Of a stretch of DNA of 64,000 nt, positions 1-64,000 are shown in pieces. The first letter of the stretch is position 1, and each line of letters begins with the position of its first letter. The position numbers and the translations under genes were made by a program. The notes below the pieces were generated by a model, which ran no database searches, was not told the origin of the DNA, and saw nothing but the letters and a program-made list of their open reading frames with translations. Source of the stretch: Chloroherpetonaceae bacterium (GTDB taxonomy: Bacteria > Bacteroidota > Chlorobiia > Chlorobiales > Chloroherpetonaceae). The DNA lies in contig JANQGG010000034.1 of NCBI GenBank assembly GCA_028277445.1, positions 1 through 64,000 on the forward strand, given 5' to 3'.

Positions 1-431
1 TGTGAGTTAATAATGATTCTGTGTGTATAGTTTGGGAATCAGAATAGTTGATGTTTTCTAAAAAAAAATCTGAGCTTGCCGAAATGCATGTGCTGAGCGT
101 AACAAAAGAACTCTCAGGGAAAAATAATATTGTCATTGGAAGTCCGGCATTTTGAAGACCAAAACACAAATTTATAATGACGATTAATAAACCGGGTCAT
201 GCTGAACATGATTCAGCATCTGACGTTCTTGCTGAAGTCTGAGACCCTGAAATAAATTCAGGGTGACCAAAAAGGTGAACTCGTCTTAGCACGTCTTAAA
301 AACTGATCGTGAAAAACACAAAGACAAGGCACAAGCTATTCTTGGATATGTATAGTGAATTTTAGGGGTTGTATGCTCATGGGTTGATCTGTATATTGAT
401 GAGCTTTTTCATCCTCAATTTTATGTCATAA
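1..431. other. Intergenic region without a convincing gene
   Basis: I see no convincing gene before the M48 protease. A 34-codon open frame at 51-155 starts with ATG but has no recognisable similarity and no supporting context. The region carries the two-hairpin repeat described at 194-268. The promoter of the downstream gene must lie in the last 150 bases, but no clear promoter motif stands out. Confidence 0.5.
194..268. repeat. REP-like two-hairpin repeat unit
   Basis: Two adjacent inverted repeats are present: ATGCTGAA (199-206) with TTCAGCAT (212-219), and ACCCTGAA (244-251) with TTCAGGGT (257-264). The unit is bracketed by GGTCA (195-199) and TGACC (264-268). This two-stem layout resembles short interspersed intergenic repeats found in many bacterial genomes. 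Only one copy is seen in this window, so its repetitive nature is inferred. Confidence 0.5.
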
Positions 432-440
432 TTGCAAACC

Positions 441-1262
441 ATGAAAAAACATTTTGTCGTATTAAGTTATGTCCTTATTGGTTTTATGACCTTATCGTCA
501 TGTAAAACCGTTAGAAAACTTGCCGCTGATCACAATATTTATTCTATTCAGGACGATATAGAGCTTGGCCGGCAAGCTGATCAGCAAATTAGATCCGATA
601 TCAAAAATTATAAATTCTTAACCCCGAAACACAGAAACTATAAACAAGTCAAAAGCTACCTGGATCGTATTCAACAACGCATATTAAGCGCCAATGATGT
701 TCCTTATGAAGATGTGTTTAATTACAATATTCAGATCCTGAAAAACGATGTGGTAAATGCCTTTGCAACAGCCGGTGGGTACTTGTACTTGTATTATGGC
801 ATCATGAACATGCTGGATAACGAGGCACAACTTGCCGGGGTGATTGCCCATGAAATGGGTCATGTGGCTCATCGCCATGCCACCAATGAAATGACAGCTC
901 AGCAAATTACGGGTGGATTGTTAGCCTTAGGCTTAAAAATTGGTAAAGCGGAAGAACAAGCTGAGCAAGTAGCCGGTTTGGCTTATAATCTTGCATTTTT
1001 GAAATACGGTCGTGATGCCGAAGAACAAGCCGATTTATCCGGGGCAACATGGCTTTCCAAAACGCAGTACAATCCGTATGAAATGCAAGGCTTTTTCAAA
1101 AAAATTCGTGATGCAAAACGCCCGCCTGAATTTTTATCAACCCATCCCGATCCGAATAATCGCATTACCTACATTGGAAGCGTCTTGAAAAAAATGGGGG
1201 TTAAAAATCAGGGAAAGCTGTATGAGCAAGAGTATAAAGCGTTTAAAAAATTATTGTATTAA
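441..1262 (+). CDS. M48-family metalloprotease lipoprotein
   Basis: This is a zinc metallopeptidase of the M48 family (BepA/LoiP-like group), probably periplasmic and involved in outer-membrane or envelope protein quality control. The N-terminus is a lipoprotein signal with lipobox LSSC (Cys21 counted from the ATG at 441). HEMGH (residues 137-141) gives the two zinc histidines and the catalytic Glu. A downstream DAEEQAD stretch near residue 193 supplies the likely third zinc ligand. The frame is open from a TTG at 432, but the ATG at 441 places the signal peptide at the very N-terminus and is preferred. About 273 residues fits a minimal M48 domain without the TPR tail of BepA. The PorQ-like gene follows after 14 bases, so the two may be co-transcribed. 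The substrate is unknown. Confidence 0.85.
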   Translation: MKKHFVVLSYVLIGFMTLSSCKTVRKLAADHNIYSIQDDIELGRQADQQIRSDIKNYKFLTPKHRNYKQVKSYLDRIQQRILSANDVPYEDVFNYNIQILKNDVVNAFATAGGYLYLYYGIMNMLDNEAQLAGVIAHEMGHVAHRHATNEMTAQQITGGLLALGLKIGKAEEQAEQVAGLAYNLAFLKYGRDAEEQADLSGATWLSKTQYNPYEMQGFFKKIRDAKRPPEFLSTHPDPNNRITYIGSVLKKMGVKNQGKLYEQEYKAFKKLLY

Positions 1263-1276
1263 AGATTAGAAAAGAA

Positions 1277-2239
1277 ATGATGCGTTTAAGATCAGGTTTC
1301 GTATTGCTGTGGTTTAGTTTGGTATGCGTTCAACCAAGTCGGGCGATTGCCCAGGACTATGCCTATGATTTTTTAAACCTCAATAAAAGCGCTTCGATTT
1401 CATCCCTGGGTGGAAATGGCGTGGCTTTTTCCAATCACCTCGATGCGTTTTTTCAAAATCCTGCCGTTCTAAGCCCCGAAACCCATCAGCGGGTTGTTGT
1501 TGGATTTCAAAAGCATTTGATGGATATCAATTCCGGTATGGCAGCGTATGGACACCATATGAAAAACATCGGGGATTTTGCATTGGGCTTGCATTACATC
1601 AATTATGGAGAGTTCGATGAAACCAATTCAATTGGTCAGGTAACCGGAACATTTTCCGCGCAGGATCTTTCAATGCAATTGGGTTATGCCTTTGATGTGG
1701 ATACTTACGACTACGGGTATTTAAGGGGAGGCGTAGCTTTGAAGTTTATCTATTCGGGTATTGAAAATTATTCGTCAACGGCCTATGCGTTTGATATCGG
1801 TGCGATGATGCATTTTTATCATGAGCAATTAAAAATCGGGATTTCAGTCTTAAACTGGGGCTCGCAACTTTCATCCTACACATCAGTTTCGGAGGACTTG
1901 CCGTTGGATATTCGATTCGCCGTTACAAACCAACTAGAGGGCTTGCCGCTCAGTTTAACCGTAGGCCTGGTTCAGTTGAATGAAGATGCCGGTTCATTGG
2001 TTAAAAAACTTCAAAATTTTACCATTGGCGCACAATGGAACATGAGTAAGGCGTTTAATCTTAGGGCCGGATTAAACAATTATCTTCGCCGGAATGTGAA
2101 GGCAGAAAATTCGGCAGGTCTCTCCGGTTTTTCTTTAGGTATTGGCATCGCTTTCAACACAATCACATTTGATTATGGCATGACTTCGTGGGGCACCATC
2201 GGTTTATTGCATCAACTGACACTGGCTACTGAGTTATAA
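1277..2239 (+). CDS. porQ: PorQ-like type IX secretion system protein
   Basis: This 320-residue outer-membrane beta-barrel protein has a signal peptide ending near AIAQ. The mature start has the pattern YDFLNLNKSASISSLGGN, then FQNPAVLS and GDFALGLHYINYGEFD, an arrangement I associate with PorQ of the PorP/SprF-PorV superfamily. PorQ is a non-core type IX secretion (T9SS) component reported to act with PorZ and PorU/V in attaching cargo at the surface. Alternating hydrophobic strands and a C-terminal strand fit a barrel. It sits directly behind the M48 lipoprotease. No other T9SS gene is visible here, so a working T9SS is inferred. Assignment rests on remembered family motifs, without an alignment. 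Confidence 0.72.
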   Translation: MMRLRSGFVLLWFSLVCVQPSRAIAQDYAYDFLNLNKSASISSLGGNGVAFSNHLDAFFQNPAVLSPETHQRVVVGFQKHLMDINSGMAAYGHHMKNIGDFALGLHYINYGEFDETNSIGQVTGTFSAQDLSMQLGYAFDVDTYDYGYLRGGVALKFIYSGIENYSSTAYAFDIGAMMHFYHEQLKIGISVLNWGSQLSSYTSVSEDLPLDIRFAVTNQLEGLPLSLTVGLVQLNEDAGSLVKKLQNFTIGAQWNMSKAFNLRAGLNNYLRRNVKAENSAGLSGFSLGIGIAFNTITFDYGMTSWGTIGLLHQLTLATEL

Positions 2240-2385
2240 CGCCTGTTTTGTTTGAACGTTTTTTTCCTATATTCCTTTGGCCTCCTATCAAAAACCAACG
2301 GTTGTTGCATCAGCCACATATACATTTATTGCTGCTCTTTACCACAATGATCTTATGAATTTTAATTCCATAATTATGAAATGGT

Positions 2386-4101
2386 ATGATTTCTGATACA
2401 ACATTTGCTGTGGTTGATTTGGAAACTACGGGTGGACTTCAACAAGGAAACCGTATAATTGACATTTGTGCAATAAAGGTTAAGAATCAAGAAGTTTTGG
2501 AAAGTTTCTCCACGTTGCTGAATCCTGAAATACCCATCTCTTTTTTCATTACACAATATACCGGTATTTCAAATGAGATGGTTGGGTCCGCGCCATTGTT
2601 TGAAACCATCATCGAGCCACTTCATGTGTTTTTGCAGGATACGGTTTTTGTGGCGCACAATGTGTCGTTTGATCTGGGATTTTTAAATATGGAACTTCAG
2701 CGGTGCGGTAAAGAAAAGCTCACGAATCGATGGTTATGCACATACCGCCTGGCAAAACGATTACTGCCGCAACAAAAAAAAGTGAATCTTGGCGATTTAT
2801 CGAACTATTTTGGCATTGAAATCAAAGATAGGCATCGGGCTAAAGGAGATAGCCAGGCCACCGTTGAAATTCTAAAAAAGCTTGTTCAAATCGCTCAAGA
2901 ACGACATAATGTTGAAAGTTTAGACGATCTTTTAGCCCTGCAATTCAAATCGCATCGCAATTTTATTAAAGAACCGGCTCATTATAAAAATCTGCGAGAG
3001 CAGTCTTTGGCATTTTTGCCCAAGAAACCCGGTGTGTATCTTATGAAATCGGCAAGTGATGAAATCTTGTATATCGGAAAATCCAAGAATTTAAAATCCC
3101 GTGTGTCTTCATACTTTAATTATCAGGAGCAAACCGATAAAATTAAAGAACTTCTAAAGCGAGTAAAAAAGCTGGATCATATTACCACGGGCTCGGAATT
3201 GGAAGCGCTTCTTTTGGAATCCAAGCTGATCAAACAATATAAACCATCGTTTAATACGCAATTAAAGCATTACCGATCCTACCCGTTTATTATTCTCACC
3301 GATCATGATTACCCTAAGTTAGAAATTTCCACAAACGGGTTTAGTGAAAAAAATGAAGCGTTTGGCCCGTTCAATTCAATGGATTTGGCAAAAAAAGTGC
3401 TGGACATCTTGCAAAAAGAGTTTAAACTCAGAAAATGCAATGATACCACATTTCGTAAAACTGGAACCTGCCTGTATTTGGATTTGGAAAGCTGCATTGG
3501 CCCATGCCAATCGAATGGATCAAACATTCAGACGGAATACCGATTGGAAATTGATCAGCTTAAATCGTTTTTAAATGGCCAAGACCCAATTTTGCTTAAG
3601 CAGCTTAAAGAGAAAATGAAAGCTTTGGCAGAAATCAAAAATTATGAACAAGCGGCTCAGTTACGAAAAAAAATCAAATCGTTAAGTAAAATTTTTTACA
3701 GGCAAGCTTCCATTACAGCATCAGCAAATCGAAACAACGCACTGATTATTTTAGAAAGTGAGGATTTTAGTCCATCAAATCCTGAGTTTGTAATCTTGTT
3801 TGTCAGGTACGGTCGCATGCAATGTCAAAAGTTGATTGGTAAAGAACATGCTGCCGATTTGAAATCCACGATTGAAGACGTCTATTTTGGGAATGCTATT
3901 AAACCGGATCGGATTCGAAAAGAAGAACTGGATGAAATGATGGTACTTTCGAACTGGATATATCACAAACGACACTCATTGCAATGTCTTTATGTGAAAG
4001 ATGACGAATCGCCAAAAAAGATTATACAAAAACTGGAAAAACGCCTTGAAAAACTGTCTGAAAAACTTTTGACTTTGATGGCTAGTAACTCATTGGTATG
4101 A
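2386..4101 (+). CDS. DnaQ-type exonuclease fused to UvrC-like GIY-YIG nuclease
   Basis: This 571-residue two-nuclease fusion has an N-terminal DEDDh 3'-5' exonuclease (about residues 5-165). It shows VVDLETTGG (acidic pair), AHNVSFDLGFL (Asp) and HRAKGDSQAT (His and Asp). A GIY-YIG domain follows around residues 210-290, with PGVYLMKSASDEILYIGKSK and later an ALLLESKLIKQYKP segment. A UVR-like stretch lies near 405-430 (ALAEIKNYEQAAQLRKKI). The C-terminal RNase H-like endonuclease and helix-hairpin-helix repeats of full UvrC are not recognised. The architecture matches a known class of epsilon/UvrC-like (Cho-like) hybrids proposed to act in DNA repair. Its substrate is uncertain. The ATG at 2386 is chosen because the exonuclease motif starts a few residues later. 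It converges on the TonB-like gene. Confidence 0.88.
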   Translation: MISDTTFAVVDLETTGGLQQGNRIIDICAIKVKNQEVLESFSTLLNPEIPISFFITQYTGISNEMVGSAPLFETIIEPLHVFLQDTVFVAHNVSFDLGFLNMELQRCGKEKLTNRWLCTYRLAKRLLPQQKKVNLGDLSNYFGIEIKDRHRAKGDSQATVEILKKLVQIAQERHNVESLDDLLALQFKSHRNFIKEPAHYKNLREQSLAFLPKKPGVYLMKSASDEILYIGKSKNLKSRVSSYFNYQEQTDKIKELLKRVKKLDHITTGSELEALLLESKLIKQYKPSFNTQLKHYRSYPFIILTDHDYPKLEISTNGFSEKNEAFGPFNSMDLAKKVLDILQKEFKLRKCNDTTFRKTGTCLYLDLESCIGPCQSNGSNIQTEYRLEIDQLKSFLNGQDPILLKQLKEKMKALAEIKNYEQAAQLRKKIKSLSKIFYRQASITASANRNNALIILESEDFSPSNPEFVILFVRYGRMQCQKLIGKEHAADLKSTIEDVYFGNAIKPDRIRKEELDEMMVLSNWIYHKRHSLQCLYVKDDESPKKIIQKLEKRLEKLSEKLLTLMASNSLV

Positions 4102-4156
4102 ATAAACTAAAGGCCCTAATAGAGAGCCCCTTAGTTAAACGATTAAGAGGTGAGTA

Positions 4157-5077
4157 TTACCAAACAACTTTTGCGATTTTAAATTTGATAGGAATTGTCA
4201 GCGCGCCGGCAACATTTTTCCCATCACGCTCAGCCGGAGTAAAAACAGTTTCTTCCGAAAGCACGCGAACAGCTTCCTCATCCAGCAATTCATGCGCTTG
4301 TTTTAAGAGATCAATTCGGGTTAAGCTTCCATGTGAATCAATATAAACTCTGGCAACGACAAGCCCCTCAATTTTGAGCTTTTTTGCAATATCAGGGTAA
4401 ACTATTTGTTTGATGACGGCAGCTAAACCGCCATTAATTTCTACCTGTTTTTCTACAATATCAAAAGCGGATTTTTCTGCTTGCTCGGCCGCTTCAGCAG
4501 CAGCTTTCAGTCCGATATCTATAATGGCATCGTTACTGGTGCTTTCGATGGTTTCGGGTTTCATGGCAATATCCGTTGAAGCGTAACTTGGCTTTTCAGG
4601 TACCGAAGGTTTGGATTTTGAGTCTATAACTGGCTTAACAACTTTTTGCTTCACTTCGGTTTTTTTCTGACGTTCAGCAAGTAAACGTTTTTTCTCTTCT
4701 TCGCGTCGGATTTGCTCTTTTTCTTTTTTAGCAAGAAGAATTTGCTGTTGAGATTCTGTAATAAATGTAAAATCGCGCCTGACCGTAATTTTTGAGGGTA
4801 CATAGACTTTATTTGTTTTTAAACGAGGCAGGCCTCGTTTAAAGACTTTTAAATTATACTTGCCTTCCGGTACCGCTAGAAACACATAATACCCTTGAGC
4901 ATTTGTCAAAACAGCTTTTGAAGTAGGTCCTGAAGCAAAAACAGTAGCTGCAGCAACAGGTTTACCATTATAATCGGTAACCCGTCCCATTAATCGCCCC
5001 TGATTAACCTGATCTGCGCCAGCCGAAAATATATTTATAAATGTAAAGAGTATTGGAATAACTGACTGTAAAGTCAT
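4157..5077 (-). CDS. TonB-family protein with N-terminal carboxypeptidase-regulatory-like domain
   Basis: This 306-residue protein starts with a hydrophobic segment (about residues 3-22) that could be a signal peptide or anchor. A beta-sandwich of the carboxypeptidase regulatory-like type follows (about 27-85; GRLMGRVTDYNGKPVAAATV). Next are a highly charged, probably coiled-coil Lys/Glu/Arg linker (about 105-145), a low-complexity spacer, and a C-terminal TonB domain (about 220-303; YPDIAKKLKIEGLVVARVYI and LTIPIKFKI). TonB C-terminal domains contact outer-membrane receptors to pass on proton-motive energy. Having the sandwich domain before the linker differs from classical TonB. It is transcribed divergently from the TonB-dependent receptor at 5414 across 336 bases, suggesting it may serve that receptor. 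An outer-membrane or periplasmic structural role is the alternative. Confidence 0.8.
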   Translation of the reverse strand: MTLQSVIPILFTFINIFSAGADQVNQGRLMGRVTDYNGKPVAAATVFASGPTSKAVLTNAQGYYVFLAVPEGKYNLKVFKRGLPRLKTNKVYVPSKITVRRDFTFITESQQQILLAKKEKEQIRREEEKKRLLAERQKKTEVKQKVVKPVIDSKSKPSVPEKPSYASTDIAMKPETIESTSNDAIIDIGLKAAAEAAEQAEKSAFDIVEKQVEINGGLAAVIKQIVYPDIAKKLKIEGLVVARVYIDSHGSLTRIDLLKQAHELLDEEAVRVLSEETVFTPAERDGKNVAGALTIPIKFKIAKVVW

Positions 5078-5413
5078 AACTGCTTAATTTTAACGGATCA
5101 GTTTTAAAATTGCCAAAGATAATAAAACTAAAATTGAACAATATTAACCTAGTGTAACCATATGAAAAAAAATTCACATTAATGAAAAGTAAATGTTAAA
5201 TCAGTGTTAAGAATTATGATAAACCCCATCATTTTTTGTACAATTGCAACCAAGCCTGACGGTAAAAATTAATCACTCATCTTTAATATGGATTTAACAA
5301 TTACTTAACATTCGATAGTTATAATAACTCAGGTGATTTAAGTTATATTTGCTGACTTTATGTACATATATGGTCACTTAACCGTGAATTTTTGTCAATT
5401 TCAACTGTGATTT
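5078..5413. promoter_or_regulatory. Divergent intergenic region between TonB-like and receptor genes
   Basis: This AT-rich 336-base gap must hold the promoters of both divergent genes. A TATATTTG sequence at 5344-5351 fits the Bacteroidota -7 consensus TAnnTTTG for the rightward gene, but no good TTG-type -33 element is at the expected distance, so this is only a candidate. No RNA gene or extended hairpin was seen. Confidence 0.35.
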
Positions 5414-8200
5414 ATGTTTAAAACGATTACCCTAAGGTTGCCCCTGGTTCTATTTATTCTATCTCTTTTTATCTCAACGGAAGTTTTTGCTCAAACAGGA
5501 AAGATTGTAGGCCGTGTAACGGATAAAGAGCTGGCTGAAGAACTCATTGGCGCTAGTGTTGCCGTTGTTGGTACTACCACTGGGGCATTAACAGATTTAG
5601 ATGGAAACTTTTCGATTTCCCTCAAACCGGGCACTTATAGCTTAAGAATTTCTTACATCGGCTATCAGTCTAAAACAATTAAAGGCATTGAGGTAAAGCC
5701 TGGAAAAGCATCGCGTCATGATGTAGAAATGGCTACAGAAGGCGTTCAGGCGCAAGAAATTGTTGTAGAGGCAGAATTGAGCACAGCTACTGAAGGTGCA
5801 CTGTTAACACAAAGACGTAAATCAGCTGCTGTTTCTGATGGTATCAGCGCTGAGTTTATTAAGAAAACTCCTGACTCGGATGCCGGTGATGCCATTAAGC
5901 GTACAACCGGTGTTTCGGTGATGGGCGGTAAATATGTATTTGTGAGAGGATTAGGTGAAAGATACAGTAATACCCAATTAAATGGTGTGAATATTCCAAG
6001 TCCTGAACCTGAAAAGAAAGTAGTTCCGATGGATATTATTCCAGCAGGACTTATTGAAAACATTATCACAATTAAAACCTTTTTGCCGGATCAACCAGGA
6101 ACATTTGCCGGAGGGCTAGTGCGTATTAAAACCAAAGAATTCCCCGACGAATTTCAGTTGAATGCAAGCATTTCAAGTGGTTTTAATTCTAATGCACATT
6201 TTGTGGACATCCCTAGTTATACAGGTGGTGGGTTGGATTTTCTAGGTATAGATGATGGTAATCGGGAATTGCCTAATGTAGGTGATTTAACTCGGGCTAA
6301 TAGAAGTGAGCTGGCGAGTGCATTGAGTCGATTTAATAATAATACTTATTTACCAACTGCAGGAAAGTATTTTCTTAATCAAGGATATAGCATTTCACTC
6401 GCTGATGAATGGAATTTAGTGAATTTACCTGTAGGCTTCATTTTTAATCTTACTTATTCCAGCGGCGCAAAATACAAAGAACAGAGATCTTTTTTCCCGA
6501 GGTTAGCAGAAAACGAATTTGAGTATTTGTGGGATAGTGAAATCGCAACTTATGATGTTAATTGGGGTGGAGTACTGAATTTTTCAACCAAACTCAATAA
6601 AGACAATAAGATTGGTTTGAAAACGACTTATAACAGAACGGCTGAAGATCAATCGATGTACACGTTAGGTAATTCATTTTACGAAACTAGTAGCAGGAAT
6701 GATGTTATAAGAACAACCCGGTTAAGATTTATTGAAAGACAAATGTGGTCAACTCAGTTATCAGGTAGCCATTACATGGGTTGGTTAGCTAAATCTGAAT
6801 TTGAATGGAAAGTGCAATATGCTTCAGCGAAAAGATATGAGCCGGATAACAGAGAAACTCAATATTTGTCTATTGGTGGAGTAGAAGAGTTTACATTTAA
6901 TACTGATTTTAGAAAAAACGGAAGATATTTTTCTGATTTAGATGATTCTGAATTTGATGTTCTAGCCGATTTTTCAATCCCATTTAAACAGTGGAGTGGT
7001 TTTAAAGGAAAGGTTAAGGTAGGCGGTTTATTTACGACAAAAAGCAGGGACTTTAGCGCGAGAAGATTTAAATTTTCGCAGGCAATAGGAGATGTTACAG
7101 GCATAGAACCTGAAGAATTATTTACAGCAGAAAATGTTGCAGATGGAAAAATAACGTTTGATGAGACAACACAACCTTCTGATACATATACAGCTGATGA
7201 GGATATTGTAGCTGCTTACGCAATGGTAGAATTACCAATTGTTAGAACTTTAAGATTTGTTGGTGGTGCAAGAATAGAGAAAAATGATATTAAAATTAAA
7301 TCATTTGATGATACAAGAAACACAATTGAAGAAGGTTTTGATGAAACGAACATACTTCCCTCTTTAAATTTAATTTATGAACTAAATGAGGAGATGAATT
7401 TAAGGGGTTCTTTCAGTCAAACTGTTGCAAATCCTGAATTAAGAGAGCTTGCACCGTTTAGATTTGATAGTTATAGATCTGCATTGGTAGGTAATCCCTT
7501 TTTGGAGCAGACAAAGATTCTAAATTACGATTTAAGATGGGAATGGTTTCCGAGATTTGGTGAACTGATTGCTGTAAGTATGTTCTATAAGAATATTGAT
7601 AAGCCATTAGAAGTTGTATCATTTTCAGGTTTTGGGTCAACACCTGAAGAAACAACCAACAATGGTAAAACTGCTAAAAACTTTGGCTTAGAGTTTGAGT
7701 TTAGGAAAAGATTGGATTTTATAAGTGAAAGCTTATCAAATTTCAGCCTAAGTACTAATATTACTTTTGTTAAATCTGAAATTGATCAAGGTGAATTTAT
7801 TTACAGATTTAATACAACTTCGGGTAAGTTAGAACCTTTTCCTGTTTCACCTTCATTATCGGGGAAAAGGAAAATGCAAGGTCAATCACCTTATGTAGTT
7901 AATGTGAATCTAGGATATGATAATAGTGAGTTGGGCTTTTCAGGTACATTGCTTTACAATATTGTAGGTGAAAGAATCTATCAACTTAATGGTAATCAAA
8001 CTTATCCTCATAACTTTATAGAGCAACCCCGAAATCAGGTGGATATGTCATTGAGTAAAAAAATCGATCAAAACTTCAAAGTTAAGTTGAATATTAAAAA
8101 CTTACTTAATGATCGTTATCTCATTATGTTTGGTGATGATGAGGCAGAACGTTTTAAAACAGGAAGTTCATATTCAATTTCTATATCATACGCTCTTTAG
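5414..8200 (+). CDS. TonB-dependent outer-membrane receptor
   Basis: This 928-residue outer-membrane transporter has an N-terminal signal peptide (cleavage near FAQ, about residue 27). A carboxypeptidase regulatory-like domain follows (about 30-115; GKIVGRVTDKELAEELIGAS). The plug domain (about 125-245) includes RKSAAVSDGIS, FVRGLGERYSNTQLNG and PGTFAGGLVRIKTK. The 22-strand barrel ends in a typical aromatic-rich C-terminus (YSISISYAL). Receptors of this type import scarce ligands using TonB energy. The substrate is not evident from sequence. It is followed after 33 bases by a surface-type lipoprotein and preceded divergently by a TonB-like gene, an arrangement suggesting one uptake module. 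The length and plug resemble receptors often annotated as generic TonB receptors or outer-membrane protein Oar-like. Metal, sugar or peptide uptake cannot be separated. Confidence 0.9.
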   Translation: MFKTITLRLPLVLFILSLFISTEVFAQTGKIVGRVTDKELAEELIGASVAVVGTTTGALTDLDGNFSISLKPGTYSLRISYIGYQSKTIKGIEVKPGKASRHDVEMATEGVQAQEIVVEAELSTATEGALLTQRRKSAAVSDGISAEFIKKTPDSDAGDAIKRTTGVSVMGGKYVFVRGLGERYSNTQLNGVNIPSPEPEKKVVPMDIIPAGLIENIITIKTFLPDQPGTFAGGLVRIKTKEFPDEFQLNASISSGFNSNAHFVDIPSYTGGGLDFLGIDDGNRELPNVGDLTRANRSELASALSRFNNNTYLPTAGKYFLNQGYSISLADEWNLVNLPVGFIFNLTYSSGAKYKEQRSFFPRLAENEFEYLWDSEIATYDVNWGGVLNFSTKLNKDNKIGLKTTYNRTAEDQSMYTLGNSFYETSSRNDVIRTTRLRFIERQMWSTQLSGSHYMGWLAKSEFEWKVQYASAKRYEPDNRETQYLSIGGVEEFTFNTDFRKNGRYFSDLDDSEFDVLADFSIPFKQWSGFKGKVKVGGLFTTKSRDFSARRFKFSQAIGDVTGIEPEELFTAENVADGKITFDETTQPSDTYTADEDIVAAYAMVELPIVRTLRFVGGARIEKNDIKIKSFDDTRNTIEEGFDETNILPSLNLIYELNEEMNLRGSFSQTVANPELRELAPFRFDSYRSALVGNPFLEQTKILNYDLRWEWFPRFGELIAVSMFYKNIDKPLEVVSFSGFGSTPEETTNNGKTAKNFGLEFEFRKRLDFISESLSNFSLSTNITFVKSEIDQGEFIYRFNTTSGKLEPFPVSPSLSGKRKMQGQSPYVVNVNLGYDNSELGFSGTLLYNIVGERIYQLNGNQTYPHNFIEQPRNQVDMSLSKKIDQNFKVKLNIKNLLNDRYLIMFGDDEAERFKTGSSYSISISYAL

Positions 8201-8233
8201 TAAAATCATTCTAACAAAAAAACGGAGGTCTAA

Positions 8234-9610
8234 ATGAATGCTCTTCTTAAAAAGATAATGTTAATGTTATCATTCGTAGCTGTAGTTGGTTTAGTTGGTT
8301 GCGATGATGATGAAGATTGCCCTGAATGCGAAAAATGCGAAGAACCGTCAGCCACTACTATTTTACCAGGTGAGATAACTGGAAATGTTACTCTTAGCGC
8401 AGATACTACTTATCGCGTTATTGGATTTGTTAACATTCAGCCTGGTGCAACATTAACTATTCCTGCTGGCACTAAATTAATTGGTTTAAAAGGTGACCGT
8501 GCAACTCTTCAAACCTTAAGAGGTGAAGAAGGTGTAACAGCAAGTGGAAAAATTGTTGCAAATGGTACTTCTGCTAATCCAATCGTGTTTACCAGTGGAG
8601 AGTCTACAGGAAACAGAAGCCGCGGTGATATTGGTGGTGTTGTTTTAAATGGTTTAGCTAAAAACAATGTTACTGGTGGAACACGAGCTGGTGAAGGTGG
8701 TGCTGGTTCAGGTGGTGGTACAACTGATACTGATAACAGCGGTACTTTATCATATTTTCGTGTTGAATGGGGTGGAACTGTTATTTCTGAAGGTAACGAA
8801 ATTAATGGTATGACCTTTAACAGTGTTGGTTCAGGTACTACACTTGATCACTTACAGGCACACTTCATTGCTGACGATGGTTTCGAATGGTTCGGTGGTA
8901 CTGTAGATGCTAAATACTTAGTATCAACTGGTGTTGATGATGATAACTTTGATATGGATAATGGTTGGACTGGTGATTTCCAATTTGCAGTATGTGTTCA
9001 AGATCCTAATGTTGGTAACTCAGGTTTTGAATCAAGCCATAGTGATGATGCTACTGACGATACACCATTTACTGCTCCTACTGGTTACAATGTAACTTTA
9101 ATTGGTGGTGCATCTGACGGTAAAGAAGATGATGGATTACTTCTTAAAAGTAATATTGCAGGTACCTATAAAAACATGATTATTGCTAACTTTGATGATT
9201 TTGGTATCTTCTTCAAAGATGACAAGTCAGCTAATAACTTTATGGGTACTGGTACAGGAACCTTAGAATTAGCCAATATTATGGTATTCTGTAAAGGTCA
9301 AACCGGTACAAACCATACTGCTGATTCAACTATTTTAGATTCTGGTACAAAAGTGGGTGGTTCTACTTTAGCTGATGTTAGAGCTAAACTTGCTGCTAAC
9401 ACTGTATTTACTGCAGACCCAGCATGGGCATATACATACCCAGCTGATCCTTTCACTGGTTCAGTACCTAATTTAATTCCAACTGCAGCAGCTGCTACTG
9501 ACAGTGCTGTTGCCGTACCTGCAGGTTTTGATGCTGCCACATATTTAGGCGCTTTTGATCCTAATGGTACAAACTGGATGTCTGGTTGGACAGAGTGGGC
9601 TAGAAACTAA
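8234..9610 (+). CDS. Surface-type beta-helix lipoprotein paired with TonB receptor
   Basis: This 458-residue lipoprotein of unknown function has a signal peptide with lipobox VGC (Cys23), followed directly by acidic residues and clustered cysteines (CDDDEDCPECEKCEE). Acidic residues after the lipidated Cys act as a surface-export signal in several Bacteroidota lipoproteins, so surface exposure is inferred. The body is rich in Gly, Asp, Thr and Asn with repeated short strands (VTLSADTTYRVIGFVNIQPG; GDIGGVVLNGLA), as in right-handed beta-helix proteins. A strong Shine-Dalgarno GGAGG lies at 8223-8227, 7 bases before the ATG. It follows the TonB receptor by 33 bases and precedes a strong terminator, so the two probably form one transcript. 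The paired layout recalls SusC/SusD, but this is not a SusD fold. A ligand-capture role is inference. Confidence 0.75.
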   Translation: MNALLKKIMLMLSFVAVVGLVGCDDDEDCPECEKCEEPSATTILPGEITGNVTLSADTTYRVIGFVNIQPGATLTIPAGTKLIGLKGDRATLQTLRGEEGVTASGKIVANGTSANPIVFTSGESTGNRSRGDIGGVVLNGLAKNNVTGGTRAGEGGAGSGGGTTDTDNSGTLSYFRVEWGGTVISEGNEINGMTFNSVGSGTTLDHLQAHFIADDGFEWFGGTVDAKYLVSTGVDDDNFDMDNGWTGDFQFAVCVQDPNVGNSGFESSHSDDATDDTPFTAPTGYNVTLIGGASDGKEDDGLLLKSNIAGTYKNMIIANFDDFGIFFKDDKSANNFMGTGTGTLELANIMVFCKGQTGTNHTADSTILDSGTKVGGSTLADVRAKLAANTVFTADPAWAYTYPADPFTGSVPNLIPTAAAATDSAVAVPAGFDAATYLGAFDPNGTNWMSGWTEWARN

Positions 9611-9640
9611 AGCTTATTTGATTGAATTAAATGTTTAAAA

Positions 9641-9672
9641 GCAAGCTCCATAATATGGAGCTTGCTTTTTTT
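9641..9672 (+). terminator. Rho-independent terminator after receptor/lipoprotein pair
   Basis: This is a perfect inverted repeat: GCAAGCTCCATA (9641-9652) pairs with TATGGAGCTTGC (9654-9665), followed by seven T residues. It ends the 5414-9610 transcript. Confidence 0.92.
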
Positions 9673-9693
9673 AATACTTAGCTTGTTATTCAA

Positions 9694-10278
9694 ATGAATT
9701 ATTGGAATTTTACTTTACTACTCGCATTTCTTGTATTAATCCTTGGTTGTGGAGAAAAAAAAACAAAACAAAAAAACAAAGAGGTTTATCGTGAGCCTAT
9801 AACTCTAAAACCCTATTCTGAACCTTTACCAGATAGTGTGTTAAACCGGAAATTTTCTTATGGCGCTGATAGCCCCAAGCAATTGGCAATGGCATTAGTA
9901 AATGTGTTGAATAAAAAAGATTCTCTAGGTCTTTGGAATTATGCCGTCAATGAAAAAGAGTATTTAAACTGGATTTGGCCAGAAGAGCCCTCAAGCGATC
10001 CAAAATTTAATATTCCTTTGGAGTTTGCTTGGGAAAATTTATATCGGGATTCTTATAAAGGATTGAAAAAATTACATAAAAAATATGGCGGTAAAGAACT
10101 GGAACTGGTTTCAATGAAATTATTGGGTGAAAAAATAAAGCATCAAACTTATATGTATCATCGCGAGCCGGAATTGAAAATAAAATATCCGGATGGAAGT
10201 ACAGATGTAATTAGTGAAATTGGTACCATTGTGGAATTGAATGGTCGCTATAAAGTGCTGTTTTACAGCAAAGATTAA
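9694..10278 (+). CDS. Hypothetical lipoprotein
   Basis: I do not recognise this 194-residue protein. It has a lipoprotein signal (hydrophobic residues 5-18, lipobox ILGC with Cys at about 19) followed by a Lys-rich stretch, so it is probably anchored in the envelope. The body is alpha/beta with many aromatic and charged residues (NWIWPEEPSSDPKF; MYHREPELKIKYPDG) and lacks repeats. It stands alone between the terminator at 9641 and a possible decayed stretch. The ATG at 9694 starts just before the signal peptide. The composition looks like a real gene, with a long open frame and a normal lipoprotein start. Confidence 0.75.
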   Translation: MNYWNFTLLLAFLVLILGCGEKKTKQKNKEVYREPITLKPYSEPLPDSVLNRKFSYGADSPKQLAMALVNVLNKKDSLGLWNYAVNEKEYLNWIWPEEPSSDPKFNIPLEFAWENLYRDSYKGLKKLHKKYGGKELELVSMKLLGEKIKHQTYMYHREPELKIKYPDGSTDVISEIGTIVELNGRYKVLFYSKD

Positions 10279-10289
10279 TTGCTATTATT

Positions 10290-10531
10290 TGATAGACGTT
10301 AATGATTTGTGCTCAAACGACAAGGTTATTCAACCTGGTATTTTTCCAATTCGATTTAATCTTATAACTTCTATTACCAGTGTAAGTTGGGATGAAGCAA
10401 AAAAGCATCAATACAATTAATGATGGTAAGATATCAATAAACTTTATTGGGCTTAACGAAGTAAAGAAAAATAAAAAGTTAACTGTAAGAGTAAAGGATA
10501 TTACCAACCTCGAAGCATTAGGCAATGAATG
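10290..10531 (+). pseudogene. Possible decayed coding stretch
   Basis: Two plus-strand frames read like protein and abut. One gives a segment ending SVSWDEAKKHQYN before a stop at about 10420. The next frame, from 10392, gives INDGKISINFIGLNEVKKNK and on to a stop at 10531. Together they look like a frameshifted remnant of a longer secreted protein, but I cannot name a family. A minus-strand frame over the same bases (10313-10525) has no support. It may be chance. Confidence 0.25.
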
Positions 10532-10556
10532 AGTTAATCAAATTTTATGCATTTTT

Positions 10557-10590
10557 AAAAGAGCAGCTATCTCAGGTTGCTCTTTTTTTT
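10557..10590 (+). terminator. Probable Rho-independent terminator before riboswitch
   Basis: AAAAGAGCAGC pairs with GTTGCTCTTTT (one G-U pair) around a short loop, and the stem runs into a tract of eight or nine T residues. It separates the upstream region from the cobalamin riboswitch. Confidence 0.75.
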
Positions 10591-10611
10591 TCGAGTTTCT
10601 TTTTATACATT

Positions 10612-10806
10612 CCTAATGCTTTGGTGCTCTTTATGAGATAATAGGGAAATGCGTGAAAATCGCAAACTGTACCCGCAACTGTGATTCACGAAGGTTTTTC
10701 ATCCAGCTTTGAAAAACCGTGATTTAAGAAAACCACTGCACTAACCACCCAGGATGGTGTGGGAAGGTTAAATCAAAACATCGTGAAGAGTCAGGAGACC
10801 TGCCAA
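10612..10806 (+). promoter_or_regulatory. Cobalamin (B12) riboswitch
   Basis: The conserved features of the AdoCbl/B12 aptamer appear in order. TTGGTGCT starts the P1/P2 region, ATAATAGGGAAATGCG and CTGTACCCGCAACTGT (10670-10685) form the core, ACCACTGCAC and GGATGGTGTGGGAAGG follow, and the B12 box GAGTCAGGAGACCTGCC lies at 10788-10804. It precedes a BtuB-like receptor, which is the expected target: bound cobalamin should reduce expression of the uptake operon. The 3' end is approximate. Confidence 0.95.
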
Positions 10807-10810
10807 AACA

Positions 10811-10859
10811 TTTGCAAGTGCAAGTTGCACAATTGACTACGGGCAAATAGTCTTGCAAA
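10811..10859 (+). promoter_or_regulatory. Hairpin downstream of B12 aptamer (candidate expression platform)
   Basis: TTTGCAAG (10811-10818) pairs with CTTGCAAA (10852-10859). Inside are two smaller stems, TGCAAG/TTGCA (about 10819-10829) and GACTA/TAGTC (about 10835-10852), giving a branched fold. There is no T tract after it, so it does not look like a simple terminator. It may form part of the riboswitch switching region, or be unrelated. Confidence 0.4.
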
Positions 10860-10952
10860 ATCATCAAAAATAATTCTTTACAACGATTTTATTCGTTACC
10901 ACATTTACTGTTGCCAAGCTTATAAAGGGTTTGGTTCTGATTTATTGTAGGT

Positions 10953-13004
10953 ATGATTAAATATTTATTAAATGGCTTAATTGGAGTCGTTTTCCTTTGG
11001 TTTAACGCCACAACCGGTTTTGCTAAAAATCCATTCCAGAACCAAAACAAAGAAATAGATTCACTTCGTGTTTATGAAGTGGAACCTATTGAAATTCTTG
11101 AAAAAAAAACGAATGATGAGGTTAAATCTCTTTACCCGGTTCAAAAATTTGATCAAAAAGAAATAGAAGAGCTCAGCGTTATTAATGTGGCTGAAGCAGT
11201 CAAGTATATGCCTGGAGTCATGCTTAAAGATTATGGAGGGATTGGCGGCTTAAAAACAATATCGGTAAGAAGCTTGAGCGCCAGTCACACAGCTGTATTT
11301 ATTGATGGCATTAAGTATTCCAACACACAAATCGGGCAAATTGACTTAGGGCGTTTTTCCACGGATCGTATTAGTAAAATAGAAGTACTAAGTTCAGGTA
11401 TATCTGCTGATCTTAATTTGCCGGCTCAAGCGTATCTAACAACCAGTTCATTGTATTTGCAAACTCAAGGGGCTAAACTTAGTGGATTAAATCAAACGCT
11501 GACAGTTGATTCAAAGCTGAGTTTTGGTTCATTCGGATATCAAAAAATACAATTGGGATCAAAATGGAAAGCCAGTAAAGCATTAATGCTGTCATTAAGT
11601 GCAGATCAAATGGATGCTCATGGTGAGTATGGTTATTATTTCCAAAATGGCAGCGTTCTTGAAAATCATCGCCGGAAAAATACGGATGTTCGTGCCACTA
11701 GTTTTGAAAGTGATCTTAGATTATCTGTTTCAGACCAAAGTACATTGAATGTAAAAGGCTACGGGTATTTTTCTGAAAGAGGGCTTCCAGGATCAAAAAT
11801 TGCCAATAATGACATTCCCTCTCAAGAACGGCTTTGGAATCACGATGCTTTTCTGCAATCCACATGGATGTCAAAAGCCTTTAATACTTTAGATTATGTA
11901 CTTAGGGCAAAATATTCTTACAATTTCACAAGGTATCTAAATCCGGCTCATTATTCGGGGGATATTATTCATAATCGCTATACTGAGCATGAAGGGTATT
12001 CCTCAATAAATCTCAATTATCACATTAATCCTTACCTCAGTCTTTCAAGTTCTACAGACCTAGCTTGGAGCACATTGTTCTCAGAGCGTTTTGATCACCC
12101 TGAGCGATTATCATTGCTGACAGTATTAGCCGTTAAAACCTATTATGGCGATGTGGAATTGAATGCTAACATCTTATGGTCAAATATAGATGAAAAAGGC
12201 TTTAGTGAATTTTATGATAAAGCCATAGACCTTAAGAGAAATGATGTGCTGCCGACGTTTTCATTAGGGTATTGGATTTTCAATGAATTGCATGCATCGG
12301 TTTCATTTAAGAAAAGCCTCCGACTTCCAAGCTTTAATGAAATGTATTATCCGACATTTGGAAATACCGATTTAAGGCCGGAATACACAACTCAGTATAA
12401 TTTAGGCCTGGGTTACCAAAATGGTTTTAAGGGTATTATAGAATCAGTTTCCATGAAAATTGATGTGTTTCGGTTAAACATTCGGGACAAAATTATTGCA
12501 ATTCCAAGGGGTGCGTTTAACTGGTCCGTAGTCAATAAAAACAGGGTTGAAACTACTGGTATTGAGCTTAATGGTGAAATCAAAATAGATGTCAATAGAT
12601 CGTTTAAGTTAGCGGTATCCGGCGGTTTTACGTACCAGGAAGCACTAGAAAAAACCCCTTCTACAGCATTATTCTATCAAGCTTCGACTTATGGCAAACA
12701 AATTGCCTATACCCCAAAAGTAACCTCGTCTATGATCGCCAGCCTTTACTATGATGAGTTGAGTTTGAGCTGGCAAATGGCCTATGTGGGTTCAAGGTAT
12801 ATTTCCGGCGAACAGATCATACAGAATCACATGCCACAATACAGCACACATGATTTTAATGTGATATATCACTTTAAACTTTTTTCTATTAAATCTTCTA
12901 TTAAAGGGGAATTGAACAATGCATTTGATAAACGCTATGAAGTAATCAAAAACTATCCGATGTCCGGACGAAGCTTCAGAATTTCCTTATCTGTTCATTC
13001 TTAA
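10953..13004 (+). CDS. btuB: BtuB-like TonB-dependent cobalamin receptor
   Basis: This 683-residue outer-membrane receptor has an N-terminal signal peptide (cleavage near GFAK, about residue 25) and a TonB-box-like region (YEVEPIEI). The plug (about 70-190) includes NVAEAVKYMPGVMLKDYG, LKTISVRSLSASHTAVFIDG and RISKIEVLSSG, and a 22-strand barrel ends with an aromatic-rich C-terminus. It lacks the N-terminal carboxypeptidase-like domain of the larger receptor at 5414. Placement directly behind a B12 riboswitch, and ahead of a BtuG-like lipoprotein and corrinoid adenosyltransferase, supports cobalamin or corrinoid uptake. The next gene starts 25 bases later, so they form one operon. Specificity comes from context, since the barrel sequence alone does not show it. 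Confidence 0.9.
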   Translation: MIKYLLNGLIGVVFLWFNATTGFAKNPFQNQNKEIDSLRVYEVEPIEILEKKTNDEVKSLYPVQKFDQKEIEELSVINVAEAVKYMPGVMLKDYGGIGGLKTISVRSLSASHTAVFIDGIKYSNTQIGQIDLGRFSTDRISKIEVLSSGISADLNLPAQAYLTTSSLYLQTQGAKLSGLNQTLTVDSKLSFGSFGYQKIQLGSKWKASKALMLSLSADQMDAHGEYGYYFQNGSVLENHRRKNTDVRATSFESDLRLSVSDQSTLNVKGYGYFSERGLPGSKIANNDIPSQERLWNHDAFLQSTWMSKAFNTLDYVLRAKYSYNFTRYLNPAHYSGDIIHNRYTEHEGYSSINLNYHINPYLSLSSSTDLAWSTLFSERFDHPERLSLLTVLAVKTYYGDVELNANILWSNIDEKGFSEFYDKAIDLKRNDVLPTFSLGYWIFNELHASVSFKKSLRLPSFNEMYYPTFGNTDLRPEYTTQYNLGLGYQNGFKGIIESVSMKIDVFRLNIRDKIIAIPRGAFNWSVVNKNRVETTGIELNGEIKIDVNRSFKLAVSGGFTYQEALEKTPSTALFYQASTYGKQIAYTPKVTSSMIASLYYDELSLSWQMAYVGSRYISGEQIIQNHMPQYSTHDFNVIYHFKLFSIKSSIKGELNNAFDKRYEVIKNYPMSGRSFRISLSVHS

Positions 13005-13029
13005 TTTTTAATAACAAAAATACACTGAC

Positions 13030-14154
13030 ATGAAAAAATCAACATTCGCAAAAAAAACCAGTTTGATTGGATTGCTATCCATTTTACTCATTAGTACATG
13101 TTTTGTGGGGTGTGATGATGATTGCCCAACACAAACGGAATGTCCGACATTTCCAACAACACGTTCGGCGTTTGTTTTAAATGAAGGGATATTTCAGGTG
13201 AATAACTCAACATTAACACATATTAATCTGGATTTAGGTGTGGTTACCCAGAATTATTTCGAACAACGAATAAAACGACTACTGGGTGATACGGGTAATG
13301 ACATGATGATTGTTGGAGACATTATGTATATCGTTGTAAATAATTCAAACCGGTTGGAAATTGTTGATTTGAAAACATGGACATCAATTAAATCAATTGA
13401 AATGTCGAAAGATAATGTGGGTAGTTCTCCAAGGGAAATAATAGAACATGATGGAAAAGTATTTGTGACGAACTTTAACGGGTATGTAGCTGTAATTGAT
13501 TCGGTAAATAATTTTCAAAACCCGATTGACTGGGTAAAAGTAGGAACACAACCGGAAGGCATTGTTTCGTTAAATAAAAAAATATATGTAGCGAATTCAA
13601 ATTATGAATCAACAACATTTACCACAAATCCAGGAAGCATTTCAATAATTGATCCGAGCACATTATCGGTTGAAGAAACGATAAACAATGTAGGGCACAA
13701 TATATCGGGACTTACTAGAGATGCATACGGGGATTTATATATCATTTCCAGAGGAAATTATTCAGATATATCGCCTGGTCTTGTCGTATTCAATTCAACA
13801 TCAAAAACATCAGATACAACATTTGATATGGGGGCGCAGCTCATCAGAATAAATGGAGACGAAGGGTTTATTTCGGTTGGGGCGTATGAACCACCCACGT
13901 ATGCTTTCGTAGCAAAAGTTGTTAAACTTGATGTCAAAGCGGATACATTGGTATCGGATGAGTTAATAGCATCTTCAAATTTTCAAACATTGTATGGTTT
14001 AGATATTGAGCCGGAATCTGGGGACATTTATTGCACTGATGCAAGAGATTATAGCGTTTCAGGTGATGTTATCGTTTTTGACAAAAACGGTCAAAAAAAA
14101 TCAATGTTTAAGACGGGTATTAACCCCACAAAAGTTCTTTTCTTTTCGAACTAA
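13030..14154 (+). CDS. btuG: BtuG-like surface beta-propeller lipoprotein
   Basis: This 374-residue lipoprotein has lipobox VGC (Cys28), followed by acidic residues and cysteines (CDDDCPTQTECP), a surface-export type N-terminus. The body has repeating YncE-like blades, such as NRLEIVDLKTWTSIKSIEMS, GKVFVTNFNGYVAVIDSVN, KIYVANSN and GSISIIDPSTLSVEETIN, consistent with a seven-bladed propeller of the DUF5074/YncE type. In gut Bacteroides, BtuG is a surface propeller lipoprotein that captures cobalamin for BtuB. The size, anchor and position behind riboswitch and receptor fit that role. It probably hands corrinoid to the receptor at 10953. The match is by architecture and context, since I cannot align it to BtuG. 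Confidence 0.8.
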   Translation: MKKSTFAKKTSLIGLLSILLISTCFVGCDDDCPTQTECPTFPTTRSAFVLNEGIFQVNNSTLTHINLDLGVVTQNYFEQRIKRLLGDTGNDMMIVGDIMYIVVNNSNRLEIVDLKTWTSIKSIEMSKDNVGSSPREIIEHDGKVFVTNFNGYVAVIDSVNNFQNPIDWVKVGTQPEGIVSLNKKIYVANSNYESTTFTTNPGSISIIDPSTLSVEETINNVGHNISGLTRDAYGDLYIISRGNYSDISPGLVVFNSTSKTSDTTFDMGAQLIRINGDEGFISVGAYEPPTYAFVAKVVKLDVKADTLVSDELIASSNFQTLYGLDIEPESGDIYCTDARDYSVSGDVIVFDKNGQKKSMFKTGINPTKVLFFSN

Positions 14155-14166
14155 TTTTATCTTTAT

Positions 14167-14200
14167 AAGGTGTGATAAACAATAGAGCTTATTACACCTT
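14167..14200 (+). promoter_or_regulatory. Strong hairpin just upstream of cobO
   Basis: AAGGTGTGATAA (14167-14178) pairs with TTATTACACCTT (14189-14200), 12 base pairs with one G-U, around a 10-base loop. It is followed by AATTTATTTT, a poor terminator tail. It lies 15 bases before the cobO ATG at 14215. It could attenuate, partially terminate, or stabilise the transcript from btuG. Confidence 0.6.
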
Positions 14201-14214
14201 AATTTATTTTGATT

Positions 14215-14778
14215 ATGAACGCATTGCATCTTTATTATGGGTACGGAAAAGGGAAAACCACTTCTGTAGTTGGGCTTGCAATTAGAGCTCTAGGGGCAGG
14301 TAAATCAGTTGCAATGATCCAATTTGATAAAGGTTATGATGGTGAAAATGAACACTACTCAGAACGTGTCGTGTTAAGAAAACTCATGCGGTTGGATTAT
14401 AGACTACAACTCTATCCCACAGGATGCGAAAGAATGAATTCTGATGGGACGTTTCGATTTAAAACCAATGATGAAGATATAAAGGAAGCGCAGAGAGCAT
14501 TAAAAATTGCAAAAGATTTAATTCATAGTAAAAATACAGTTGATGTATTAATTCTTGATGAAGCATTGGCTGCGGTTACTTACAATCTCATCAAAAAAGA
14601 AGATATTCATGATTTTATTGCCTTATATGAGAACAGAAATAAGCCATGTGAATTGATTCTTACCGGTCACAAAATATGGCCGGAGTTAGAGCAGAAAGCA
14701 GATTTGATTACAGAAATGCGAAAAGTTAAGCATTATTTTGATAAAGGTGTTCCTGCAAAGCTTGGTATCGAATTTTAA
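14215..14778 (+). CDS. cobO: Corrinoid adenosyltransferase (CobO/CobA type)
   Basis: This is an ATP:cob(I)alamin/cob(I)yrinic acid a,c-diamide adenosyltransferase of the P-loop CobA/CobO/BtuR family. It attaches the 5'-deoxyadenosyl group to reduced corrinoids. The phosphate-binding loop GYGKGKTT is at residues 9-16, and VAMIQFDKG, LDEALAAV and ELILTGHKIWPEL match the family pattern. The 187-residue length from the ATG at 14215 is typical. An upstream in-frame TTG at 14209 is less likely. Following btuB and btuG, it completes a salvage unit: import, then conversion to the coenzyme form. It probably responds to the same riboswitch, subject to the hairpin just upstream. Confidence 0.92.
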   Translation: MNALHLYYGYGKGKTTSVVGLAIRALGAGKSVAMIQFDKGYDGENEHYSERVVLRKLMRLDYRLQLYPTGCERMNSDGTFRFKTNDEDIKEAQRALKIAKDLIHSKNTVDVLILDEALAAVTYNLIKKEDIHDFIALYENRNKPCELILTGHKIWPELEQKADLITEMRKVKHYFDKGVPAKLGIEF

Positions 14779-14827
14779 TATCATAAAAATTACTACCTGA
14801 CACTTTTTTCCAGTAACTGTCATTAAT

Positions 14828-15307
14828 ATGATATCAACTATTTCATACACCCGGCTAATGGAAATGGCTTTACGGGAAGCAGAGTTTGCCTTAAAGCAAA
14901 ATGAAGTGCCAGTTGGTGCAATCGTCGTTGATTCAAGTGGTTCTATCATAGGCAGAGGATATAATCAAGTTGAGATGTTGAAGGATGCAACAGCTCACGC
15001 TGAAATGATCGCATTAACGGCAGCGATGTCCGGATTACAAGATAAGTACTTAATTGATTGTACATTGTGCGTTACGTTAGAGCCTTGTCCAATGTGTGCT
15101 GGAGCTATGATCAATGCAAAATTAGGTCGTTTGATTTTTGGCTCTTACGATCATAAAATGGGCGCAGCAGGTACATGTTTTAATCTAACTCATTCAAAGG
15201 AGTTGAATCATAAGCTTGAAGTAATTGGGGGAATAATGGAAGAAAAGACAACAAACATCCTTAAGCACTTTTTTACAAAAAAAAGATCAAGTTGTAAGGG
15301 TATTTAA
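14828..15307 (+). CDS. tadA: tRNA-specific adenosine deaminase TadA
   Basis: This 159-residue zinc deaminase converts A34 to inosine in the tRNA-Arg(ACG) anticodon. The zinc and catalytic motif is complete: HAE at residues 57-59 (His ligand, catalytic Glu) and PCPMC at 86-90 (two Cys ligands). NEVPVGAIVVD and MINAKLGRLIFG are typical of TadA rather than other cytidine deaminases. The start at 14828 leaves a normal N-terminal helix. It follows cobO by 49 bases in the same direction but is a housekeeping gene and need not belong to the cobalamin unit. It converges on the hypothetical gene at 15334. Confidence 0.93.
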   Translation: MISTISYTRLMEMALREAEFALKQNEVPVGAIVVDSSGSIIGRGYNQVEMLKDATAHAEMIALTAAMSGLQDKYLIDCTLCVTLEPCPMCAGAMINAKLGRLIFGSYDHKMGAAGTCFNLTHSKELNHKLEVIGGIMEEKTTNILKHFFTKKRSSCKGI

Positions 15308-15333
15308 AAGTCTTTTCTTAAAACTTTAAGCGA

Positions 15334-15804
15334 TTATTTTACTTTTAATTTGTATGGTTCTTTTAATTGGCCATTTGGATCGAACCACTGGATAAGACCA
15401 TACCAAAACCCACGCTTTTTATCTTTAATCGGGAATTTGTTTATCTCCCCTGACTTAGTTAGGCGAAAAAGCGTAGCAGAAACATTTGCGGTAAATTGTT
15501 TTTTTTGGGTGTTTTGAAGATCAAGATTGAATTTTTTCAAAGCAAGTTCAACCAAATCACTAACCACTAAAACTTCATTTTTTTCTTTTAAAATATCTTT
15601 AATAAAGCCTGTTAGATCGAGTTTAGGTAACTTTTTTGGCTTTTTTTTCTTACCTTCATTGAGTTGAGCACTTGATCGTTCACCTTTTAGCTTGGTGAGC
15701 ATGTTCTTAAGGGTTTGTGTTCTTTCCTGAGCTTTTTCAAGTTCTTGTTCATAAAACAAAATTAGCTCGTTAACTTCATTTTCTTTTAAAGAAATATTTT
15801 TCAT
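15334..15804 (-). CDS. Hypothetical protein, coiled coil plus winged-helix-like C-terminus
   Basis: I do not recognise this 156-residue protein as a named family. The first 45 residues are charged and helical (NEVNELILFYEQELEKAQER), probably a coiled coil. A Lys-rich linker (GKKKKPKKLPKL) follows. Residues about 70-140 could be a winged-helix domain: IKDILKEKNEVLVVSDLVEL, then a helix with KKQFTANVSATLFRLTKSGE and a wing KDKKRGFWYGL. A DNA- or RNA-binding role is possible but only inferred from fold impression. It is transcribed away from the acyl carrier protein relic, with 39 bases between starts. Lys and Phe are abundant, in keeping with AT-rich DNA. Confidence 0.65.
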   Translation of the reverse strand: MKNISLKENEVNELILFYEQELEKAQERTQTLKNMLTKLKGERSSAQLNEGKKKKPKKLPKLDLTGFIKDILKEKNEVLVVSDLVELALKKFNLDLQNTQKKQFTANVSATLFRLTKSGEINKFPIKDKKRGFWYGLIQWFDPNGQLKEPYKLKVK

Positions 15805-15843
15805 AGTAAGTCGGATTTGAAATTATTTAACATTAATTAACAC

Positions 15844-16081
15844 ATGAAAGATAAGGTATTAAAAATAATAAACGAAATCAAAGAAAATAGGGGAGAGAAA
15901 AAAATAAATGTTCTAAATGATTCTGATCATTTAAATAATGATCTTGGATTGGATAGTTTTGATTTGGCAGAATTAACTGTAAAAATTGAAGCTGAATTTG
16001 ATAAAGACATTTATGAAGATGGCGTTATTTTTACAGTTAAAAGAAATTACTGAAAGAATATATATTGAATGTGATATCTAA
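15844..16081 (+). pseudogene. Acyl carrier protein with frameshifted 3' end
   Basis: The frame from 15844 encodes an acyl carrier protein with the phosphopantetheine site DLGLDSFDLAEL (Ser38), but it stops at 16053 after 69 residues with an unusual tail. Removing one A from the AAAA run at 16039-16042 restores a normal ending, TVKEITERIYIECDI, stopping at 16081. A single-base insertion has therefore probably truncated helix IV. The carrier site is intact, so partial function is not excluded. Carrier proteins near polysaccharide loci can supply acyl groups for sugar modification. It is directly followed by the fabG relic, indicating a former acyl-carrier/reductase pair. Confidence 0.8.
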
Positions 16082-16293
16082 GACCTGCGTTCAAACTTTA
16101 TAGCGGCAGGATTTATGGAAACAGATATGACCGGTAGTCTATCATCAGATTAGAAAAATAAAATATATAAACGAACTTCTTTAAAAAAACCACGGATATC
16201 CAATCTGTTATTTCTTCTGTAGAATTTTTGGTTTCAGATAAAGCAAAATTAATTACTGACCAGAATATATTTGTGGATAGTGGGATGATTTAA
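16082..16293 (+). pseudogene. fabG-like 3-oxoacyl-ACP reductase, 3' relic
   Basis: Only the C-terminal quarter of a short-chain reductase remains. One frame reads RSNFIAAGFMETDMTGSLSS and then hits a stop near 16154. The same frame resumes with KNKIYKRTSLKKP, and after a frameshift another frame gives VISSVEFLVSDKAKLITDQN and FVDSGMI, ending at 16293. These match the conserved tail of FabG (APGFIETDMT ... ASYITGQ ... VDGGM). The N-terminal Rossmann fold and catalytic Tyr/Lys are gone. The relic begins exactly where the ancestral carrier-protein frame would stop, suggesting a deletion joined the two. Confidence 0.75.
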
Positions 16294-16299
16294 AATATT

Positions 16300-17349
16300 A
16301 TGAAAAAAATTTTAGTGACCGGAGCAGCCGGTTTTATTGGTTTTCATTTAGCAGAAGCTTTACTTAAAAGAGGGGATCAAGTTACAGGACTAGATGTTAT
16401 TAATAATTACTATGATGTGAATTTAAAATATGCCAGATTGGAAGAAACAGGTATTAAGAAGAATAACATAAAGTATAATAAAATAGTCAATAGTGAAAAA
16501 TACGATCAATATTCATTTATTAAGTTAGATCTTACAGATTCAAAATCAATTGATGATTTATTTAATAATAACAAATATGATGTAGTAGTTAATTTATCTG
16601 CTCAGGCTGGCGTTCGTTATTCACTTGAAAATCCGAGAGCATATATTGATAGCAACATTGTTGGATTTTTAAATATTTTAGAAGAATGTAGGCATCATGG
16701 TGTTAAACATTTAGTTTATGCGTCATCTTCTAGTGTGTATGGAAACAACACAAAAATGCCCCTTTCAACCTCTGATAATGTAGATCATCCCATAAGCCTT
16801 TATGCTGCATCTAAAAAATCTAATGAACTTATGGCGCACACCTATAGCCATTTGTTTAAAATTCCAACAACCGGTTTAAGATTTTTTACGGTTTATGGTC
16901 CTTGGGGACGACCTGATATGGCGTTATTCTTATTTACAAAGGCAATATTAGAAGGAAAACCTATCAAGGTATTTAATAATGGAAAGATGATTAGAGATTT
17001 TACATATGTTGATGATATCGTTCAGGGAATTATTAATGTGATTGATAATCCATCTAAAGTATATAAAGGAGACGAGCCGGATGCATCAAGAAGTAAATCT
17101 GCTCCTTATAAAGTATATAATATTGGTAATTCATCGCCGGTTAATTTGATGGATTATATATCAGAGATTGAACATGCATTAAATATGAAAGCAATAAAAA
17201 ATTTTTTACCAATTCAACCTGGAGATGTACCAAAAACATTTGCAGATGTATCTGATTTACAAAATGATTTAAACTATAAACCAGATACAAATATTAAAGT
17301 AGGCATTAGAAATTTTGTTGAATGGTATAAGGGATATTTTATTTTATAA
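16300..17349 (+). CDS. NAD-dependent UDP-glucuronate 4-epimerase-like protein
   Basis: This 349-residue extended short-chain dehydrogenase has the NAD-binding GAAGFIG at residues 8-14, the catalytic YAASK at 168-172 (Tyr168, Lys172) and SSSSVYGNN at about 142-150. [14 protein letters not shown] near the N-terminus and [10 protein letters not shown] later are typical of UDP-glucuronate 4-epimerases (CapI/Cap1J type), which make UDP-galacturonate for capsules. Other sugar epimerases of the GalE family cannot be excluded. It is the first intact gene of the polysaccharide locus, with its ATG 6 bases after the fabG relic stop, and the flippase starts 6 bases later. The enzyme is cytoplasmic. Confidence 0.85.
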
Positions 17350-17355
17350 GTCTTT

Positions 17356-18786
17356 ATGTCTTTAAAACAAAAAACCATTTCTGGGCTTACTTGGAGTTTT
17401 ATAGACCAGTTTGTGAACCAAGGTTTAACATTTATTGCAGGCATTATACTAGCACGGTTACTTACACCCCATGAATTTGGACTAATTGGAATGATTACCG
17501 TTTTTATTGCAGTATCAGAAGTTTTTATCAGTAGTGGATTCATCAGCGCTCTAATTCGTAAAAAGAATTGTACCGATACGGACTACTCCACCGTTTTTTA
17601 TTTCAACTTGGCTATAGGCCTCTTTTTCTTTATTATTCTGTTTTTCTCAGCGACGATTATTAGCAACTTTTTTAAGGAACCCGAGCTCAAACCTATTTTG
17701 CAGGTTTTGGGAATTATATTAATAGTTAACTCTTTATCTCTTATTCAGCGAACCATTTTAACTAAAAGAATTGATTTTAAGCTGCTGGCTCGGATATCAG
17801 TAATTGCTTCATTTGGCTCCGGAATTATTGCTATAATCATGGCTTTTACCGGTTTTGGTGTGTGGAGCCTTGTAGCCCAACGCTTGAGTCACCAAGTACT
17901 TAATTCAATCTTTTTATGGCTATGGAATCAATGGAAACCCTTACTAATATTTAGCATTCAGTCATTTAAAGAATTGTTTGGATTTGGGAGTAAACTGCTA
18001 GTAAGTAGTTTAATTGATACACTTTACCGTAATATTTATTACCTTATAATTGGCAGGTATTTCTCAGCTCAAGATTTGGGATATTATACACGAGCTGATA
18101 GTTTTAAAAATCTGCCTTCACAAAATCTAAACAGGATTATTGCAAGGGTAAGCTACCCTGTTTTATCAAGTATTCAGGATGATAAACCTCGATTGAAAGC
18201 TAACTACCAGAAGCTCATTCGTAGTACGATGTTTATTACTTTTGTGTTGATGATAGGTATGGCAGCTGTTGCTGAGCCAATGATCATTACCCTGATTGGA
18301 GAAAAGTGGCGACCTTCAATCATCTATTTGCAAATGCTTAGTTTTGTGGGCATGTTCTACCCTTTACATGCTCTTAACTTAAATATGTTACAGGTTTCAG
18401 GACGATCTGATCTGTTCCTTAAACTTGAAATCATTAAAAAAATATTGGCTATACCCATAATAATTATTGGTGTTTTCTTTGGCATTAAAATCATGATTGC
18501 TAGTATGATGGTAAATACGCTAATTGCCTATTACCTTAACAGTTACTGGAGTGGTAGATTCATTGGTTATTCTTTTAAACAACAGGTTGTCGACATTTTA
18601 CCATCTTTTGGCTTAGCCATGGTAATGGGAGTGTGTATTTTCATGTTAGGACTAATTTTGCAGCTTACCCCCTTTTTCCTTCTTATGGTTCAAATACTTG
18701 CAGGTTCTGCTTTTATTTTTCTTTTTTGTGAAATAACAAAATTCAAAGATTATTTATTTATAAAAGAGTTGGTTGTTGAAAAATAA
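17356..18786 (+). CDS. Wzx-like polysaccharide flippase (MOP superfamily)
   Basis: This 476-residue membrane protein has about 12-14 predicted hydrophobic helices and the start TISGLTWSFIDQFVNQGLTF followed by FIAGIILARLLTPHEFGLIG. This is the signature of the lipopolysaccharide/O-antigen transporter branch (WzxC/TuaB type) of the MOP superfamily. It should move undecaprenyl-diphosphate-linked repeat units across the inner membrane before polymerisation by the Wzy-like protein at 28325. It sits between the epimerase (6-base gap) and an aminotransferase gene, all in one direction. The family call is secure; the exported glycan is unknown. Confidence 0.9.
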   Translation: MSLKQKTISGLTWSFIDQFVNQGLTFIAGIILARLLTPHEFGLIGMITVFIAVSEVFISSGFISALIRKKNCTDTDYSTVFYFNLAIGLFFFIILFFSATIISNFFKEPELKPILQVLGIILIVNSLSLIQRTILTKRIDFKLLARISVIASFGSGIIAIIMAFTGFGVWSLVAQRLSHQVLNSIFLWLWNQWKPLLIFSIQSFKELFGFGSKLLVSSLIDTLYRNIYYLIIGRYFSAQDLGYYTRADSFKNLPSQNLNRIIARVSYPVLSSIQDDKPRLKANYQKLIRSTMFITFVLMIGMAAVAEPMIITLIGEKWRPSIIYLQMLSFVGMFYPLHALNLNMLQVSGRSDLFLKLEIIKKILAIPIIIIGVFFGIKIMIASMMVNTLIAYYLNSYWSGRFIGYSFKQQVVDILPSFGLAMVMGVCIFMLGLILQLTPFFLLMVQILAGSAFIFLFCEITKFKDYLFIKELVVEK

Positions 18787-18802
18787 AAGAGAAAAAACAA
18801 AA

Positions 18803-19924
18803 ATGAATAACCCTATTTACGTTACCCAGCCGTCTCTGCCGGAGTTGAAAGAGTTTATTCCGTACTTGGAAAAGATATGGAGAAACAAAAGGTTAACCAA
18901 TAATGGGCCGTTTCATCAACAATTGGAAAAAGAACTGGCCGGATTTCTGGGAGTTCCTTATGTTTCACTGTTTACCAACGGAACACTTGCGCTAGTTACT
19001 GCCTTGCAGGTAATGCGCATTACTGGAGAAGTGATTACCACACCTTACAGTTTTGTGGCTACTACTCACAGCTTGTGGTGGAACAACATAAAACCCCTGT
19101 TTGTAGATATTGAATCGGAATTTGGTAACCTCGACCCCGAGAAAATTGAAGCTGCCATAACCCCAAAAACTACGGCCATTTTACCTGTGCACGTATATGG
19201 AAACCCATGCAAGGCAAACCACATACAGCAAATAGCGGATATTTATGGATTAAAAGTAATTTACGATGCCGCCCATTGCTTTGGCATAAAACATTTGGGA
19301 CAGGGAATTTGCAATTTTGGCGACTTATCCATTTTAAGTTTCCATGCTACCAAAGTGTTTAACACCATGGAAGGCGGTGCTATTGTATGCCACGATGAAA
19401 ACACAAAAAAGCGCATAGATTATCTGAAAAACTTTGGTTTTGCTGGAGAGACTACTGTCATGGCACCAGGCATTAATTCCAAAATGAATGAAATGCAAGC
19501 TGCTTTAGGATTAGTGCAACTTAAACATTATGGTGAAAACATTTCAAAACGAAAAGCAATAGCCGAAACCTACCGTAAAGAATTGCAAGCTATAAAAGGT
19601 ATTAGAGTAATACCCGAACCGGAACAAACTGATTCAAATTATGCCTATTTCCCCATTTTTATTAACAAAAAAGAATACGGTATAAGTCGCAATCAGTTGT
19701 ATGAAATGCTCAAACAAAACAACATTTTCTGTCGTCGTTACTTTTATCCTTTGATTAGTGAATTTCCAATGTACAAAGGATTGGAATCAGCCAAACCTAA
19801 CAATTTGCCTATTGCTACAAAAATGGCGAAGGAGGTAATTTGTTTGCCATTGTTTTCAGAATTATCAATTGATGATGTGTTACGAATTGTGCAGTGTATT
19901 AAAAACTACAATAAATTATTATAG
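18803..19924 (+). CDS. DegT/DnrJ/EryC1-family sugar aminotransferase
   Basis: This PLP-dependent nucleotide-sugar aminotransferase has about 373 residues from the ATG at 18803. The upstream TTG at 18773 inside the flippase gene is less likely. SLFTNGTLALVTAL binds PLP phosphate, YDAAHCFG (Asp155) contacts the pyridine nitrogen, and SFHATKVFNTMEGG holds the Schiff-base Lys184. The sequence resembles aminotransferases acting on dTDP- or UDP-4-keto-6-deoxy sugars. It would introduce an amino group into a sugar of the repeat unit. A 4,6-dehydratase partner is present only as the PglF-like gene at 38265. The exact substrate is unknown. It is followed after 46 bases by a methyltransferase. Confidence 0.87.
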   Translation: MNNPIYVTQPSLPELKEFIPYLEKIWRNKRLTNNGPFHQQLEKELAGFLGVPYVSLFTNGTLALVTALQVMRITGEVITTPYSFVATTHSLWWNNIKPLFVDIESEFGNLDPEKIEAAITPKTTAILPVHVYGNPCKANHIQQIADIYGLKVIYDAAHCFGIKHLGQGICNFGDLSILSFHATKVFNTMEGGAIVCHDENTKKRIDYLKNFGFAGETTVMAPGINSKMNEMQAALGLVQLKHYGENISKRKAIAETYRKELQAIKGIRVIPEPEQTDSNYAYFPIFINKKEYGISRNQLYEMLKQNNIFCRRYFYPLISEFPMYKGLESAKPNNLPIATKMAKEVICLPLFSELSIDDVLRIVQCIKNYNKLL

Positions 19925-19970
19925 TACAGTAATATATAGGTTTTCTTAATTTTTTTTATAAAAGTAAGAT

Positions 19971-20684
19971 ATGTCAAAATCAAAAAATATGTATTCTTTG
20001 TTGGCTGACAACTATTCAGATTATGCTAATATAAAAAACAAATATATACAACGGGTTGATAGTCTTATTATAAATAATTGTCAAAAATCACCTTTGAACT
20101 ATCTTGACATAGGAACAGGAGACGGTAAACGAGCAATAAATATAGCAAAGTTAGTTAAAGCAAAATATACTGTACTATCTGATAGTTGTGAAGAAATGTT
20201 GGCAAATGTGGAAAAGAATATTGCTGATGAAGTGATCTTATATGATATTACAGAGAAATATTTTTTTAAAAGAAAATTTGATTTAATAACCGCTCTTTGG
20301 AATGTTTTTGGTCATATTGATAATGAAGAAAGTAGATTGACATCATTATATAATATATACAATATACTTGAAGATGGAGGACGATTTTATTTTGATGTTA
20401 ATAATCGATATAATATTGATAATTATGGATTAGGCAATGTTTTGATTAATATTTTTAGAGATATTATTCCATTTTTTAATGATTCAGGGGATTTTAATTT
20501 TGAAATAAATGTTAATGGTAAAAGTGTACCTTCATTTGTTCATATTCATTCCCCTTTTGAGATATTCACATTGATAAAAAAAACTAAGTTTCAGGTAAAT
20601 AAAGTTTATGTTATTGATTATGAAAATGGAACCTTAAAGAATTCTTATTTTAAGGGTCAATTATTAATTGAATTGATTAAATAA
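19971..20684 (+). CDS. SAM-dependent methyltransferase (class I)
   Basis: This 237-residue Rossmann-type methyltransferase has the SAM-binding motif LDIGTGDGKRA at residues 45-55, followed by an acidic motif II region (VLSDSCEEML) and DLITALWNVFGHI. Its place among sugar-modifying genes suggests methylation of a polysaccharide sugar or of a nucleotide-sugar precursor. The acceptor cannot be told from sequence. It is separated from the sulfotransferase-like gene by only 9 bases, so the two are probably co-translated modifiers. It is more AT-rich than the preceding aminotransferase gene, in line with mosaic origins of the locus. Confidence 0.8.
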   Translation: MSKSKNMYSLLADNYSDYANIKNKYIQRVDSLIINNCQKSPLNYLDIGTGDGKRAINIAKLVKAKYTVLSDSCEEMLANVEKNIADEVILYDITEKYFFKRKFDLITALWNVFGHIDNEESRLTSLYNIYNILEDGGRFYFDVNNRYNIDNYGLGNVLINIFRDIIPFFNDSGDFNFEINVNGKSVPSFVHIHSPFEIFTLIKKTKFQVNKVYVIDYENGTLKNSYFKGQLLIELIK

Positions 20685-20693
20685 ATTATTTGT

Positions 20694-21572
20694 ATGAATA
20701 TTAATAACCCCCCAATATTTATTATTGGTAATCCTCGTTCAGGTACGACTTTATTACGTCTAATGTTATCAAGTCATAAAAATATTGTTATCACACCAGA
20801 GTCTGGTTTTTCAATATGGCTATATCCTTTATATAAGGATTGGATACCAAAACAGTTATCAAGAAAAGATAAGTTAATTGACGCTATTTTGAAGTCAAGA
20901 AAGTTTGAAACATGGGGATTGGGAAAAGTTGAAATTGTTGAAGAAGTTAATTATAAAGATCCTCAGAATTATGTTGAGTTTATGAGCTGTATATACGAAC
21001 TATATGCAAAAAAAATAAAAAGAAGTTATAAAAGATGGGGTGATAAAAACGGATTTTACATCAAATGTCCTGAGGTTATAAAATCCGTTTTTAAAAATGC
21101 CATTTTTATTCATATTGTGAGAGATGGAAGAGATATAGCATGTTCTTATAAAGAGTTAATGAAAAGAGATATTGATAGTATGTATAAACCAAATTTAAGT
21201 ACCGATATAATGAGCATAGCTAAAGAGTGGAGTAATAATTTGTTTCATGCTAAAAATGTATTTGATAGTATGAATTCATCTGATCACATGACAATAAAAT
21301 ATGAAGACTTATTGTTAAATAACGAATCAACATTATTGAAAATATGTTCTTTTATAGGTGAATGTTATGATCCAAATATGAGTAATTATTATGTTGAAAA
21401 TAAAGTAAAGTCTCTTGAACCTTTAGATTTTATACAATGGAAGGAAAAAACTTTGTTACCCATTCAGAAAGATAATGTGGGAAAGTATAAGAAAGAATTG
21501 TCAAAAGTGGAGATTTATGAATTTGAAAAATATGCTCAAAACTTTTTAGAAATGTACAAATATATAAAATAA
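20694..21572 (+). CDS. Sulfotransferase-family protein
   Basis: This 292-residue protein has the PAPS 5'-phosphosulfate loop PIFIIGNPRSGTTLLRLMLS (loop residues about 12-19). A matching 3'-phosphate-binding region (IHIVRDGRDIACSYKE) lies near residue 140, both diagnostic of the sulfotransferase superfamily. It would transfer sulfate from PAPS to a sugar hydroxyl on the lipid-linked unit or precursor, in the cytoplasm. PAPS could come from the cysC/cysD/cysN cluster about 24 kb downstream. A second, distinct sulfotransferase lies at 33537. It follows the methyltransferase by 9 bases. Immediately after it the locus breaks down into relics and insertion sequences. Confidence 0.85.
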   Translation: MNINNPPIFIIGNPRSGTTLLRLMLSSHKNIVITPESGFSIWLYPLYKDWIPKQLSRKDKLIDAILKSRKFETWGLGKVEIVEEVNYKDPQNYVEFMSCIYELYAKKIKRSYKRWGDKNGFYIKCPEVIKSVFKNAIFIHIVRDGRDIACSYKELMKRDIDSMYKPNLSTDIMSIAKEWSNNLFHAKNVFDSMNSSDHMTIKYEDLLLNNESTLLKICSFIGECYDPNMSNYYVENKVKSLEPLDFIQWKEKTLLPIQKDNVGKYKKELSKVEIYEFEKYAQNFLEMYKYIK

Positions 21573-21580
21573 AATTTTTC

Positions 21581-21776
21581 ATGAAAAACAGCACATCAGT
21601 ATAAAAGTATTAATCTATAATCAAGTAAACTAAATTGAAAGCTCCTTCTAAATATTTTAGAATAGAAGAAACATATTTTGAATTTGAAATCATTCTTGCA
21701 GATGATGCATCAATTGATAAAAATCAAAATATTATTAATAACCACAAAAGAAGATATCCTAATTTGATCTAAAGAA
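21581..21776 (+). pseudogene. Glycosyltransferase family 2 relic, copy 1
   Basis: A degenerate N-terminal fragment of a GT2 gene starts with an ATG at 21581 (MKNS...) and a KVLIYNQ-like segment in another frame. It continues in a readable frame with FEFEIILADDASIDKNQNII and NNHKRRYPNLI, the classic GT2 nucleotide-binding start with the DD acidic pair. It is cut off where the IS200-type element begins. Bases 21676-21765 align without gaps to 25455-25544 (seven mismatches by eye). No catalytic remainder is found on the far side of the insertion element. Confidence 0.75.
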
Positions 21777-22335
21777 TTCCTCGGGGCTTTGCCCCGGGGT
21801 AAGAGGAAAGTATGAAACCCTAGGTTTTCATAAAGCTTTGAAAAAGCGTAGTTTTATGACATTAGCGAACATATTGTAAAACGTCATAACAAGTCCTTTC
21901 TTTTTTATCATATAGTTTGTCCCCTGAAGTATAGAAATAAGGTAATAACGAAACAGATAGGAGAGAGTTTAAAAGAAATTTGTTTAGAAATCTCGGAGAG
22001 ATATGAAATACATTTTGTCGAGGTTGGCTATGAATCAGAACATGTTCATTTTTTGGTTCAAAGTGTACCTCATCTCAGTATATCAGAAATAACGAGAACA
22101 ATAAAAAGTATAACAGCCAAAGAGTTGTTCCGGAGGTTTCCTGAAATCGAGGCTAAGTTGTGGGGTGGTAATTTCTGGACAAGTGGGTACTATGCAAATA
22201 CCGTTGGTCAATATGCAAATGATGAAGTAATAAGAAAATATGTTGAGGATCAAGGAAAAGAAAAAGAATATAAAAGAGTATGAATTCAGCAACCAACTCT
22301 TTTTTGATAACTTGGGGCTCTGCCCCGTGGTAGTT
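21775..22335 (+). mobile_element. Degenerate IS200/IS605-type element
   Basis: The element is bounded by two subterminal hairpins with GGGGC/GCCCC stems and three-base loops. The left is at 21779-21799 (9-bp stem with loop TTT) and the right is at 22313-22327 (loop TCT). Imperfect subterminal palindromes without terminal inverted repeats are the hallmark of IS200/IS605 elements, which are cut as single strands by a Y1 HUH transposase. The transposase frame lies between them. Exact ends are uncertain by about 10 bases. It truncates the GT2 relic on its left and abuts an IS3 relic on its right. Confidence 0.8.
21856..22283 (+). pseudogene. IS200-type Y1 transposase (TnpA), start broken
   Basis: The open frame 21852-22283 encodes a near-complete TnpA of about 140 residues: HNKSFLFYHIVCPLKYRNKV, the HUH histidines in ESEHVHFLVQSVP, LWGGNFWTSGYYANTVG, and IRKYVEDQGKEKEY with the candidate nucleophile Tyr. 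The frame has no ATG or GTG. The only ATG nearby (21856) is one base out of frame, as if a base was lost directly after the start codon. A TTG at 22053 would give only the last 76 residues without the HUH motif. The gene is therefore probably inactive. Confidence 0.75.
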
Positions 22336-22354
22336 CATTATGGTGGACTTATTA

Positions 22355-22745
22355 CAACTGTGAGGCATTTCATATTGAGTTGGATTATTATCTATAAAAA
22401 GTAATCGGGTGATTTGGGTGTTAAACAGATTGATCAAGCAAAGAGGCAAATCGAGGCGGATCAGAATGGATGACTCACCTGAATTTATGGCTCATTTCAT
22501 GTTAGTGTAGAGTAAGATATATCAGATAGAATTAAAGTATATCTAACCTGGAAAGCCTTGCCAAAATGCATTCATAGAATGCTTTAACGTGACATTTAGA
22601 AATTAGGTGCAGGATGCATACGTTTTTGAAAACCTTAATGAAGTAATAGATATAAAACAAAGTTGGTTAGAGGATTACAATTACCAAAGGCCTCATGAAG
22701 TTTTAACGGATTAAGTCCATTTTAACTTTGCTAAAAAATACAGCT
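22355..22745 (+). pseudogene. IS3-family OrfB transposase, 3' relic
   Basis: Pieces in shifting frames match the catalytic core and tail of IS3-family integrase-type transposases: SNRVIWVLNRLIKQRGKSRR then IRMDDSPEFMAHFML (second DDE Asp region). After frameshifts come GKPCQNAFIECFNVTFRN, DAYVFENLNEVIDIKQSW and LEDYNYQRPHEVL, the last including the conserved Glu neighbourhood (FIECFN). Several stops and frameshifts interrupt it. The sequence TGAACTGTTCAGGTTTTGGG near 22803-22822 resembles the usual 3' terminal sequence of such elements. OrfA and the 5' half are missing. Confidence 0.75.
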
Positions 22746-23100
22746 AAAGCTTGTTCATTTAATGAGTTGAATTAACTTTTTAAAAACGAATAATCTATTT
22801 TTGAACTGTTCAGGTTTTGGGAAGCCTACAACACAAAAGCGATGCCAAAAAGCAATCTGTATTAAATCGCAATGTATATATTACCATATGAGCTTTTTAC
22901 TTGTATTGAGCTCACAGAAATACAAAACAGACTAGAAAGAGTAAGAAAATGCTTTTATCATGAAAAAATAAGTTATGCTTCGTGAATTATAAATAGTTAT
23001 TTCTTTCTTCAATAAAACTGGATTAATAGCTTATAAATAGCATAAAAATTTGCCAATTTATCTAGACTTCAATCATAAAATTATAAAGGTGTTTTAAGTC
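22746..23100. other. Gap between IS3 relic and ATP-grasp gene
   Basis: This 355-base stretch holds the probable end of the IS3 relic (to about 22830). Beyond it is AT-rich sequence with a short readable segment (ELTEIQNRLERVRKCFYHEK) that may be a further unidentified relic. No complete gene, RNA or clear regulatory site was seen. The promoter of the ATP-grasp gene is probably in the last 100 bases. Confidence 0.4.
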
Positions 23101-24300
23101 ATGAAAAAATTATTGATGTTGGGTGGCTCTCATTTTCAAGTTCCATCGATTAAGAAAGCGAAAGAGATGTGTTATTATGTAATTACCTGTGATTATCTGT
23201 CAGATAATCCAGGACATAAATTTGCAGATGAATATCATAATGTCAGCACAACTGATAAAGACGCAGTATTAAAATTAGCTAAAGAACTCCGAGTAGATGG
23301 AATCGTGTGTTACGCTTCTGATCCATCTGCTCCTACAGCTGCCTATGTATGTGAACAACTTGGATTCCCTTCAAATCCATATGAATCAGTAAATATTTTA
23401 ACAAATAAAGATTTGTTTCGTGATTTTCTTAAAAAGAATGATTTTATCGTACCAAAAGCTAAAGGTTTCTCAGCTTTTGAAGAAGCAAAGAATGATTTTA
23501 AAAATTTCACTATGCCAGTAATGGTTAAACCTGTTGATTCATCTGGTAGTAAAGGTGTATCAAAAATTGAATCTGTGAACGAATTGAAAAATAGTGTTGT
23601 AAGCGCATTAGAATACTCTCGGGCTAAAAGGTTCATTATTGAAGAGTATATAGAAAAATATGGTTATCAAATTGCCGGAGATGGTTTTTCTGTGAATGGC
23701 AAATTGGCTTTCAGAGCTTTTGCCAATGAGCATTTTGAAGATGACGGCATTAATCCCTTTGTTCCTATCGGAGAAAGCTGGCCTTATAATATGCCAAATA
23801 GAGTTCATAATAAAATTCATGATGAACTCCAAAGATTGATATCGTTACTTAACATGAATACAGGGGCTTATAATTTTGATATTAGAATTGATTATAATGA
23901 AAATGTTATAATTATGGAAATTGGACCAAGAAATGGAGGTAATTTGATACCACAGGTTATTAAATATGCAACCGGTGTAGAAATGGTTGAATATACCATT
24001 AAAGCAGCTATGGGCGAAGATTGCTCAGATTTGAAAATGAAAGACATTGAAGGATTTTGGGCTTGCTATATGGTGCATGCTAATAAATCTGGAAAGTTGA
24101 TTGATATCCAGATAGATGAAAGCTTTAGGAAGAATAATATTGTTGAATTTGAAATGATTTATAATATCGGAGATGAAATCATTGCATATACTGGTTCAAA
24201 CGGTACATTGGGTACAATGATACTAAAATTTGATTCAATGCAGGAAATGACCTACAAAATGGATAATATGAATGAGTTTGTCGAGGTAAAAGTTGAATAA
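23101..24300 (+). CDS. ATP-grasp domain carboxylate-amine ligase-like protein
   Basis: This 399-residue ATP-grasp protein has an N-terminal pre-ATP-grasp Rossmann-like region (LLMLGGSHFQVPSIKKA), then TNKDLFRDFLKKN. The ATP-binding core includes MPVMVKPVDSSGSKGVSKIE and FIIEEYIEKYGYQIAGDGFS, and the metal-site region NVIIMEIGPRNGGN near residue 280. The family forms amide or related bonds via acyl phosphates. In polysaccharide loci such proteins are thought to join amino acids or other carboxylates to sugars, for example amides of uronic acids. The neighbouring epimerase could provide a uronic acid, but this is speculative. It is an isolated intact gene surrounded by relics, which suggests selection or recent arrival. 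Confidence 0.8.
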   Translation: MKKLLMLGGSHFQVPSIKKAKEMCYYVITCDYLSDNPGHKFADEYHNVSTTDKDAVLKLAKELRVDGIVCYASDPSAPTAAYVCEQLGFPSNPYESVNILTNKDLFRDFLKKNDFIVPKAKGFSAFEEAKNDFKNFTMPVMVKPVDSSGSKGVSKIESVNELKNSVVSALEYSRAKRFIIEEYIEKYGYQIAGDGFSVNGKLAFRAFANEHFEDDGINPFVPIGESWPYNMPNRVHNKIHDELQRLISLLNMNTGAYNFDIRIDYNENVIIMEIGPRNGGNLIPQVIKYATGVEMVEYTIKAAMGEDCSDLKMKDIEGFWACYMVHANKSGKLIDIQIDESFRKNNIVEFEMIYNIGDEIIAYTGSNGTLGTMILKFDSMQEMTYKMDNMNEFVEVKVE

Positions 24301-24320
24301 TTCTATCGTGTTTTTTTAAA

Positions 24321-24750
24321 TTAGAACTTCCAATAGAGGAAGAATATCAATCTATATATTTAAGCCTTAATACAGGCCGAAATACATACGAGTATATTTT
24401 AAGGGGAATAGAATAGGTTAAAGAAAATCGCATTTTCCGTTAAAATTTATAATGAAATGTTAGAAACGATCTACAAGCTTAATAATATAAGTTGAATTTT
24501 ATGATATAGACAAACAATTCAAACCCGTTTTCAAGTTTGAAGCTATATAATAACAGAAGGGGGTATAAAAATATTTTGGAATTTGCAATCATCTAGCTGA
24601 AGAAGTTGAAAAAAAGCGAAAGAATTTAATATTGATAATTAACAAGCTTTTTATGAAAAACTTATTACAGATGTTGATAGTTTTTACTCTCCAAGAAACA
24701 CCTATAATTTTCCGGATTCTGGTTTTTCATCATGCGATTTGAAATTGTAA
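24321..24750 (+). pseudogene. DegT-type sugar aminotransferase relic
   Basis: Fragments in several frames line up in order with a PLP aminotransferase of the DegT group: LELPIEEEYQSIYLSLNTGR and NTYEYILRGIE (N-terminus), VEFYDIDKQFKPVFKFEAI, then ICNHLAEEVEKKRKNLI, IDN followed by QAFYEKLITDVDSFYSPRN and YNFPDSGF. The IDN-QAF and SFYSPR motifs are the PLP-aspartate and Schiff-base-side regions of sugar aminotransferases. Many stops and shifts are present, and nothing beyond 24750 is recognisable. The identification is from pattern memory and should be confirmed by translated search. Confidence 0.55.
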
Positions 24751-24900
24751 TAAATTTTAAAACAAATATCTAATTAAGTAGAATATTCCAGATACTAATA
24801 TGAATTGATGAAGAAACAAAAATTTTTAAATTTTTATGAGAGAAATAAACGTTGCTTGATGGTTATAATTTATATTATGTAAAAATAAATCAGAATACAG
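24751..24900. other. AT-rich gap, probable end of aminotransferase relic
   Basis: Short AT-rich sequence with many stops in all frames lies before the GNAT gene. It may contain the unrecognisable end of the aminotransferase relic and the promoter of the acetyltransferase. Nothing specific is visible. Confidence 0.35.
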
Positions 24901-25356
24901 ATGGATGTAAAATATATCACAAACAAAAACAATATTTCACGTAGTCAAATTAAAGAATACTTGAAAAAAACTGACAATGACTTTTATCCAAAATTAAGCA
25001 GTAGAGTTGACATAACTGAATATGCTGGCAAGATTTATGAAAAAGCAGTGTTGATCGTTGCTGTAATTAAAAAATATGGATACATAGGATTAACTGCTTT
25101 TTACGCTAATGACTTTAATTCCCGAAAATCATATTTATCAAATATAAATGTTATGAAAACATTCAGTGGTTTGGGCATTGCTAATACTATGATGGGAATA
25201 ATGGAAAATTACTTGATTGATAATGGTTTTAAAGAAATATATTTAGAAGTTTATAATAAAAATTATCGTGCACTATCACTTTACGAAAAATATGATTTCA
25301 AGATTGAAGAAGATATAGGCAATTTTTTTAAGATGAAAAAAATAATACAACGTTAA
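24901..25356 (+). CDS. GNAT-family N-acetyltransferase
   Basis: This 151-residue acetyltransferase has the acetyl-CoA binding region in NVMKTFSGLGIANTMMGIME (motif A, with the SGLGIA loop). It is followed by YLEVYNKNYRALSLYEKYDF, the typical GNAT motif B with the NxxAxxLYEKxGF pattern. In this locus it may acetylate an amino sugar made by an aminotransferase. The nearest upstream aminotransferase is the decayed one at 24321, so this gene may have lost its substrate. It is flanked by relics on both sides and is very AT-rich. The start at 24901 is supported by the motif spacing. Confidence 0.78.
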   Translation: MDVKYITNKNNISRSQIKEYLKKTDNDFYPKLSSRVDITEYAGKIYEKAVLIVAVIKKYGYIGLTAFYANDFNSRKSYLSNINVMKTFSGLGIANTMMGIMENYLIDNGFKEIYLEVYNKNYRALSLYEKYDFKIEEDIGNFFKMKKIIQR

Positions 25357-25446
25357 TATGTGTAAATGGAATATTTTAGGTTCTATTTTATCATTAACTT
25401 TTAAAATGAAAATATATATCAGAGGCACTTGAATCTTGTATAATGC

Positions 25447-25739
25447 AAAAAAGATTTTGAATTTGAAATCATTCTTGCAGATGACACATCAACAGATAAA
25501 AATAAAAATATTATTAATAACGACAAAAGAAGGTATCCTAATTTAATTAAACCTATTTTAAGGGAAAAGATATTGGGCTGAATAATAATTTTCTGGATGC
25601 TGTATCAAAAACTCGAGGCAAATACATCGACCTCTACTAAGGTTACAACCACTAAGTTGACCGCTACAAACTACAAAAACACGAGGGATATTTCCTGAAT
25701 TTCAATGAACGTTACAAAAGAAAACTTACATGGAAAATT
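25447..25739 (+). pseudogene. Glycosyltransferase family 2 relic, copy 2
   Basis: This second degenerate GT2 start reads FEFEIILADDTSTDKNKNII then NNDKRRYPNLIKPILREKIL. After a stop come NNNFLDAVSKTRGKYIDLY and, after two more stops, DRYKLQKHEGYFLNFN. These match the GT2 order: DD motif, then GKYI-acidic motif, then YKLQKQ. Several nonsense changes and missing residues (the usual EGDDYW box reads as Y-stop-GYNH-stop) show it is dead. Bases 25455-25544 parallel 21676-21765. It runs directly up to the start of the next intact gene. Confidence 0.75.
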
Positions 25740-26885
25740 ATGCATAAAAAAAAGGTAATACATATTCATACAGACTATAAGTTTATCAATAATTCTAATT
25801 TCTTTGATGGAGATTTATTCGATAACCGGATTATTATCATTCAGAACTCTGAACCCTATACAGGTCCATTTAAAGATAAATCACTTTTGTTTTCAACAAC
25901 ATCTGAAGACCTAAAAAGAATCATTAATATTTGCAAAGAAGCTGATTTGGTGGTTCTTTATGATTTAAATACTATTAAATGCCGAATTACTTTAGCTTTG
26001 CCCTCAAGTATAAAAATAGCTTGGCGTTTTTTTGGTTATGAGCTTTATGGGAGACAGAAAGATAATTTTGTCAGCGAAAAAACTTTACAATTTGTTTTTC
26101 AAGAAAAACAACAAATCTTACTCGATCAGATACTAAAACCCATTAAAAAGCTATATGCCATTTTAAAATTTGGAGGCACACGAGACAATTTGTTTTACAA
26201 GGCAATGAATAGAATTAATTATATGTTAGTACTTTGTTTTGAGGAGTATGATTTTTTATCAAACTTTTGGTCTCAACTACCAGAATTTGTTCAGTTGCCA
26301 TTTCCGTATTATCTGAATGATTCAAGACTCCCCGATTTTTACGAAAAAACAGTAATAGGTAAACCAATGATAGTTTTGGGTAACAACAGGAGTTTATACA
26401 ACAATCATCTCGACTTAATTGAGCTAGTAGACCGTAAACCCAATAAAAATCAATATATTTTCACACTGCTTTTTAGTTATGGACCTCAAAATGAATATAC
26501 CATGGCAGTTAAAGAGGCAGTTATAGGAAAAAAATACTATACATTAATTGAAGATTTTGTGTCACCAGAAAAGTTTGAGACTTTCCATCATAGCATTACA
26601 GCTTTGGTCATCAATAGTTACAGACAAATGGCTGGTGCAAACGTCAGGATGGCACTAAGAAACGGTTCTAAGGTATATCTGAACAAGAAAAATATTTATT
26701 TTAAATGGCTTCGCAATGAAGGATTTAAAGTTTTTACAATAGAAGATTTTGATAGCGATTTAACAAATAATAATATAAAAGCAGATAAAACTTTAGCTGA
26801 ATATAATGTAAATCAACTAGTAAATATTTCAAAGAAATATACAAAAGAAGATTTTCAACAAAAACTATATCAAAAAATAATTTAA
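25740..26885 (+). CDS. Putative fucosyltransferase-like glycosyltransferase (GT56/WecF-like)
   Basis: This 381-residue protein resembles the TDP-Fuc4NAc:lipid II Fuc4NAc-transferase (WecF, GT56) type. It has an N-terminal KKVIHIHTDYKFI, a central KIAWRFFGYELYGRQ, and a donor-binding region GKPMIVLGNNRSLYNNHLD at about residues 206-224 comparable to the GNSxxxxNNH motif of that family. QMAGANVRMALRNGSKVYLN follows near the C-terminus. If correct, it adds a 4-amino-sugar to the lipid-linked unit on the cytoplasmic side. Family assignment is moderate. It starts right after the GT2 relic and ends just before the truncated 2-epimerase start. Confidence 0.62.
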   Translation: MHKKKVIHIHTDYKFINNSNFFDGDLFDNRIIIIQNSEPYTGPFKDKSLLFSTTSEDLKRIINICKEADLVVLYDLNTIKCRITLALPSSIKIAWRFFGYELYGRQKDNFVSEKTLQFVFQEKQQILLDQILKPIKKLYAILKFGGTRDNLFYKAMNRINYMLVLCFEEYDFLSNFWSQLPEFVQLPFPYYLNDSRLPDFYEKTVIGKPMIVLGNNRSLYNNHLDLIELVDRKPNKNQYIFTLLFSYGPQNEYTMAVKEAVIGKKYYTLIEDFVSPEKFETFHHSITALVINSYRQMAGANVRMALRNGSKVYLNKKNIYFKWLRNEGFKVFTIEDFDSDLTNNNIKADKTLAEYNVNQLVNISKKYTKEDFQQKLYQKII

Positions 26886-26893
26886 ACAAGTTT

Positions 26894-26985
26894 ATGAACA
26901 TAACCTTCATCGCAGGTAACTGGCCAAATTTCATGAAGGTTGGCCCTATTATTAACCCGGTGGTATATTATTAAGAAAGGGTAAT
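26894..26985 (+). pseudogene. UDP-GlcNAc 2-epimerase (wecB-like), 5' relic
   Basis: From the ATG at 26894 the frame reads MNITFIAGNWPNFMKVGPII and NPVVYY before a stop. This is the N-terminus of a UDP-N-acetylglucosamine 2-epimerase, whose usual start is close to M-ITFIAGTRPNFMKIAPII. The match breaks off at about 26965, just before the IS1634-type remnant. The other end of the same gene family is found at 28052-28203 on the far side of the IS remnant, so this gene was split and mostly deleted. Confidence 0.8.
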
Positions 26986-28051
26986 AACATTTCATATTTA
27001 CTGCCGCCATTCAGACGGCTCGTCAGGAACTGAAGGAGACATTCAGCTTGGCGCTGTACGATGTCACCACGCTATACTTCGAGTCCTTCAAGGAATACGA
27101 TTTGCAGCGTCCGGGGTTCTCCAAGGATAACAAGCCGCAGCAACCGCAGATTTTCATTGGGCTGATCACCACCCGTTCGGGATTTCCGGTGATGCACGAG
27201 GTGTTTGAAGGCAACACTTTCGAGGGAAACACGATGCTCGATATCGTGCGCCGTTTCCAAAAACGGGTTGTAACAACTAAACCAGTCATTGTGGCTGATG
27301 CTGCCATGTTTTCAAAAGCCAACATGCGGCAGTTGGAGGCCGAAGGCTACCGCTACATCGTAGGGGCACGATTAGCCAATACTGCAAGTGGCTACATCGC
27401 TCAGATTCACAAGCAACTACCCAGCACGGACAAAGCGGTACAGCGTTTCAGCTATGAGCATATTGTCCATAAAGCCTCAATAGTCTGTGAGTTCTCTCTA
27501 CCACGCTACAAGAAGGACAAACGTGAGTTCGACAAGCAGGTCAAGCGAGCCTATGAACTGCTTGATCGCAACGAATCCGGCAGGCGAGCCAAATTTGTAA
27601 AGAAGTCTAAAGAGAAAGACAAGCCCTTCATCTTCGACACGGCTCTTCAGGTAAAGACAGAGAAACTCCTGGGAATCAAAGGCTATGTCACCAATATCCC
27701 TGAAGAAGAGACCAGCAGCGCTGAGATTATAGCCTATTATAGATATCTTTGGCATGTGGTGCAGGCCTTTCGCATGAGTAAGACCGATCTCAGAGCCAGA
27801 CCTGTTTTACATCGCACGCAAGAGGCAATCAGAGCCCATGTACTGATCTGTTTCATGGCTTTGATGATGGGTAAGTACCTTGAATCAAAACCGGCCGGTC
27901 TTTACGGCAGATCAGGGACGTACTTTGGCAAGTTTACGAAGCTCACATCTGTGATAATAGAACTGGTCAAGTGCACATTCTGCACATGGATAACGATACA
28001 TTGGAAAATAGTGCAATCATTCAGCTCTTGAATCTTGAGTTTCCGCACTAA
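26985..28051 (+). mobile_element. IS1634-type DDE transposase remnant (IS4 group)
   Basis: The remnant encodes the central and C-terminal parts of an IS1634/IS1549-like transposase: LYDVTTLYFESFKEYDLQRP, GFSKDNKPQQPQIFIGLITT, PVIVADAAMFSKANM, YRYIVGARLAN, and the YRYLWHVVQAFRMSKTDLRA segment with the conserved Tyr/Glu region partly changed. The N-terminal 150-200 residues are missing, and the long frame begins without a real start. Near 27890 a frameshift moves the tail into another frame, where TGRSLRQIRDVLWQVYEAHI continues to a stop at 28049-28051. Its base composition is visibly more GC-rich than the flanking DNA, indicating recent foreign origin. It is non-functional. Confidence 0.8.
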
Positions 28052-28203
28052 TTGGCAAACTCAGGAGTCGGCAATCCCGATTCCATTAAACTGGCACTCG
28101 ACAAATTTTTTGCAGGAAACTAAAAAAAGGAAGCATTCCGTAATTGTGGGACGGAAAAGCAGCAATGAGAATTGTGGAGATATTGGGGAAATTTTCAAAT
28201 TAA
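28052..28203 (+). pseudogene. UDP-GlcNAc 2-epimerase (wecB-like), 3' relic
   Basis: One frame gives LANSGVGNPDSIKLALDKFF AGN. A one-base shift gives KLKKGSIP, a stop (28141), then LWDGKAAMRIVEILGKFSN ending at 28203. Together these match the C-terminus of UDP-GlcNAc 2-epimerases (VG-DP-KI ... LAGN-KKG-IPELWDGKAAERIV). This is the far end of the gene whose 5' end is at 26894. About nine tenths of it has been replaced by the IS remnant. Confidence 0.8.
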
Positions 28204-28324
28204 CAAGTTTCAAGTTCTTTGGTTATATTTTGAATATATTTTGTGCCAAAGATTTACTGGGCAATTTAGAATAGTACATTAAATATTTGGTTAGTATTTT
28301 TAGTGATTCGTAATAAAAAATAAA

Positions 28325-29557
28325 ATGACAGATTGGCTAAGAGAGAAAAATAAAGATTGGGAGTTAAAGATAATTATATTCTTAATTTCACCTTTTATCG
28401 CTTCTTTATATTCGTTACGTAAAATTAAAACGAAATCATCTTTTATTGTATTTTTTTTATTTGCGATTTTTTTTGGCTTATCTTTTACAGTTCAATCAGG
28501 AAAAACAGACATCGCAAAATATGATGGCGCAAGTTATAGAAAAAAATTTGATATATATCAATATGTTAGTAACTCGGAATATTATTCAAACTTAGAAAAC
28601 TATTTTAGCTTTAATGAAGGAATTAAAGATTTCTATTTTGATACAGTAGCTTTTTTCGTGTCGCGGTATACAGACAATTATCATGTAATGTTCATGATTC
28701 TTGCAGGTGTCTTTGCTTTTTTCGCTTTAAAATCATTTAAATTTTTAGTTTTAGAGAAGAATTTCAACGGCACCTTAGCTTGCTTTATACTTGCATATCT
28801 ATTTATGTCAAATGACATTTTCAATATCAATGGAGTTAGATTTTGGACAGCTGCGTGGATAGGGGTTTATAGTATTTTTCAGATTTTTAGAAATGAAAAT
28901 AAACATTTTTATTTATTAGCATTAACAACACCATTTCTTCATGGTTCATTTTGGGTTTTCCTTATTGTATTATTTGTTGCTTATTTTACTAATAAGAAAT
29001 ATAAATTATGGGTAGTACTCTTTTTTGTTAGCTTTGTAGTTTCAAACTTTTCTGTTGAGTTCGTACGTGGAATTAGTGACTCTTTACCCTCATTTTTAGC
29101 CAAAATGGTCGAAGTTTATACTAATATAAATTACATTGAAGAAGTGGCTTCTAGAGGCAGCGGCTTTTATTGGGTAACAAAAATATTCAAGTTTTTAGTA
29201 AGGTTCTATATGAACTTCCTGGTTTTTTTGTTTATAAAAAATTCAAAACAAATTTCTAAAAATCCAAAAACTACAAGGCTTTTTTCATTTTTATTGATTT
29301 GGATGACTTTTGTCAATTTCACAATGCCCATCCCTTCTTTAGGTGGAAGGTTTATGGTAATGTCTTACCCAGTAATTGCTTACATATGGCTTATTAATTT
29401 TAAAGGCGTAAAATATAACAGAGTTCTTTATGTTATGCCGTTTGTGTTTATTATGTCATTTTATACTAAGTTCATACTTTATAAGGGAGTAGTAGACCCA
29501 TTATTTTTCATTTCAAGTCCAGTATATCTAATCTTTGAACATTTGATTAACCAATGA
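28325..29557 (+). CDS. Wzy-like polysaccharide polymerase (EpsG family)
   Basis: This 410-residue integral membrane protein has about ten or more hydrophobic helices and the EpsG-type start IIFLISPFIASLYSLRKI. DIAKYDGASYRKKFDIYQYV and a large periplasmic loop with FYFDTVAFFVSRYTDNYHVM are typical of this family. INGVRFWTAAWIGVYSIFQI and LHGSFWVFLI are also characteristic. It probably polymerises flipped repeat units in the periplasm. Its stop overlaps the next glycosyltransferase start (ATGA), showing translational coupling. From here to 41731 the genes are intact, in contrast to the decayed left half. Confidence 0.82.
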   Translation: MTDWLREKNKDWELKIIIFLISPFIASLYSLRKIKTKSSFIVFFLFAIFFGLSFTVQSGKTDIAKYDGASYRKKFDIYQYVSNSEYYSNLENYFSFNEGIKDFYFDTVAFFVSRYTDNYHVMFMILAGVFAFFALKSFKFLVLEKNFNGTLACFILAYLFMSNDIFNINGVRFWTAAWIGVYSIFQIFRNENKHFYLLALTTPFLHGSFWVFLIVLFVAYFTNKKYKLWVVLFFVSFVVSNFSVEFVRGISDSLPSFLAKMVEVYTNINYIEEVASRGSGFYWVTKIFKFLVRFYMNFLVFLFIKNSKQISKNPKTTRLFSFLLIWMTFVNFTMPIPSLGGRFMVMSYPVIAYIWLINFKGVKYNRVLYVMPFVFIMSFYTKFILYKGVVDPLFFISSPVYLIFEHLINQ

Positions 29558-30657
29558 AACCACTAAAAATAGTCATAATTTCGAAAAATTCTTATCCTGA
29601 TTTAGGCCCAAGAGCTCACAGAACATCTGAACTGGCTAAAGAATTGGCACGGAAGGGTAATGAAGTTATTGTATATTCCTTATTAGGGGATTATGATTAT
29701 GATAAAATAAGCAGTGAAACCGGAATTGTTTTTAAAAGTTTAGGAGTCTCTAAATTAGGTGTTACTGATAATACAGGTTACTACAATAAGGCTCTTTTGG
29801 CTAAAGGATTGAGAAAACTGTTTTCTAAGTTGCTTGAATTACCGAGTATCGAATTAATGCCTATGGTATATAAAACTCTTAAGCAAGAACAACAAATTGA
29901 TTATCTCATCACCATTGCGCATCCGCACACCATACATTGGGGGGCAGCTAAATTTGTAAAGAAAAATAGGGATAGAATTAAACTTTGGGTGGCGGATTGT
30001 GGGGATCCTTATATGAATGACCCTTATAATTATCATCCTTGGTATTTTGCGTATTTTGAAAAAAGTTGGTGTCGTCTATGTAATTATATTACTATTCCAA
30101 TTGAAAAAGCGAAGAAAGCATATTACAAAGAATATAGAGATAAAATTAAAATAATTCCGCAAGGGTTTGATTTTAATAATATTAAACTTGCAGAATATTC
30201 ACCTAACAAAGTTCCTACTTTTGCATTTTCAGGAAAGTTGTATCCAAGTTTGAGAGACCCTAGAAATTTTATAAATTATTTAAGCACGTTGGATGCAGAT
30301 TTTAAATTTGTAGTATATACTAAAAGTAAAGATATTTTTACTAAGTATAAAAAAGAATTGGGTGATAAACTTGAAATTCGAGATTATGTACCACGCAAAG
30401 ATTTGTTATTTGAGTTATCAAAAATGGATTTTTTAATTAACATCAAAAATATATCAATAGTCCAGCAACCAAGTAAACTCATTGATTATGCATTGACCAA
30501 GCGTCCTATTTTTGAAATTTCATCTGAATTTAATGAAGAAATTGGCTTTGAAGAGTTTTTATCAAGGAACTATCAAAAACAATTATTATTAAAAGATATA
30601 CAAAAGTATAATGTAGAAAATGTTGCAAGGGATTTTTTATGTCTTTATAATTTATAG
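29554..30657 (+). CDS. Glycosyltransferase, GT4-like (GT-B fold)
   Basis: This 367-residue cytoplasmic glycosyltransferase has an N-terminal half with KIVIISKNSYPDLGPRAHRT and the ELAKELARKGNEVIVYS pattern of GT-B enzymes. The C-terminal half includes FAFSGKLYPSLRDPRNFINY and a QQPSKLIDYALTKRPIFEIS segment, the donor-binding region near residue 310. It should add one sugar of the lipid-linked repeat unit. It overlaps the upstream polymerase gene by 4 bases and is followed after 2 bases by an acyltransferase, so all three are tightly coupled. The donor sugar is unknown. Confidence 0.8.
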   Translation: MKPLKIVIISKNSYPDLGPRAHRTSELAKELARKGNEVIVYSLLGDYDYDKISSETGIVFKSLGVSKLGVTDNTGYYNKALLAKGLRKLFSKLLELPSIELMPMVYKTLKQEQQIDYLITIAHPHTIHWGAAKFVKKNRDRIKLWVADCGDPYMNDPYNYHPWYFAYFEKSWCRLCNYITIPIEKAKKAYYKEYRDKIKIIPQGFDFNNIKLAEYSPNKVPTFAFSGKLYPSLRDPRNFINYLSTLDADFKFVVYTKSKDIFTKYKKELGDKLEIRDYVPRKDLLFELSKMDFLINIKNISIVQQPSKLIDYALTKRPIFEISSEFNEEIGFEEFLSRNYQKQLLLKDIQKYNVENVARDFLCLYNL

Positions 30658-30659
30658 TT

Positions 30660-31184
30660 ATGATAAAAGAAATTTGTTTAGTGATTTATTATGCATTTGC
30701 AAGGTATTTGCCCAAAAGTAATGCGCATTTTGGAGGTAATATTTACAAGAAAATAAGATATTTGTTGTGTAAAAATATATTCGAATATTGTGGTGAGAAT
30801 GTAAATATTCAGAGACTTGCTTTTTTTGGCTCTGGCAAAAAAATCAGCATCGGTAATAATTCAGGATTAGGAATTAATTGTAGAGTTCACGATAACACCA
30901 TAATAGGTGAAAATGTAATGATGGGGCCCAATTGTTATATGATTGCTAATGCTCATTTGTTTGAAAAAACTGACATGCCAATGCGTTTACAAGGCAGAAA
31001 GGAAACTACGGATCAAGTTATTATTGAGGATGATGTTTGGATAGGGCGTGATGTAATGATCATAGGATCTAAGCACATTAAAACCGGAAGTATTTTAGGT
31101 GCAAGATGTGTACTAACTAAAGATTTTCCTGAATATTCAATTATAGGAGGAAATCCAAGTAAATTAATTCGATCAAGAAAATGA
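30660..31184 (+). CDS. Hexapeptide-repeat acyltransferase (WcaF/LacA-like)
   Basis: This 174-residue left-handed beta-helix acetyltransferase has hexapeptide-type repeats: ISIGNNSGLGINCRVHDNTI, IIGENVMMGPNCYMIANAH, then VIIEDDVWIGRDVMIIGSKH and ILGARCVLTKDFPEYSIIGG. The catalytic His is probably in MIANAHLFEK. Such enzymes O-acetylate sugars in capsule or exopolysaccharide loci. It begins 2 bases after one glycosyltransferase and overlaps the next by 4 bases, giving a coupled set that assembles and decorates the repeat unit. Confidence 0.87.
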   Translation: MIKEICLVIYYAFARYLPKSNAHFGGNIYKKIRYLLCKNIFEYCGENVNIQRLAFFGSGKKISIGNNSGLGINCRVHDNTIIGENVMMGPNCYMIANAHLFEKTDMPMRLQGRKETTDQVIIEDDVWIGRDVMIIGSKHIKTGSILGARCVLTKDFPEYSIIGGNPSKLIRSRK

Positions 31185-32356
31185 AAATTGCAATAATCTT
31201 TACTGGCGACTTAAATAACCGAAAAGGTAAATTTAACAATATTTATGAGAGAATTAGTTATTTGAAAAAAATAAAAAGCTTAGAAATTGATGTTTTTTTG
31301 ATTCAGTATAATTACAGTTGGTTGTTTAAGAAATTTAAAAAGGTAAATGTTGATTTAGGATGTCATGCTGAAATGAATGGTGTTTTTTTTAACATTTTAT
31401 GGATTAATCTAACACTTTTCGAATATCTGATTACTCATAAGTTTAAATTGAAAGATATAGCATGTAAAAATCAATTAGGAAAATATGTGGATTTGTTTGA
31501 AAATTATGATATGCTTTCGGTTCATGATCTTTTAAGCTCACAACTTGCGACATTAGTAAAACAAAAAACAAACACACCTTTTGTAATAACTTGGCATGGT
31601 TCTGATATTAATACATATCCATTCAATAACCAACAAACATTTAAGACAGTAAAATTCTTTTTAGAAAATACTGATTATAATTTTTTTGTAAGTAAAAAAC
31701 TTAAAACTGTTTCTGATAAAATAGCTCAGACTAATATTAAATCCCATTTGTATTCTGGCCCATCTGAAAATTTCTATCAAAAACCATTAAATGAAAAAAT
31801 ATTATTAAAAAATAAATTTAACATCACTTCTCAATTTGTGGTTGGTTTTATTGGTAACTTAGTACCAATAAAAAATGTTTCAGTTTTACCCGATATTTTC
31901 AGTAAAATTCAGAATAAAATTAGCAATGTTAGTTTCCTAATTATAGGAGATGGCCCTCTTTTGGAATCATTACAAAAAGAAATAAAGGTATTAAATATTC
32001 AAAGTGTGTTATATACTGGAAAGATTCATCCTGAAAAAATACCGGATTATATGAATGTTTTAGATGTATTACTTTTGCCTAGTTTAAATGAAGGAATGCC
32101 GAGGGTTACATTAGAGGCGCAAGCTTGTGGCGTTAATGTTGTAGGTTCAAATGTCGGTGGAATTCCTGAAGCTATAGGCGAAGAAAACTGTTTTGTATTA
32201 AACCAGACTTTTAATCAAAATGTTTCTAATAAAATTGTAGACATGTTAACAAATAATAAACCACCCAAATCATTGTCTGATGACTTTTCTTGGGATAAAA
32301 CCATAGAGAAAGAAATGAGTATATATAAATCTATTTTAAGAGATTCAGTTGCCTAG
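31181..32356 (+). CDS. Glycosyltransferase family 4 protein
   Basis: This 391-residue GT-B glycosyltransferase has an N-terminal acceptor half with SVHDLLSSQLATLVKQK and TPFVITWHGSDINTYPF. The C-terminal GT4 domain has VVGFIGNLVPIKNVSVL, FLIIGDGPLLESLQKEIK and VLLLPSLNEGMPRVTLEAQA, followed by GSNVGGIPEAIG. The E-x7-E-type motif lies in the EGMPRVTLEAQ region near residue 305. It retains an activated sugar's configuration and builds the repeat unit on the cytoplasmic face. It overlaps the acyltransferase by 4 bases. A 116-base gap with an inverted repeat follows. Confidence 0.87.
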   Translation: MKIAIIFTGDLNNRKGKFNNIYERISYLKKIKSLEIDVFLIQYNYSWLFKKFKKVNVDLGCHAEMNGVFFNILWINLTLFEYLITHKFKLKDIACKNQLGKYVDLFENYDMLSVHDLLSSQLATLVKQKTNTPFVITWHGSDINTYPFNNQQTFKTVKFFLENTDYNFFVSKKLKTVSDKIAQTNIKSHLYSGPSENFYQKPLNEKILLKNKFNITSQFVVGFIGNLVPIKNVSVLPDIFSKIQNKISNVSFLIIGDGPLLESLQKEIKVLNIQSVLYTGKIHPEKIPDYMNVLDVLLLPSLNEGMPRVTLEAQACGVNVVGSNVGGIPEAIGEENCFVLNQTFNQNVSNKIVDMLTNNKPPKSLSDDFSWDKTIEKEMSIYKSILRDSVA

Positions 32357-32411
32357 CTTTATTTGTTTTGTTGGATTGAGTTTCTAAATCAAAAAAAGAA
32401 ACAATTTAAAA

Positions 32412-32451
32412 TATCAGATATTACAAAATATACATTTTATAATATCTGATA
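32412..32451. promoter_or_regulatory. Inverted repeat in polysaccharide operon gap
   Basis: TATCAGATATTA (32412-32423) and TAATATCTGATA (32440-32451) are exact 12-base arms around a 16-base spacer, which itself holds AAAAT/ATTTT. There is no T tract on either side. It lies in the only sizeable gap (32357-32472) of the intact right half. It could be an operator, a processing stem or an attenuator. Confidence 0.6.
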
Positions 32452-32472
32452 ATTAATAATTTAAAGGTACTT

Positions 32473-33552
32473 ATGATAAATGAAAAAATACTATATGTTC
32501 CAGAGGTAGATATTTCTGTTGATGACGGTTCTGGAATTAACGAAAGAAACTTTGTTAGAAGTCTTCTTGATAAAAATGTTAATGTTTTAATTCCAAAACC
32601 TTCTGATAAAGATGTTCTAAAGGATTTATATGGCTATAAGAATCTACATATTACATGGTTTTTAAATAGAAGAAACCCTTTTAGTTATTTATATCATCTT
32701 ATAAGGAAAATCAAAAATTTAAAAAAAATTATTAAAAAAGAAAGAATAGATATCGTTATATTCAGACTTGGGCTTATACCTATAGACGTTTTTTTTGTAA
32801 AAAAAGGTATGAAAAAAAGAGTATTATTAAAACATCTAACTTTTTTATCATCTTCCCAGAAACAAAATATTTTGTTGAGTGTTTTTGGTACAATAAGGCT
32901 TCTGTTTGTGAATAAAAGATTAATTGATGGATGTGATACGCCTTCGTATATGACAAAAAAATATATTGAAAAATATTACGGTCTGAGTAATATTTATATT
33001 GCAAAAAATGGCACCTCCAAAACTGAAATAAAATACTTAAAAACTGAAAAAGATAAAGACTTTATCTACATTGGAAGATTAAGTAAAGTAAGAAACACTG
33101 AGGATTTGTTGAAAGCATTCTCAAAAAGTAATAAAACCATCGATATTTATGGATTTGGAGAAATGGAAAAGATAACAACACAATATTCCAACAAATATTC
33201 AAATATAAATTTCAAAGGGAAAGTAACATATGATGAACTGGTACAAATATTGCCTAAATACAAATTTGGTATAGATTTAACATATGTAAATACGGAATTT
33301 GGAAAAGCTTCTTATTCACAAAAAATAGCTCAGTATTTATCATTTAAATTAAATGTGATTGCAATTAGATGCCCTGATAATCAATTTATTGAAGAGTGTA
33401 AATGTGGTAAACTCTATGATAAAGAAAATGAAAAGTTAATTAATATTATAAGTAATATTGAATATCAAGACTTTGATTCATTAATAATAGGGAAATATAT
33501 TTACAGTGAGGATATAATTAATCAATTAATACAATTTTGGAAACAAAAATAA
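32473..33552 (+). CDS. Glycosyltransferase, GT4-like
   Basis: This 359-residue predicted GT-B glycosyltransferase has EKILYVPEVDISVDDGSGIN at the N-terminus, consistent with an acceptor-binding Rossmann half. DTPSYMTKKYIEKYYGL and GTSKTEIKYLKTEKDKDFIY precede the GT4-like C-terminal half, with IYIGRLSKVRNTEDLLKAFS, NINFKGKVTYDELVQILPKY and GKASYSQKIAQYLSFKLNVI. The canonical E-x7-E motif is not obvious, so the family assignment is less firm than for its neighbours. It follows the inverted repeat and overlaps the next sulfotransferase start by 16 bases. Very AT-rich. Confidence 0.72.
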   Translation: MINEKILYVPEVDISVDDGSGINERNFVRSLLDKNVNVLIPKPSDKDVLKDLYGYKNLHITWFLNRRNPFSYLYHLIRKIKNLKKIIKKERIDIVIFRLGLIPIDVFFVKKGMKKRVLLKHLTFLSSSQKQNILLSVFGTIRLLFVNKRLIDGCDTPSYMTKKYIEKYYGLSNIYIAKNGTSKTEIKYLKTEKDKDFIYIGRLSKVRNTEDLLKAFSKSNKTIDIYGFGEMEKITTQYSNKYSNINFKGKVTYDELVQILPKYKFGIDLTYVNTEFGKASYSQKIAQYLSFKLNVIAIRCPDNQFIEECKCGKLYDKENEKLINIISNIEYQDFDSLIIGKYIYSEDIINQLIQFWKQK

Positions 33553-34304
33553 TATATATTGCAGGTTATGGAAGAAGTGGATCGACATTGTTGGACATTG
33601 TTCTTTCAAATTCTGAAAATGGTTTTACTCTTGGTGAAATAAGTAATGTATTTAATGAAAGAACAAAAATCACAGACAAATTCTATGCTGATATATTGAA
33701 TCAAACAGTTAATAGTCTTAATCTTACTGAATCGGAAATAAAAAAAATTAAACTGTCGGATAGATCGTATTATAAATATAACACAAAATATAGGGCTTTT
33801 TGGAATACTTTTATTAAAAAAATAAAGGAAGCTCGACAGTTGAGTTTTCTTGTAGACTCTTCAAAAACAACTCAGTATACAATTTTTCGGCCCTATAACT
33901 TATACAAATCAGGTTTTAATATAAGTATAATATTTTTAAAAGCTTCATACATTAAAGTGTGGAAGTCAGCACTAAAAGGATGTAATAAATCTCTTCAAAA
34001 TAATAAAGATCAAAATAAAAAATATTATTTATTTGCGGTTAAATCTGTAATCTCAAAACTATTAACTGATATTATAACAAAGATTATATATGAAAATAGC
34101 AAATACATGCTTGTCAAAATTAACTATGAAGACTTTATATCTGATCCTTTAATGACCATAAAATTTATTTCTAATAAATTTCAAATAGATTTTGAAAACC
34201 TAGATAATAAAATAAAACAAAATGAATTTATAGTTAAAGGAGGTTATTTAGGTAATAGGATGAGAAAAAAAGACACATATATTAAGATAAAAAAAAGTGA
34301 TTAG
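33537..34304 (+). CDS. Sulfotransferase-family protein (second copy)
   Basis: This 255-residue protein has a PAPS-binding loop near the N-terminus, IIYIAGYGRSGSTLLDIVLS (loop GYGRSGST, residues about 10-17). A later SFLVDSSKTTQYTIF segment and an acceptor-side region MLVKINYEDFISDPLMTIKF follow, the last a common sulfotransferase feature. It is not a close duplicate of the gene at 20694. It would sulfate a sugar of the polysaccharide using PAPS. No ATG is available; a TTG at 33537 is the best start and overlaps the previous gene by 16 bases, implying coupled translation. The standard 3'-phosphate-binding Arg/Ser motif is poorly conserved, so activity is less certain. Confidence 0.75.
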   Translation: METKIIYIAGYGRSGSTLLDIVLSNSENGFTLGEISNVFNERTKITDKFYADILNQTVNSLNLTESEIKKIKLSDRSYYKYNTKYRAFWNTFIKKIKEARQLSFLVDSSKTTQYTIFRPYNLYKSGFNISIIFLKASYIKVWKSALKGCNKSLQNNKDQNKKYYLFAVKSVISKLLTDIITKIIYENSKYMLVKINYEDFISDPLMTIKFISNKFQIDFENLDNKIKQNEFIVKGGYLGNRMRKKDTYIKIKKSD

Positions 34305-34330
34305 TAAAATTTGATTTTATAATTCAGCTA

Positions 34331-35506
34331 ATGAAGAATACACATAAGATAATCAGAATCACTACAATTCCACTTTCCCTAAATGTTTTGCTTAAAGGTC
34401 AGTTACGGTTTATTAAAGACTACTACAACCTACTGGCTATAGCTTCAGGCCCTGAGGGTGAACTAGTACAAGTGGCAAACAGGGAAGGCATTCCCACCCA
34501 AAGAATAGAAATGACACGTGCTATAACACCACTTCAGGATATAAAAGTCGTTTGGAGGCTTTATAAACTCTTTAAAAAAGAAAAACCGCAAATTGTGCAC
34601 ACCCATACGCCCAAAGCCGGAACCCTAGGCATGATGGCAGCATGTTTTTGCGGAGTACCTGTGCGCTTACATACCGTTGCCGGGTTACCCTTATTGGAGG
34701 CTAAGGGTTTTAAAAGGTTTGTATTAAACACGGTAGAAAAAATAACATATGCCTGTGCCACCAAAGTGTATCCAAACTCCATGGTTTTAAAGGATATAAT
34801 TTTTCAAAACAATTTTTGCAGACCTTCCAAACTTACAGTAATAGGAAATGGCAGCTCCAACGGAATTGATACCAATCATTTTTCGAGGCAACAGATATCT
34901 GAGGACGTTATTAAGGAAATAAAAAAAGAAAACAGGTTAAACGAAGCAGACTTTGTGTTTATTTATGTGGGCCGACTGGTAAAAGATAAAGGGATCAGTG
35001 AGTTGGTGGTGGCATTTAAAAAGATTCATCAAAAACATTCCCATGCCAAATTGGTTCTAGTAGGTAATCCCGAACCGGAGCTAAACCCTCTTCTACCTGA
35101 AACCGAACAGGTAATAAAGGAGACCTCTGCCATTATAATAATAGGTTTTCAGGAGGATGTGCGACCGTTTTTGGCTGTTTCAAACGCCTTGGTGTTCCCA
35201 AGCTACCGCGAAGGATTTCCAAACGTCCCTATGCAAGCCGGTGCCATGGGATTACCTTCAATTGTAACCAACATTAATGGGTGCAATGAAATTATAAAAA
35301 ATGGTAAAAATGGTATAATCATTCCACCCAAGAACACCACTGAACTAGAAAAAGCGATGCTCAGCATGCTAGAATATCCAGACCTTACCCAACGCCTTGC
35401 TGCTAATGCCCGCGAAAGCATCGTATCTCGTTTCAACCAGCTATGGCTATGGGAGCAAATAAAAGCAGAATACGATGAACAATTACAAAAAGCTGGTTTA
35501 ATTTAA
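34331..35506 (+). CDS. Glycosyltransferase family 4 protein (PglA/CapM-like)
   Basis: This 391-residue GT-B glycosyltransferase has a recognisable N-terminus (ITTIPLSLNVLLKGQLRFIK) and VHTHTPKAGTLGMMAACFCG. The C-terminal half has FVFIYVGRLVKDKGISELVV, ALVFPSYREGFPNVPMQAGA (the E-x7-type donor region, residues about 290-310) and GNARE-like tail features. This group often adds the second sugar to a bacillosamine- or FucNAc-type first sugar. That fits its place just before the PglC-like initiating transferase. It is less AT-rich than its upstream neighbours, suggesting a separate origin. A 311-base gap follows. Confidence 0.87.
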   Translation: MKNTHKIIRITTIPLSLNVLLKGQLRFIKDYYNLLAIASGPEGELVQVANREGIPTQRIEMTRAITPLQDIKVVWRLYKLFKKEKPQIVHTHTPKAGTLGMMAACFCGVPVRLHTVAGLPLLEAKGFKRFVLNTVEKITYACATKVYPNSMVLKDIIFQNNFCRPSKLTVIGNGSSNGIDTNHFSRQQISEDVIKEIKKENRLNEADFVFIYVGRLVKDKGISELVVAFKKIHQKHSHAKLVLVGNPEPELNPLLPETEQVIKETSAIIIIGFQEDVRPFLAVSNALVFPSYREGFPNVPMQAGAMGLPSIVTNINGCNEIIKNGKNGIIIPPKNTTELEKAMLSMLEYPDLTQRLAANARESIVSRFNQLWLWEQIKAEYDEQLQKAGLI

Positions 35507-35817
35507 TTTCTAAGAAAATGATAATAGCAGTTACAACAATTATTCCAATTAAGGTTGCTAAACTAAATCACTATATTTCAAATAGGATTTTCTACCCTAG
35601 CTGTGTTTTTTTTACAAAGCCATTACAGGTTTCTCACTGCAAAAGAATTTATGTTAATATGCAAATAAGAAAATGAAGTGTGTGGTTTTGTTAGTTTTTC
35701 GTTTTCATCGAAAAGTATCTTGAAACGATTCATTCTTTGAATTCTGGGTAGCGTGCTGAAAATTAACTAGCCGAGCTTAAAAAAACTATTTTGTTAATGA
35801 GTATATAAAACGTATTA
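35507..35817. other. Gap before initiating transferase gene
   Basis: This 311-base AT-rich gap has stops in every frame, and I see no gene, RNA or clear hairpin. The base composition and gap size suggest a lost gene or an internal promoter for the downstream pgl-like set. Confidence 0.4.
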
Positions 35818-36429
35818 ATGAAAATGGTAAAAAGATTGTTTGATTTTATTGTAAGCCTAATAATCATAATTATAAGTTTACCACTTTTTTTATTAATTGG
35901 TGCAATTATCAGATTAGATTTAGGGCCACCTATAGTATTTATTCAAGAGCGACCAGGATTTAAAAAGAAATCTTTTTACTTAATCAAGTTCAGAACTATG
36001 ACGAACTACAAAAATAAAAATGGAAAATTATTATCTGATAGTGATCGTTTAACTATCATTGGAAGATTTCTACGTTTAACGAGTTTGGATGAATTGCCAA
36101 CCATGATAAATGTTTTAAAAGGGGATATGAGCTTGGTTGGACCAAGGCCACTTTTAATGCAGTATTTGGAAAGATATTCACCTGAGCAAGCCAGACGTCA
36201 TGAAGTAAAACCTGGAATAACTGGTTGGGCGCAAGTTAATGGTCGAAATGCAATTTCTTGGGAAGAAAAGTTTAATTATGATCTTTGGTATGTAGATAAC
36301 CACTCCTTTTGGTTAGATATTAAAATATTATTTATAACTGTGTTAAAAGTACTTAAAAGAGAAGGAATTAGTGCATCTCAACATGATACAATGCCAGAAT
36401 TTTTAGGAACTTTTTCTAAAAAAATATGA
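35818..36429 (+). CDS. pglC: Initiating sugar-phosphate transferase (PglC-like)
   Basis: This 203-residue polyprenyl-phosphate sugar-1-phosphate transferase has the small monotopic form. It carries one N-terminal re-entrant hydrophobic segment (about residues 10-32), then QERPGFKKKSFYLIKFRTMT, the catalytic acidic pair in TSLDELPTMINVL, SLVGPRPLLMQY, and HEVKPGITGWAQVNGRNAIS. The length matches PglC, which moves phospho-diacetylbacillosamine to undecaprenyl phosphate, rather than the long WbaP type. It starts the repeat unit. The following genes for PglD-, PglE- and PglF-like enzymes would make its substrate. The stop overlaps the next start (ATGA). Confidence 0.9.
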   Translation: MKMVKRLFDFIVSLIIIIISLPLFLLIGAIIRLDLGPPIVFIQERPGFKKKSFYLIKFRTMTNYKNKNGKLLSDSDRLTIIGRFLRLTSLDELPTMINVLKGDMSLVGPRPLLMQYLERYSPEQARRHEVKPGITGWAQVNGRNAISWEEKFNYDLWYVDNHSFWLDIKILFITVLKVLKREGISASQHDTMPEFLGTFSKKI

Positions 36430-37046
36430 AAATTCCATTTTATATTCTTGGAGCGGGAGGTCATGCTAAAGTTGTTGTTTCTATATGTATAGAGAAACGG
36501 AAAAAAATTGAGGGTGTTTTAGATGAAGATAAAAATAAATGGGGAAAGGAATTATTAGGAATTCCTATAATAGGAGGTTTTGCAGACTTAAAAAATAATA
36601 GATCCAATGCTATAATTGGTATAGGAAATAATAAAATTCGTAGTAAAATCGCAAAAAAATATACAAATAATGTTGATTGGATAACAGCCATTCATCCCTT
36701 ATCCTATGTTCATCCTTCAGTAACAATTGGATATGGTTCTGTGATAATGGCAGGTGTGGTTATACAACCAGATACTGTAATAGGTAATCATGTAGTTATA
36801 AATACCTCGGCCAGTATTGATCACGATTGTGTGATAAATGATTATGCTCATGTTGCTCCGGGCGTTCACCTTGCAGGAGGCGTTGAGATCGGCCAAGGTA
36901 CTCTGTTAGGCATTTCAAGTTCAGCTATACCGTGTGTGAAAATTGGAGAATGGTCTGTGATTGGTGCAGGTAGCGTTGTTGTAAACGATATTCCTTCAAA
37001 AAAGATGGCAGTTGGCATTCCAGCTAAAATTAAAAAAGCTTTATAA
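36426..37046 (+). CDS. pglD: Sugar N- or O-acetyltransferase (PglD/NeuD-like)
   Basis: This 206-residue acetyltransferase has an N-terminal Rossmann-like nucleotide-sugar-binding half (PFYILGAGGHAKVVVSICIE) and a C-terminal left-handed beta-helix. INTSASIDHDCVINDYAHVA holds the catalytic His equivalent to His125 of PglD. HVAPGVHLAGGVEIGQGTLL and VVVNDIPSKKMAVGIPAKI follow the family pattern. In the PglD reaction, UDP-4-amino-4,6-dideoxy-GlcNAc is N-acetylated to UDP-diacetylbacillosamine. It overlaps pglC by 4 bases and lies 12 bases from the aminotransferase gene. Related NeuD enzymes O-acetylate sialic acids, but the neighbours favour a PglD role. Confidence 0.87.
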   Translation: MKIPFYILGAGGHAKVVVSICIEKRKKIEGVLDEDKNKWGKELLGIPIIGGFADLKNNRSNAIIGIGNNKIRSKIAKKYTNNVDWITAIHPLSYVHPSVTIGYGSVIMAGVVIQPDTVIGNHVVINTSASIDHDCVINDYAHVAPGVHLAGGVEIGQGTLLGISSSAIPCVKIGEWSVIGAGSVVVNDIPSKKMAVGIPAKIKKAL

Positions 37047-37058
37047 GGTAAGCGATAG

Positions 37059-38195
37059 ATGAAAAAACGTATTTACCTTTCTTCACCACATATGTGTGGG
37101 CATGAACTGGCGTTTGTAAATGAAGCTTATGAAACCAATTGGGTAGCTCCAGTCGGTAAAAATATTGATAATTTTGAACAAGATTTATGTAATTATGTAG
37201 GTGTAAATCATGCTGTTTCATTGAGTTCAGGAACAGCCGCCATTCATCTTGCTTTGATATTATTGGGTGTTGTCACTGGCGATGAGGTGATATGCCAATC
37301 ATTTACCTTTTGTGGTTCGGCAAATCCAATTTTATACCAAAAAGCTATACCAATTTTTGTTGATAGTGAATCCGAGACATGGAATATGTCTCCTGAGTTT
37401 TTGGAAAAAGCTATCAAAGATAGAATTAAGAAAGGAAATAAACCAAAGGCTATTATATATGTTCATCTTTATGGGATGCCTGCAAAAATTCACGAAATTC
37501 ACAAAATTGCAGATGGTTATGAAATTCCTTTAATAGAAGATGCTGCTGAAGCACTAGGATCAACATATAAAGGTAGGCAATCAGGTTCATTTGGTGATTT
37601 TGCAGTTCTGTCATTTAATGGAAACAAAATCATTACGACTTCAAGCGGTGGAGCATTGCTTGGAAATGATAAAGCCTTAATTGACAAAGCACGTTTTTTA
37701 GCTACACAAGCACGAGACCCGGTACCGCATTACGAACACTCTACCATAGGCTACAATTATAGAATGAGCAATATTTTAGCCGGTATTGGTCGTGGACAAA
37801 TGAGGATTTTGGATAAAAGAGTTGAACAACGACGGAATAATTATAAGTTTTATAATGATGAACTAGGAAATATTGAAGGTTTATCATTTTTAGAGGAAAC
37901 TAAAAATGTAAAATCCAATTACTGGTTAACCACTGTGTTAATTGACCCCCGAAAAATTGGTGGGATAACCAGAGAAAGCATCCGTTTAAAGTTGGAGTCA
38001 GAGAATATTGAATCCAGACCTCTCTGGAAACCCATGCACATGCAACCTGTTTTTAAAGATGCACCGTATTATGGTGATCGTTTATCTGAAAATCTTTTTG
38101 AGAATGGGTTATGTTTGCCTTCAGGAACAAATATGACAAATTACGATAAGCAAAGAGTTGTTAAAGCTATAAAAAAATATTGTCGTGATGCATAA
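37059..38195 (+). CDS. pglE: Nucleotide-sugar aminotransferase (PglE-like, DegT family)
   Basis: This 378-residue PLP enzyme has IYLSSPHMCGHELAFVNEAY at the N-terminus, a start typical of PglE/LegC-type aminotransferases. The phosphate-binding SLSSGTAAIHLAL, LIEDAAEALGSTY (Asp) and the Schiff-base Lys in LSFNGNKIITTSSGGALLG are all present. PglE aminates UDP-4-keto-6-deoxy-GlcNAc using glutamate. The 4-keto substrate would come from the PglF-like enzyme downstream, and the product passes to the PglD-like acetyltransferase upstream. A start at 37059 gives the expected N-terminus. It is intact and distinct from the first aminotransferase gene at 18803. Confidence 0.88.
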   Translation: MKKRIYLSSPHMCGHELAFVNEAYETNWVAPVGKNIDNFEQDLCNYVGVNHAVSLSSGTAAIHLALILLGVVTGDEVICQSFTFCGSANPILYQKAIPIFVDSESETWNMSPEFLEKAIKDRIKKGNKPKAIIYVHLYGMPAKIHEIHKIADGYEIPLIEDAAEALGSTYKGRQSGSFGDFAVLSFNGNKIITTSSGGALLGNDKALIDKARFLATQARDPVPHYEHSTIGYNYRMSNILAGIGRGQMRILDKRVEQRRNNYKFYNDELGNIEGLSFLEETKNVKSNYWLTTVLIDPRKIGGITRESIRLKLESENIESRPLWKPMHMQPVFKDAPYYGDRLSENLFENGLCLPSGTNMTNYDKQRVVKAIKKYCRDA

Positions 38196-38264
38196 ATGAA
38201 AATGGTGATATGTTATATTTAATGAATTAAAATATGTCACTAAATTTTCAGTCTGAATTCTTAA

Positions 38265-40109
38265 ATGGAACGATTGATTCTAAAATATCTTATTGATGGT
38301 ATTATCTTGTTTTTTGCAACATTTGTTGCATTTGCACTCCGATTAGAACCAACAGATTCTCCATATATTCAATCTGCCCTTTCTGTAGCGGTAATTTTAT
38401 TTCCAATTAAAATAGGTGTCTTTTACATAACTGCGATTCATAAGCAATCGTGGCGAAATATTAGTGTTCGAGACTTATTAAGTATAATCGTTGGTGTGAT
38501 TATCTTTAGCCTCATCTCCTTAATCATTGCTGCCTTTTTAAGACCGTATTTGTTTTTCCCGCTAAGCGTACCAATAATCGAAGGGATGATTCTTGTTTTA
38601 TCCCTGTCATTTGTAAGATTAATGGCGAGGGTTGTTCATTTTTATGTTAAAACTCAAAAGGTACCTAAAGAAAATATAAAACGAGTATTAATAATCGGTG
38701 CTGGTGAGTCGGGAACAATGATAGCCAGGGAAATGATGCGTCACCCTGAGTCAGGTTATCAACCCATTGGTTTTTTAGATGATGATCCAAAAAAAGTTAA
38801 GAAGTACTTTGTTGGGCTTCCGGTATTTGGTGAAACTTCAAGATTAGAAGAGGTTTCGAAGTTAAAAACCATAGATGAAATTTTAATTGCTATGCCTGCT
38901 GAGGCAGGGGCAATAATTAGAAATATGGTTCATTTGGCACAAGCTGCAAAAATTAAATGCAGAATCATGCCAGCATTGCATGAACTAATCAGTGAAAAAG
39001 TTTCAATCTCGCAGATTCGGGAAGTTGATGTTGAAGACTTGTTACGACGAAAACCAGTAGAGCTTGAAAACCATGTTATTGAAACCTATTTAAATCAAAA
39101 GGTGGTTTTGGTCACCGGTGCAGGCGGATCCATAGGTTCAGAAATTGTGCGTCAAATTGTAAGATTTAAACCAAAGACAATTTTATTGCTAGGTAGAGGT
39201 GAAAACAGTATATATTTAATAGAAGAAGAACTCAATCGTTTGGGAGATATAGGTGTAGAAATAATTCCGATAATATCTGATGTAAGAGACAAGGAAAGTC
39301 TCGAAATTTTATTTTCAAAATTCCATCCACAAGTCATTTTTCATGCAGGCGCACATAAACACGTCCCTTTAATGGAAGCAAATCCCCATCAGGCGATTTT
39401 AAACAACGTTGAAGGAACAAAAAATCTGGTTGAACTTGCTATAAAATATAATCTTGAGCGATTTGTAAATATTTCGACGGATAAAGCTGTTAATCCGACT
39501 TCAATAATGGGGGCATCAAAACGTGTGGCTGAATATGTTGTAGAATGGGCTAGCCGCCAAGCAAAAGAGAACCAATGCTTTGTTTCGGTTCGATTTGGAA
39601 ATGTTTTAGGAAGTCGTGGAAGTGTAGTACCTAAATTTAAAGAGCAAATTAGACTTGGTGGTCCTGTAACAGTAACCCATCCGGATATGACAAGGTTCTT
39701 TATGACAATTCCGGAAGCGGCTCAGCTTGTATTACAGGCAGCGGGATTAGGGCAAAACGGAGCGGTATATATTTTAGATATGGGTGAATCTGTAAAAATT
39801 GTAGATATGGCAAAAGAACTCATTCGATTATCAGGGTTTGAACCTGATAAAGACATTAAAATTCAATATTCTGGTATAAGACCCGGAGAAAAACTTTATG
39901 AAGAATTATTGACTGCAGAGGAAGGCACAAACTCCACGCGTCACGAAAAAATATATGTGGCACGAAAAAGCCGATTAAAAGATGAAAATTTTGAAGAACT
40001 GCTTAAGCAATTATTTGATGATGCGCATCAAGGTAATAAACCAGCAATTCAATCCACACTTAAAAAAATTATTCCTACCTATTCTTTTAACGGGAAAGCA
40101 GACGTTTAA
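38265..40109 (+). CDS. pglF: Membrane UDP-GlcNAc 4,6-dehydratase (PglF-like)
   Basis: This 614-residue protein has four N-terminal transmembrane helices (about residues 8-125) and a first Rossmann-like domain (RVLIIGAGESGTMIAREMMR). The catalytic short-chain dehydrogenase domain has VVLVTGAGGSIGSEIVRQI (NAD site, about 281-299) and NISTDKAVNPTSIMGASKRV, with Thr-Asp-Lys replacing the usual SYK in this subfamily. PglF dehydrates UDP-GlcNAc to UDP-4-keto-6-deoxy-GlcNAc, the first step to bacillosamine. Together with the upstream PglE/PglD/PglC-like genes it gives a full route to a lipid-linked first sugar. Related enzymes such as WbpM or CapD give other 6-deoxy-amino sugars, so the end product is inferred. 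Confidence 0.9.
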   Translation: MERLILKYLIDGIILFFATFVAFALRLEPTDSPYIQSALSVAVILFPIKIGVFYITAIHKQSWRNISVRDLLSIIVGVIIFSLISLIIAAFLRPYLFFPLSVPIIEGMILVLSLSFVRLMARVVHFYVKTQKVPKENIKRVLIIGAGESGTMIAREMMRHPESGYQPIGFLDDDPKKVKKYFVGLPVFGETSRLEEVSKLKTIDEILIAMPAEAGAIIRNMVHLAQAAKIKCRIMPALHELISEKVSISQIREVDVEDLLRRKPVELENHVIETYLNQKVVLVTGAGGSIGSEIVRQIVRFKPKTILLLGRGENSIYLIEEELNRLGDIGVEIIPIISDVRDKESLEILFSKFHPQVIFHAGAHKHVPLMEANPHQAILNNVEGTKNLVELAIKYNLERFVNISTDKAVNPTSIMGASKRVAEYVVEWASRQAKENQCFVSVRFGNVLGSRGSVVPKFKEQIRLGGPVTVTHPDMTRFFMTIPEAAQLVLQAAGLGQNGAVYILDMGESVKIVDMAKELIRLSGFEPDKDIKIQYSGIRPGEKLYEELLTAEEGTNSTRHEKIYVARKSRLKDENFEELLKQLFDDAHQGNKPAIQSTLKKIIPTYSFNGKADV

Positions 40110-40117
40110 GCTTTTTT

Positions 40118-41731
40118 ATGAAAACCGGTTTTATGAAACAACTTTTTTGCCGCATTCTACTACTGTTCTTTGTTATCTTTTGTACGCCAATTTCAGTAGC
40201 CAAAAGTGGTTCTCTCCCCATGGGGCATTGGTCTTATGATCTGATAGATCAATTAATCTCACGAGGACACTTTCACTCAATTAATGACGTTTCCAAACCC
40301 TATGATAGGGTAGATATTGCCAGGGAGCTGATTAAAATTGATCATAAAACCGTCAAAAATTCATTTGAGTTCTCATTGCTTGAAAAACTGGAATCAGAGT
40401 TGAAAAATGAATTGAATTCTTTAAGGGACGGTGTTTATCCAAGCAGTCGTTTAAATGTTAATACCGAAATTACTGAGTTTTTTTGGCAAGATTCCCAGAA
40501 AGATTTTTTAGGTAAGGGGCAATTTAAGCTGAAATCGTTATTAAATTTTGGCAAACATTTCTCGTTTCAAACTTCAACAATTATTCGGCAGAAAAACGCT
40601 TGCGATTTTGTCCCCAGAGAACGAGTTTATAGTGCAAACAATCACTATACAGAACAAGCGTTTATGAGTTATCATGACGATAACATAACCCTTAAATTAG
40701 GAAAGGATTATTTGGATTGGGGGTATGGGAAGAATAGTTTTGTCATTGATCAAACGTCAGGTTCCTACAATCAATTATTTGTGCAATGGAAATCCAAATA
40801 TCTACGATATACCTACTTTACTGCAATCCTTGATAATCACACCTTTATTGATTCTTTGGCTAACAATAGCTTAGAAACTATAAATCGTTATTATACTGCA
40901 AGCCGATTAGATGTAAGCTTATTTAATCACGATCTGAAATTAGGAATATGGCAATCCGCGTTGTATGGTGGCAAAGATGCCTCGTTGGGTTTACGTTATT
41001 CGAATCCGATAATGATATACTATGCGGTTCAATGGAATGATTATGAAAAAGGAAATCTTTTAGTTGGAGCTGATCTAAGTTATTACCCATTAAAAAATGT
41101 TAATTTTTATGCCGGATTTGTTGTCGATGATTGGCAAATTAATAATGAAGGTTCGAGAGGGGAACTGATTCCAAACAAATGGGGTGGCAGTCTTGGTTTG
41201 AAATGGATAGATATTTTAAAAAGGTATAGTATTTGGGGTACAGATTTTTATATCGAACTTTCAAAAGTCATTAATCGAACATTTAACCAAAAAACGCCAT
41301 ATCAACGATTGCTTTACGGAGAAAACTTCATTGCGCATCCATTAGGATCAGATTTTGAAACATTGGATATGTCTTTAAAGCATTGGTTTTCAAACCATCT
41401 TCGATGTGCAATGTTTTTTAGTATTTATAATAAAGGAGAAGGAAATTTAAATGAATACATTGAGCCTTGGTTGGAAAAAGATGAAAATGGAAACTACATC
41501 TACACATTAGAAACCGGTTACCATGAAGATTCGCCGTTTGGAATCGTAGAAAAAACATACAAATTTGGTTTAGGCATGTTATATCAACCTAATCATCAAT
41601 TTCTAACTGAAGTTCAGATTAAGCGTATATGGATAGATAACTATCGCAATATCAAAAATAATCATCTTCGGGATTGGGAGTTTTTAATTAAATTGTCTTA
41701 TGAATTCCAATCAACATTTTCACTTCTATAA
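40118..41731 (+). CDS. Wzi-like capsule assembly outer-membrane protein
   Basis: This 537-residue predicted outer-membrane beta-barrel has a signal peptide (hydrophobic residues 8-26). An alpha-helical N-terminal region follows (MGHWSYDLIDQLISRGHFHS; RVDIARELIKID), then many amphipathic strands: ITLKLGKDYLDWGYGKNSFV, YTYFTAILDNHTFIDSLANN and WEFLIKLSYEFQSTFSLL. It resembles the capsule assembly Wzi family, which anchors or organises capsule at the surface. The position as the last gene of the polysaccharide locus, 8 bases after the PglF-like gene, supports a glycan-export or attachment role. Beta-barrel family calls from sequence alone are soft. Confidence 0.75.
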   Translation: MKTGFMKQLFCRILLLFFVIFCTPISVAKSGSLPMGHWSYDLIDQLISRGHFHSINDVSKPYDRVDIARELIKIDHKTVKNSFEFSLLEKLESELKNELNSLRDGVYPSSRLNVNTEITEFFWQDSQKDFLGKGQFKLKSLLNFGKHFSFQTSTIIRQKNACDFVPRERVYSANNHYTEQAFMSYHDDNITLKLGKDYLDWGYGKNSFVIDQTSGSYNQLFVQWKSKYLRYTYFTAILDNHTFIDSLANNSLETINRYYTASRLDVSLFNHDLKLGIWQSALYGGKDASLGLRYSNPIMIYYAVQWNDYEKGNLLVGADLSYYPLKNVNFYAGFVVDDWQINNEGSRGELIPNKWGGSLGLKWIDILKRYSIWGTDFYIELSKVINRTFNQKTPYQRLLYGENFIAHPLGSDFETLDMSLKHWFSNHLRCAMFFSIYNKGEGNLNEYIEPWLEKDENGNYIYTLETGYHEDSPFGIVEKTYKFGLGMLYQPNHQFLTEVQIKRIWIDNYRNIKNNHLRDWEFLIKLSYEFQSTFSLL

Positions 41732-41846
41732 ATTAAGTCACTCTGATCTTCATTAACATTTGAATTTAAGCGATCAATACTTAACTTTAATTTTACATCA
41801 TACCTCATTGGTCACTTTGAACTCTTCAAATTAGATAGGAGCAATT

Positions 41847-43736
41847 ATGTCTACTATTGAAACATTAATTCAAGAAAAAAGGACAATTTACCCACCAGCA
41901 AGTTTAAAAGAAGGAGCAATCATTCAGGATTATGAGGCCCTTTATCAATATTCTGTAGCTTCACCTGAGCGATTTTGGGATACAATTGCTTCAGAATTAA
42001 TGTGGCAACAACGTTGGGAAAAGGTTGTTGAGTTTAAACCGCCTCATCATCAGTGGTTTTTAGGCGGTAAAACCAACATTACGATTAATGCTCTTGACAG
42101 ACATGTTAATAGTCCAAAGCGCAATAAAGTAGCTATGATATGGACAACTGAAAGTGGTAAGGAAATTGTGTTGACATATGATCGATTGTTACGAAGAGTT
42201 TGCCAAGTTGCCAATGCACTAAAACGAATTGGCGTCAAAAAAGGTGACCGAGTTATAATTTATATGCCTTTGACTGTTGAGGGAATTTATGCAATGCTAG
42301 CTTGTGCACGAATAGGCGCAATTCATTCGGTTGTTTATGCAGGTATGGGTGTTCATGCATTAAAATCAAGAATTGATGATAGCCAGGCTAAAGTTGTTTT
42401 TTGCTCTGATGTAACCTATCGAGCCGGTAAAACCATTCAATTAAAAGGGATTGTTGATGATGCCATTGAACTATGCGAATCAGTTGAAAAAGTTGTTGTA
42501 TTGCGTCGGCAAGAACCAAAATTGGAACTTAGTTCTGAACGTGAAATTGATTTCTTTGATTTTATTGAGGATGAATCCCAATACTGTGAACCTGAAATAA
42601 TGGATGCTGAAGATCCCTTATTTATTCTTTATACCAGTGGAACAACTGGAAAACCCAAAGGCGTGGTTCATGTTCACGGCGGTTACATGGTTGGTACATA
42701 TTACTTAACCAAAGCATTTTACGATGTTAAGGAAACTGACATTTTCTGGAGTACATCGGATATTGGCTGGATAGTTGGTCATAGCTATATCGTTTACGGC
42801 CCACTTGTTAATGGGGCCACGATTTTGATTAGAGAAGGCGCGATTGATTATCCTGATGCCGGTATTATTTGGAAAACTGTGCAACGGCATGGCGTAAATA
42901 TAATGTTTACAGCCCCAACCGCCGTTAGGATGTTTATGAAATATGGGTCAGATTTTGTTAAAAAATATGATCTGAGCACGTTGCGTTTATTGGCATGCGC
43001 AGGTGAGCCACTAAATCCTGAAGCGCATCAATGGGCACAGGATAACATTGTGGGTGATAAAGGCTACGTGGTAGATAATTGGTGGCAAACCGAAAACGCA
43101 GCGCCTGTATTAGGAACACTGCCTGCTTTTGATGCAAAACTTGGAAAAGTCGGAAAACCAATGCCTGGTGTTGTTGCTGAGGTTGTATCACCGGATGGAA
43201 ATCGTGTAAAACCTAACGAAGGAGGTTTATTGGTTTTAAAACGTCCATTACCATATATGCTTAGAACAGTTTGGGGTGATGATGAACGATATCAGAACTA
43301 TTGGCAAGATTTTCCTGGATGTTATGCCAGCGGCGATGTTGCGTTTTATGATGAAGATGGGTATTTCTGTGTATTGGGACGAGCCGATGATGTCATGAAT
43401 GTAGCTGGGCATAGAATAGGAACAGCAGAAGTTGAAAGTGCATTTATTACACATCCTGCTGTTGCTGAAGCAGCAGTTGTGGGATTACCCGATGATGTTA
43501 AAGGGGAACGAATCAAAGGATTTGTTGTACTAAAAGGAGGTCATGAAGCAAATGATAATTTGAAATCAATTTTGCGGGATCATGTTCGTAGAGAATTAGG
43601 ACCAATTGCAACGCCTAGCGAAATTGATTTCAAGGATAGTTTACCTAAAACAAGAAGTGGTAAAATTGTCAGGCGATTACTCAAAGCGCAAGAACTTGGT
43701 GAAGATGCAGGCGATTTATCAACCTTATCAGATTAA
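41847..43736 (+). CDS. acs: Acetyl-CoA synthetase (AMP-forming)
   Basis: This 629-residue adenylate-forming enzyme makes acetyl-CoA from acetate, ATP and CoA. It has the core phosphate loop ILYTSGTTGKPKGVVHVHGG (about residues 261-280) and NWWQTENAAP. YASGDVAFYDEDGYFCVLGR then ADDVMNVAGHRIGTAEVES form the hinge region, and LPKTRSGKIVRRLLKA has the acetylatable catalytic Lys (about residue 610). The N-terminal domain pattern (SPERFWDTIASELMWQQRWE) is typical of acetate-specific enzymes. A Shine-Dalgarno AGGAG lies at 41836-41840. It is monocistronic with a terminator after the stop. It is metabolic and probably unrelated to the polysaccharide locus. Confidence 0.95.
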   Translation: MSTIETLIQEKRTIYPPASLKEGAIIQDYEALYQYSVASPERFWDTIASELMWQQRWEKVVEFKPPHHQWFLGGKTNITINALDRHVNSPKRNKVAMIWTTESGKEIVLTYDRLLRRVCQVANALKRIGVKKGDRVIIYMPLTVEGIYAMLACARIGAIHSVVYAGMGVHALKSRIDDSQAKVVFCSDVTYRAGKTIQLKGIVDDAIELCESVEKVVVLRRQEPKLELSSEREIDFFDFIEDESQYCEPEIMDAEDPLFILYTSGTTGKPKGVVHVHGGYMVGTYYLTKAFYDVKETDIFWSTSDIGWIVGHSYIVYGPLVNGATILIREGAIDYPDAGIIWKTVQRHGVNIMFTAPTAVRMFMKYGSDFVKKYDLSTLRLLACAGEPLNPEAHQWAQDNIVGDKGYVVDNWWQTENAAPVLGTLPAFDAKLGKVGKPMPGVVAEVVSPDGNRVKPNEGGLLVLKRPLPYMLRTVWGDDERYQNYWQDFPGCYASGDVAFYDEDGYFCVLGRADDVMNVAGHRIGTAEVESAFITHPAVAEAAVVGLPDDVKGERIKGFVVLKGGHEANDNLKSILRDHVRRELGPIATPSEIDFKDSLPKTRSGKIVRRLLKAQELGEDAGDLSTLSD

Positions 43737-43743
43737 ACGGATC

Positions 43744-43783
43744 AAGTAGCAGGTGATTTTTTTGCTTGCTACTTTTCTTTTTT
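43744..43783 (+). terminator. Rho-independent terminator after acs
   Basis: AAGTAGCA (43744-43751) pairs with TGCTACTT (43767-43774) and is followed by a T-rich tail TTCTTTTTT. It lies between acs and the convergent flavin oxidoreductase. Confidence 0.75.
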
Positions 43784-43800
43784 CGGAGGGGGGAATTGAA

Positions 43801-45081
43801 TTAAAGGGAAGATACTTTGCTTGTAAAATTGGGTTGTGTCTTCGGTTTTGGTTTCTTTATTTCCTGATTTTCACTGAATTGATAATCTTCAAAGATGTCT
43901 TCAGCCGAAGGAAATTGGTATGAACCGTCTTCAAATTGAAATGTTGTTTCTTTTAGACGGTAAACCAAAGCGCCGCATGTCCAACAATTGTAATGGTACA
44001 TATTGGTACATAAACAGAATTTTGAATTTACCTCCGGTTTTTTTGGATTCTTTTCTTTGGCAGCTTCATATTCTTTAATGTAGTCGCAATGGCCGTCGTT
44101 GTCTAAAATATAGCCTAATGCCTCACAATTGGGTCTCATACTTTTTCTAAGCGCGGGAGAATTTTTTAACATGCGCATCGGGTAACCGGTAGGTGATACC
44201 ATATTTACAACCACATCCGATTCCTTTGAATTCAAATAAGCTTGTTTTGCATCGTGAGGTATTCCCGATTCTAAAGCGATTGTAAATCGTGTAGCAACTT
44301 GTACTGCGCCAGCGCCTAACGATAAAAACTTACTGGCATCAGTACCAGTAAATATACCACCAGCGGGAATTAACGGTATGGTTAAGTCTTGATCTTTTAA
44401 AAATTGAAGAATTTCAAGAAAAATGTCATGAAGGTTGTATTTATTAACATCATTTATATCAAAGCCTAAATGACCACCGGCCAATGGCCCTTCAACAACA
44501 ATAAAATCAGGAAGACGATTTAAACGAGTAGCACGATGTAGAAAAATTTTTAAAGCCCGGACAGATGAGACAATAATGCCAATTTTTACATCACGAAATC
44601 TTGGGTGATCCTTTATAAATTCAAGAGATCTCATGTGCAGGCCGGCGCTTAATGTGATCCCATCAATTCCGGCATCCATAGCAGCTTCAAGTCTTGCTTT
44701 AAGGGTTTCAACCGGATTGTTCATCAGTAATTTCTCCATGCAATTGATGAAAACTCCACCGGAACCTGTTTTAGCATCAATGGTTTTTGAAACATATAAC
44801 TTTTGAGCATCGCGAATATCTTCAATCTCAAATTTTACAGCCTTCTTATCAGGTTTATTGGCAAAGGATTGATATTTTTCGCGCTTTTGCTTAACAAACT
44901 GTGTTCCAAATTCTCTGTCAGCTACTGCACAGATTTCAGCATCAGAAATGTGCCCAATCCCTCCTAGCCGTGCAGCTTCTAACGCTAAACTAGCTGTGGA
45001 TATATTAACACCCATTCCTCCGATAACGATGGGTACATATTCGTGATTGCCAAGTTTTAGACGAAAATTGTCTACTTTCAT
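43801..45081 (-). CDS. Nitronate monooxygenase-family flavin oxidoreductase
   Basis: This 426-residue TIM-barrel FMN protein belongs to the 2-nitropropane dioxygenase / nitronate monooxygenase family. It has VPIVIGGMGVNISTASLALE at the N-terminus, ARLGGIGHIS, DFIVVEGPLAGGHLGFD (the His region), IPLIPAGGIFTGTDASKFLS and a GAGAVQVATRF phosphate-binding stretch. It is longer than usual class enzymes, with a C-terminal extension of about 80 residues. That extension has several cysteines (KFCLCTNMYHYNCWTCGA), possibly a small metal or Fe-S site. Enoyl reductase FabK-like activity is another option within the fold. It converges on acs and starts 272 bases from the divergent sulfate-activation genes. 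The substrate is unknown. Confidence 0.82.
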   Translation of the reverse strand: MKVDNFRLKLGNHEYVPIVIGGMGVNISTASLALEAARLGGIGHISDAEICAVADREFGTQFVKQKREKYQSFANKPDKKAVKFEIEDIRDAQKLYVSKTIDAKTGSGGVFINCMEKLLMNNPVETLKARLEAAMDAGIDGITLSAGLHMRSLEFIKDHPRFRDVKIGIIVSSVRALKIFLHRATRLNRLPDFIVVEGPLAGGHLGFDINDVNKYNLHDIFLEILQFLKDQDLTIPLIPAGGIFTGTDASKFLSLGAGAVQVATRFTIALESGIPHDAKQAYLNSKESDVVVNMVSPTGYPMRMLKNSPALRKSMRPNCEALGYILDNDGHCDYIKEYEAAKEKNPKKPEVNSKFCLCTNMYHYNCWTCGALVYRLKETTFQFEDGSYQFPSAEDIFEDYQFSENQEIKKPKPKTQPNFTSKVSSL

Positions 45082-45140
45082 GTTCCTAACTCTCCAGAAA
45101 TATCAATAACAAAAATTAACAAATAGAACATTTGTAATAA

Positions 45141-45205
45141 ATAGGGATTTATTCCGGTTTTTCATAAAAAAACAACCCAGAAATGCTATGAAAAATAAAT
45201 CCTAT
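45141..45205. promoter_or_regulatory. Long imperfect inverted repeat upstream of cysC
   Basis: The left arm 45141-45166 and right arm 45187-45205 form a stem whose paired parts are ATAGG/CCTAT, ATTTATT/AATAAAT and TTTTCATA/TATGAAAA. The left arm has a short bulge with CCGG. It lies between the divergent oxidoreductase and cysC genes. Its role is unknown; it may be an operator or a transcript stem. Confidence 0.45.
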
Positions 45206-45300
45206 TGTTGATCTTAAGGCCAAAAATTAAAAATGTATTTTTGAAATAGGCTTGGATAAGTTTCTGTGCGATTTTCTTAGCTTGGTCTTATTAACAGGGA

Positions 45301-45339
45301 TTTAACCATAGAAATTTCTCAAATGTGTGAATGGTTAAA
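45301..45339. promoter_or_regulatory. Inverted repeat 15 bases before cysC start
   Basis: TTTAACCAT (45301-45309) and ATGGTTAAA (45331-45339) are exact 9-base arms separated by 21 bases, which include the small palindrome GAAATTTC (45311-45318). The position directly ahead of cysC (ATG at 45354) suggests an operator or leader stem controlling sulfate activation. No known sulfur regulator site is recognised. Confidence 0.5.
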
Positions 45340-45353
45340 ATTCTTATACCGAT

Positions 45354-45959
45354 ATGAAAAATATTCACCCAGTATTCGACCAAATATTAGGTCGTCAAGA
45401 CAAAGAAGCAATTCTTAATCAAAAATCCATAGCGCTTTGGTTTACTGGACTTTCCGGTTCCGGTAAAACAACTATTGCCAGACATGTTGAAGGCGAATTG
45501 GCAAAACGAGGGTTTTTTACACAAGTGCTAGATGGTGATAACATCCGAAGCGGGATCAATAACAATTTAGGTTTTTCTGAAGAAGACCGTCATGAGAATA
45601 TCAGAAGGATTGCTGAAGTTACTAAGCTATTTATAAACTGTGGTGTAATTACACTCAATTGCTTTATTAGCCCGACAATGAAAATGAGATCTTTAGCCCG
45701 ATCAATAATTTCAGATAAAAATTTCTTTGAAATATTTGTCGACACACCATTAGATATTTGTGAGCAACGAGATGTAAAAGGTTTATATAAAAAAGCCAGA
45801 GCAGGCGAAATAAAGCATTTTACAGGTATAGATTCTCCGTTTGAAGAACCAAGAAACCCCAATTTGCATGTTAAAACACATGGGGAAACAATTGAACATT
45901 GCACATCTGTAATTATTGATGCAATTTTACCAATCATTTCTCTGAGGAACACCAAGTGA
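45354..45959 (+). CDS. cysC: Adenylylsulfate kinase (stand-alone)
   Basis: This 201-residue APS kinase phosphorylates adenosine 5'-phosphosulfate at the 3' position to make PAPS. The Walker [10 protein letters not shown] is at residues 32-40, [10 protein letters not shown] with the conserved DGD at 60-62, and FISP in [36 protein letters not shown] and [13 protein letters not shown] follow the family pattern. All the key motifs are intact, unlike the second kinase domain fused to CysN downstream. It begins the sulfate-activation operon. Its TGA overlaps a possible GTG of cysD, but the true cysD start is probably 57 bases further on. Confidence 0.95.
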
Positions 45960-46015
45960 TTTTTAAGGGGACAGATAACAAACAAATTCTAAACCAAGAA
46001 TTAAAAGACGATATA

Positions 46016-46924
46016 ATGAGCTCATATAAAATTTCGCACTTAAAGCAACTTGAAGCAGAATCTATTCACATTATCCGTGAAGTTGCTGCTGAATTTGAAA
46101 ATCCTGTGATGCTTTACTCGATAGGTAAAGATTCATCGGTAATGGTAAGGCTTGCTGAAAAAGCGTTTTACCCAGGTAAAGTACCATTTCCACTGTTGCA
46201 TGTCGATTCAAAATGGAAGTTTCGTGAGATGATTGAGTTTCGTGATAATTATGCGAAAGAAAATAATTGGGACTTAATTGTACACTCAAATATGAAAGCA
46301 TTTGAGGAAGGCGTCGGACCATTTACACATGGCTCACAGGTGCACACCGATATAATGAAAACCCAAGCATTGCTCCAAGCCTTGAACAAGTATAAATTTG
46401 ATGCCGCCTTTGGTGGCGCGCGTCGAGATGAAGAAAAGTCTCGTGCTAAAGAGCGAATTTTCTCATTTAGAGATAAGTTTCACCAGTGGGATCCGAAAAA
46501 TCAACGCCCTGAATTGTGGGATACTTATAATACAAAAGTTCATAAAGGAGAATCCATTCGTGTATTTCCTATTTCAAATTGGACAGAGCTTGACATTTGG
46601 GAGTATATTCGTATCGAGCAAATTCCAATAGTTCCACTTTATTATGCCAAAGAACGACCAGTAGTTGAGCTGCATGGTACACTTGTTATGGTAGATGATG
46701 ATAGAATGCCCAAGGAACTTAGTAAGAAAGCCCAAATGAAAATGGTTAGATTCAGAACTCTGGGATGTTATCCATTAACCGGAGCTATTGAATCCAATGC
46801 CACAACCATTGAAGCAATTGTTCAGGAAATGATGACAGCTACCAAATCGGAGAGAACCACTAGGGTTATCGATTTTGATCAAGAGGCCTCAATGGAGCAA
46901 AAAAAACGAGAGGGCTATTTTTAA
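46016..46924 (+). CDS. cysD: Sulfate adenylyltransferase subunit 2
   Basis: This is the catalytic subunit of heterodimeric ATP sulfurylase, which makes APS from sulfate and ATP. From the ATG at 46016 it starts [20 protein letters not shown], the usual CysD N-terminus. The frame is open from a GTG at 45956, but those 20 extra residues are not family-like. The PP-loop motif [33 protein letters not shown] and [20 protein letters not shown] are present. The about 302-residue length fits. It works with the CysN GTPase encoded 57 bases downstream. Confidence 0.95.
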
Positions 46925-46981
46925 GCTGCCAAATGTCACTATTCTTTCGAAGCTTTTAGAAACTTAAAAACCTAAAAACTG

Positions 46982-48907
46982 ATGGATAAAGATTTATCAA
47001 AAACCTCTATAGAAGCATTTTTAGAACAGGATCAAAACAAGGATTTACTTCGTTTTTTAACCGCCGGTTCCGTCGATGATGGCAAATCAACTTTGATTGG
47101 TCGTCTCTTATTTGATACAAAAAAGATTTATGAAGATCAATTGGCCGCACTTGAGCGAGACAATTTGCGTGAAGGTCATGCTGAAAACGATACGGATTAT
47201 GCGCTTTTACTAGACGGATTAAAAGCTGAGCGTGAGCAAGGAATTACGATTGATGTGGCCTATCGGTATTTTTCTACAAACAAGCGCAAGTTTATTATTG
47301 CTGATACCCCTGGCCATGAGCAATACACTCGAAATATGGTAACCGGCGCTTCAACAGCCAATTTGGCGATCATATTAGTTGATGCAACAGCAGGTATCAT
47401 TACTCAGACAAAACGTCATACGTTTTTAGCGTCTTTATTGGGCATTAAGCATGTAGTACTTGCAGTTAATAAGATGGATTTGATTGGTTTTAAACAAGAC
47501 GTTTTTGAAAAGATTTGCTATGAGTACAAAGATTTTGTGACACGTCTAAATATCCCTGATGTTCATTGCATACCACTTTCGGCTTTAAAAGGTGACAATG
47601 TAGTTGACCGGTCTGAAAAGATGCCTTGGTATGATGGAAAAACATTGCTTCATTTTTTGGAATCCGTACATGTAAGCAGTGATCAAAATTTCATTGATTT
47701 CCGATATCCAGTTCAATATGTACTTCGGCCATCACATAATTACAGGGGATTTGCTGCGCGAGTTGCAGCCGGCATTTTGAGAAAAGGCGATGAAGTTATG
47801 GTGCTTCCTTCAAAGAAAAAAAGTACGGTAGCTTCAATTACAACATTTGATGGTGAATTAGACTCAGCATTTCCTCCACTTTCTGTTGCTATGACCTTAG
47901 CTGATGAAATTGACATTTCACGTGGCGATATGATTGTTCACCCAAACAATGTTCCAAAAGTAGAGCGCCATTTTGAAGCGATGTTGGTTTGGATGAATGA
48001 ACATGCAATGGGGCCGGATAAAAATTATATCATTAAGCATACCACAAACACTACTAAAGTACGAATCGATAAAATTCGTTATCGAATTGATGTCAATACG
48101 TTGAATAAAACTGATTGTAATGCTTTTGAACTTAACGATATTGGCCGTGCTGTATTTACAACCAACAAACCGTTGTTTTTTGATTCATATCAAAAAAATA
48201 AAACAACAGGTTCATTTATTCTGATTGATCCGATCTCATTCAATACGGTTGCCGTTGGTATGATTATAGACCGTGTAAGCTCAGAAAACATGCCAACTCG
48301 AATAACGGGCGCTGAACTTGGTAAGGCAAAACATGGTAAGAGCTTCATAAAAGAACCGGAACGACAAAAACGTTATAATCAAAAAGCAGTTACCATATGG
48401 ATTATGGGCCGTCATGGTTCTGGTAAAAACCAACTGGCGTATAAAACCGAACGTGAACTTTTTGATCGGGGCGCAACAACCGTTTTGATAGATGGCAGTG
48501 TTGTTCGTTCGGGTTTATCACGAGAACTGGATTATTCACCTTCCGATAGAGCTGAGCATCTTCGCCGTGTGGCGCACCTCTGCCAATTACTTAACGACCA
48601 GGGATTGATCACCATTTGCACTTTTATTTCTCCGGATGACGATATTCGCAATCAAGTTGCTGAAATTATTGGTAAAGAGCGTTTTCATCTTATATATGTT
48701 GAAGCAGATCAAGAATTTTGCAAAGCCCAAGAACCTGACTTGTATCAAAAAGTTGAGCAAGGCCAGTTGCAATATTTGCCGGGTGTGGATTTGCCATTTG
48801 AAGAACCTGAAAATCCAGCGATTACGCTAGCTCAACAAGAAGCGAATATTGAGCCAACAGAAGTGATTGCTTATCTGGAAGAAAAAGGCATTTTCCCGTT
48901 ACACTAA
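46982..48907 (+). CDS. cysNC: Sulfate adenylyltransferase subunit 1 fused to degenerate APS-kinase domain
   Basis: This 641-residue fusion has a CysN GTPase (about residues 1-445): P-loop GSVDDGKST (29-37), [12 protein letters not shown] (switch region), [12 protein letters not shown] and AVNKMDL. It couples GTP hydrolysis to APS synthesis by CysD. The C-terminal APS-kinase-like domain (about 468-641) retains the family outline ([20 protein letters not shown]). Its Walker A, however, reads GRHGSGKN at 476-483, with Asn in place of the Ser/Thr that binds Mg, and the conserved DGD reads DGS at 504-506. This domain is therefore probably catalytically weak or inactive. Kinase activity can come from the intact stand-alone CysC encoded upstream. 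A structural or regulatory role is possible. Confidence 0.93.
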
Positions 48908-48938
48908 TTTTAAGTTGAGTAAATTCAAAAAAATATTG

Positions 48939-49733
48939 ATGAGTAAAAAAGAGCTTGATCTTGCAGTGAAAGCTGCAATTGAGGCAGGAAAAGAAATTTT
49001 AGCCATTTATAATCAGGAGAATATTGAGGTTGAAACCAAGGGAGACAATTCTCCTTTAACAAAGGCAGATAAAAAGGCGCATGCTGTAATTTCCAAAATG
49101 CTTTCTGATACAAATATCCCGCTATTAAGCGAAGAAGGTAAAGAGATACCTTATCATCAACGAAGTGGGTGGGATCGGTTTTGGTTGGTTGATCCGCTGG
49201 ATGGGACGAAAGAGTTTGTTTCCCGAAATGGAGAGTTTACGGTAAATATTGCCCTCATTGAAGATAATGAGCCAGTAATTGGCGTGGTTTACGTTCCAGT
49301 TTTGGATGAACTATTTTTTGGGTCTAAAGGCTATGGCGGATTTCAACTTGTGGGAGCATCAAATTATTCTGAGAACATATCTATGACCATGGAAAAAGCA
49401 ATAGCTTTACCAAAAGAGCATCGTAGTGAAGTTTACAAAGTTGTCGGAAGCCGTTCTCACATGAATAAGCAAACCTCAGCTTATATTGATGGGTTGAGAA
49501 AAATGCATCCAAAGCTCGAAATTGTTCAACGAGGTAGTTCTCTAAAAATCTGCATGGTGGCTTCGGGAGAAGCGGATATTTATCCAAGGTTTGGGCCGAC
49601 TATGGAGTGGGATACAGCTGCGGGTCATGCTATTATGAATGCTGTTGGGAAAAAATTATATGAACCCAATTCGTTAATGGAATTAAGCTATAACAAGGAA
49701 AACTTGCTTAATCCTTATTTTATTGTGGAGTAG
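48939..49733 (+). CDS. cysQ: 3'(2'),5'-bisphosphate nucleotidase
   Basis: This 264-residue CysQ hydrolyses PAP to AMP, removing the by-product of PAPS-dependent sulfotransferases and PAPS reductase. The inositol-monophosphatase-like metal motifs are DNSPLTKADKKAHAVI, LLSEEGKEI, and FWLVDPLDGTKEFVSRNGEF (the DPLDGT core), followed by the GxxMEWDTAAGHAI-type end (PTMEWDTAAGHAIM). The frame is open from 48867 within cysNC, but the ATG at 48939 gives the normal start, MSKKELDLAVKAAIEAGKEI. It lies 31 bases after cysNC and is surely co-transcribed. Its presence makes sense if the two sulfotransferases are active. Confidence 0.93.
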   Translation: MSKKELDLAVKAAIEAGKEILAIYNQENIEVETKGDNSPLTKADKKAHAVISKMLSDTNIPLLSEEGKEIPYHQRSGWDRFWLVDPLDGTKEFVSRNGEFTVNIALIEDNEPVIGVVYVPVLDELFFGSKGYGGFQLVGASNYSENISMTMEKAIALPKEHRSEVYKVVGSRSHMNKQTSAYIDGLRKMHPKLEIVQRGSSLKICMVASGEADIYPRFGPTMEWDTAAGHAIMNAVGKKLYEPNSLMELSYNKENLLNPYFIVE

Positions 49734-49785
49734 TTGATTTTAAGTGTCCTAAATACATAGCCCAAACTAAAATAGCAACATTTAT

Positions 49786-51567
49786 ATGACATTTGCCTCC
49801 GCAATAGTTTTTTTTGTTATCATTTTTATTGTTATTTCACTTTATAAGCAATGGTTAAGTCCCGCACTATCTTTTATTGTTGGCGTTTTGATTCTTGGTA
49901 TTTCAGGAATTCTTGAACCTAAAGAGATTTTGGCGGGGTTTTCTAATGAGCAAATAGCCGTTATTATTTTACTTCTGCTTATAAGTGAGATTATTCAACA
50001 GACTGGCCTGACAGATCAAATTTTTGATCTTTTTTTTCGTCAATCAAAATCATACAAACAGTTTTTAGGGCGAATTATTTTAGTAGTTAGTACCTTATCT
50101 GCATTTTTGAATAATACCCCATTAGTCGCAGTAATGATGCCATACGTTCATAATTGGAGCAAAAACAGCGGCCACATTACGCCTTCAAAAATTTTAATAC
50201 CTCTTTCTTATACCTCAATTCTAGGTGGATGCGCTACTTTAATAGGCACCTCGACAAATTTGATAGTAAACAGTATGATTGAGGAACAAGACATTATTCC
50301 AGGGCTCCGAAATCTCGAAATGTTTGAATTTGCATGGGTTGGCTTACCAATGATCATAATTGGAGGAATATATTTATTGGTATTTAGCTATAGGCTGTTA
50401 CCTGAAAACAAAGATTTTTTTGATGAGTTCAAAGCGAATGCTCGACAATACCTAGTTGAAACTCAGGTAAAGGAACATGCTCAAATAGTTGGTAAGTCGG
50501 TTTCTGAGGCAAATCTTAGAAATTTACGAGGTTTGTTTCTGGTAAAAATTATAAGAGGTGAAAATGAGATATCTCCAGTGAATCCTGATATGAAACTCCA
50601 GCAAAAAGATATCTTGGTGTTTGCCGGAGATACAACAACAATTGCAGATTTATTGCATAATAATAAAGATTTGGAAGCGGTTGAATCTGATATGGTATTA
50701 GCAAGCCGAGCTTCAACTCATCTTGTTGAAGGCGTTGTGGCTTATAATTCCTGGTTGGAGAATAAATCTATAAAAGCGAGTCAATTTAGAAGTCATTACG
50801 ATGCAGCTGTGGTTGCAGTATTACGAGGAGGTGAAAAACTTACAGGAAAAATAGGTTCCATTGTGCTGAAAGCAGGAGATGTACTGCTTATGATAGCGGG
50901 TAGAGATTTTGATAGAACGGTTCAGGGAAAAAATGACTTTTATATTTTGTCTGAAAATAAAAAATTGCCAAAAGTTCAGGCATGGAAAACTGTTCTGCCA
51001 TTGGTTGGATTGCTATTGGCTATTTTCTTTTCCACATTTAAAATAGTTCCATTGTTTTTATCGGCATCGGTTCTCTTAGCCATGCTGTTAATGCTAAAAG
51101 TGTCGCCTTCAACGCAAATTTTACGTCGTATAGATTATAATTTGGTTATGATTATTGCCATGTCTCTTGCTTTAGGGATAGGTATGACTAAATCAGGAGT
51201 TGCTAAAATTATTGCTGATTTTATGGAAACTATTGTGATCCCATTTGGCGATATTGGCGTTTTAATTGGTATATACATGTTTACAACTATAATTGGGTCG
51301 TTGGTATTAAATAAAGCTGCAGTTGCCTTATTATTTCCAGTTGTGTTAACCTTATCTCTGCAAATGGATATAAACCCGATTCCATTAATATTGTGTATGA
51401 CTTTTGCAGCGGCGGCTAATTTTTTAACGCCTATAGGATTTCAAACAAACATGATGGTGTATGGACCGGGCGGTTATTCTTTTAAAGATTATTTTTACTT
51501 AGGGCTTCCACTAACTATTATTTACATGTTTGTCACAGTTTCTGTTTTAAAAATAATTTATTTGTGA
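49786..51567 (+). CDS. SLC13-type permease with TrkA-C domains, probable sulfate transporter
   Basis: This 593-residue inner-membrane protein has two membrane halves (about residues 1-205 and 400-593) separated by two TrkA-C-type cytosolic domains. They are at about 220-300 (LFLVKIIRGENEISPVNPDM) and about 320-395 (AAVVAVLRGGEKLTGKIGSI). The halves carry the family repeats AFLNNTPLVAVMMPYV with TLIGTSTNLIVNSMI, and MIIAMSLALGIGMTKSG with LTPIGFQTNMMVYGPGGYS. This architecture is seen in bacterial and algal Na+/sulfate transporters of the SLC13/DASS group. It follows cysQ by 52 bases, so sulfate uptake for this operon is the best guess. Other divalent anions remain possible. Confidence 0.82.
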   Translation: MTFASAIVFFVIIFIVISLYKQWLSPALSFIVGVLILGISGILEPKEILAGFSNEQIAVIILLLLISEIIQQTGLTDQIFDLFFRQSKSYKQFLGRIILVVSTLSAFLNNTPLVAVMMPYVHNWSKNSGHITPSKILIPLSYTSILGGCATLIGTSTNLIVNSMIEEQDIIPGLRNLEMFEFAWVGLPMIIIGGIYLLVFSYRLLPENKDFFDEFKANARQYLVETQVKEHAQIVGKSVSEANLRNLRGLFLVKIIRGENEISPVNPDMKLQQKDILVFAGDTTTIADLLHNNKDLEAVESDMVLASRASTHLVEGVVAYNSWLENKSIKASQFRSHYDAAVVAVLRGGEKLTGKIGSIVLKAGDVLLMIAGRDFDRTVQGKNDFYILSENKKLPKVQAWKTVLPLVGLLLAIFFSTFKIVPLFLSASVLLAMLLMLKVSPSTQILRRIDYNLVMIIAMSLALGIGMTKSGVAKIIADFMETIVIPFGDIGVLIGIYMFTTIIGSLVLNKAAVALLFPVVLTLSLQMDINPIPLILCMTFAAAANFLTPIGFQTNMMVYGPGGYSFKDYFYLGLPLTIIYMFVTVSVLKIIYL

Positions 51568-51688
51568 TTTTTGTAGGCTATAGTTACACTTAAAAATAAA
51601 TTTTCTATTTTTCGTCGTTAGTTGCCTCAGGTTGTAAAAAAGGCAGGCGCTACAATAAAAAAAATTGAGTAAAACTTAGGAGGTTGTT

Positions 51689-52438
51689 ATGTTCAAACTT
51701 GTGCTTCTTCGACATGGTGAGAGCATTTGGAATAAAGAAAACCGTTTTACCGGTTGGACAGATGTTGATTTGTCCGAAAAAGGATATGAAGAAGCTAAAA
51801 AAGCCGGACAGGTTTTAAAGCAAGAAGGGTTTGATTTTGATATTGCTTATACATCGGTTTTGAAACGCGCGATCCGTACATTATGGCTGGTTCAGGACGA
51901 AATGGATTTGCTTTGGCTACCCATATATAAATCATGGCGTTTGAATGAACGACATTATGGCGGACTTCAGGGTTTAAATAAAGCTGAAACAGCTGCGAAA
52001 TTTGGCGATGAGCAGGTACTTATTTGGCGTCGAAGTTATAATACGCCACCACCCGAGTTGGAAAAAAACGATGAACGTTATCCGGGCTTTGAACGACGAT
52101 ACGAAGACCTTTCAAAAACCGATCTGCCTTTAACCGAATGTTTGAAAGATACGGTTGATCGATTCTTGCCATTATGGCACAATGAACTCGCGCCAATTAT
52201 TAAGTCAGGAAAACGATTGATTATTGCCGCTCATGGTAATTCGTTACGCGCGCTTGTTAAGTATTTGGATAACATTTCCGATGAAGAAATCGTCGGTTTA
52301 AATATTCCTACTGGAATGCCGCTGGTGTATGAATTGGATGAAAATCTCACCCCAATCAAGCATTATTATTTAGGCGATCAGGCCGAAGTTGAAAAAGCCA
52401 TGGCCTCAGTTGCTAATCAGGGGAAAGCTAAAGCTTAA
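51689..52438 (+). CDS. gpmA: 2,3-bisphosphoglycerate-dependent phosphoglycerate mutase
   Basis: This 249-residue dPGM interconverts 3- and 2-phosphoglycerate in glycolysis. The phosphohistidine motif [20 protein letters not shown] (His9) is at the N-terminus, with [20 protein letters not shown] and the second catalytic His in [17 protein letters not shown]. The length and [12 protein letters not shown] pattern match cofactor-dependent enzymes. A Shine-Dalgarno AGGAGG lies at 51679-51684. It is probably monocistronic with a terminator after the stop and appears unrelated to its neighbours. Confidence 0.97.
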
Positions 52439-52462
52439 TTAACGGATGTTGTCGTTTCTTTT

Positions 52463-52499
52463 AAAGCGGAAGTTGGTGCGAGCCTGCTCTCCGCTTTTT
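52463..52499 (+). terminator. Rho-independent terminator after gpmA
   Basis: AAAGCGGA (52463-52470) pairs with TCCGCTTT (52490-52497) around a 19-base loop, followed by T-rich sequence. It separates gpmA from the channel gene. Confidence 0.75.
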
Positions 52500-52518
52500 C
52501 ATTTTAAACCTCATTGGT

Positions 52519-53589
52519 ATGCGAGTTGCTCTCATTTGTCTGGTGTTATGCGCTCAATTAAGTTTTAATCTATGGGCGCAAGAACAATCGCCTTTGGTTG
52601 TTGGTACAAAAACAGCCCCACCGTTTTCTATTCAATCGCAGGATCAACAATGGGAAGGATTAAGTATTGAGCTTTGGGAAAAGATAGCGGGCAGGTTAGG
52701 GTACAGTAGTCGTTATGAAGCGTTAAACCTGAGCGAGTTGATCGAGGAGTTAAGCGATGGGAAGATTGATATAGCCGTTGCAGCGTTAACAGTGACAAGA
52801 GAACGCGAAGAGCAAGTTGATTTTACGCACCCGTTTTTTGTATCAGGTTTGGGAATAGCCGTCGGTTCCAAAATGGAAGGCGGTTGGCTTGTGGTTTTAA
52901 GCCGATTTATTTCGGAAGATTTTCTGAAGATCATTGTTGTGTTGATTGGAATTTTACTCTTAACAGGTTTCTTGATTTGGTTGTTTGAACGTAAGAAAAA
53001 TCCGGATCAGTTTCCAGATAATCCCTTGCAAGGCATTGGCGCAGGTTTGTGGTGGTCTGCCGTAACCATGACAACTGTTGGTTATGGCGATAAAGCCCCG
53101 CAAAGCATTGGCGGGCGTTTAATGGGCTTAATCTGGATGTTTGCCGGATTAATTTTCATTTCGTCGTTTACTGCTGCTATTACAACCGCTTTAACTGTAG
53201 ATGAACTGAGCAATAAAATTAATTCACCCAAAGATTTGGTGTATGTGGTTTCGGGCGCTGTAGAAGGATCGACCAGCCAGGCTTACTTACAAAAAAAACG
53301 ATATGAATTTGTAAGTTTTGAAAATTTAGAAGAAGCGTTAAAGGCCTTAAAACAAAAGAAGATTCAGGCAGTGGTTCATGATAAACCCATTTTAAGCTTT
53401 CAGGTTTCCCGTAAATTTAAGCCTGATTTGCATGTGTTGGATGTTAGTTTCGAAAAACAATACTATGCATTTGCTTTGAAAAGTGGGAGCATTTTTCGTG
53501 AGCCGATTAATCGGGAATTGCTGGAACTTATTTCAAAACCGGAGTGGAAAGATTTGCGATACAAATATTTAGGTGATTCCGAAGACTAG
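52519..53589 (+). CDS. GluR0-like ligand-gated potassium channel
   Basis: This 356-residue protein has the prokaryotic ionotropic glutamate receptor layout. A signal peptide (to about residue 20) leads to the first half of a periplasmic amino-acid-binding domain (about 25-130; VVGTKTAPPFSIQSQDQQWE; AALTVTREREEQVDFTHPFF). Next are TM1 (about 136-156), a pore loop with the potassium filter TVGYGD (186-191), TM2 (about 200-224; FISSFTAAITTALTV), and the second half of the binding domain (about 228-350). The filter matches potassium channels such as Kv and GluR0, giving K+ selectivity gated by an amino acid or similar ligand. SFTAAITTALT resembles the SYTANLAAF gate of eukaryotic receptors. It is a single gene after gpmA. 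The ligand is unknown. Confidence 0.9.
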   Translation: MRVALICLVLCAQLSFNLWAQEQSPLVVGTKTAPPFSIQSQDQQWEGLSIELWEKIAGRLGYSSRYEALNLSELIEELSDGKIDIAVAALTVTREREEQVDFTHPFFVSGLGIAVGSKMEGGWLVVLSRFISEDFLKIIVVLIGILLLTGFLIWLFERKKNPDQFPDNPLQGIGAGLWWSAVTMTTVGYGDKAPQSIGGRLMGLIWMFAGLIFISSFTAAITTALTVDELSNKINSPKDLVYVVSGAVEGSTSQAYLQKKRYEFVSFENLEEALKALKQKKIQAVVHDKPILSFQVSRKFKPDLHVLDVSFEKQYYAFALKSGSIFREPINRELLELISKPEWKDLRYKYLGDSED

Positions 53590-53596
53590 CGCGCGT

Positions 53597-54604
53597 TCAC
53601 TTAACAACATACTTGATAATTTCATTGGTGAATTCCTCAGTTGTGTTATTTCCCCCCAAGTCTTTGGTTAGAATTTTCGCTTCGCCATAGACACGATAAA
53701 CCGCATTTAGAATAAGTTGAGCAGCAGTTTCTTCACCAAGATATTGAAGCATCATAATGGCTGAAAGCAATAATGCGGTTGGGTTTGCAATGCCTTGTCC
53801 GGCAATATCTGGTGCAGAACCATGTACGGCTTCAAAAATACTGACATGCTCTCCGATATTAGCGCCAGGAACAACGCCCAGACCGCCGACCAATCCGGCA
53901 CACAGGTCGGAAATGATATCTCCATAAAGATTTTCCATAACCAACATATCGAACCGTTTGGGATTCATTACGAGCTGCATCGAGCAATTATCTACAATAA
54001 TTTCATCGTAAATAATATCGGGATACGATTTAGAAACTTCGCGACAGCAATCTAGAAAAAGCCCGTCGGCCAGTTTCATGATGTTGGCTTTATGCACAGC
54101 GGTTACTTTTTTGCGATGATGCTTTTGAGCATAGTCAAATGCAAATTTAGCAATGTTCAAAGAGGCTTCACGAGTAATAATTTTTGAGGCCTGCATTACC
54201 CCGGGGGCGATTTCATTTTCAATGCCGGCATACAAACTTTCTGTGTTTTCTCTTACAATTACTAAATCAATTCCGGTATATCTAGAGTAGGCTCCCGTTA
54301 GGGTTTTAACCGGACGTAAATTGGCATAAAGTCTCAGGGATTTACGAAGCTGTACATTTGCAGATTGAAATCCTTTGCCAACTTCTGTGGTTAAAGGACC
54401 TTTAAGTGCAATTTTGTGTGTTTCAATTGAATGCAACAGTGCCTTTGGTAGCGGATCGCCATACACTTCCAAAGCTGATTTGCCCGCTTTATAGCTTTCC
54501 CAACATATTTCTACTTTCGCGGCATCAATAATGCGTTGAACCGAATTGGTAATTTCCGGGCCTATGCCATCTCCCGGAATAAGTGTAATGGTGTATTTGG
54601 GCAT
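53597..54604 (-). CDS. Isocitrate/isopropylmalate dehydrogenase family, probable NAD-isocitrate dehydrogenase
   Basis: This 335-residue metal-dependent beta-decarboxylating dehydrogenase has [20 protein letters not shown] at the N-terminus and [20 protein letters not shown], which binds the isocitrate carboxylates. [20 protein letters not shown] follows, with [19 protein letters not shown] (catalytic Lys), and [16 protein letters not shown] (metal Asp). The [19 protein letters not shown] pattern and short length fit NAD-dependent isocitrate dehydrogenases or homoisocitrate/isopropylmalate relatives better than NADP-ICD. It would serve the TCA cycle or amino-acid synthesis. Convergent with the channel gene and divergent from the DUF134 cluster. 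Substrate specificity cannot be fixed from sequence alone. Confidence 0.85.
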
Positions 54605-54704
54605 GGATTTTTCATATAAATTTTGGGCATATGGGTCCTTACTATTGTTACCCTTTTGTTAGGTAAAAGGTTCATTTTTAAATAAAAAATTTAAATATGG
54701 TTTG

Positions 54705-54755
54705 AAATGAACATATGTTCATTTATATTATTTTTTAATGAACATATGTTCATTA
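54705..54755. promoter_or_regulatory. Twin perfect palindromes, probable DUF134 operators
   Basis: The 16-base palindrome ATGAACATATGTTCAT occurs twice, at 54707-54722 (extends to a perfect 20-mer, 54705-54724) and 54738-54753 (extends to a 20-mer, 54736-54755). The centres are 31 bases apart, close to three helical turns. The pair sits directly ahead of the DUF134 helix-turn-helix gene (ATG at 54776), which suggests autoregulation. Two homodimers on one DNA face would fit the spacing. The divergent dehydrogenase gene starts at 54604 and may also be affected. Confidence 0.8.
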
Positions 54756-54775
54756 TAAATGATTCATTAATTTTT

Positions 54776-55237
54776 ATGCCAGGTCCATATAGACGACGAC
54801 GAATCCAAGGACTTCCAAAATGCCAGGGATTTAAGCCAGCAGGAAAAGCAGCCAGAAATCTTGATACTCAAATACTATCATTGGATGAGTACGAAGCAAT
54901 TCGTTTGGCGGATTTTCTAAAGTTAGACCACCATGAAGCTGCGACGAAAATGGGCATATCTCGCCCGACATTCACTCGGCTTATTGAAAAAGCTCGTCAC
55001 AATGTGGCCTCAGCCTTGGTTGAAGGCAAAGAGCTAGTCATTGGCGGTGGCAATATTGATGTTACGATAACAACATATCGTTGCAAAACATGCGGCGGTA
55101 TGCAGGATAAAAATACGGGTGTGAACCTAAAGGACTGTCCGGCATGTGGATCTGAAAACTTGGAAAATATGATGGATCATTTTCTGAAGCATCAAGCCTC
55201 GGAACAGTTTCGAAAGAGGCGTAGAAGAGGTGATTAA
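54776..55237 (+). CDS. DUF134-family helix-turn-helix regulator
   Basis: This 153-residue protein belongs to the DUF134 (UPF0251) family. From the ATG at 54776 it starts MPGPYRRRRIQGLPKCQGFK, the family's usual start. The frame is also open from 54707, but that ATG is inside the palindrome. A sigma-70 region-4-like helix-turn-helix lies at about residues 35-75 (LDEYEAIRLADFLKLDHHEA; ATKMGISRPTFTRLIEKA). A zinc-ribbon-like tail has CKTCGG and CPACGS (two CxxC pairs). The family often sits beside NifX-like and ferredoxin genes, as here. It probably binds the palindromes upstream and controls the following three genes. The signal it senses is unknown; the zinc ribbon may help. Confidence 0.85.
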   Translation: MPGPYRRRRIQGLPKCQGFKPAGKAARNLDTQILSLDEYEAIRLADFLKLDHHEAATKMGISRPTFTRLIEKARHNVASALVEGKELVIGGGNIDVTITTYRCKTCGGMQDKNTGVNLKDCPACGSENLENMMDHFLKHQASEQFRKRRRRGD

Positions 55238-55260
55238 CTCATTAAACAAAGGAGAACATT

Positions 55261-55554
55261 ATGCCATTAGGAGATGGAACAGGGCCATATTGGGCAAAAC
55301 GAGTTGAAACGAAGCAACACTTAAATCAAGGTTGTGGTTCAGGCCAAAAAAGAAGTTTTTGGTGTGGTTTTGGATCAAGCCGAGGTGATCGAAAGGATCA
55401 AGGATTCCGACGTCGCATAGAACAAAATCATCGTTTTGGGAATCAAAATCCGCAATATATCTCGCAAATGAATGATCTCGTAGCCCTGAAACATGAAATT
55501 TCAAAGTTAAAATCAGGTTTAAATGAAAATCAGCCCCAGCATAAAAATAAATAA
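55261..55554 (+). CDS. DUF5320-like small Gly-rich protein
   Basis: This 97-residue protein starts MPLGDGTGPYWAKRVETKQH, close to the MP-GDGTGP start of the DUF5320 group of small proteins found near DUF134 and NifX-like genes. It has three Gly/Arg/Cys-rich stretches (GCGSGQKRSFWCGFGSSRGD) with two cysteines, and a C-terminal helix (MNDLVALKHEISKLKSGLNE). The function is unknown. It begins 23 bases after the DUF134 stop with the ribosome-binding-type AGGAG at 55250-55254. An Fe-S or metal link is suggested only by context. Confidence 0.7.
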   Translation: MPLGDGTGPYWAKRVETKQHLNQGCGSGQKRSFWCGFGSSRGDRKDQGFRRRIEQNHRFGNQNPQYISQMNDLVALKHEISKLKSGLNENQPQHKNK

Positions 55555-55578
55555 CACTAATAAAGAAAGGATCGCATT

Positions 55579-55953
55579 ATGAAAGTTGCTGTTGCATCGG
55601 ATGATGGAAAAACTATAGCTGAACACTTTGGACGAACGCAAGGATTTATCATCTATGACATTTCTGAAAAAGGGGAAATCGTTTCTAAAACGTATCGTCA
55701 AAACAATCATACCCATCATATGCAAGGTCATCATGACGATCATACTCATGGGCATGACCATGGTCCGATATTAGGATTGCTGAAAGATGTGCAAGCGGCA
55801 GTATCGCGGGGTATGGGTCGTCGAATTTTGTATGATCTCGATGATGCCGGTATCAAACCCTTTATTGTAACTGTTACGGATGCGGATGAAGCGTTAGAAA
55901 AGTATTTGCAGGATCAGTTGGAGAGTGATTTAAACCGACAATGTAATCATTAA
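55579..55953 (+). CDS. NifX/NifB-like iron-molybdenum cofactor-binding-fold protein, His-rich
   Basis: This 124-residue protein has the dinitrogenase Fe-Mo cofactor-binding fold. MKVAVASDDGKTIAEHFGRT is the classic start, GPILGLLKDVQAAVSRGMGR the middle and ALEKYLQDQLES the end. Inserted at residues 44-61 is a stretch with nine histidines (QNNHTHHMQGHHDDHTHGHD), which may bind Ni, Zn, Fe or another metal. No nif genes are visible, so this is the stand-alone type common in non-fixing bacteria, thought to be an Fe-S or metal carrier of unclear role. It is followed after 23 bases by a ferredoxin gene. Confidence 0.87.
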   Translation: MKVAVASDDGKTIAEHFGRTQGFIIYDISEKGEIVSKTYRQNNHTHHMQGHHDDHTHGHDHGPILGLLKDVQAAVSRGMGRRILYDLDDAGIKPFIVTVTDADEALEKYLQDQLESDLNRQCNH

Positions 55954-55973
55954 ATGTATATCGAAAAGATTAA

Positions 55974-56207
<234 letters not shown>

Positions 56208-56234
56208 ACGCAGTTTCATTAAGTCCTGAGTAGA

Positions 56235-56262
56235 AAAAAGGGTGAGGCAATTCACCCTTTTT
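56235..56262. terminator. Bidirectional terminator between ferredoxin and radical SAM genes
   Basis: AAAAAGGGTGA (56235-56245) pairs with TCACCCTTTTT (56252-56262) around a 6-base loop. The T run on one strand and the A run on the other allow termination in both directions, serving the two convergent genes. Confidence 0.9.
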
Positions 56263-56273
56263 AGTTTGGATTT

Positions 56274-57419
56274 TTAAGCAACATCTTGTTCTTCAGGCAA
56301 GGATTCAGAAATCTGTTCTTGCTTTATACGCGTAGGATGCAATGTAATTTCCTGAAATTCGCTTAAGCTTGAGCCGTACAAACTTGATGCAATGGCTTTG
56401 GTTACGGATAAGAAAAGCGATTTTCCACCAAGGCAGTTCTGGCAATAGGGATGTTTAACCTGAAAATTTCTAAAACTTTCAATAAGGGATTTAGATTGTT
56501 CGGAATTAAAAACTTCTAACAGGGTATTCTTTTCTAAAGAACCGATATTTAAATAATTGTTGAAATCTGCACAACAAAAACTCACATCGCCATTCCAATA
56601 CACCAAGCAGCTTTCTAAAGTCATCGAGCGACATCGGGCATATTTTGTAGGGTACTTGATCTGTTCTTTGACACCGTAAGCCCAAAAATCATTGCATAGA
56701 TACGATTCAAGGGTGATATTGTCGGTAACATGGATCATGGTCGGTTGTAATTTCGCAACTTTCCGAAGTTCCTCTGAAACCGGTTCATCATCAAAACGAT
56801 AACCGGTAATATCATAAATGATTTTCACCCATTCCTTAATGCTGGAAACCACCTCATCTTTAGAGTTTAATACCGATACTTTTTCAGGGAACGACATGTA
56901 TTTGGTGCCCAAGGTATTAAGAAACCTGAAGCGGAGGTGACTTTTTGTACCACGCGAAGTAAGAATTTCTATAAACTTTTTTAAACGCTCTACATACGCC
57001 TGAAACTTCATTGACGTTTTTCTGATCTTAAACGACTCTTCATCCGGGGTTTGCAGGGATATGATGATGTAATTAAAATCCATTTCAGCAAGCTTTTTAC
57101 AATTAGCTTCTGTCAGCAGCAAACCATTGGTTGTAATATTTAAATTAACACCGCTATCTATGATATATTGGCTTAATTTGTCCCATTTTGGATTCATCAT
57201 GGGCTCACCATAGCCGGTAATTTCAATTTCTTTGGTAATATTGTGCTCGACAACTTCATCAACAATTCGTTTTAGCAATTCATAATCCAGATGGCCTTGT
57301 TTTCTGGTCTGGTAAGGATAAGGGCAAAACGTACAAGCCATATTGCAGAAATTCGTGTACTCTAAATACAGGCGATTTAAAGGAAAATTAATACCTTTGA
57401 GTGAGGCAAGTGATGTCAT
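56274..57419 (-). CDS. Radical SAM protein with SPASM-like C-terminus
   Basis: This 381-residue radical SAM enzyme has the [4Fe-4S]/SAM motif C25-x3-C29-x2-C32 in YTNFCNMACTFCPYPYQT, followed by ITGYGEPMMNPKWDKLSQYI and ITTNGLLLTE. The C-terminal region has several cysteines, CRSMTLESCLVYWNGDVSFC then CADFNNYLNIGSL and CQNCLG, an arrangement typical of SPASM-type auxiliary cluster domains. The substrate is unknown. Members modify peptides, sugars or cofactors. No precursor peptide gene is visible beside it. The neighbouring ferredoxin (convergent) might serve as electron donor, but they do not share an operon. About 575 bases of non-coding DNA lie upstream. Confidence 0.85.
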   Translation of the reverse strand: MTSLASLKGINFPLNRLYLEYTNFCNMACTFCPYPYQTRKQGHLDYELLKRIVDEVVEHNITKEIEITGYGEPMMNPKWDKLSQYIIDSGVNLNITTNGLLLTEANCKKLAEMDFNYIIISLQTPDEESFKIRKTSMKFQAYVERLKKFIEILTSRGTKSHLRFRFLNTLGTKYMSFPEKVSVLNSKDEVVSSIKEWVKIIYDITGYRFDDEPVSEELRKVAKLQPTMIHVTDNITLESYLCNDFWAYGVKEQIKYPTKYARCRSMTLESCLVYWNGDVSFCCADFNNYLNIGSLEKNTLLEVFNSEQSKSLIESFRNFQVKHPYCQNCLGGKSLFLSVTKAIASSLYGSSLSEFQEITLHPTRIKQEQISESLPEEQDVA

Positions 57420-57994
57420 GAAAACTCCTTAATAAACAAATTAAAAGATCCTGTGATAAAAATAGATACAGCAAATGTAAACAAATGCCGTAATTTAATG
57501 CGTTCTGTAATTTATCATAATTAATTCATAATTTTTTGTGCAACTCTTTTGCATTTGTTGTCTGAATTTTGAAGCAATTTTGTGAAAAGAGACAACAAGC
57601 CTAAAAAATAGAGGAATAACACCTGGATTTTTTTACCTAATTAAATATTTCATTAAATTACCGGTCTAGTTTAAAGGTGGATAAAAAAGTTTATGTGATA
57701 TGCGCCATGGAAATTATAGATATTACCCCCTCGTCCAGAAAACAACCACCCTCTTTTTTTCGTTGCCCACACCACCCTCGATGATGTTCTTTAAGGTTAG
57801 CCGGTGAATGTTTAGAGTTTTTTCAACATTCATATCTACCAATTAAAACAGTGATCTGTTTATATTGAAATATTTTTTTTATTTGATAGGTAAGATACTC
57901 TTAAATTTAAAAATCTAAGGGCAGCAATTGATGCCCAAATAGTCATATAAACATTAAGGAGAATTTGTTTTTAGAATTTTGATGGTTTAGCATT
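57420..57994. promoter_or_regulatory. Long intergenic region between radical SAM gene and gltB
   Basis: These 575 bases hold the divergent promoters of the radical SAM gene and gltB. Features seen are a direct repeat ACCACCCTC at 57745-57753 and 57771-57779, an inverted repeat TGAATGTT/AACATTCA at 57805-57812 and 57825-57832, and a weaker ACAG/CTGT hairpin near 57850. A Shine-Dalgarno-like AAGGAGA is at 57956-57962 but lies over 30 bases from the gltB ATG. No RNA gene is recognised. Confidence 0.4.
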
Positions 57995-60900
57995 ATGGAA
58001 AGAAACAAAGAGCAAGGTTTATATAATCCTCAGTTTGAACATGATTCATGTGGTATTGGATTTGTAGCCAATATTAAAGGGCATAAATCCAATGAAATCA
58101 TTCATCAGGGGCTTGAAATTCTAAAGAATTTAAAGCACAGGGGGGCTTGCGGTTGTGAAGAAAATACAGGAGACGGTGCGGGATTAATGATCCAAATTCC
58201 TCATGATTTTTTTAAACAGGCTTGTAAAGAAAAGTTTGAATTACCTGAGTCCGGCGAGTATGCGGTTGGTATGGTGTATTTGCCACCCGACCGATTGAAA
58301 CAGCGGCAATTGGAAGACATTTGTTCGGAAATGATCCAGGCCGAGGGTCAGAAATTATTGGGTTGGCGTAGCGTTCCTACAAATAATTCCTCATTGGGTG
58401 AAACGGCCAAATCGCAAGAGCCGGTTGTCCGCCAGGTTTTTATTGCAAAAGGGCAATGTGTAAACAGCACATTGGAGTTTGAGCGCAAGTTGTATGTCAT
58501 TCGTCGCCGAACCACCAAAAGTATTGTCTATTCCGGGTTGTTAGGAAGTGATTATTTCTACTTTTCTTCGTTATCCTCCCGAACCATAACCTATAAGGGC
58601 ATGTTGATGCCTGAGCAATTAGAGAGCTATTACCCTGAGCTTTCAGATCCTAATATGAAAAGCGCACTGGCAATGATTCATTCCCGCTTCAGTACAAATA
58701 CCTTTCCAAGCTGGGATCGCGCTCAACCGTTCCGTTTTATTTCTCATAATGGTGAAATTAATACGCTTCGCGGAAATATAAACTGGATGTATGCCCGTGA
58801 AGCTAGGTTGAAATCCGACTTGTTCGGGAAGGATATTGAAAAGTTAAAGCCGCTTATTTTAACCGATGGTAGCGACTCTTCGATGTTTGATAATTGCTTT
58901 GAGTTTTTGGTCCTTTCGGGCCGACCGATGGCGCATGCCGCGATGATGATGATTCCCGAACCATGGACAAATCATGAAAGCATGGATGAAAAGCGCAAAG
59001 CCTTTTATGAATACCACAGCTGTTTAATGGAACCGTGGGATGGCCCTGCATCTATGGCCTTTACCGATGGCGTTCAAATTGGCGCCGTGCTGGATCGAAA
59101 CGGACTCAGACCTTCGCGATATTATGTCACCAAAGATGATTTGGTGATCATGGCCTCCGAAGTTGGCGTTAGTGATGTTGCGCCAAGCAGAATTTTGCAC
59201 AAAGGACGTTTGCAACCCGGACGTATGTTCCTGGTTGATACCAAAGAAGGACGCATTATTTCCGATGAGGAAATCAAAGAAAAAATCGTTTCGGAGCATC
59301 CTTATGATCAATGGCTCAAAGAAAACTTACTCGATTTGGACGACCTTCCCGAAGTTCCATGGCAAGAGCAACCACCGCATCACACCGTGCTCACCCGGCA
59401 AAAAGCCTTTGGCTATTACCGAGAAGATTTAGATGGCATTATTTTACCAATGTGCCAGCATGGGATTGAGCCGGTTGGCGCGATGGGTCATGATGCGCCG
59501 CTTGCTGTGCTTTCCAAACGCCCTCAGTTGCTCTACAGTTATTTTAAGCAGCTTTTTGCACAGGTAACCAATCCGCCGATCGATTCTATTCGTGAAGAAA
59601 TTATTACATCTACCGTAACCACAATTGGCTCGGAGGGAAACCTTCTGGATCCAAAGCCTGAAAGCGCCAGAATGATAAAGCTCAGTTCGCCGATCATTAC
59701 AAATGAAGAGCTTGAAAAATTAAGGCGCTACACTTCCGATGGATTTAAAGCCGAAACATTACCCATAGTCTTTGATGTCAATGGCGGCGGAGAGGCTTTG
59801 GAAAAAGCGATGAACAAACTGTTTGAAAAAGCCAATAAACTTATTGCCGATGGGGTAAATATCATTATCCTGTCGGATAAACGCCAGCTTACTCATGATC
59901 ATGCGGCTATTCCGGCGCTTTTAGCGGTTTCGGGTTTGCATCACCATTTGATTCGCGAAGGTAAACGCACAAAAGTCGGCATAATATTGGAATCGGGAGA
60001 ACCGCGTGAAGTTCATCATATGGCCTTACTTGTCGGTTTTGGTGTTGGGGCAGTCAATCCTTACCTGGCATTTGAATCCATCGGCGAGTTGATTGAGGAA
60101 GAGCGGCTCAAAGACATCAGCTACGAAAAAGCCATAAAAAATTACACGAAAGCTTTGGTTAAAGGTATTGTGAAAACGATGGCCAAAATGGGCATATCAA
60201 CCATTCAAAGCTATCGGGGCGCACAAATTTTTGAAGCCGTTGGTCTCAACTCCGAAGTCATTGATAAATATTTCACTTGGACATCTTCCAGAATCGAAGG
60301 TATTGACATAGATGGCCTGGCCAACGAAGTGTTGGAACGCCATCGGAAAGCTTTCCCGCCAAGAGAGATGCCGGAAGAAGATTTAGAGCCTGGCGGCCAG
60401 CATAAATGGCGATTCAATGGCGAGCATCATATGTTCAACCCCATGTCGATCCATTTGCTTCAAAAATCCACCCGTAAAGGCGATTACGAAATCTATACAG
60501 AATATGCCAATATCATCAATGAGCAATCCGAACAATTGAGCACGTTGCGCGGTTTGCTGAAGATGAAATTTAAGAACGAACCGATTGATATTAATGAAGT
60601 TGAGCCGATTGAATCGATTATGAAGCGGTTCAAAACCGGTGCAATGTCGTATGGCTCAATCAGCAAAGAAGCTCATGAAACACTAGCTTTGGCGATGAAT
60701 CGTGTTGGCGGAAAAAGCAATACGGGCGAAGGTGGTGAAGATCCACAGCGTTATGTGATTGGAACCAATGGCGATAGCAAAAACAGCGCCATTAAGCAGG
60801 TGGCTTCGGGGCGGTTTGGCGTTACGAGTCATTACCTGAGCCAGGCCAAAGAAATACAAATTAAAATGGCCCAGGGGGCTAAGCCCGGCGAGGGAGGTCA

Positions 60901-62584
60901 GTTGCCTGGCGGTAAAGTGTTCCCGTGGATTGCAAAAGTCCGCCACTCCACGCCAGGCGTTGGATTGATCTCGCCACCACCGCATCATGATATTTACTCG
61001 ATTGAGGATTTGGCAGAACTTATCCACGATTTAAAAAATGCAAACCGTGACGCCAGAATATGTGTAAAGCTTGTTTCAAGCGTTGGCGTTGGAACTATTG
61101 CCGCCGGGGTGGCCAAAGCTCATGCCGATGTGGTACTGATTAGCGGTTACGATGGCGGAACAGGCGCTTCACCCATGTCGAGCATTAAAAATGCCGGTAT
61201 GCCTTGGGAGTTAGGATTGGCAGAGACGCATCAAACGCTGGTAATGAACAATCTCCGAAGCCGTATTGTGGTAGAGACTGATGGTCAGATGAAAACCGGG
61301 CGGGATGTGGCCATTGCCGCCTTGCTTGGCGCAGAAGAGTATGGTTTTGCAACCGCGCCGCTTGTTGTGATGGGATGCGTGATGATGCGCGTATGTCATA
61401 AAAACACGTGCCCGGTGGGCGTGGCTACCCAAGACCCGCTCTTGAGGCATAAGTTTAGTGGAAAGCCCGAACATGTTGAAAATTACATGCGCTTTGTGGC
61501 CATGGAAATGCGTGAGTACATGGCAAAGCTTGGATTTAGAACAGTGGATGAAATGATAGGCCGCGTTGATAAATTGGAGCCGGATCGTGTCATTAACCAT
61601 TGGAAAGCCAAAGGGTTGGATTTATCAAAAATCCTCTATCAACCCGATATCCCGGATACGGTTGGTCGGTATTGCAGCATCAAACAAAATCATGGCATTG
61701 AAAAATCGTTGGATGTCAATGTCTTGCTTAAAATTGCCGATAGCTCCATCAAATACGGTAAGAAGCTTCATAGCACGTTGCCGATTAAAAATACTGATCG
61801 CGTTGTCGGTACAATTTTAGGGCATGAAATTTCCAAACATCATGGCGAAGCCGGCTTGCCGGAAGATACCATTCATCTTCATTTTAAAGGATCGGCAGGT
61901 CAAAGTTTTGCCGCGTTTGTACCGAAAGGTATGACGATGGAATTGGAAGGCGATGCAAATGATTACACCGGAAAAGGTCTTTCGGGCGGTAAAGTGATCG
62001 TCTATCCCCCGGATGAAAGCACGTTTGTGGCCGAGGAAAATATTATTGTCGGTAACGTGTCGTTTTATGGGGCAACCGGTGGCGAAGCTTATATCCGGGG
62101 AATGGCAGGCGAGCGTTTTTGTGTAAGAAACAGCGGCGTTCGGGCTGTGGTGGAATCGGTTGGCGATCATGGATGCGAGTACATGACGGGCGGACGTGTG
62201 GTGATTTTAGGCCATACCGGACGAAATTTTGCAGCCGGAATGTCCGGTGGTGTGGCTTATGTCTTTGATATGGATGGCAAATTTGAAAATCGTTGCAACC
62301 AGCAAATGGTGGATTTGGATCCCTTGGATGATGCCGAGGAAATTGCCGAGGTTAAAGAGATGATTCAAAAACACTTTAACTATACCTCAAGCACAAAGGC
62401 CAATCAGTTGTTGTCTTTATGGGAAGAGATTTTGCCGAAGTTTGTCAAAGTTATTCCAAGGGATTACAAACGTGCCATGGAAGCCATGAAGCGTGTCAAA
62501 AGCATGGGTGTTGAAGGCGAAGATGCCATTATGATGGCTTTTGAAGAAAATGCGAAAGATGTAGCGCGGGTTAGCGGAAATTAG
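57995..62584 (+). CDS. gltB: Glutamate synthase large subunit
   Basis: This 1529-residue enzyme makes two glutamates from glutamine and 2-oxoglutarate. The N-terminal Ntn glutaminase domain uses Cys19 ([17 protein letters not shown]), exposed after loss of an 18-residue propeptide. The FMN/synthase domain has [18 protein letters not shown] and [13 protein letters not shown]. The 3Fe-4S cluster cysteines are at 1128, 1134 and 1139 ([15 protein letters not shown]). The C-terminal GXGXG domain (about 1250-1450) has [17 protein letters not shown]-like sequence ([17 protein letters not shown]) and [15 protein letters not shown]. Full length is close to other bacterial GltB proteins. It forms an NADPH-dependent complex with GltD, encoded 25 bases downstream. 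Confidence 0.97.
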
Positions 62585-62609
62585 TAAAAAGATAGTTCTT
62601 ACAGGTATT

Positions 62610-64000
62610 ATGGGAAAACAAACAGGATTTTTAGAATACGATCGTGAGATTCCTCAGGATAGGGATCCTTCCAAACGCATACGCGACTGGGAAGAATTTC
62701 ATCTTCCGATGTATAGAGAAGAGCTGGAAAACCAGGGCGCCCGTTGCATGGATTGTGGCACGCCATATTGCCATACCGGCATGATTTTATCGGGCGTTGC
62801 CAGTGGTTGCCCGATCAACAATCTTATCCCGGAATGGAACGATTTGGTCTATAAAGGCTTGTGGCGGCATGCTTACGAACGGCTAATGAAAACCAATAAT
62901 TTTCCTGAATTCACCGGCAGGGTTTGCCCTGCGCCGTGTGAAGGATCATGTGTTTTAGGTATTATTGAACCGCCGGTAACCATCAAAAATATTGAGTGCT
63001 CAATTATTGATCGTGCGTTTGAAGAAGAGTGGGTAGAGCCTCAACAACCTAAACTATGCACAGGAAAAAAGGTGGCTGTGGTGGGTTCCGGCCCTGCGGG
63101 CCTTGCTTGTGCGGCTCAACTCAATAAAGCCGGACATCATGTTGTGGTTTATGAACGCGACGATCAGGTTGGCGGGCTTTTGATGTATGGCATTCCCAAC
63201 ATGAAGCTTGATAAAACCGTTGTACAGCGACGCGTTAAGCTTATGGAGGCCGAAGGCATTGAATTTATCACTAATACCGAAGTCGGTAAAGATATCGCCA
63301 TTGAAAGCCTTCAAAATGATATGGATGCCATAGTGTTGTGCTGTGGCGCTACAATTCCTCGCGATTTAACCATTGACGGTCGCGAGTTAAACGGCGTCCA
63401 TTTTGCGATGGATTTTCTAACCGCCAGTACAAAATCGTTATTGAATCAAACGCAGCCAGAACTTACTGCAGAAGGCAAGCATGTTATTGTGATAGGCGGT
63501 GGAGATACCGGTACGGATTGCGTAGGTACATCGCTGCGCCAGAACTGTAAGGATGTGGTTCAGCTCGAAATTATGCCGAAGCCACCATTCCAGCGCGATC
63601 AAAGCAATCCTTGGCCTGAATGGCCCAAGATATTTAAAATGGATTACGGCCAGGAAGAAGCTGCGGCCATCCAGGGGGATGATCCCAGAGAATATTGCGT
63701 CATGACAAACAAATTTGTGGGCGATGGAAACGGTAATGTAAAAGAAGTGCACACCGTAAAAGGCAAGTGGATTACACTCGAAGACGGCCGCAAAACACTT
63801 AAAGTGATTCCGGGAACGGAAAAGGTGTATCCGGCCGACCTGGTGCTTTTAGCGATGGGTTTTATCGGACCGGATGAAACGATCCCAAAAGCGCTCAATC
63901 TTGATCGCGACGCCAGAAACAATGTTAAAGCCGATTACGGTAAATTTAAAACCAATGTGGATGGCATTTTTGTTGCCGGTGATATGCGTCGGGGACAAAG
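62610..64000 (+). CDS. gltD: Glutamate synthase small subunit, 3' end beyond window
   Basis: The frame is open from an ATG at 62610 to the edge (about 463 codons), close to the usual length of about 480-490 residues, so only the last residues are missing. It begins [20 protein letters not shown]. The N-terminal Fe-S domain ([43 protein letters not shown]) is followed by the FAD site [20 protein letters not shown] and [15 protein letters not shown]. The NADPH site is [20 protein letters not shown]. GltD passes electrons from NADPH through FAD and its Fe-S clusters to GltB. It is in the same operon as gltB, with a 25-base gap. Confidence 0.95.

Follow-up and report, generated by a model that had tools for sequence, protein, structure and literature searches.

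Twin palindromes upstream of a DUF134 gene in a green sulfur bacterium: candidate operators of a probably autoregulated metal-cluster operon

The DUF134 operon and its upstream palindromes

The window (the whole 64,000-nucleotide stretch of DNA analysed here) belongs to a green sulfur bacterium whose genome encodes a member of the Fenna-Matthews-Olson protein family (PF02327, E 5.7e-214). Between 54776 and 56207 it carries a compact operon of four genes that encode a DUF134 protein, a DUF5320-like protein, a NifX/ORP-like protein and a YfhL-type ferredoxin (Table 1). The first product is a member of the family known as DUF134, UPF0251 or COG1342; it scores 82.7 bits against the PF02001 profile (cut-off 27) and, in an alignment of 71 sequences, carries the family signature LDEYEAIRLAD together with SRxTFxR. 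DUF134 is present in a single copy in this genome. The assignment of the second gene product to DUF5320 is weak in the window, and a strong DUF5320 match adjoins DUF134 in two relatives (L006 and L017). The third product is similar to MrpORP and to the C-terminal part of NifB, and its His-rich insert, NNHTHHMQGHHDDHTHGHDHG, suggests metal binding.

Table 1. Features of the DUF134 operon and its upstream region (window coordinates)
Feature	Position	Strand	Details
Predicted sigma-70 promoter, TTGAAA-16-TATATT	54702..54729	+	-35 at 54702-54707, -10 at 54724-54729
Putative operator site 1, AAATGAACATATGTTCATTT	54705-54724	.	perfect 20-bp palindrome; fills the predicted promoter spacer
Putative operator site 2, TAATGAACATATGTTCATTA	54736-54755	.	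perfect 20-bp palindrome; over the expected transcription start
DUF134 regulator, 153 aa (gene 1)	54776..55237	+	PF02001, E 2.9e-23
DUF5320-like small protein (gene 2)	55261..55554	+	weak match, 21.5 bits (cut-off 27)
NifX/ORP-like protein with His-rich insert (gene 3)	55579..55953	+	Nitro_FeMo-Co, PF02579, E 2.4e-16
YfhL-type 2[4Fe-4S] ferredoxin (gene 4)	55977..56207	+	NF033683, 102 bits, above cut-off
Terminator-like hairpin at the operon end	56235..56262	+	between convergent genes

Comparison with relatives places the conserved DUF134 start at ATG 54776. This start has no clear Shine-Dalgarno sequence, in which respect the next two genes differ. A longer in-frame start, ATG 54707, lies inside the first palindrome and is not the conserved one; automatic annotation could wrongly choose it.

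The initial annotation of this region described a perfect palindrome that occurs twice directly before the regulator gene, 31 bases from centre to centre, and both 20-bp sites and the exact distance of 31 bp were verified. The two sites share ATGAACATATGTTCAT (54707-54722 and 54738-54753). They are the longest perfect palindromes in the 64-kb window, where no other perfect palindrome reaches 18 bp and the runner-up is a single 16-mer. Frequent occurrence elsewhere in the genome had been named beforehand as an observation that would speak against a specific operator. The 14-bp core TGAACATATGTTCA has two exact copies in the 3,422,714-bp genome, both at the DUF134 promoter, where about 0.04 would be expected by chance genome-wide from the base composition (36% GC). 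The sole one-mismatch copy falls within a gyrA-like reading frame (named from its translation) and a two-mismatch match at window position 21337 falls inside another reading frame, so that no further targets were recognised in this genome among the one- and two-mismatch copies. The spacing had also been noted as close to three helical turns. That holds in the window as a distance; as a conserved or meaningful feature it was rejected, since in relatives the distance between twin sites ranges from 16 to 60 bp and shows no helical phasing.

The best promoter match in the region, TTGAAA-16-TATATT, agrees with the consensus at 10 of 12 positions, although by itself a match of this kind does not exceed chance expectation for the region. 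The placement of site 1 within the -35/-10 spacer is a geometry that is also seen in relatives.

Occurrence of the palindrome at other DUF134 genes

A scan of other DUF134 loci for the palindrome had been proposed as a check, with its absence there counting against the operator reading. DUF134 genes came from 51 contigs identified by sequence and, in addition, from searches of genomes in the phylum of the window and in two other classes, and the counted set comprised 262 non-redundant DUF134 upstream regions in which the central hexamer CATATG was scored within 120 bp of the gene start. The hexamer is present in 118 of the 262 regions; dinucleotide shuffles give 11.8 +/- 4.1, and the control region from -240 to -120 gives 13. 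CATATG is alone in this behaviour, as the next-best palindromic hexamer scores 35 where shuffles give 25. For 108 sites, at least 6 of 9 positions in the 18 bp around the centre agree with the reverse complement. The core is nearly constant while the arms differ by group (TGAAC, TGCAC, TGGGC/TGAGC, TTRGC, TGTGC, YGAC [CGAC/TGAC] and TGCTC); in the TGCTC-arm group the centre is often CATTTG. The consensus sequences of the groups place the palindrome between TTGNNN-like and TATNNT-like elements. A relative from the same family as the window (L070) keeps one imperfect site, ATGAACATAAGTTCAA.

It is hardly credible that the palindromes act as RNA, for example as a hairpin attenuator or 5'-UTR structure, or that they are chance AT-rich inverted repeats. 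Site 2 would be close to the transcript's 5' end, where it could form an RNA hairpin, but site 1 precedes the expected start, and a hairpin has no need of central CATATG letters that are conserved across phyla. A chance origin is at odds with two perfect 20-bp palindromes that are unmatched in the 64-kb window.

About 120 of the 263 DUF134 genes have no recognised site, which weakens the operator reading; many of these are second copies or members of Clostridial operons. Many Chlorobiales (L057-L086 and others) have a second DUF134 copy that begins with MKNxRAGRP and has no CATATG operator of its own. Such second copies and the Clostridial operon members may be regulated from elsewhere.

The number of sites per genome was determined with the pattern TKRGCATATGCYMA in 21 genomes; an earlier genome-wide pattern, TWRKSCATATGSYMAWA, was badly designed and was discarded. 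Fifteen of the 21 genomes have a match, exactly one each, and comparison of coordinates places 14 of the 15 at the DUF134 promoter. A stray site in G205:C26 runs into the beginning of an unrelated gene, identified by eye as ribbon-helix-helix-like. Since nearly every match lies at the DUF134 promoter and there is one per genome, DUF134 appears to be a dedicated local autoregulator rather than a global one.

Six plasmid loci lay outside the survey set and thus served as an out-of-sample comparison. The DUF134 genes on plasmids of Klebsiella, Citrobacter, Proteus and Dongshaea have two CATATG sites just upstream in all four cases, 23-30 bp apart. Plasmid loci of Treponema and Peptoclostridium have twin TGAC-type sites. 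The first four loci (L296, L297, L298 and L299) carry a DUF134-NifX module with the twin CATATG sites; a PaaI-type thioesterase is present in three of the four modules and Dps in one, and two of the plasmids are typed as conjugative. A DUF134-like match was found in 189 plasmid records, 17 of them from Escherichia, and no phage relatives were found.

The predicted DUF134 fold and covariation of its recognition helix with the half-site

The predicted structure of the window protein has a mean pLDDT of 89.1. Its modelled helices 36-47, 52-59 and 63-83, where pLDDT exceeds 90, form a helix-turn-helix (HTH) fold that is followed by a beta-rich, zinc-ribbon-like CxxC..CxxC part. A resemblance to sigma factor region 4 had been suggested from the sequence, and the model agrees with it, as the predicted HTH superposes on region 4 of sigma factors (5uxx and 5fgm) with 0.6-0.8 A over about 50 residues. 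DUF134 relatives also give weak Sigma70_r4 matches in Pfam. MCM N-terminal domains, the top Foldseek matches, were discounted as fold relatives (rmsd 9-10 A), and a sequence search of solved structures returned no DUF134 structure. The recognition helix is predicted to begin at residue 63 of the segment S62-R63-P64-T65-F66-T67-R68, which places P64, T67 and R68 at the helix start. In the family the helix follows the pattern S-R-x-T-F-z-y, where x is alignment column 63, z is column 66 and y is column 67.

Among 96 protein columns, the highest mutual information is found with y for half-site position -6, with x for position -5, and with x and then z for position -4. Because shared ancestry inflates mutual information, a tree of DUF134 sequences was built without the helix and was used to count branches with simultaneous changes in a site letter and a residue. 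The pair of -5 and x changes together in 7 of 12 site changes (P 5e-6, rank 1). The pairs of -6 and y (P 1.3e-3) and of -4 and x (P 8.6e-3) also rank first, each from few events. A stricter test on matched sister pairs, likewise with few events, is no more than suggestive, with P values from 0.0016 to 0.1. When the half-site of a locus is predicted from loci that are less than 50% identical, the prediction is right in 52 of 70 cases if the x, z and y residues are the same and in 10 of 70 if they differ.

The pattern of residues and letters looks chemically sensible. At position -6, Arg at y goes with G, Asn with T (A on the other strand) and Glu or Asp mostly with C; at position -4, Gly at z goes with G and Thr or Ser with A. 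The Klebsiella, Citrobacter, Proteus and Dongshaea plasmid loci have the helix SRQTLAN (Q at x and N at y) with TTGGC/TTAGC-type half-sites, several of them one letter off, which parallels the QxN class of Chlorobiales, and the TGAC-type sites of the Treponema and Peptoclostridium plasmids are those expected for TxA and TxK helices. A class with His at x (helix SRHTFGR; L170-L195 and L247-L274, relatives of a Humidesulfovibrio genome) has TGCTCATTTGAGCA sites, and its main group has the non-palindromic centre CATTTG.

The covariation of protein and site is the strongest evidence on which protein binds. Together with the one-site-per-genome behaviour it strongly implies that DUF134 itself binds the palindromes directly. 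It is very unlikely that another, global regulator (Fur-like, Crp/Fnr-like or other) is the binder and that DUF134 is one target among others. Many regulator families bind palindromes of about this length, and the window by itself does not name the binder. However, 14 of 21 genomes have a single site located at DUF134, the genome of the window has just two, no other DUF134 columns covary with the half-site as strongly as those of the helix, and the site travels with DUF134 onto enterobacterial plasmids.

Proposed autoregulation and comparison with known systems

The most probable reading, to which we assign a probability of roughly 0.87, is that the twin palindromes are operators for the protein product of the downstream DUF134 gene and that this protein, when bound, blocks RNA polymerase, resulting in negative autoregulation of the four-gene operon. 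The initial annotation had proposed such an autoregulated operator pair, and the conservation of CATATG in 118 of 262 upstream regions, the covariation with the helix and the single site per genome argue for it. Residues 62-68 of the recognition helix (SRPTFTR) would read the half-site TGAAC, with two DUF134 subunits reading the two arms of each palindrome; the symmetry of the sites points to binding as a dimer. With site 1 in the -35/-10 spacer and site 2 over the expected start, bound DUF134 would exclude RNA polymerase from the promoter. Repression is the outcome we infer from the normal length of the spacers and from the position of the sites over spacer and start. The targets of this negative autoregulation would be the genes for DUF134 itself, the DUF5320-like protein, the NifX/ORP-like metal-cluster protein and the ferredoxin.

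It is also conceivable, and on balance unlikely, that the palindromes are DUF134 operators from which the protein activates transcription, perhaps through a MerR-like change of promoter shape exerted from the spacer. The location of site 1 in the spacer is that of MerR sites, and DUF134 proteins are similar to sigma region 4, a part of sigma factors that contacts RNA polymerase. The spacers, however, are 16-17 bp, near the normal optimum and not of the long MerR type; the second site often lies over the -10 element or the start, consistent with blocking; and the Clostridial TTGACATATGTC type of palindrome itself contains TTGACA.

The signal would probably be the state of a metal or of an Fe-S/Mo cluster. 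We hypothesize this because many relatives have a NifX-like domain, presumed to bind a cluster, either within the DUF134 chain or encoded by a nearby gene. DUF134 is fused to the Nitro_FeMo-Co (NifX-like) domain in Clostridial relatives, and in the other loci examined the NifX-like domain is encoded close to DUF134. Loci with such a fusion are L053 (4001-4852) and L055 (4001-4876), and by eye also L141, L054 and L050. This arrangement suggests that a cluster-binding NifX-like protein, or its cluster, is sensed. A more general proposal is offered tentatively, at somewhat less than even odds: DUF134 proteins may be widespread single-target autoregulators of ORP/NifX-type operons in which three helix residues set three operator letters around an almost invariant CATATG core and the fused or neighbouring NifX-like domain senses a cluster of the Mo/Fe-S type. 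On this view the carrier of the cluster would control its own synthesis.

COG1342 has already been given as a predicted DNA-binding helix-turn-helix domain (PMC3622292). The literature searched, that outside subscription journals, gives no operator, target or role for DUF134, which is once listed as without known function; UPF0251 occurs there in a mutation table, and the palindrome sequence itself is absent. Under the present proposal, a domain with no assigned function that occurs in many anaerobes and on plasmids of enterobacteria would become a specific, testable regulator for which operator, target and residue-to-base code are predicted. The proposal would also make NifX/ORP-type metal-cluster operons, which are poorly understood, more accessible by indicating the relevant promoter and regulator protein.

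The HTH of DUF134 superposes closely on sigma factor region 4, but DUF134 differs from sigma factors in several respects. It has no region 2 (a Pfam scan of the window protein gave no match to that region), it is paired with a symmetric palindrome and not with a -35 element, and it bears a zinc-ribbon-like or NifX-like C-terminal part. A second likeness is to the ORP (orange protein) complex. The operons of DUF134 relatives encode ParA/MinD-like ATPases with two ferredoxin motifs together with NifX/ORP-like proteins, a composition that matches Orp3, Orp4 and Orp8 of the Desulfovibrio vulgaris orp operons (PMC6345978). The operon in the window has the NifX/ORP-like protein of this type (Table 1), and MinD-like ATPases with ferredoxin motifs, present in the operons of relatives, are absent between its promoter and its terminator-like hairpin. 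The D. vulgaris orp operons are transcribed from sigma-54 promoters and have a cognate regulator (PMC6345978), whereas the candidate regulator here is DUF134 and the predicted promoter is sigma-70-like.
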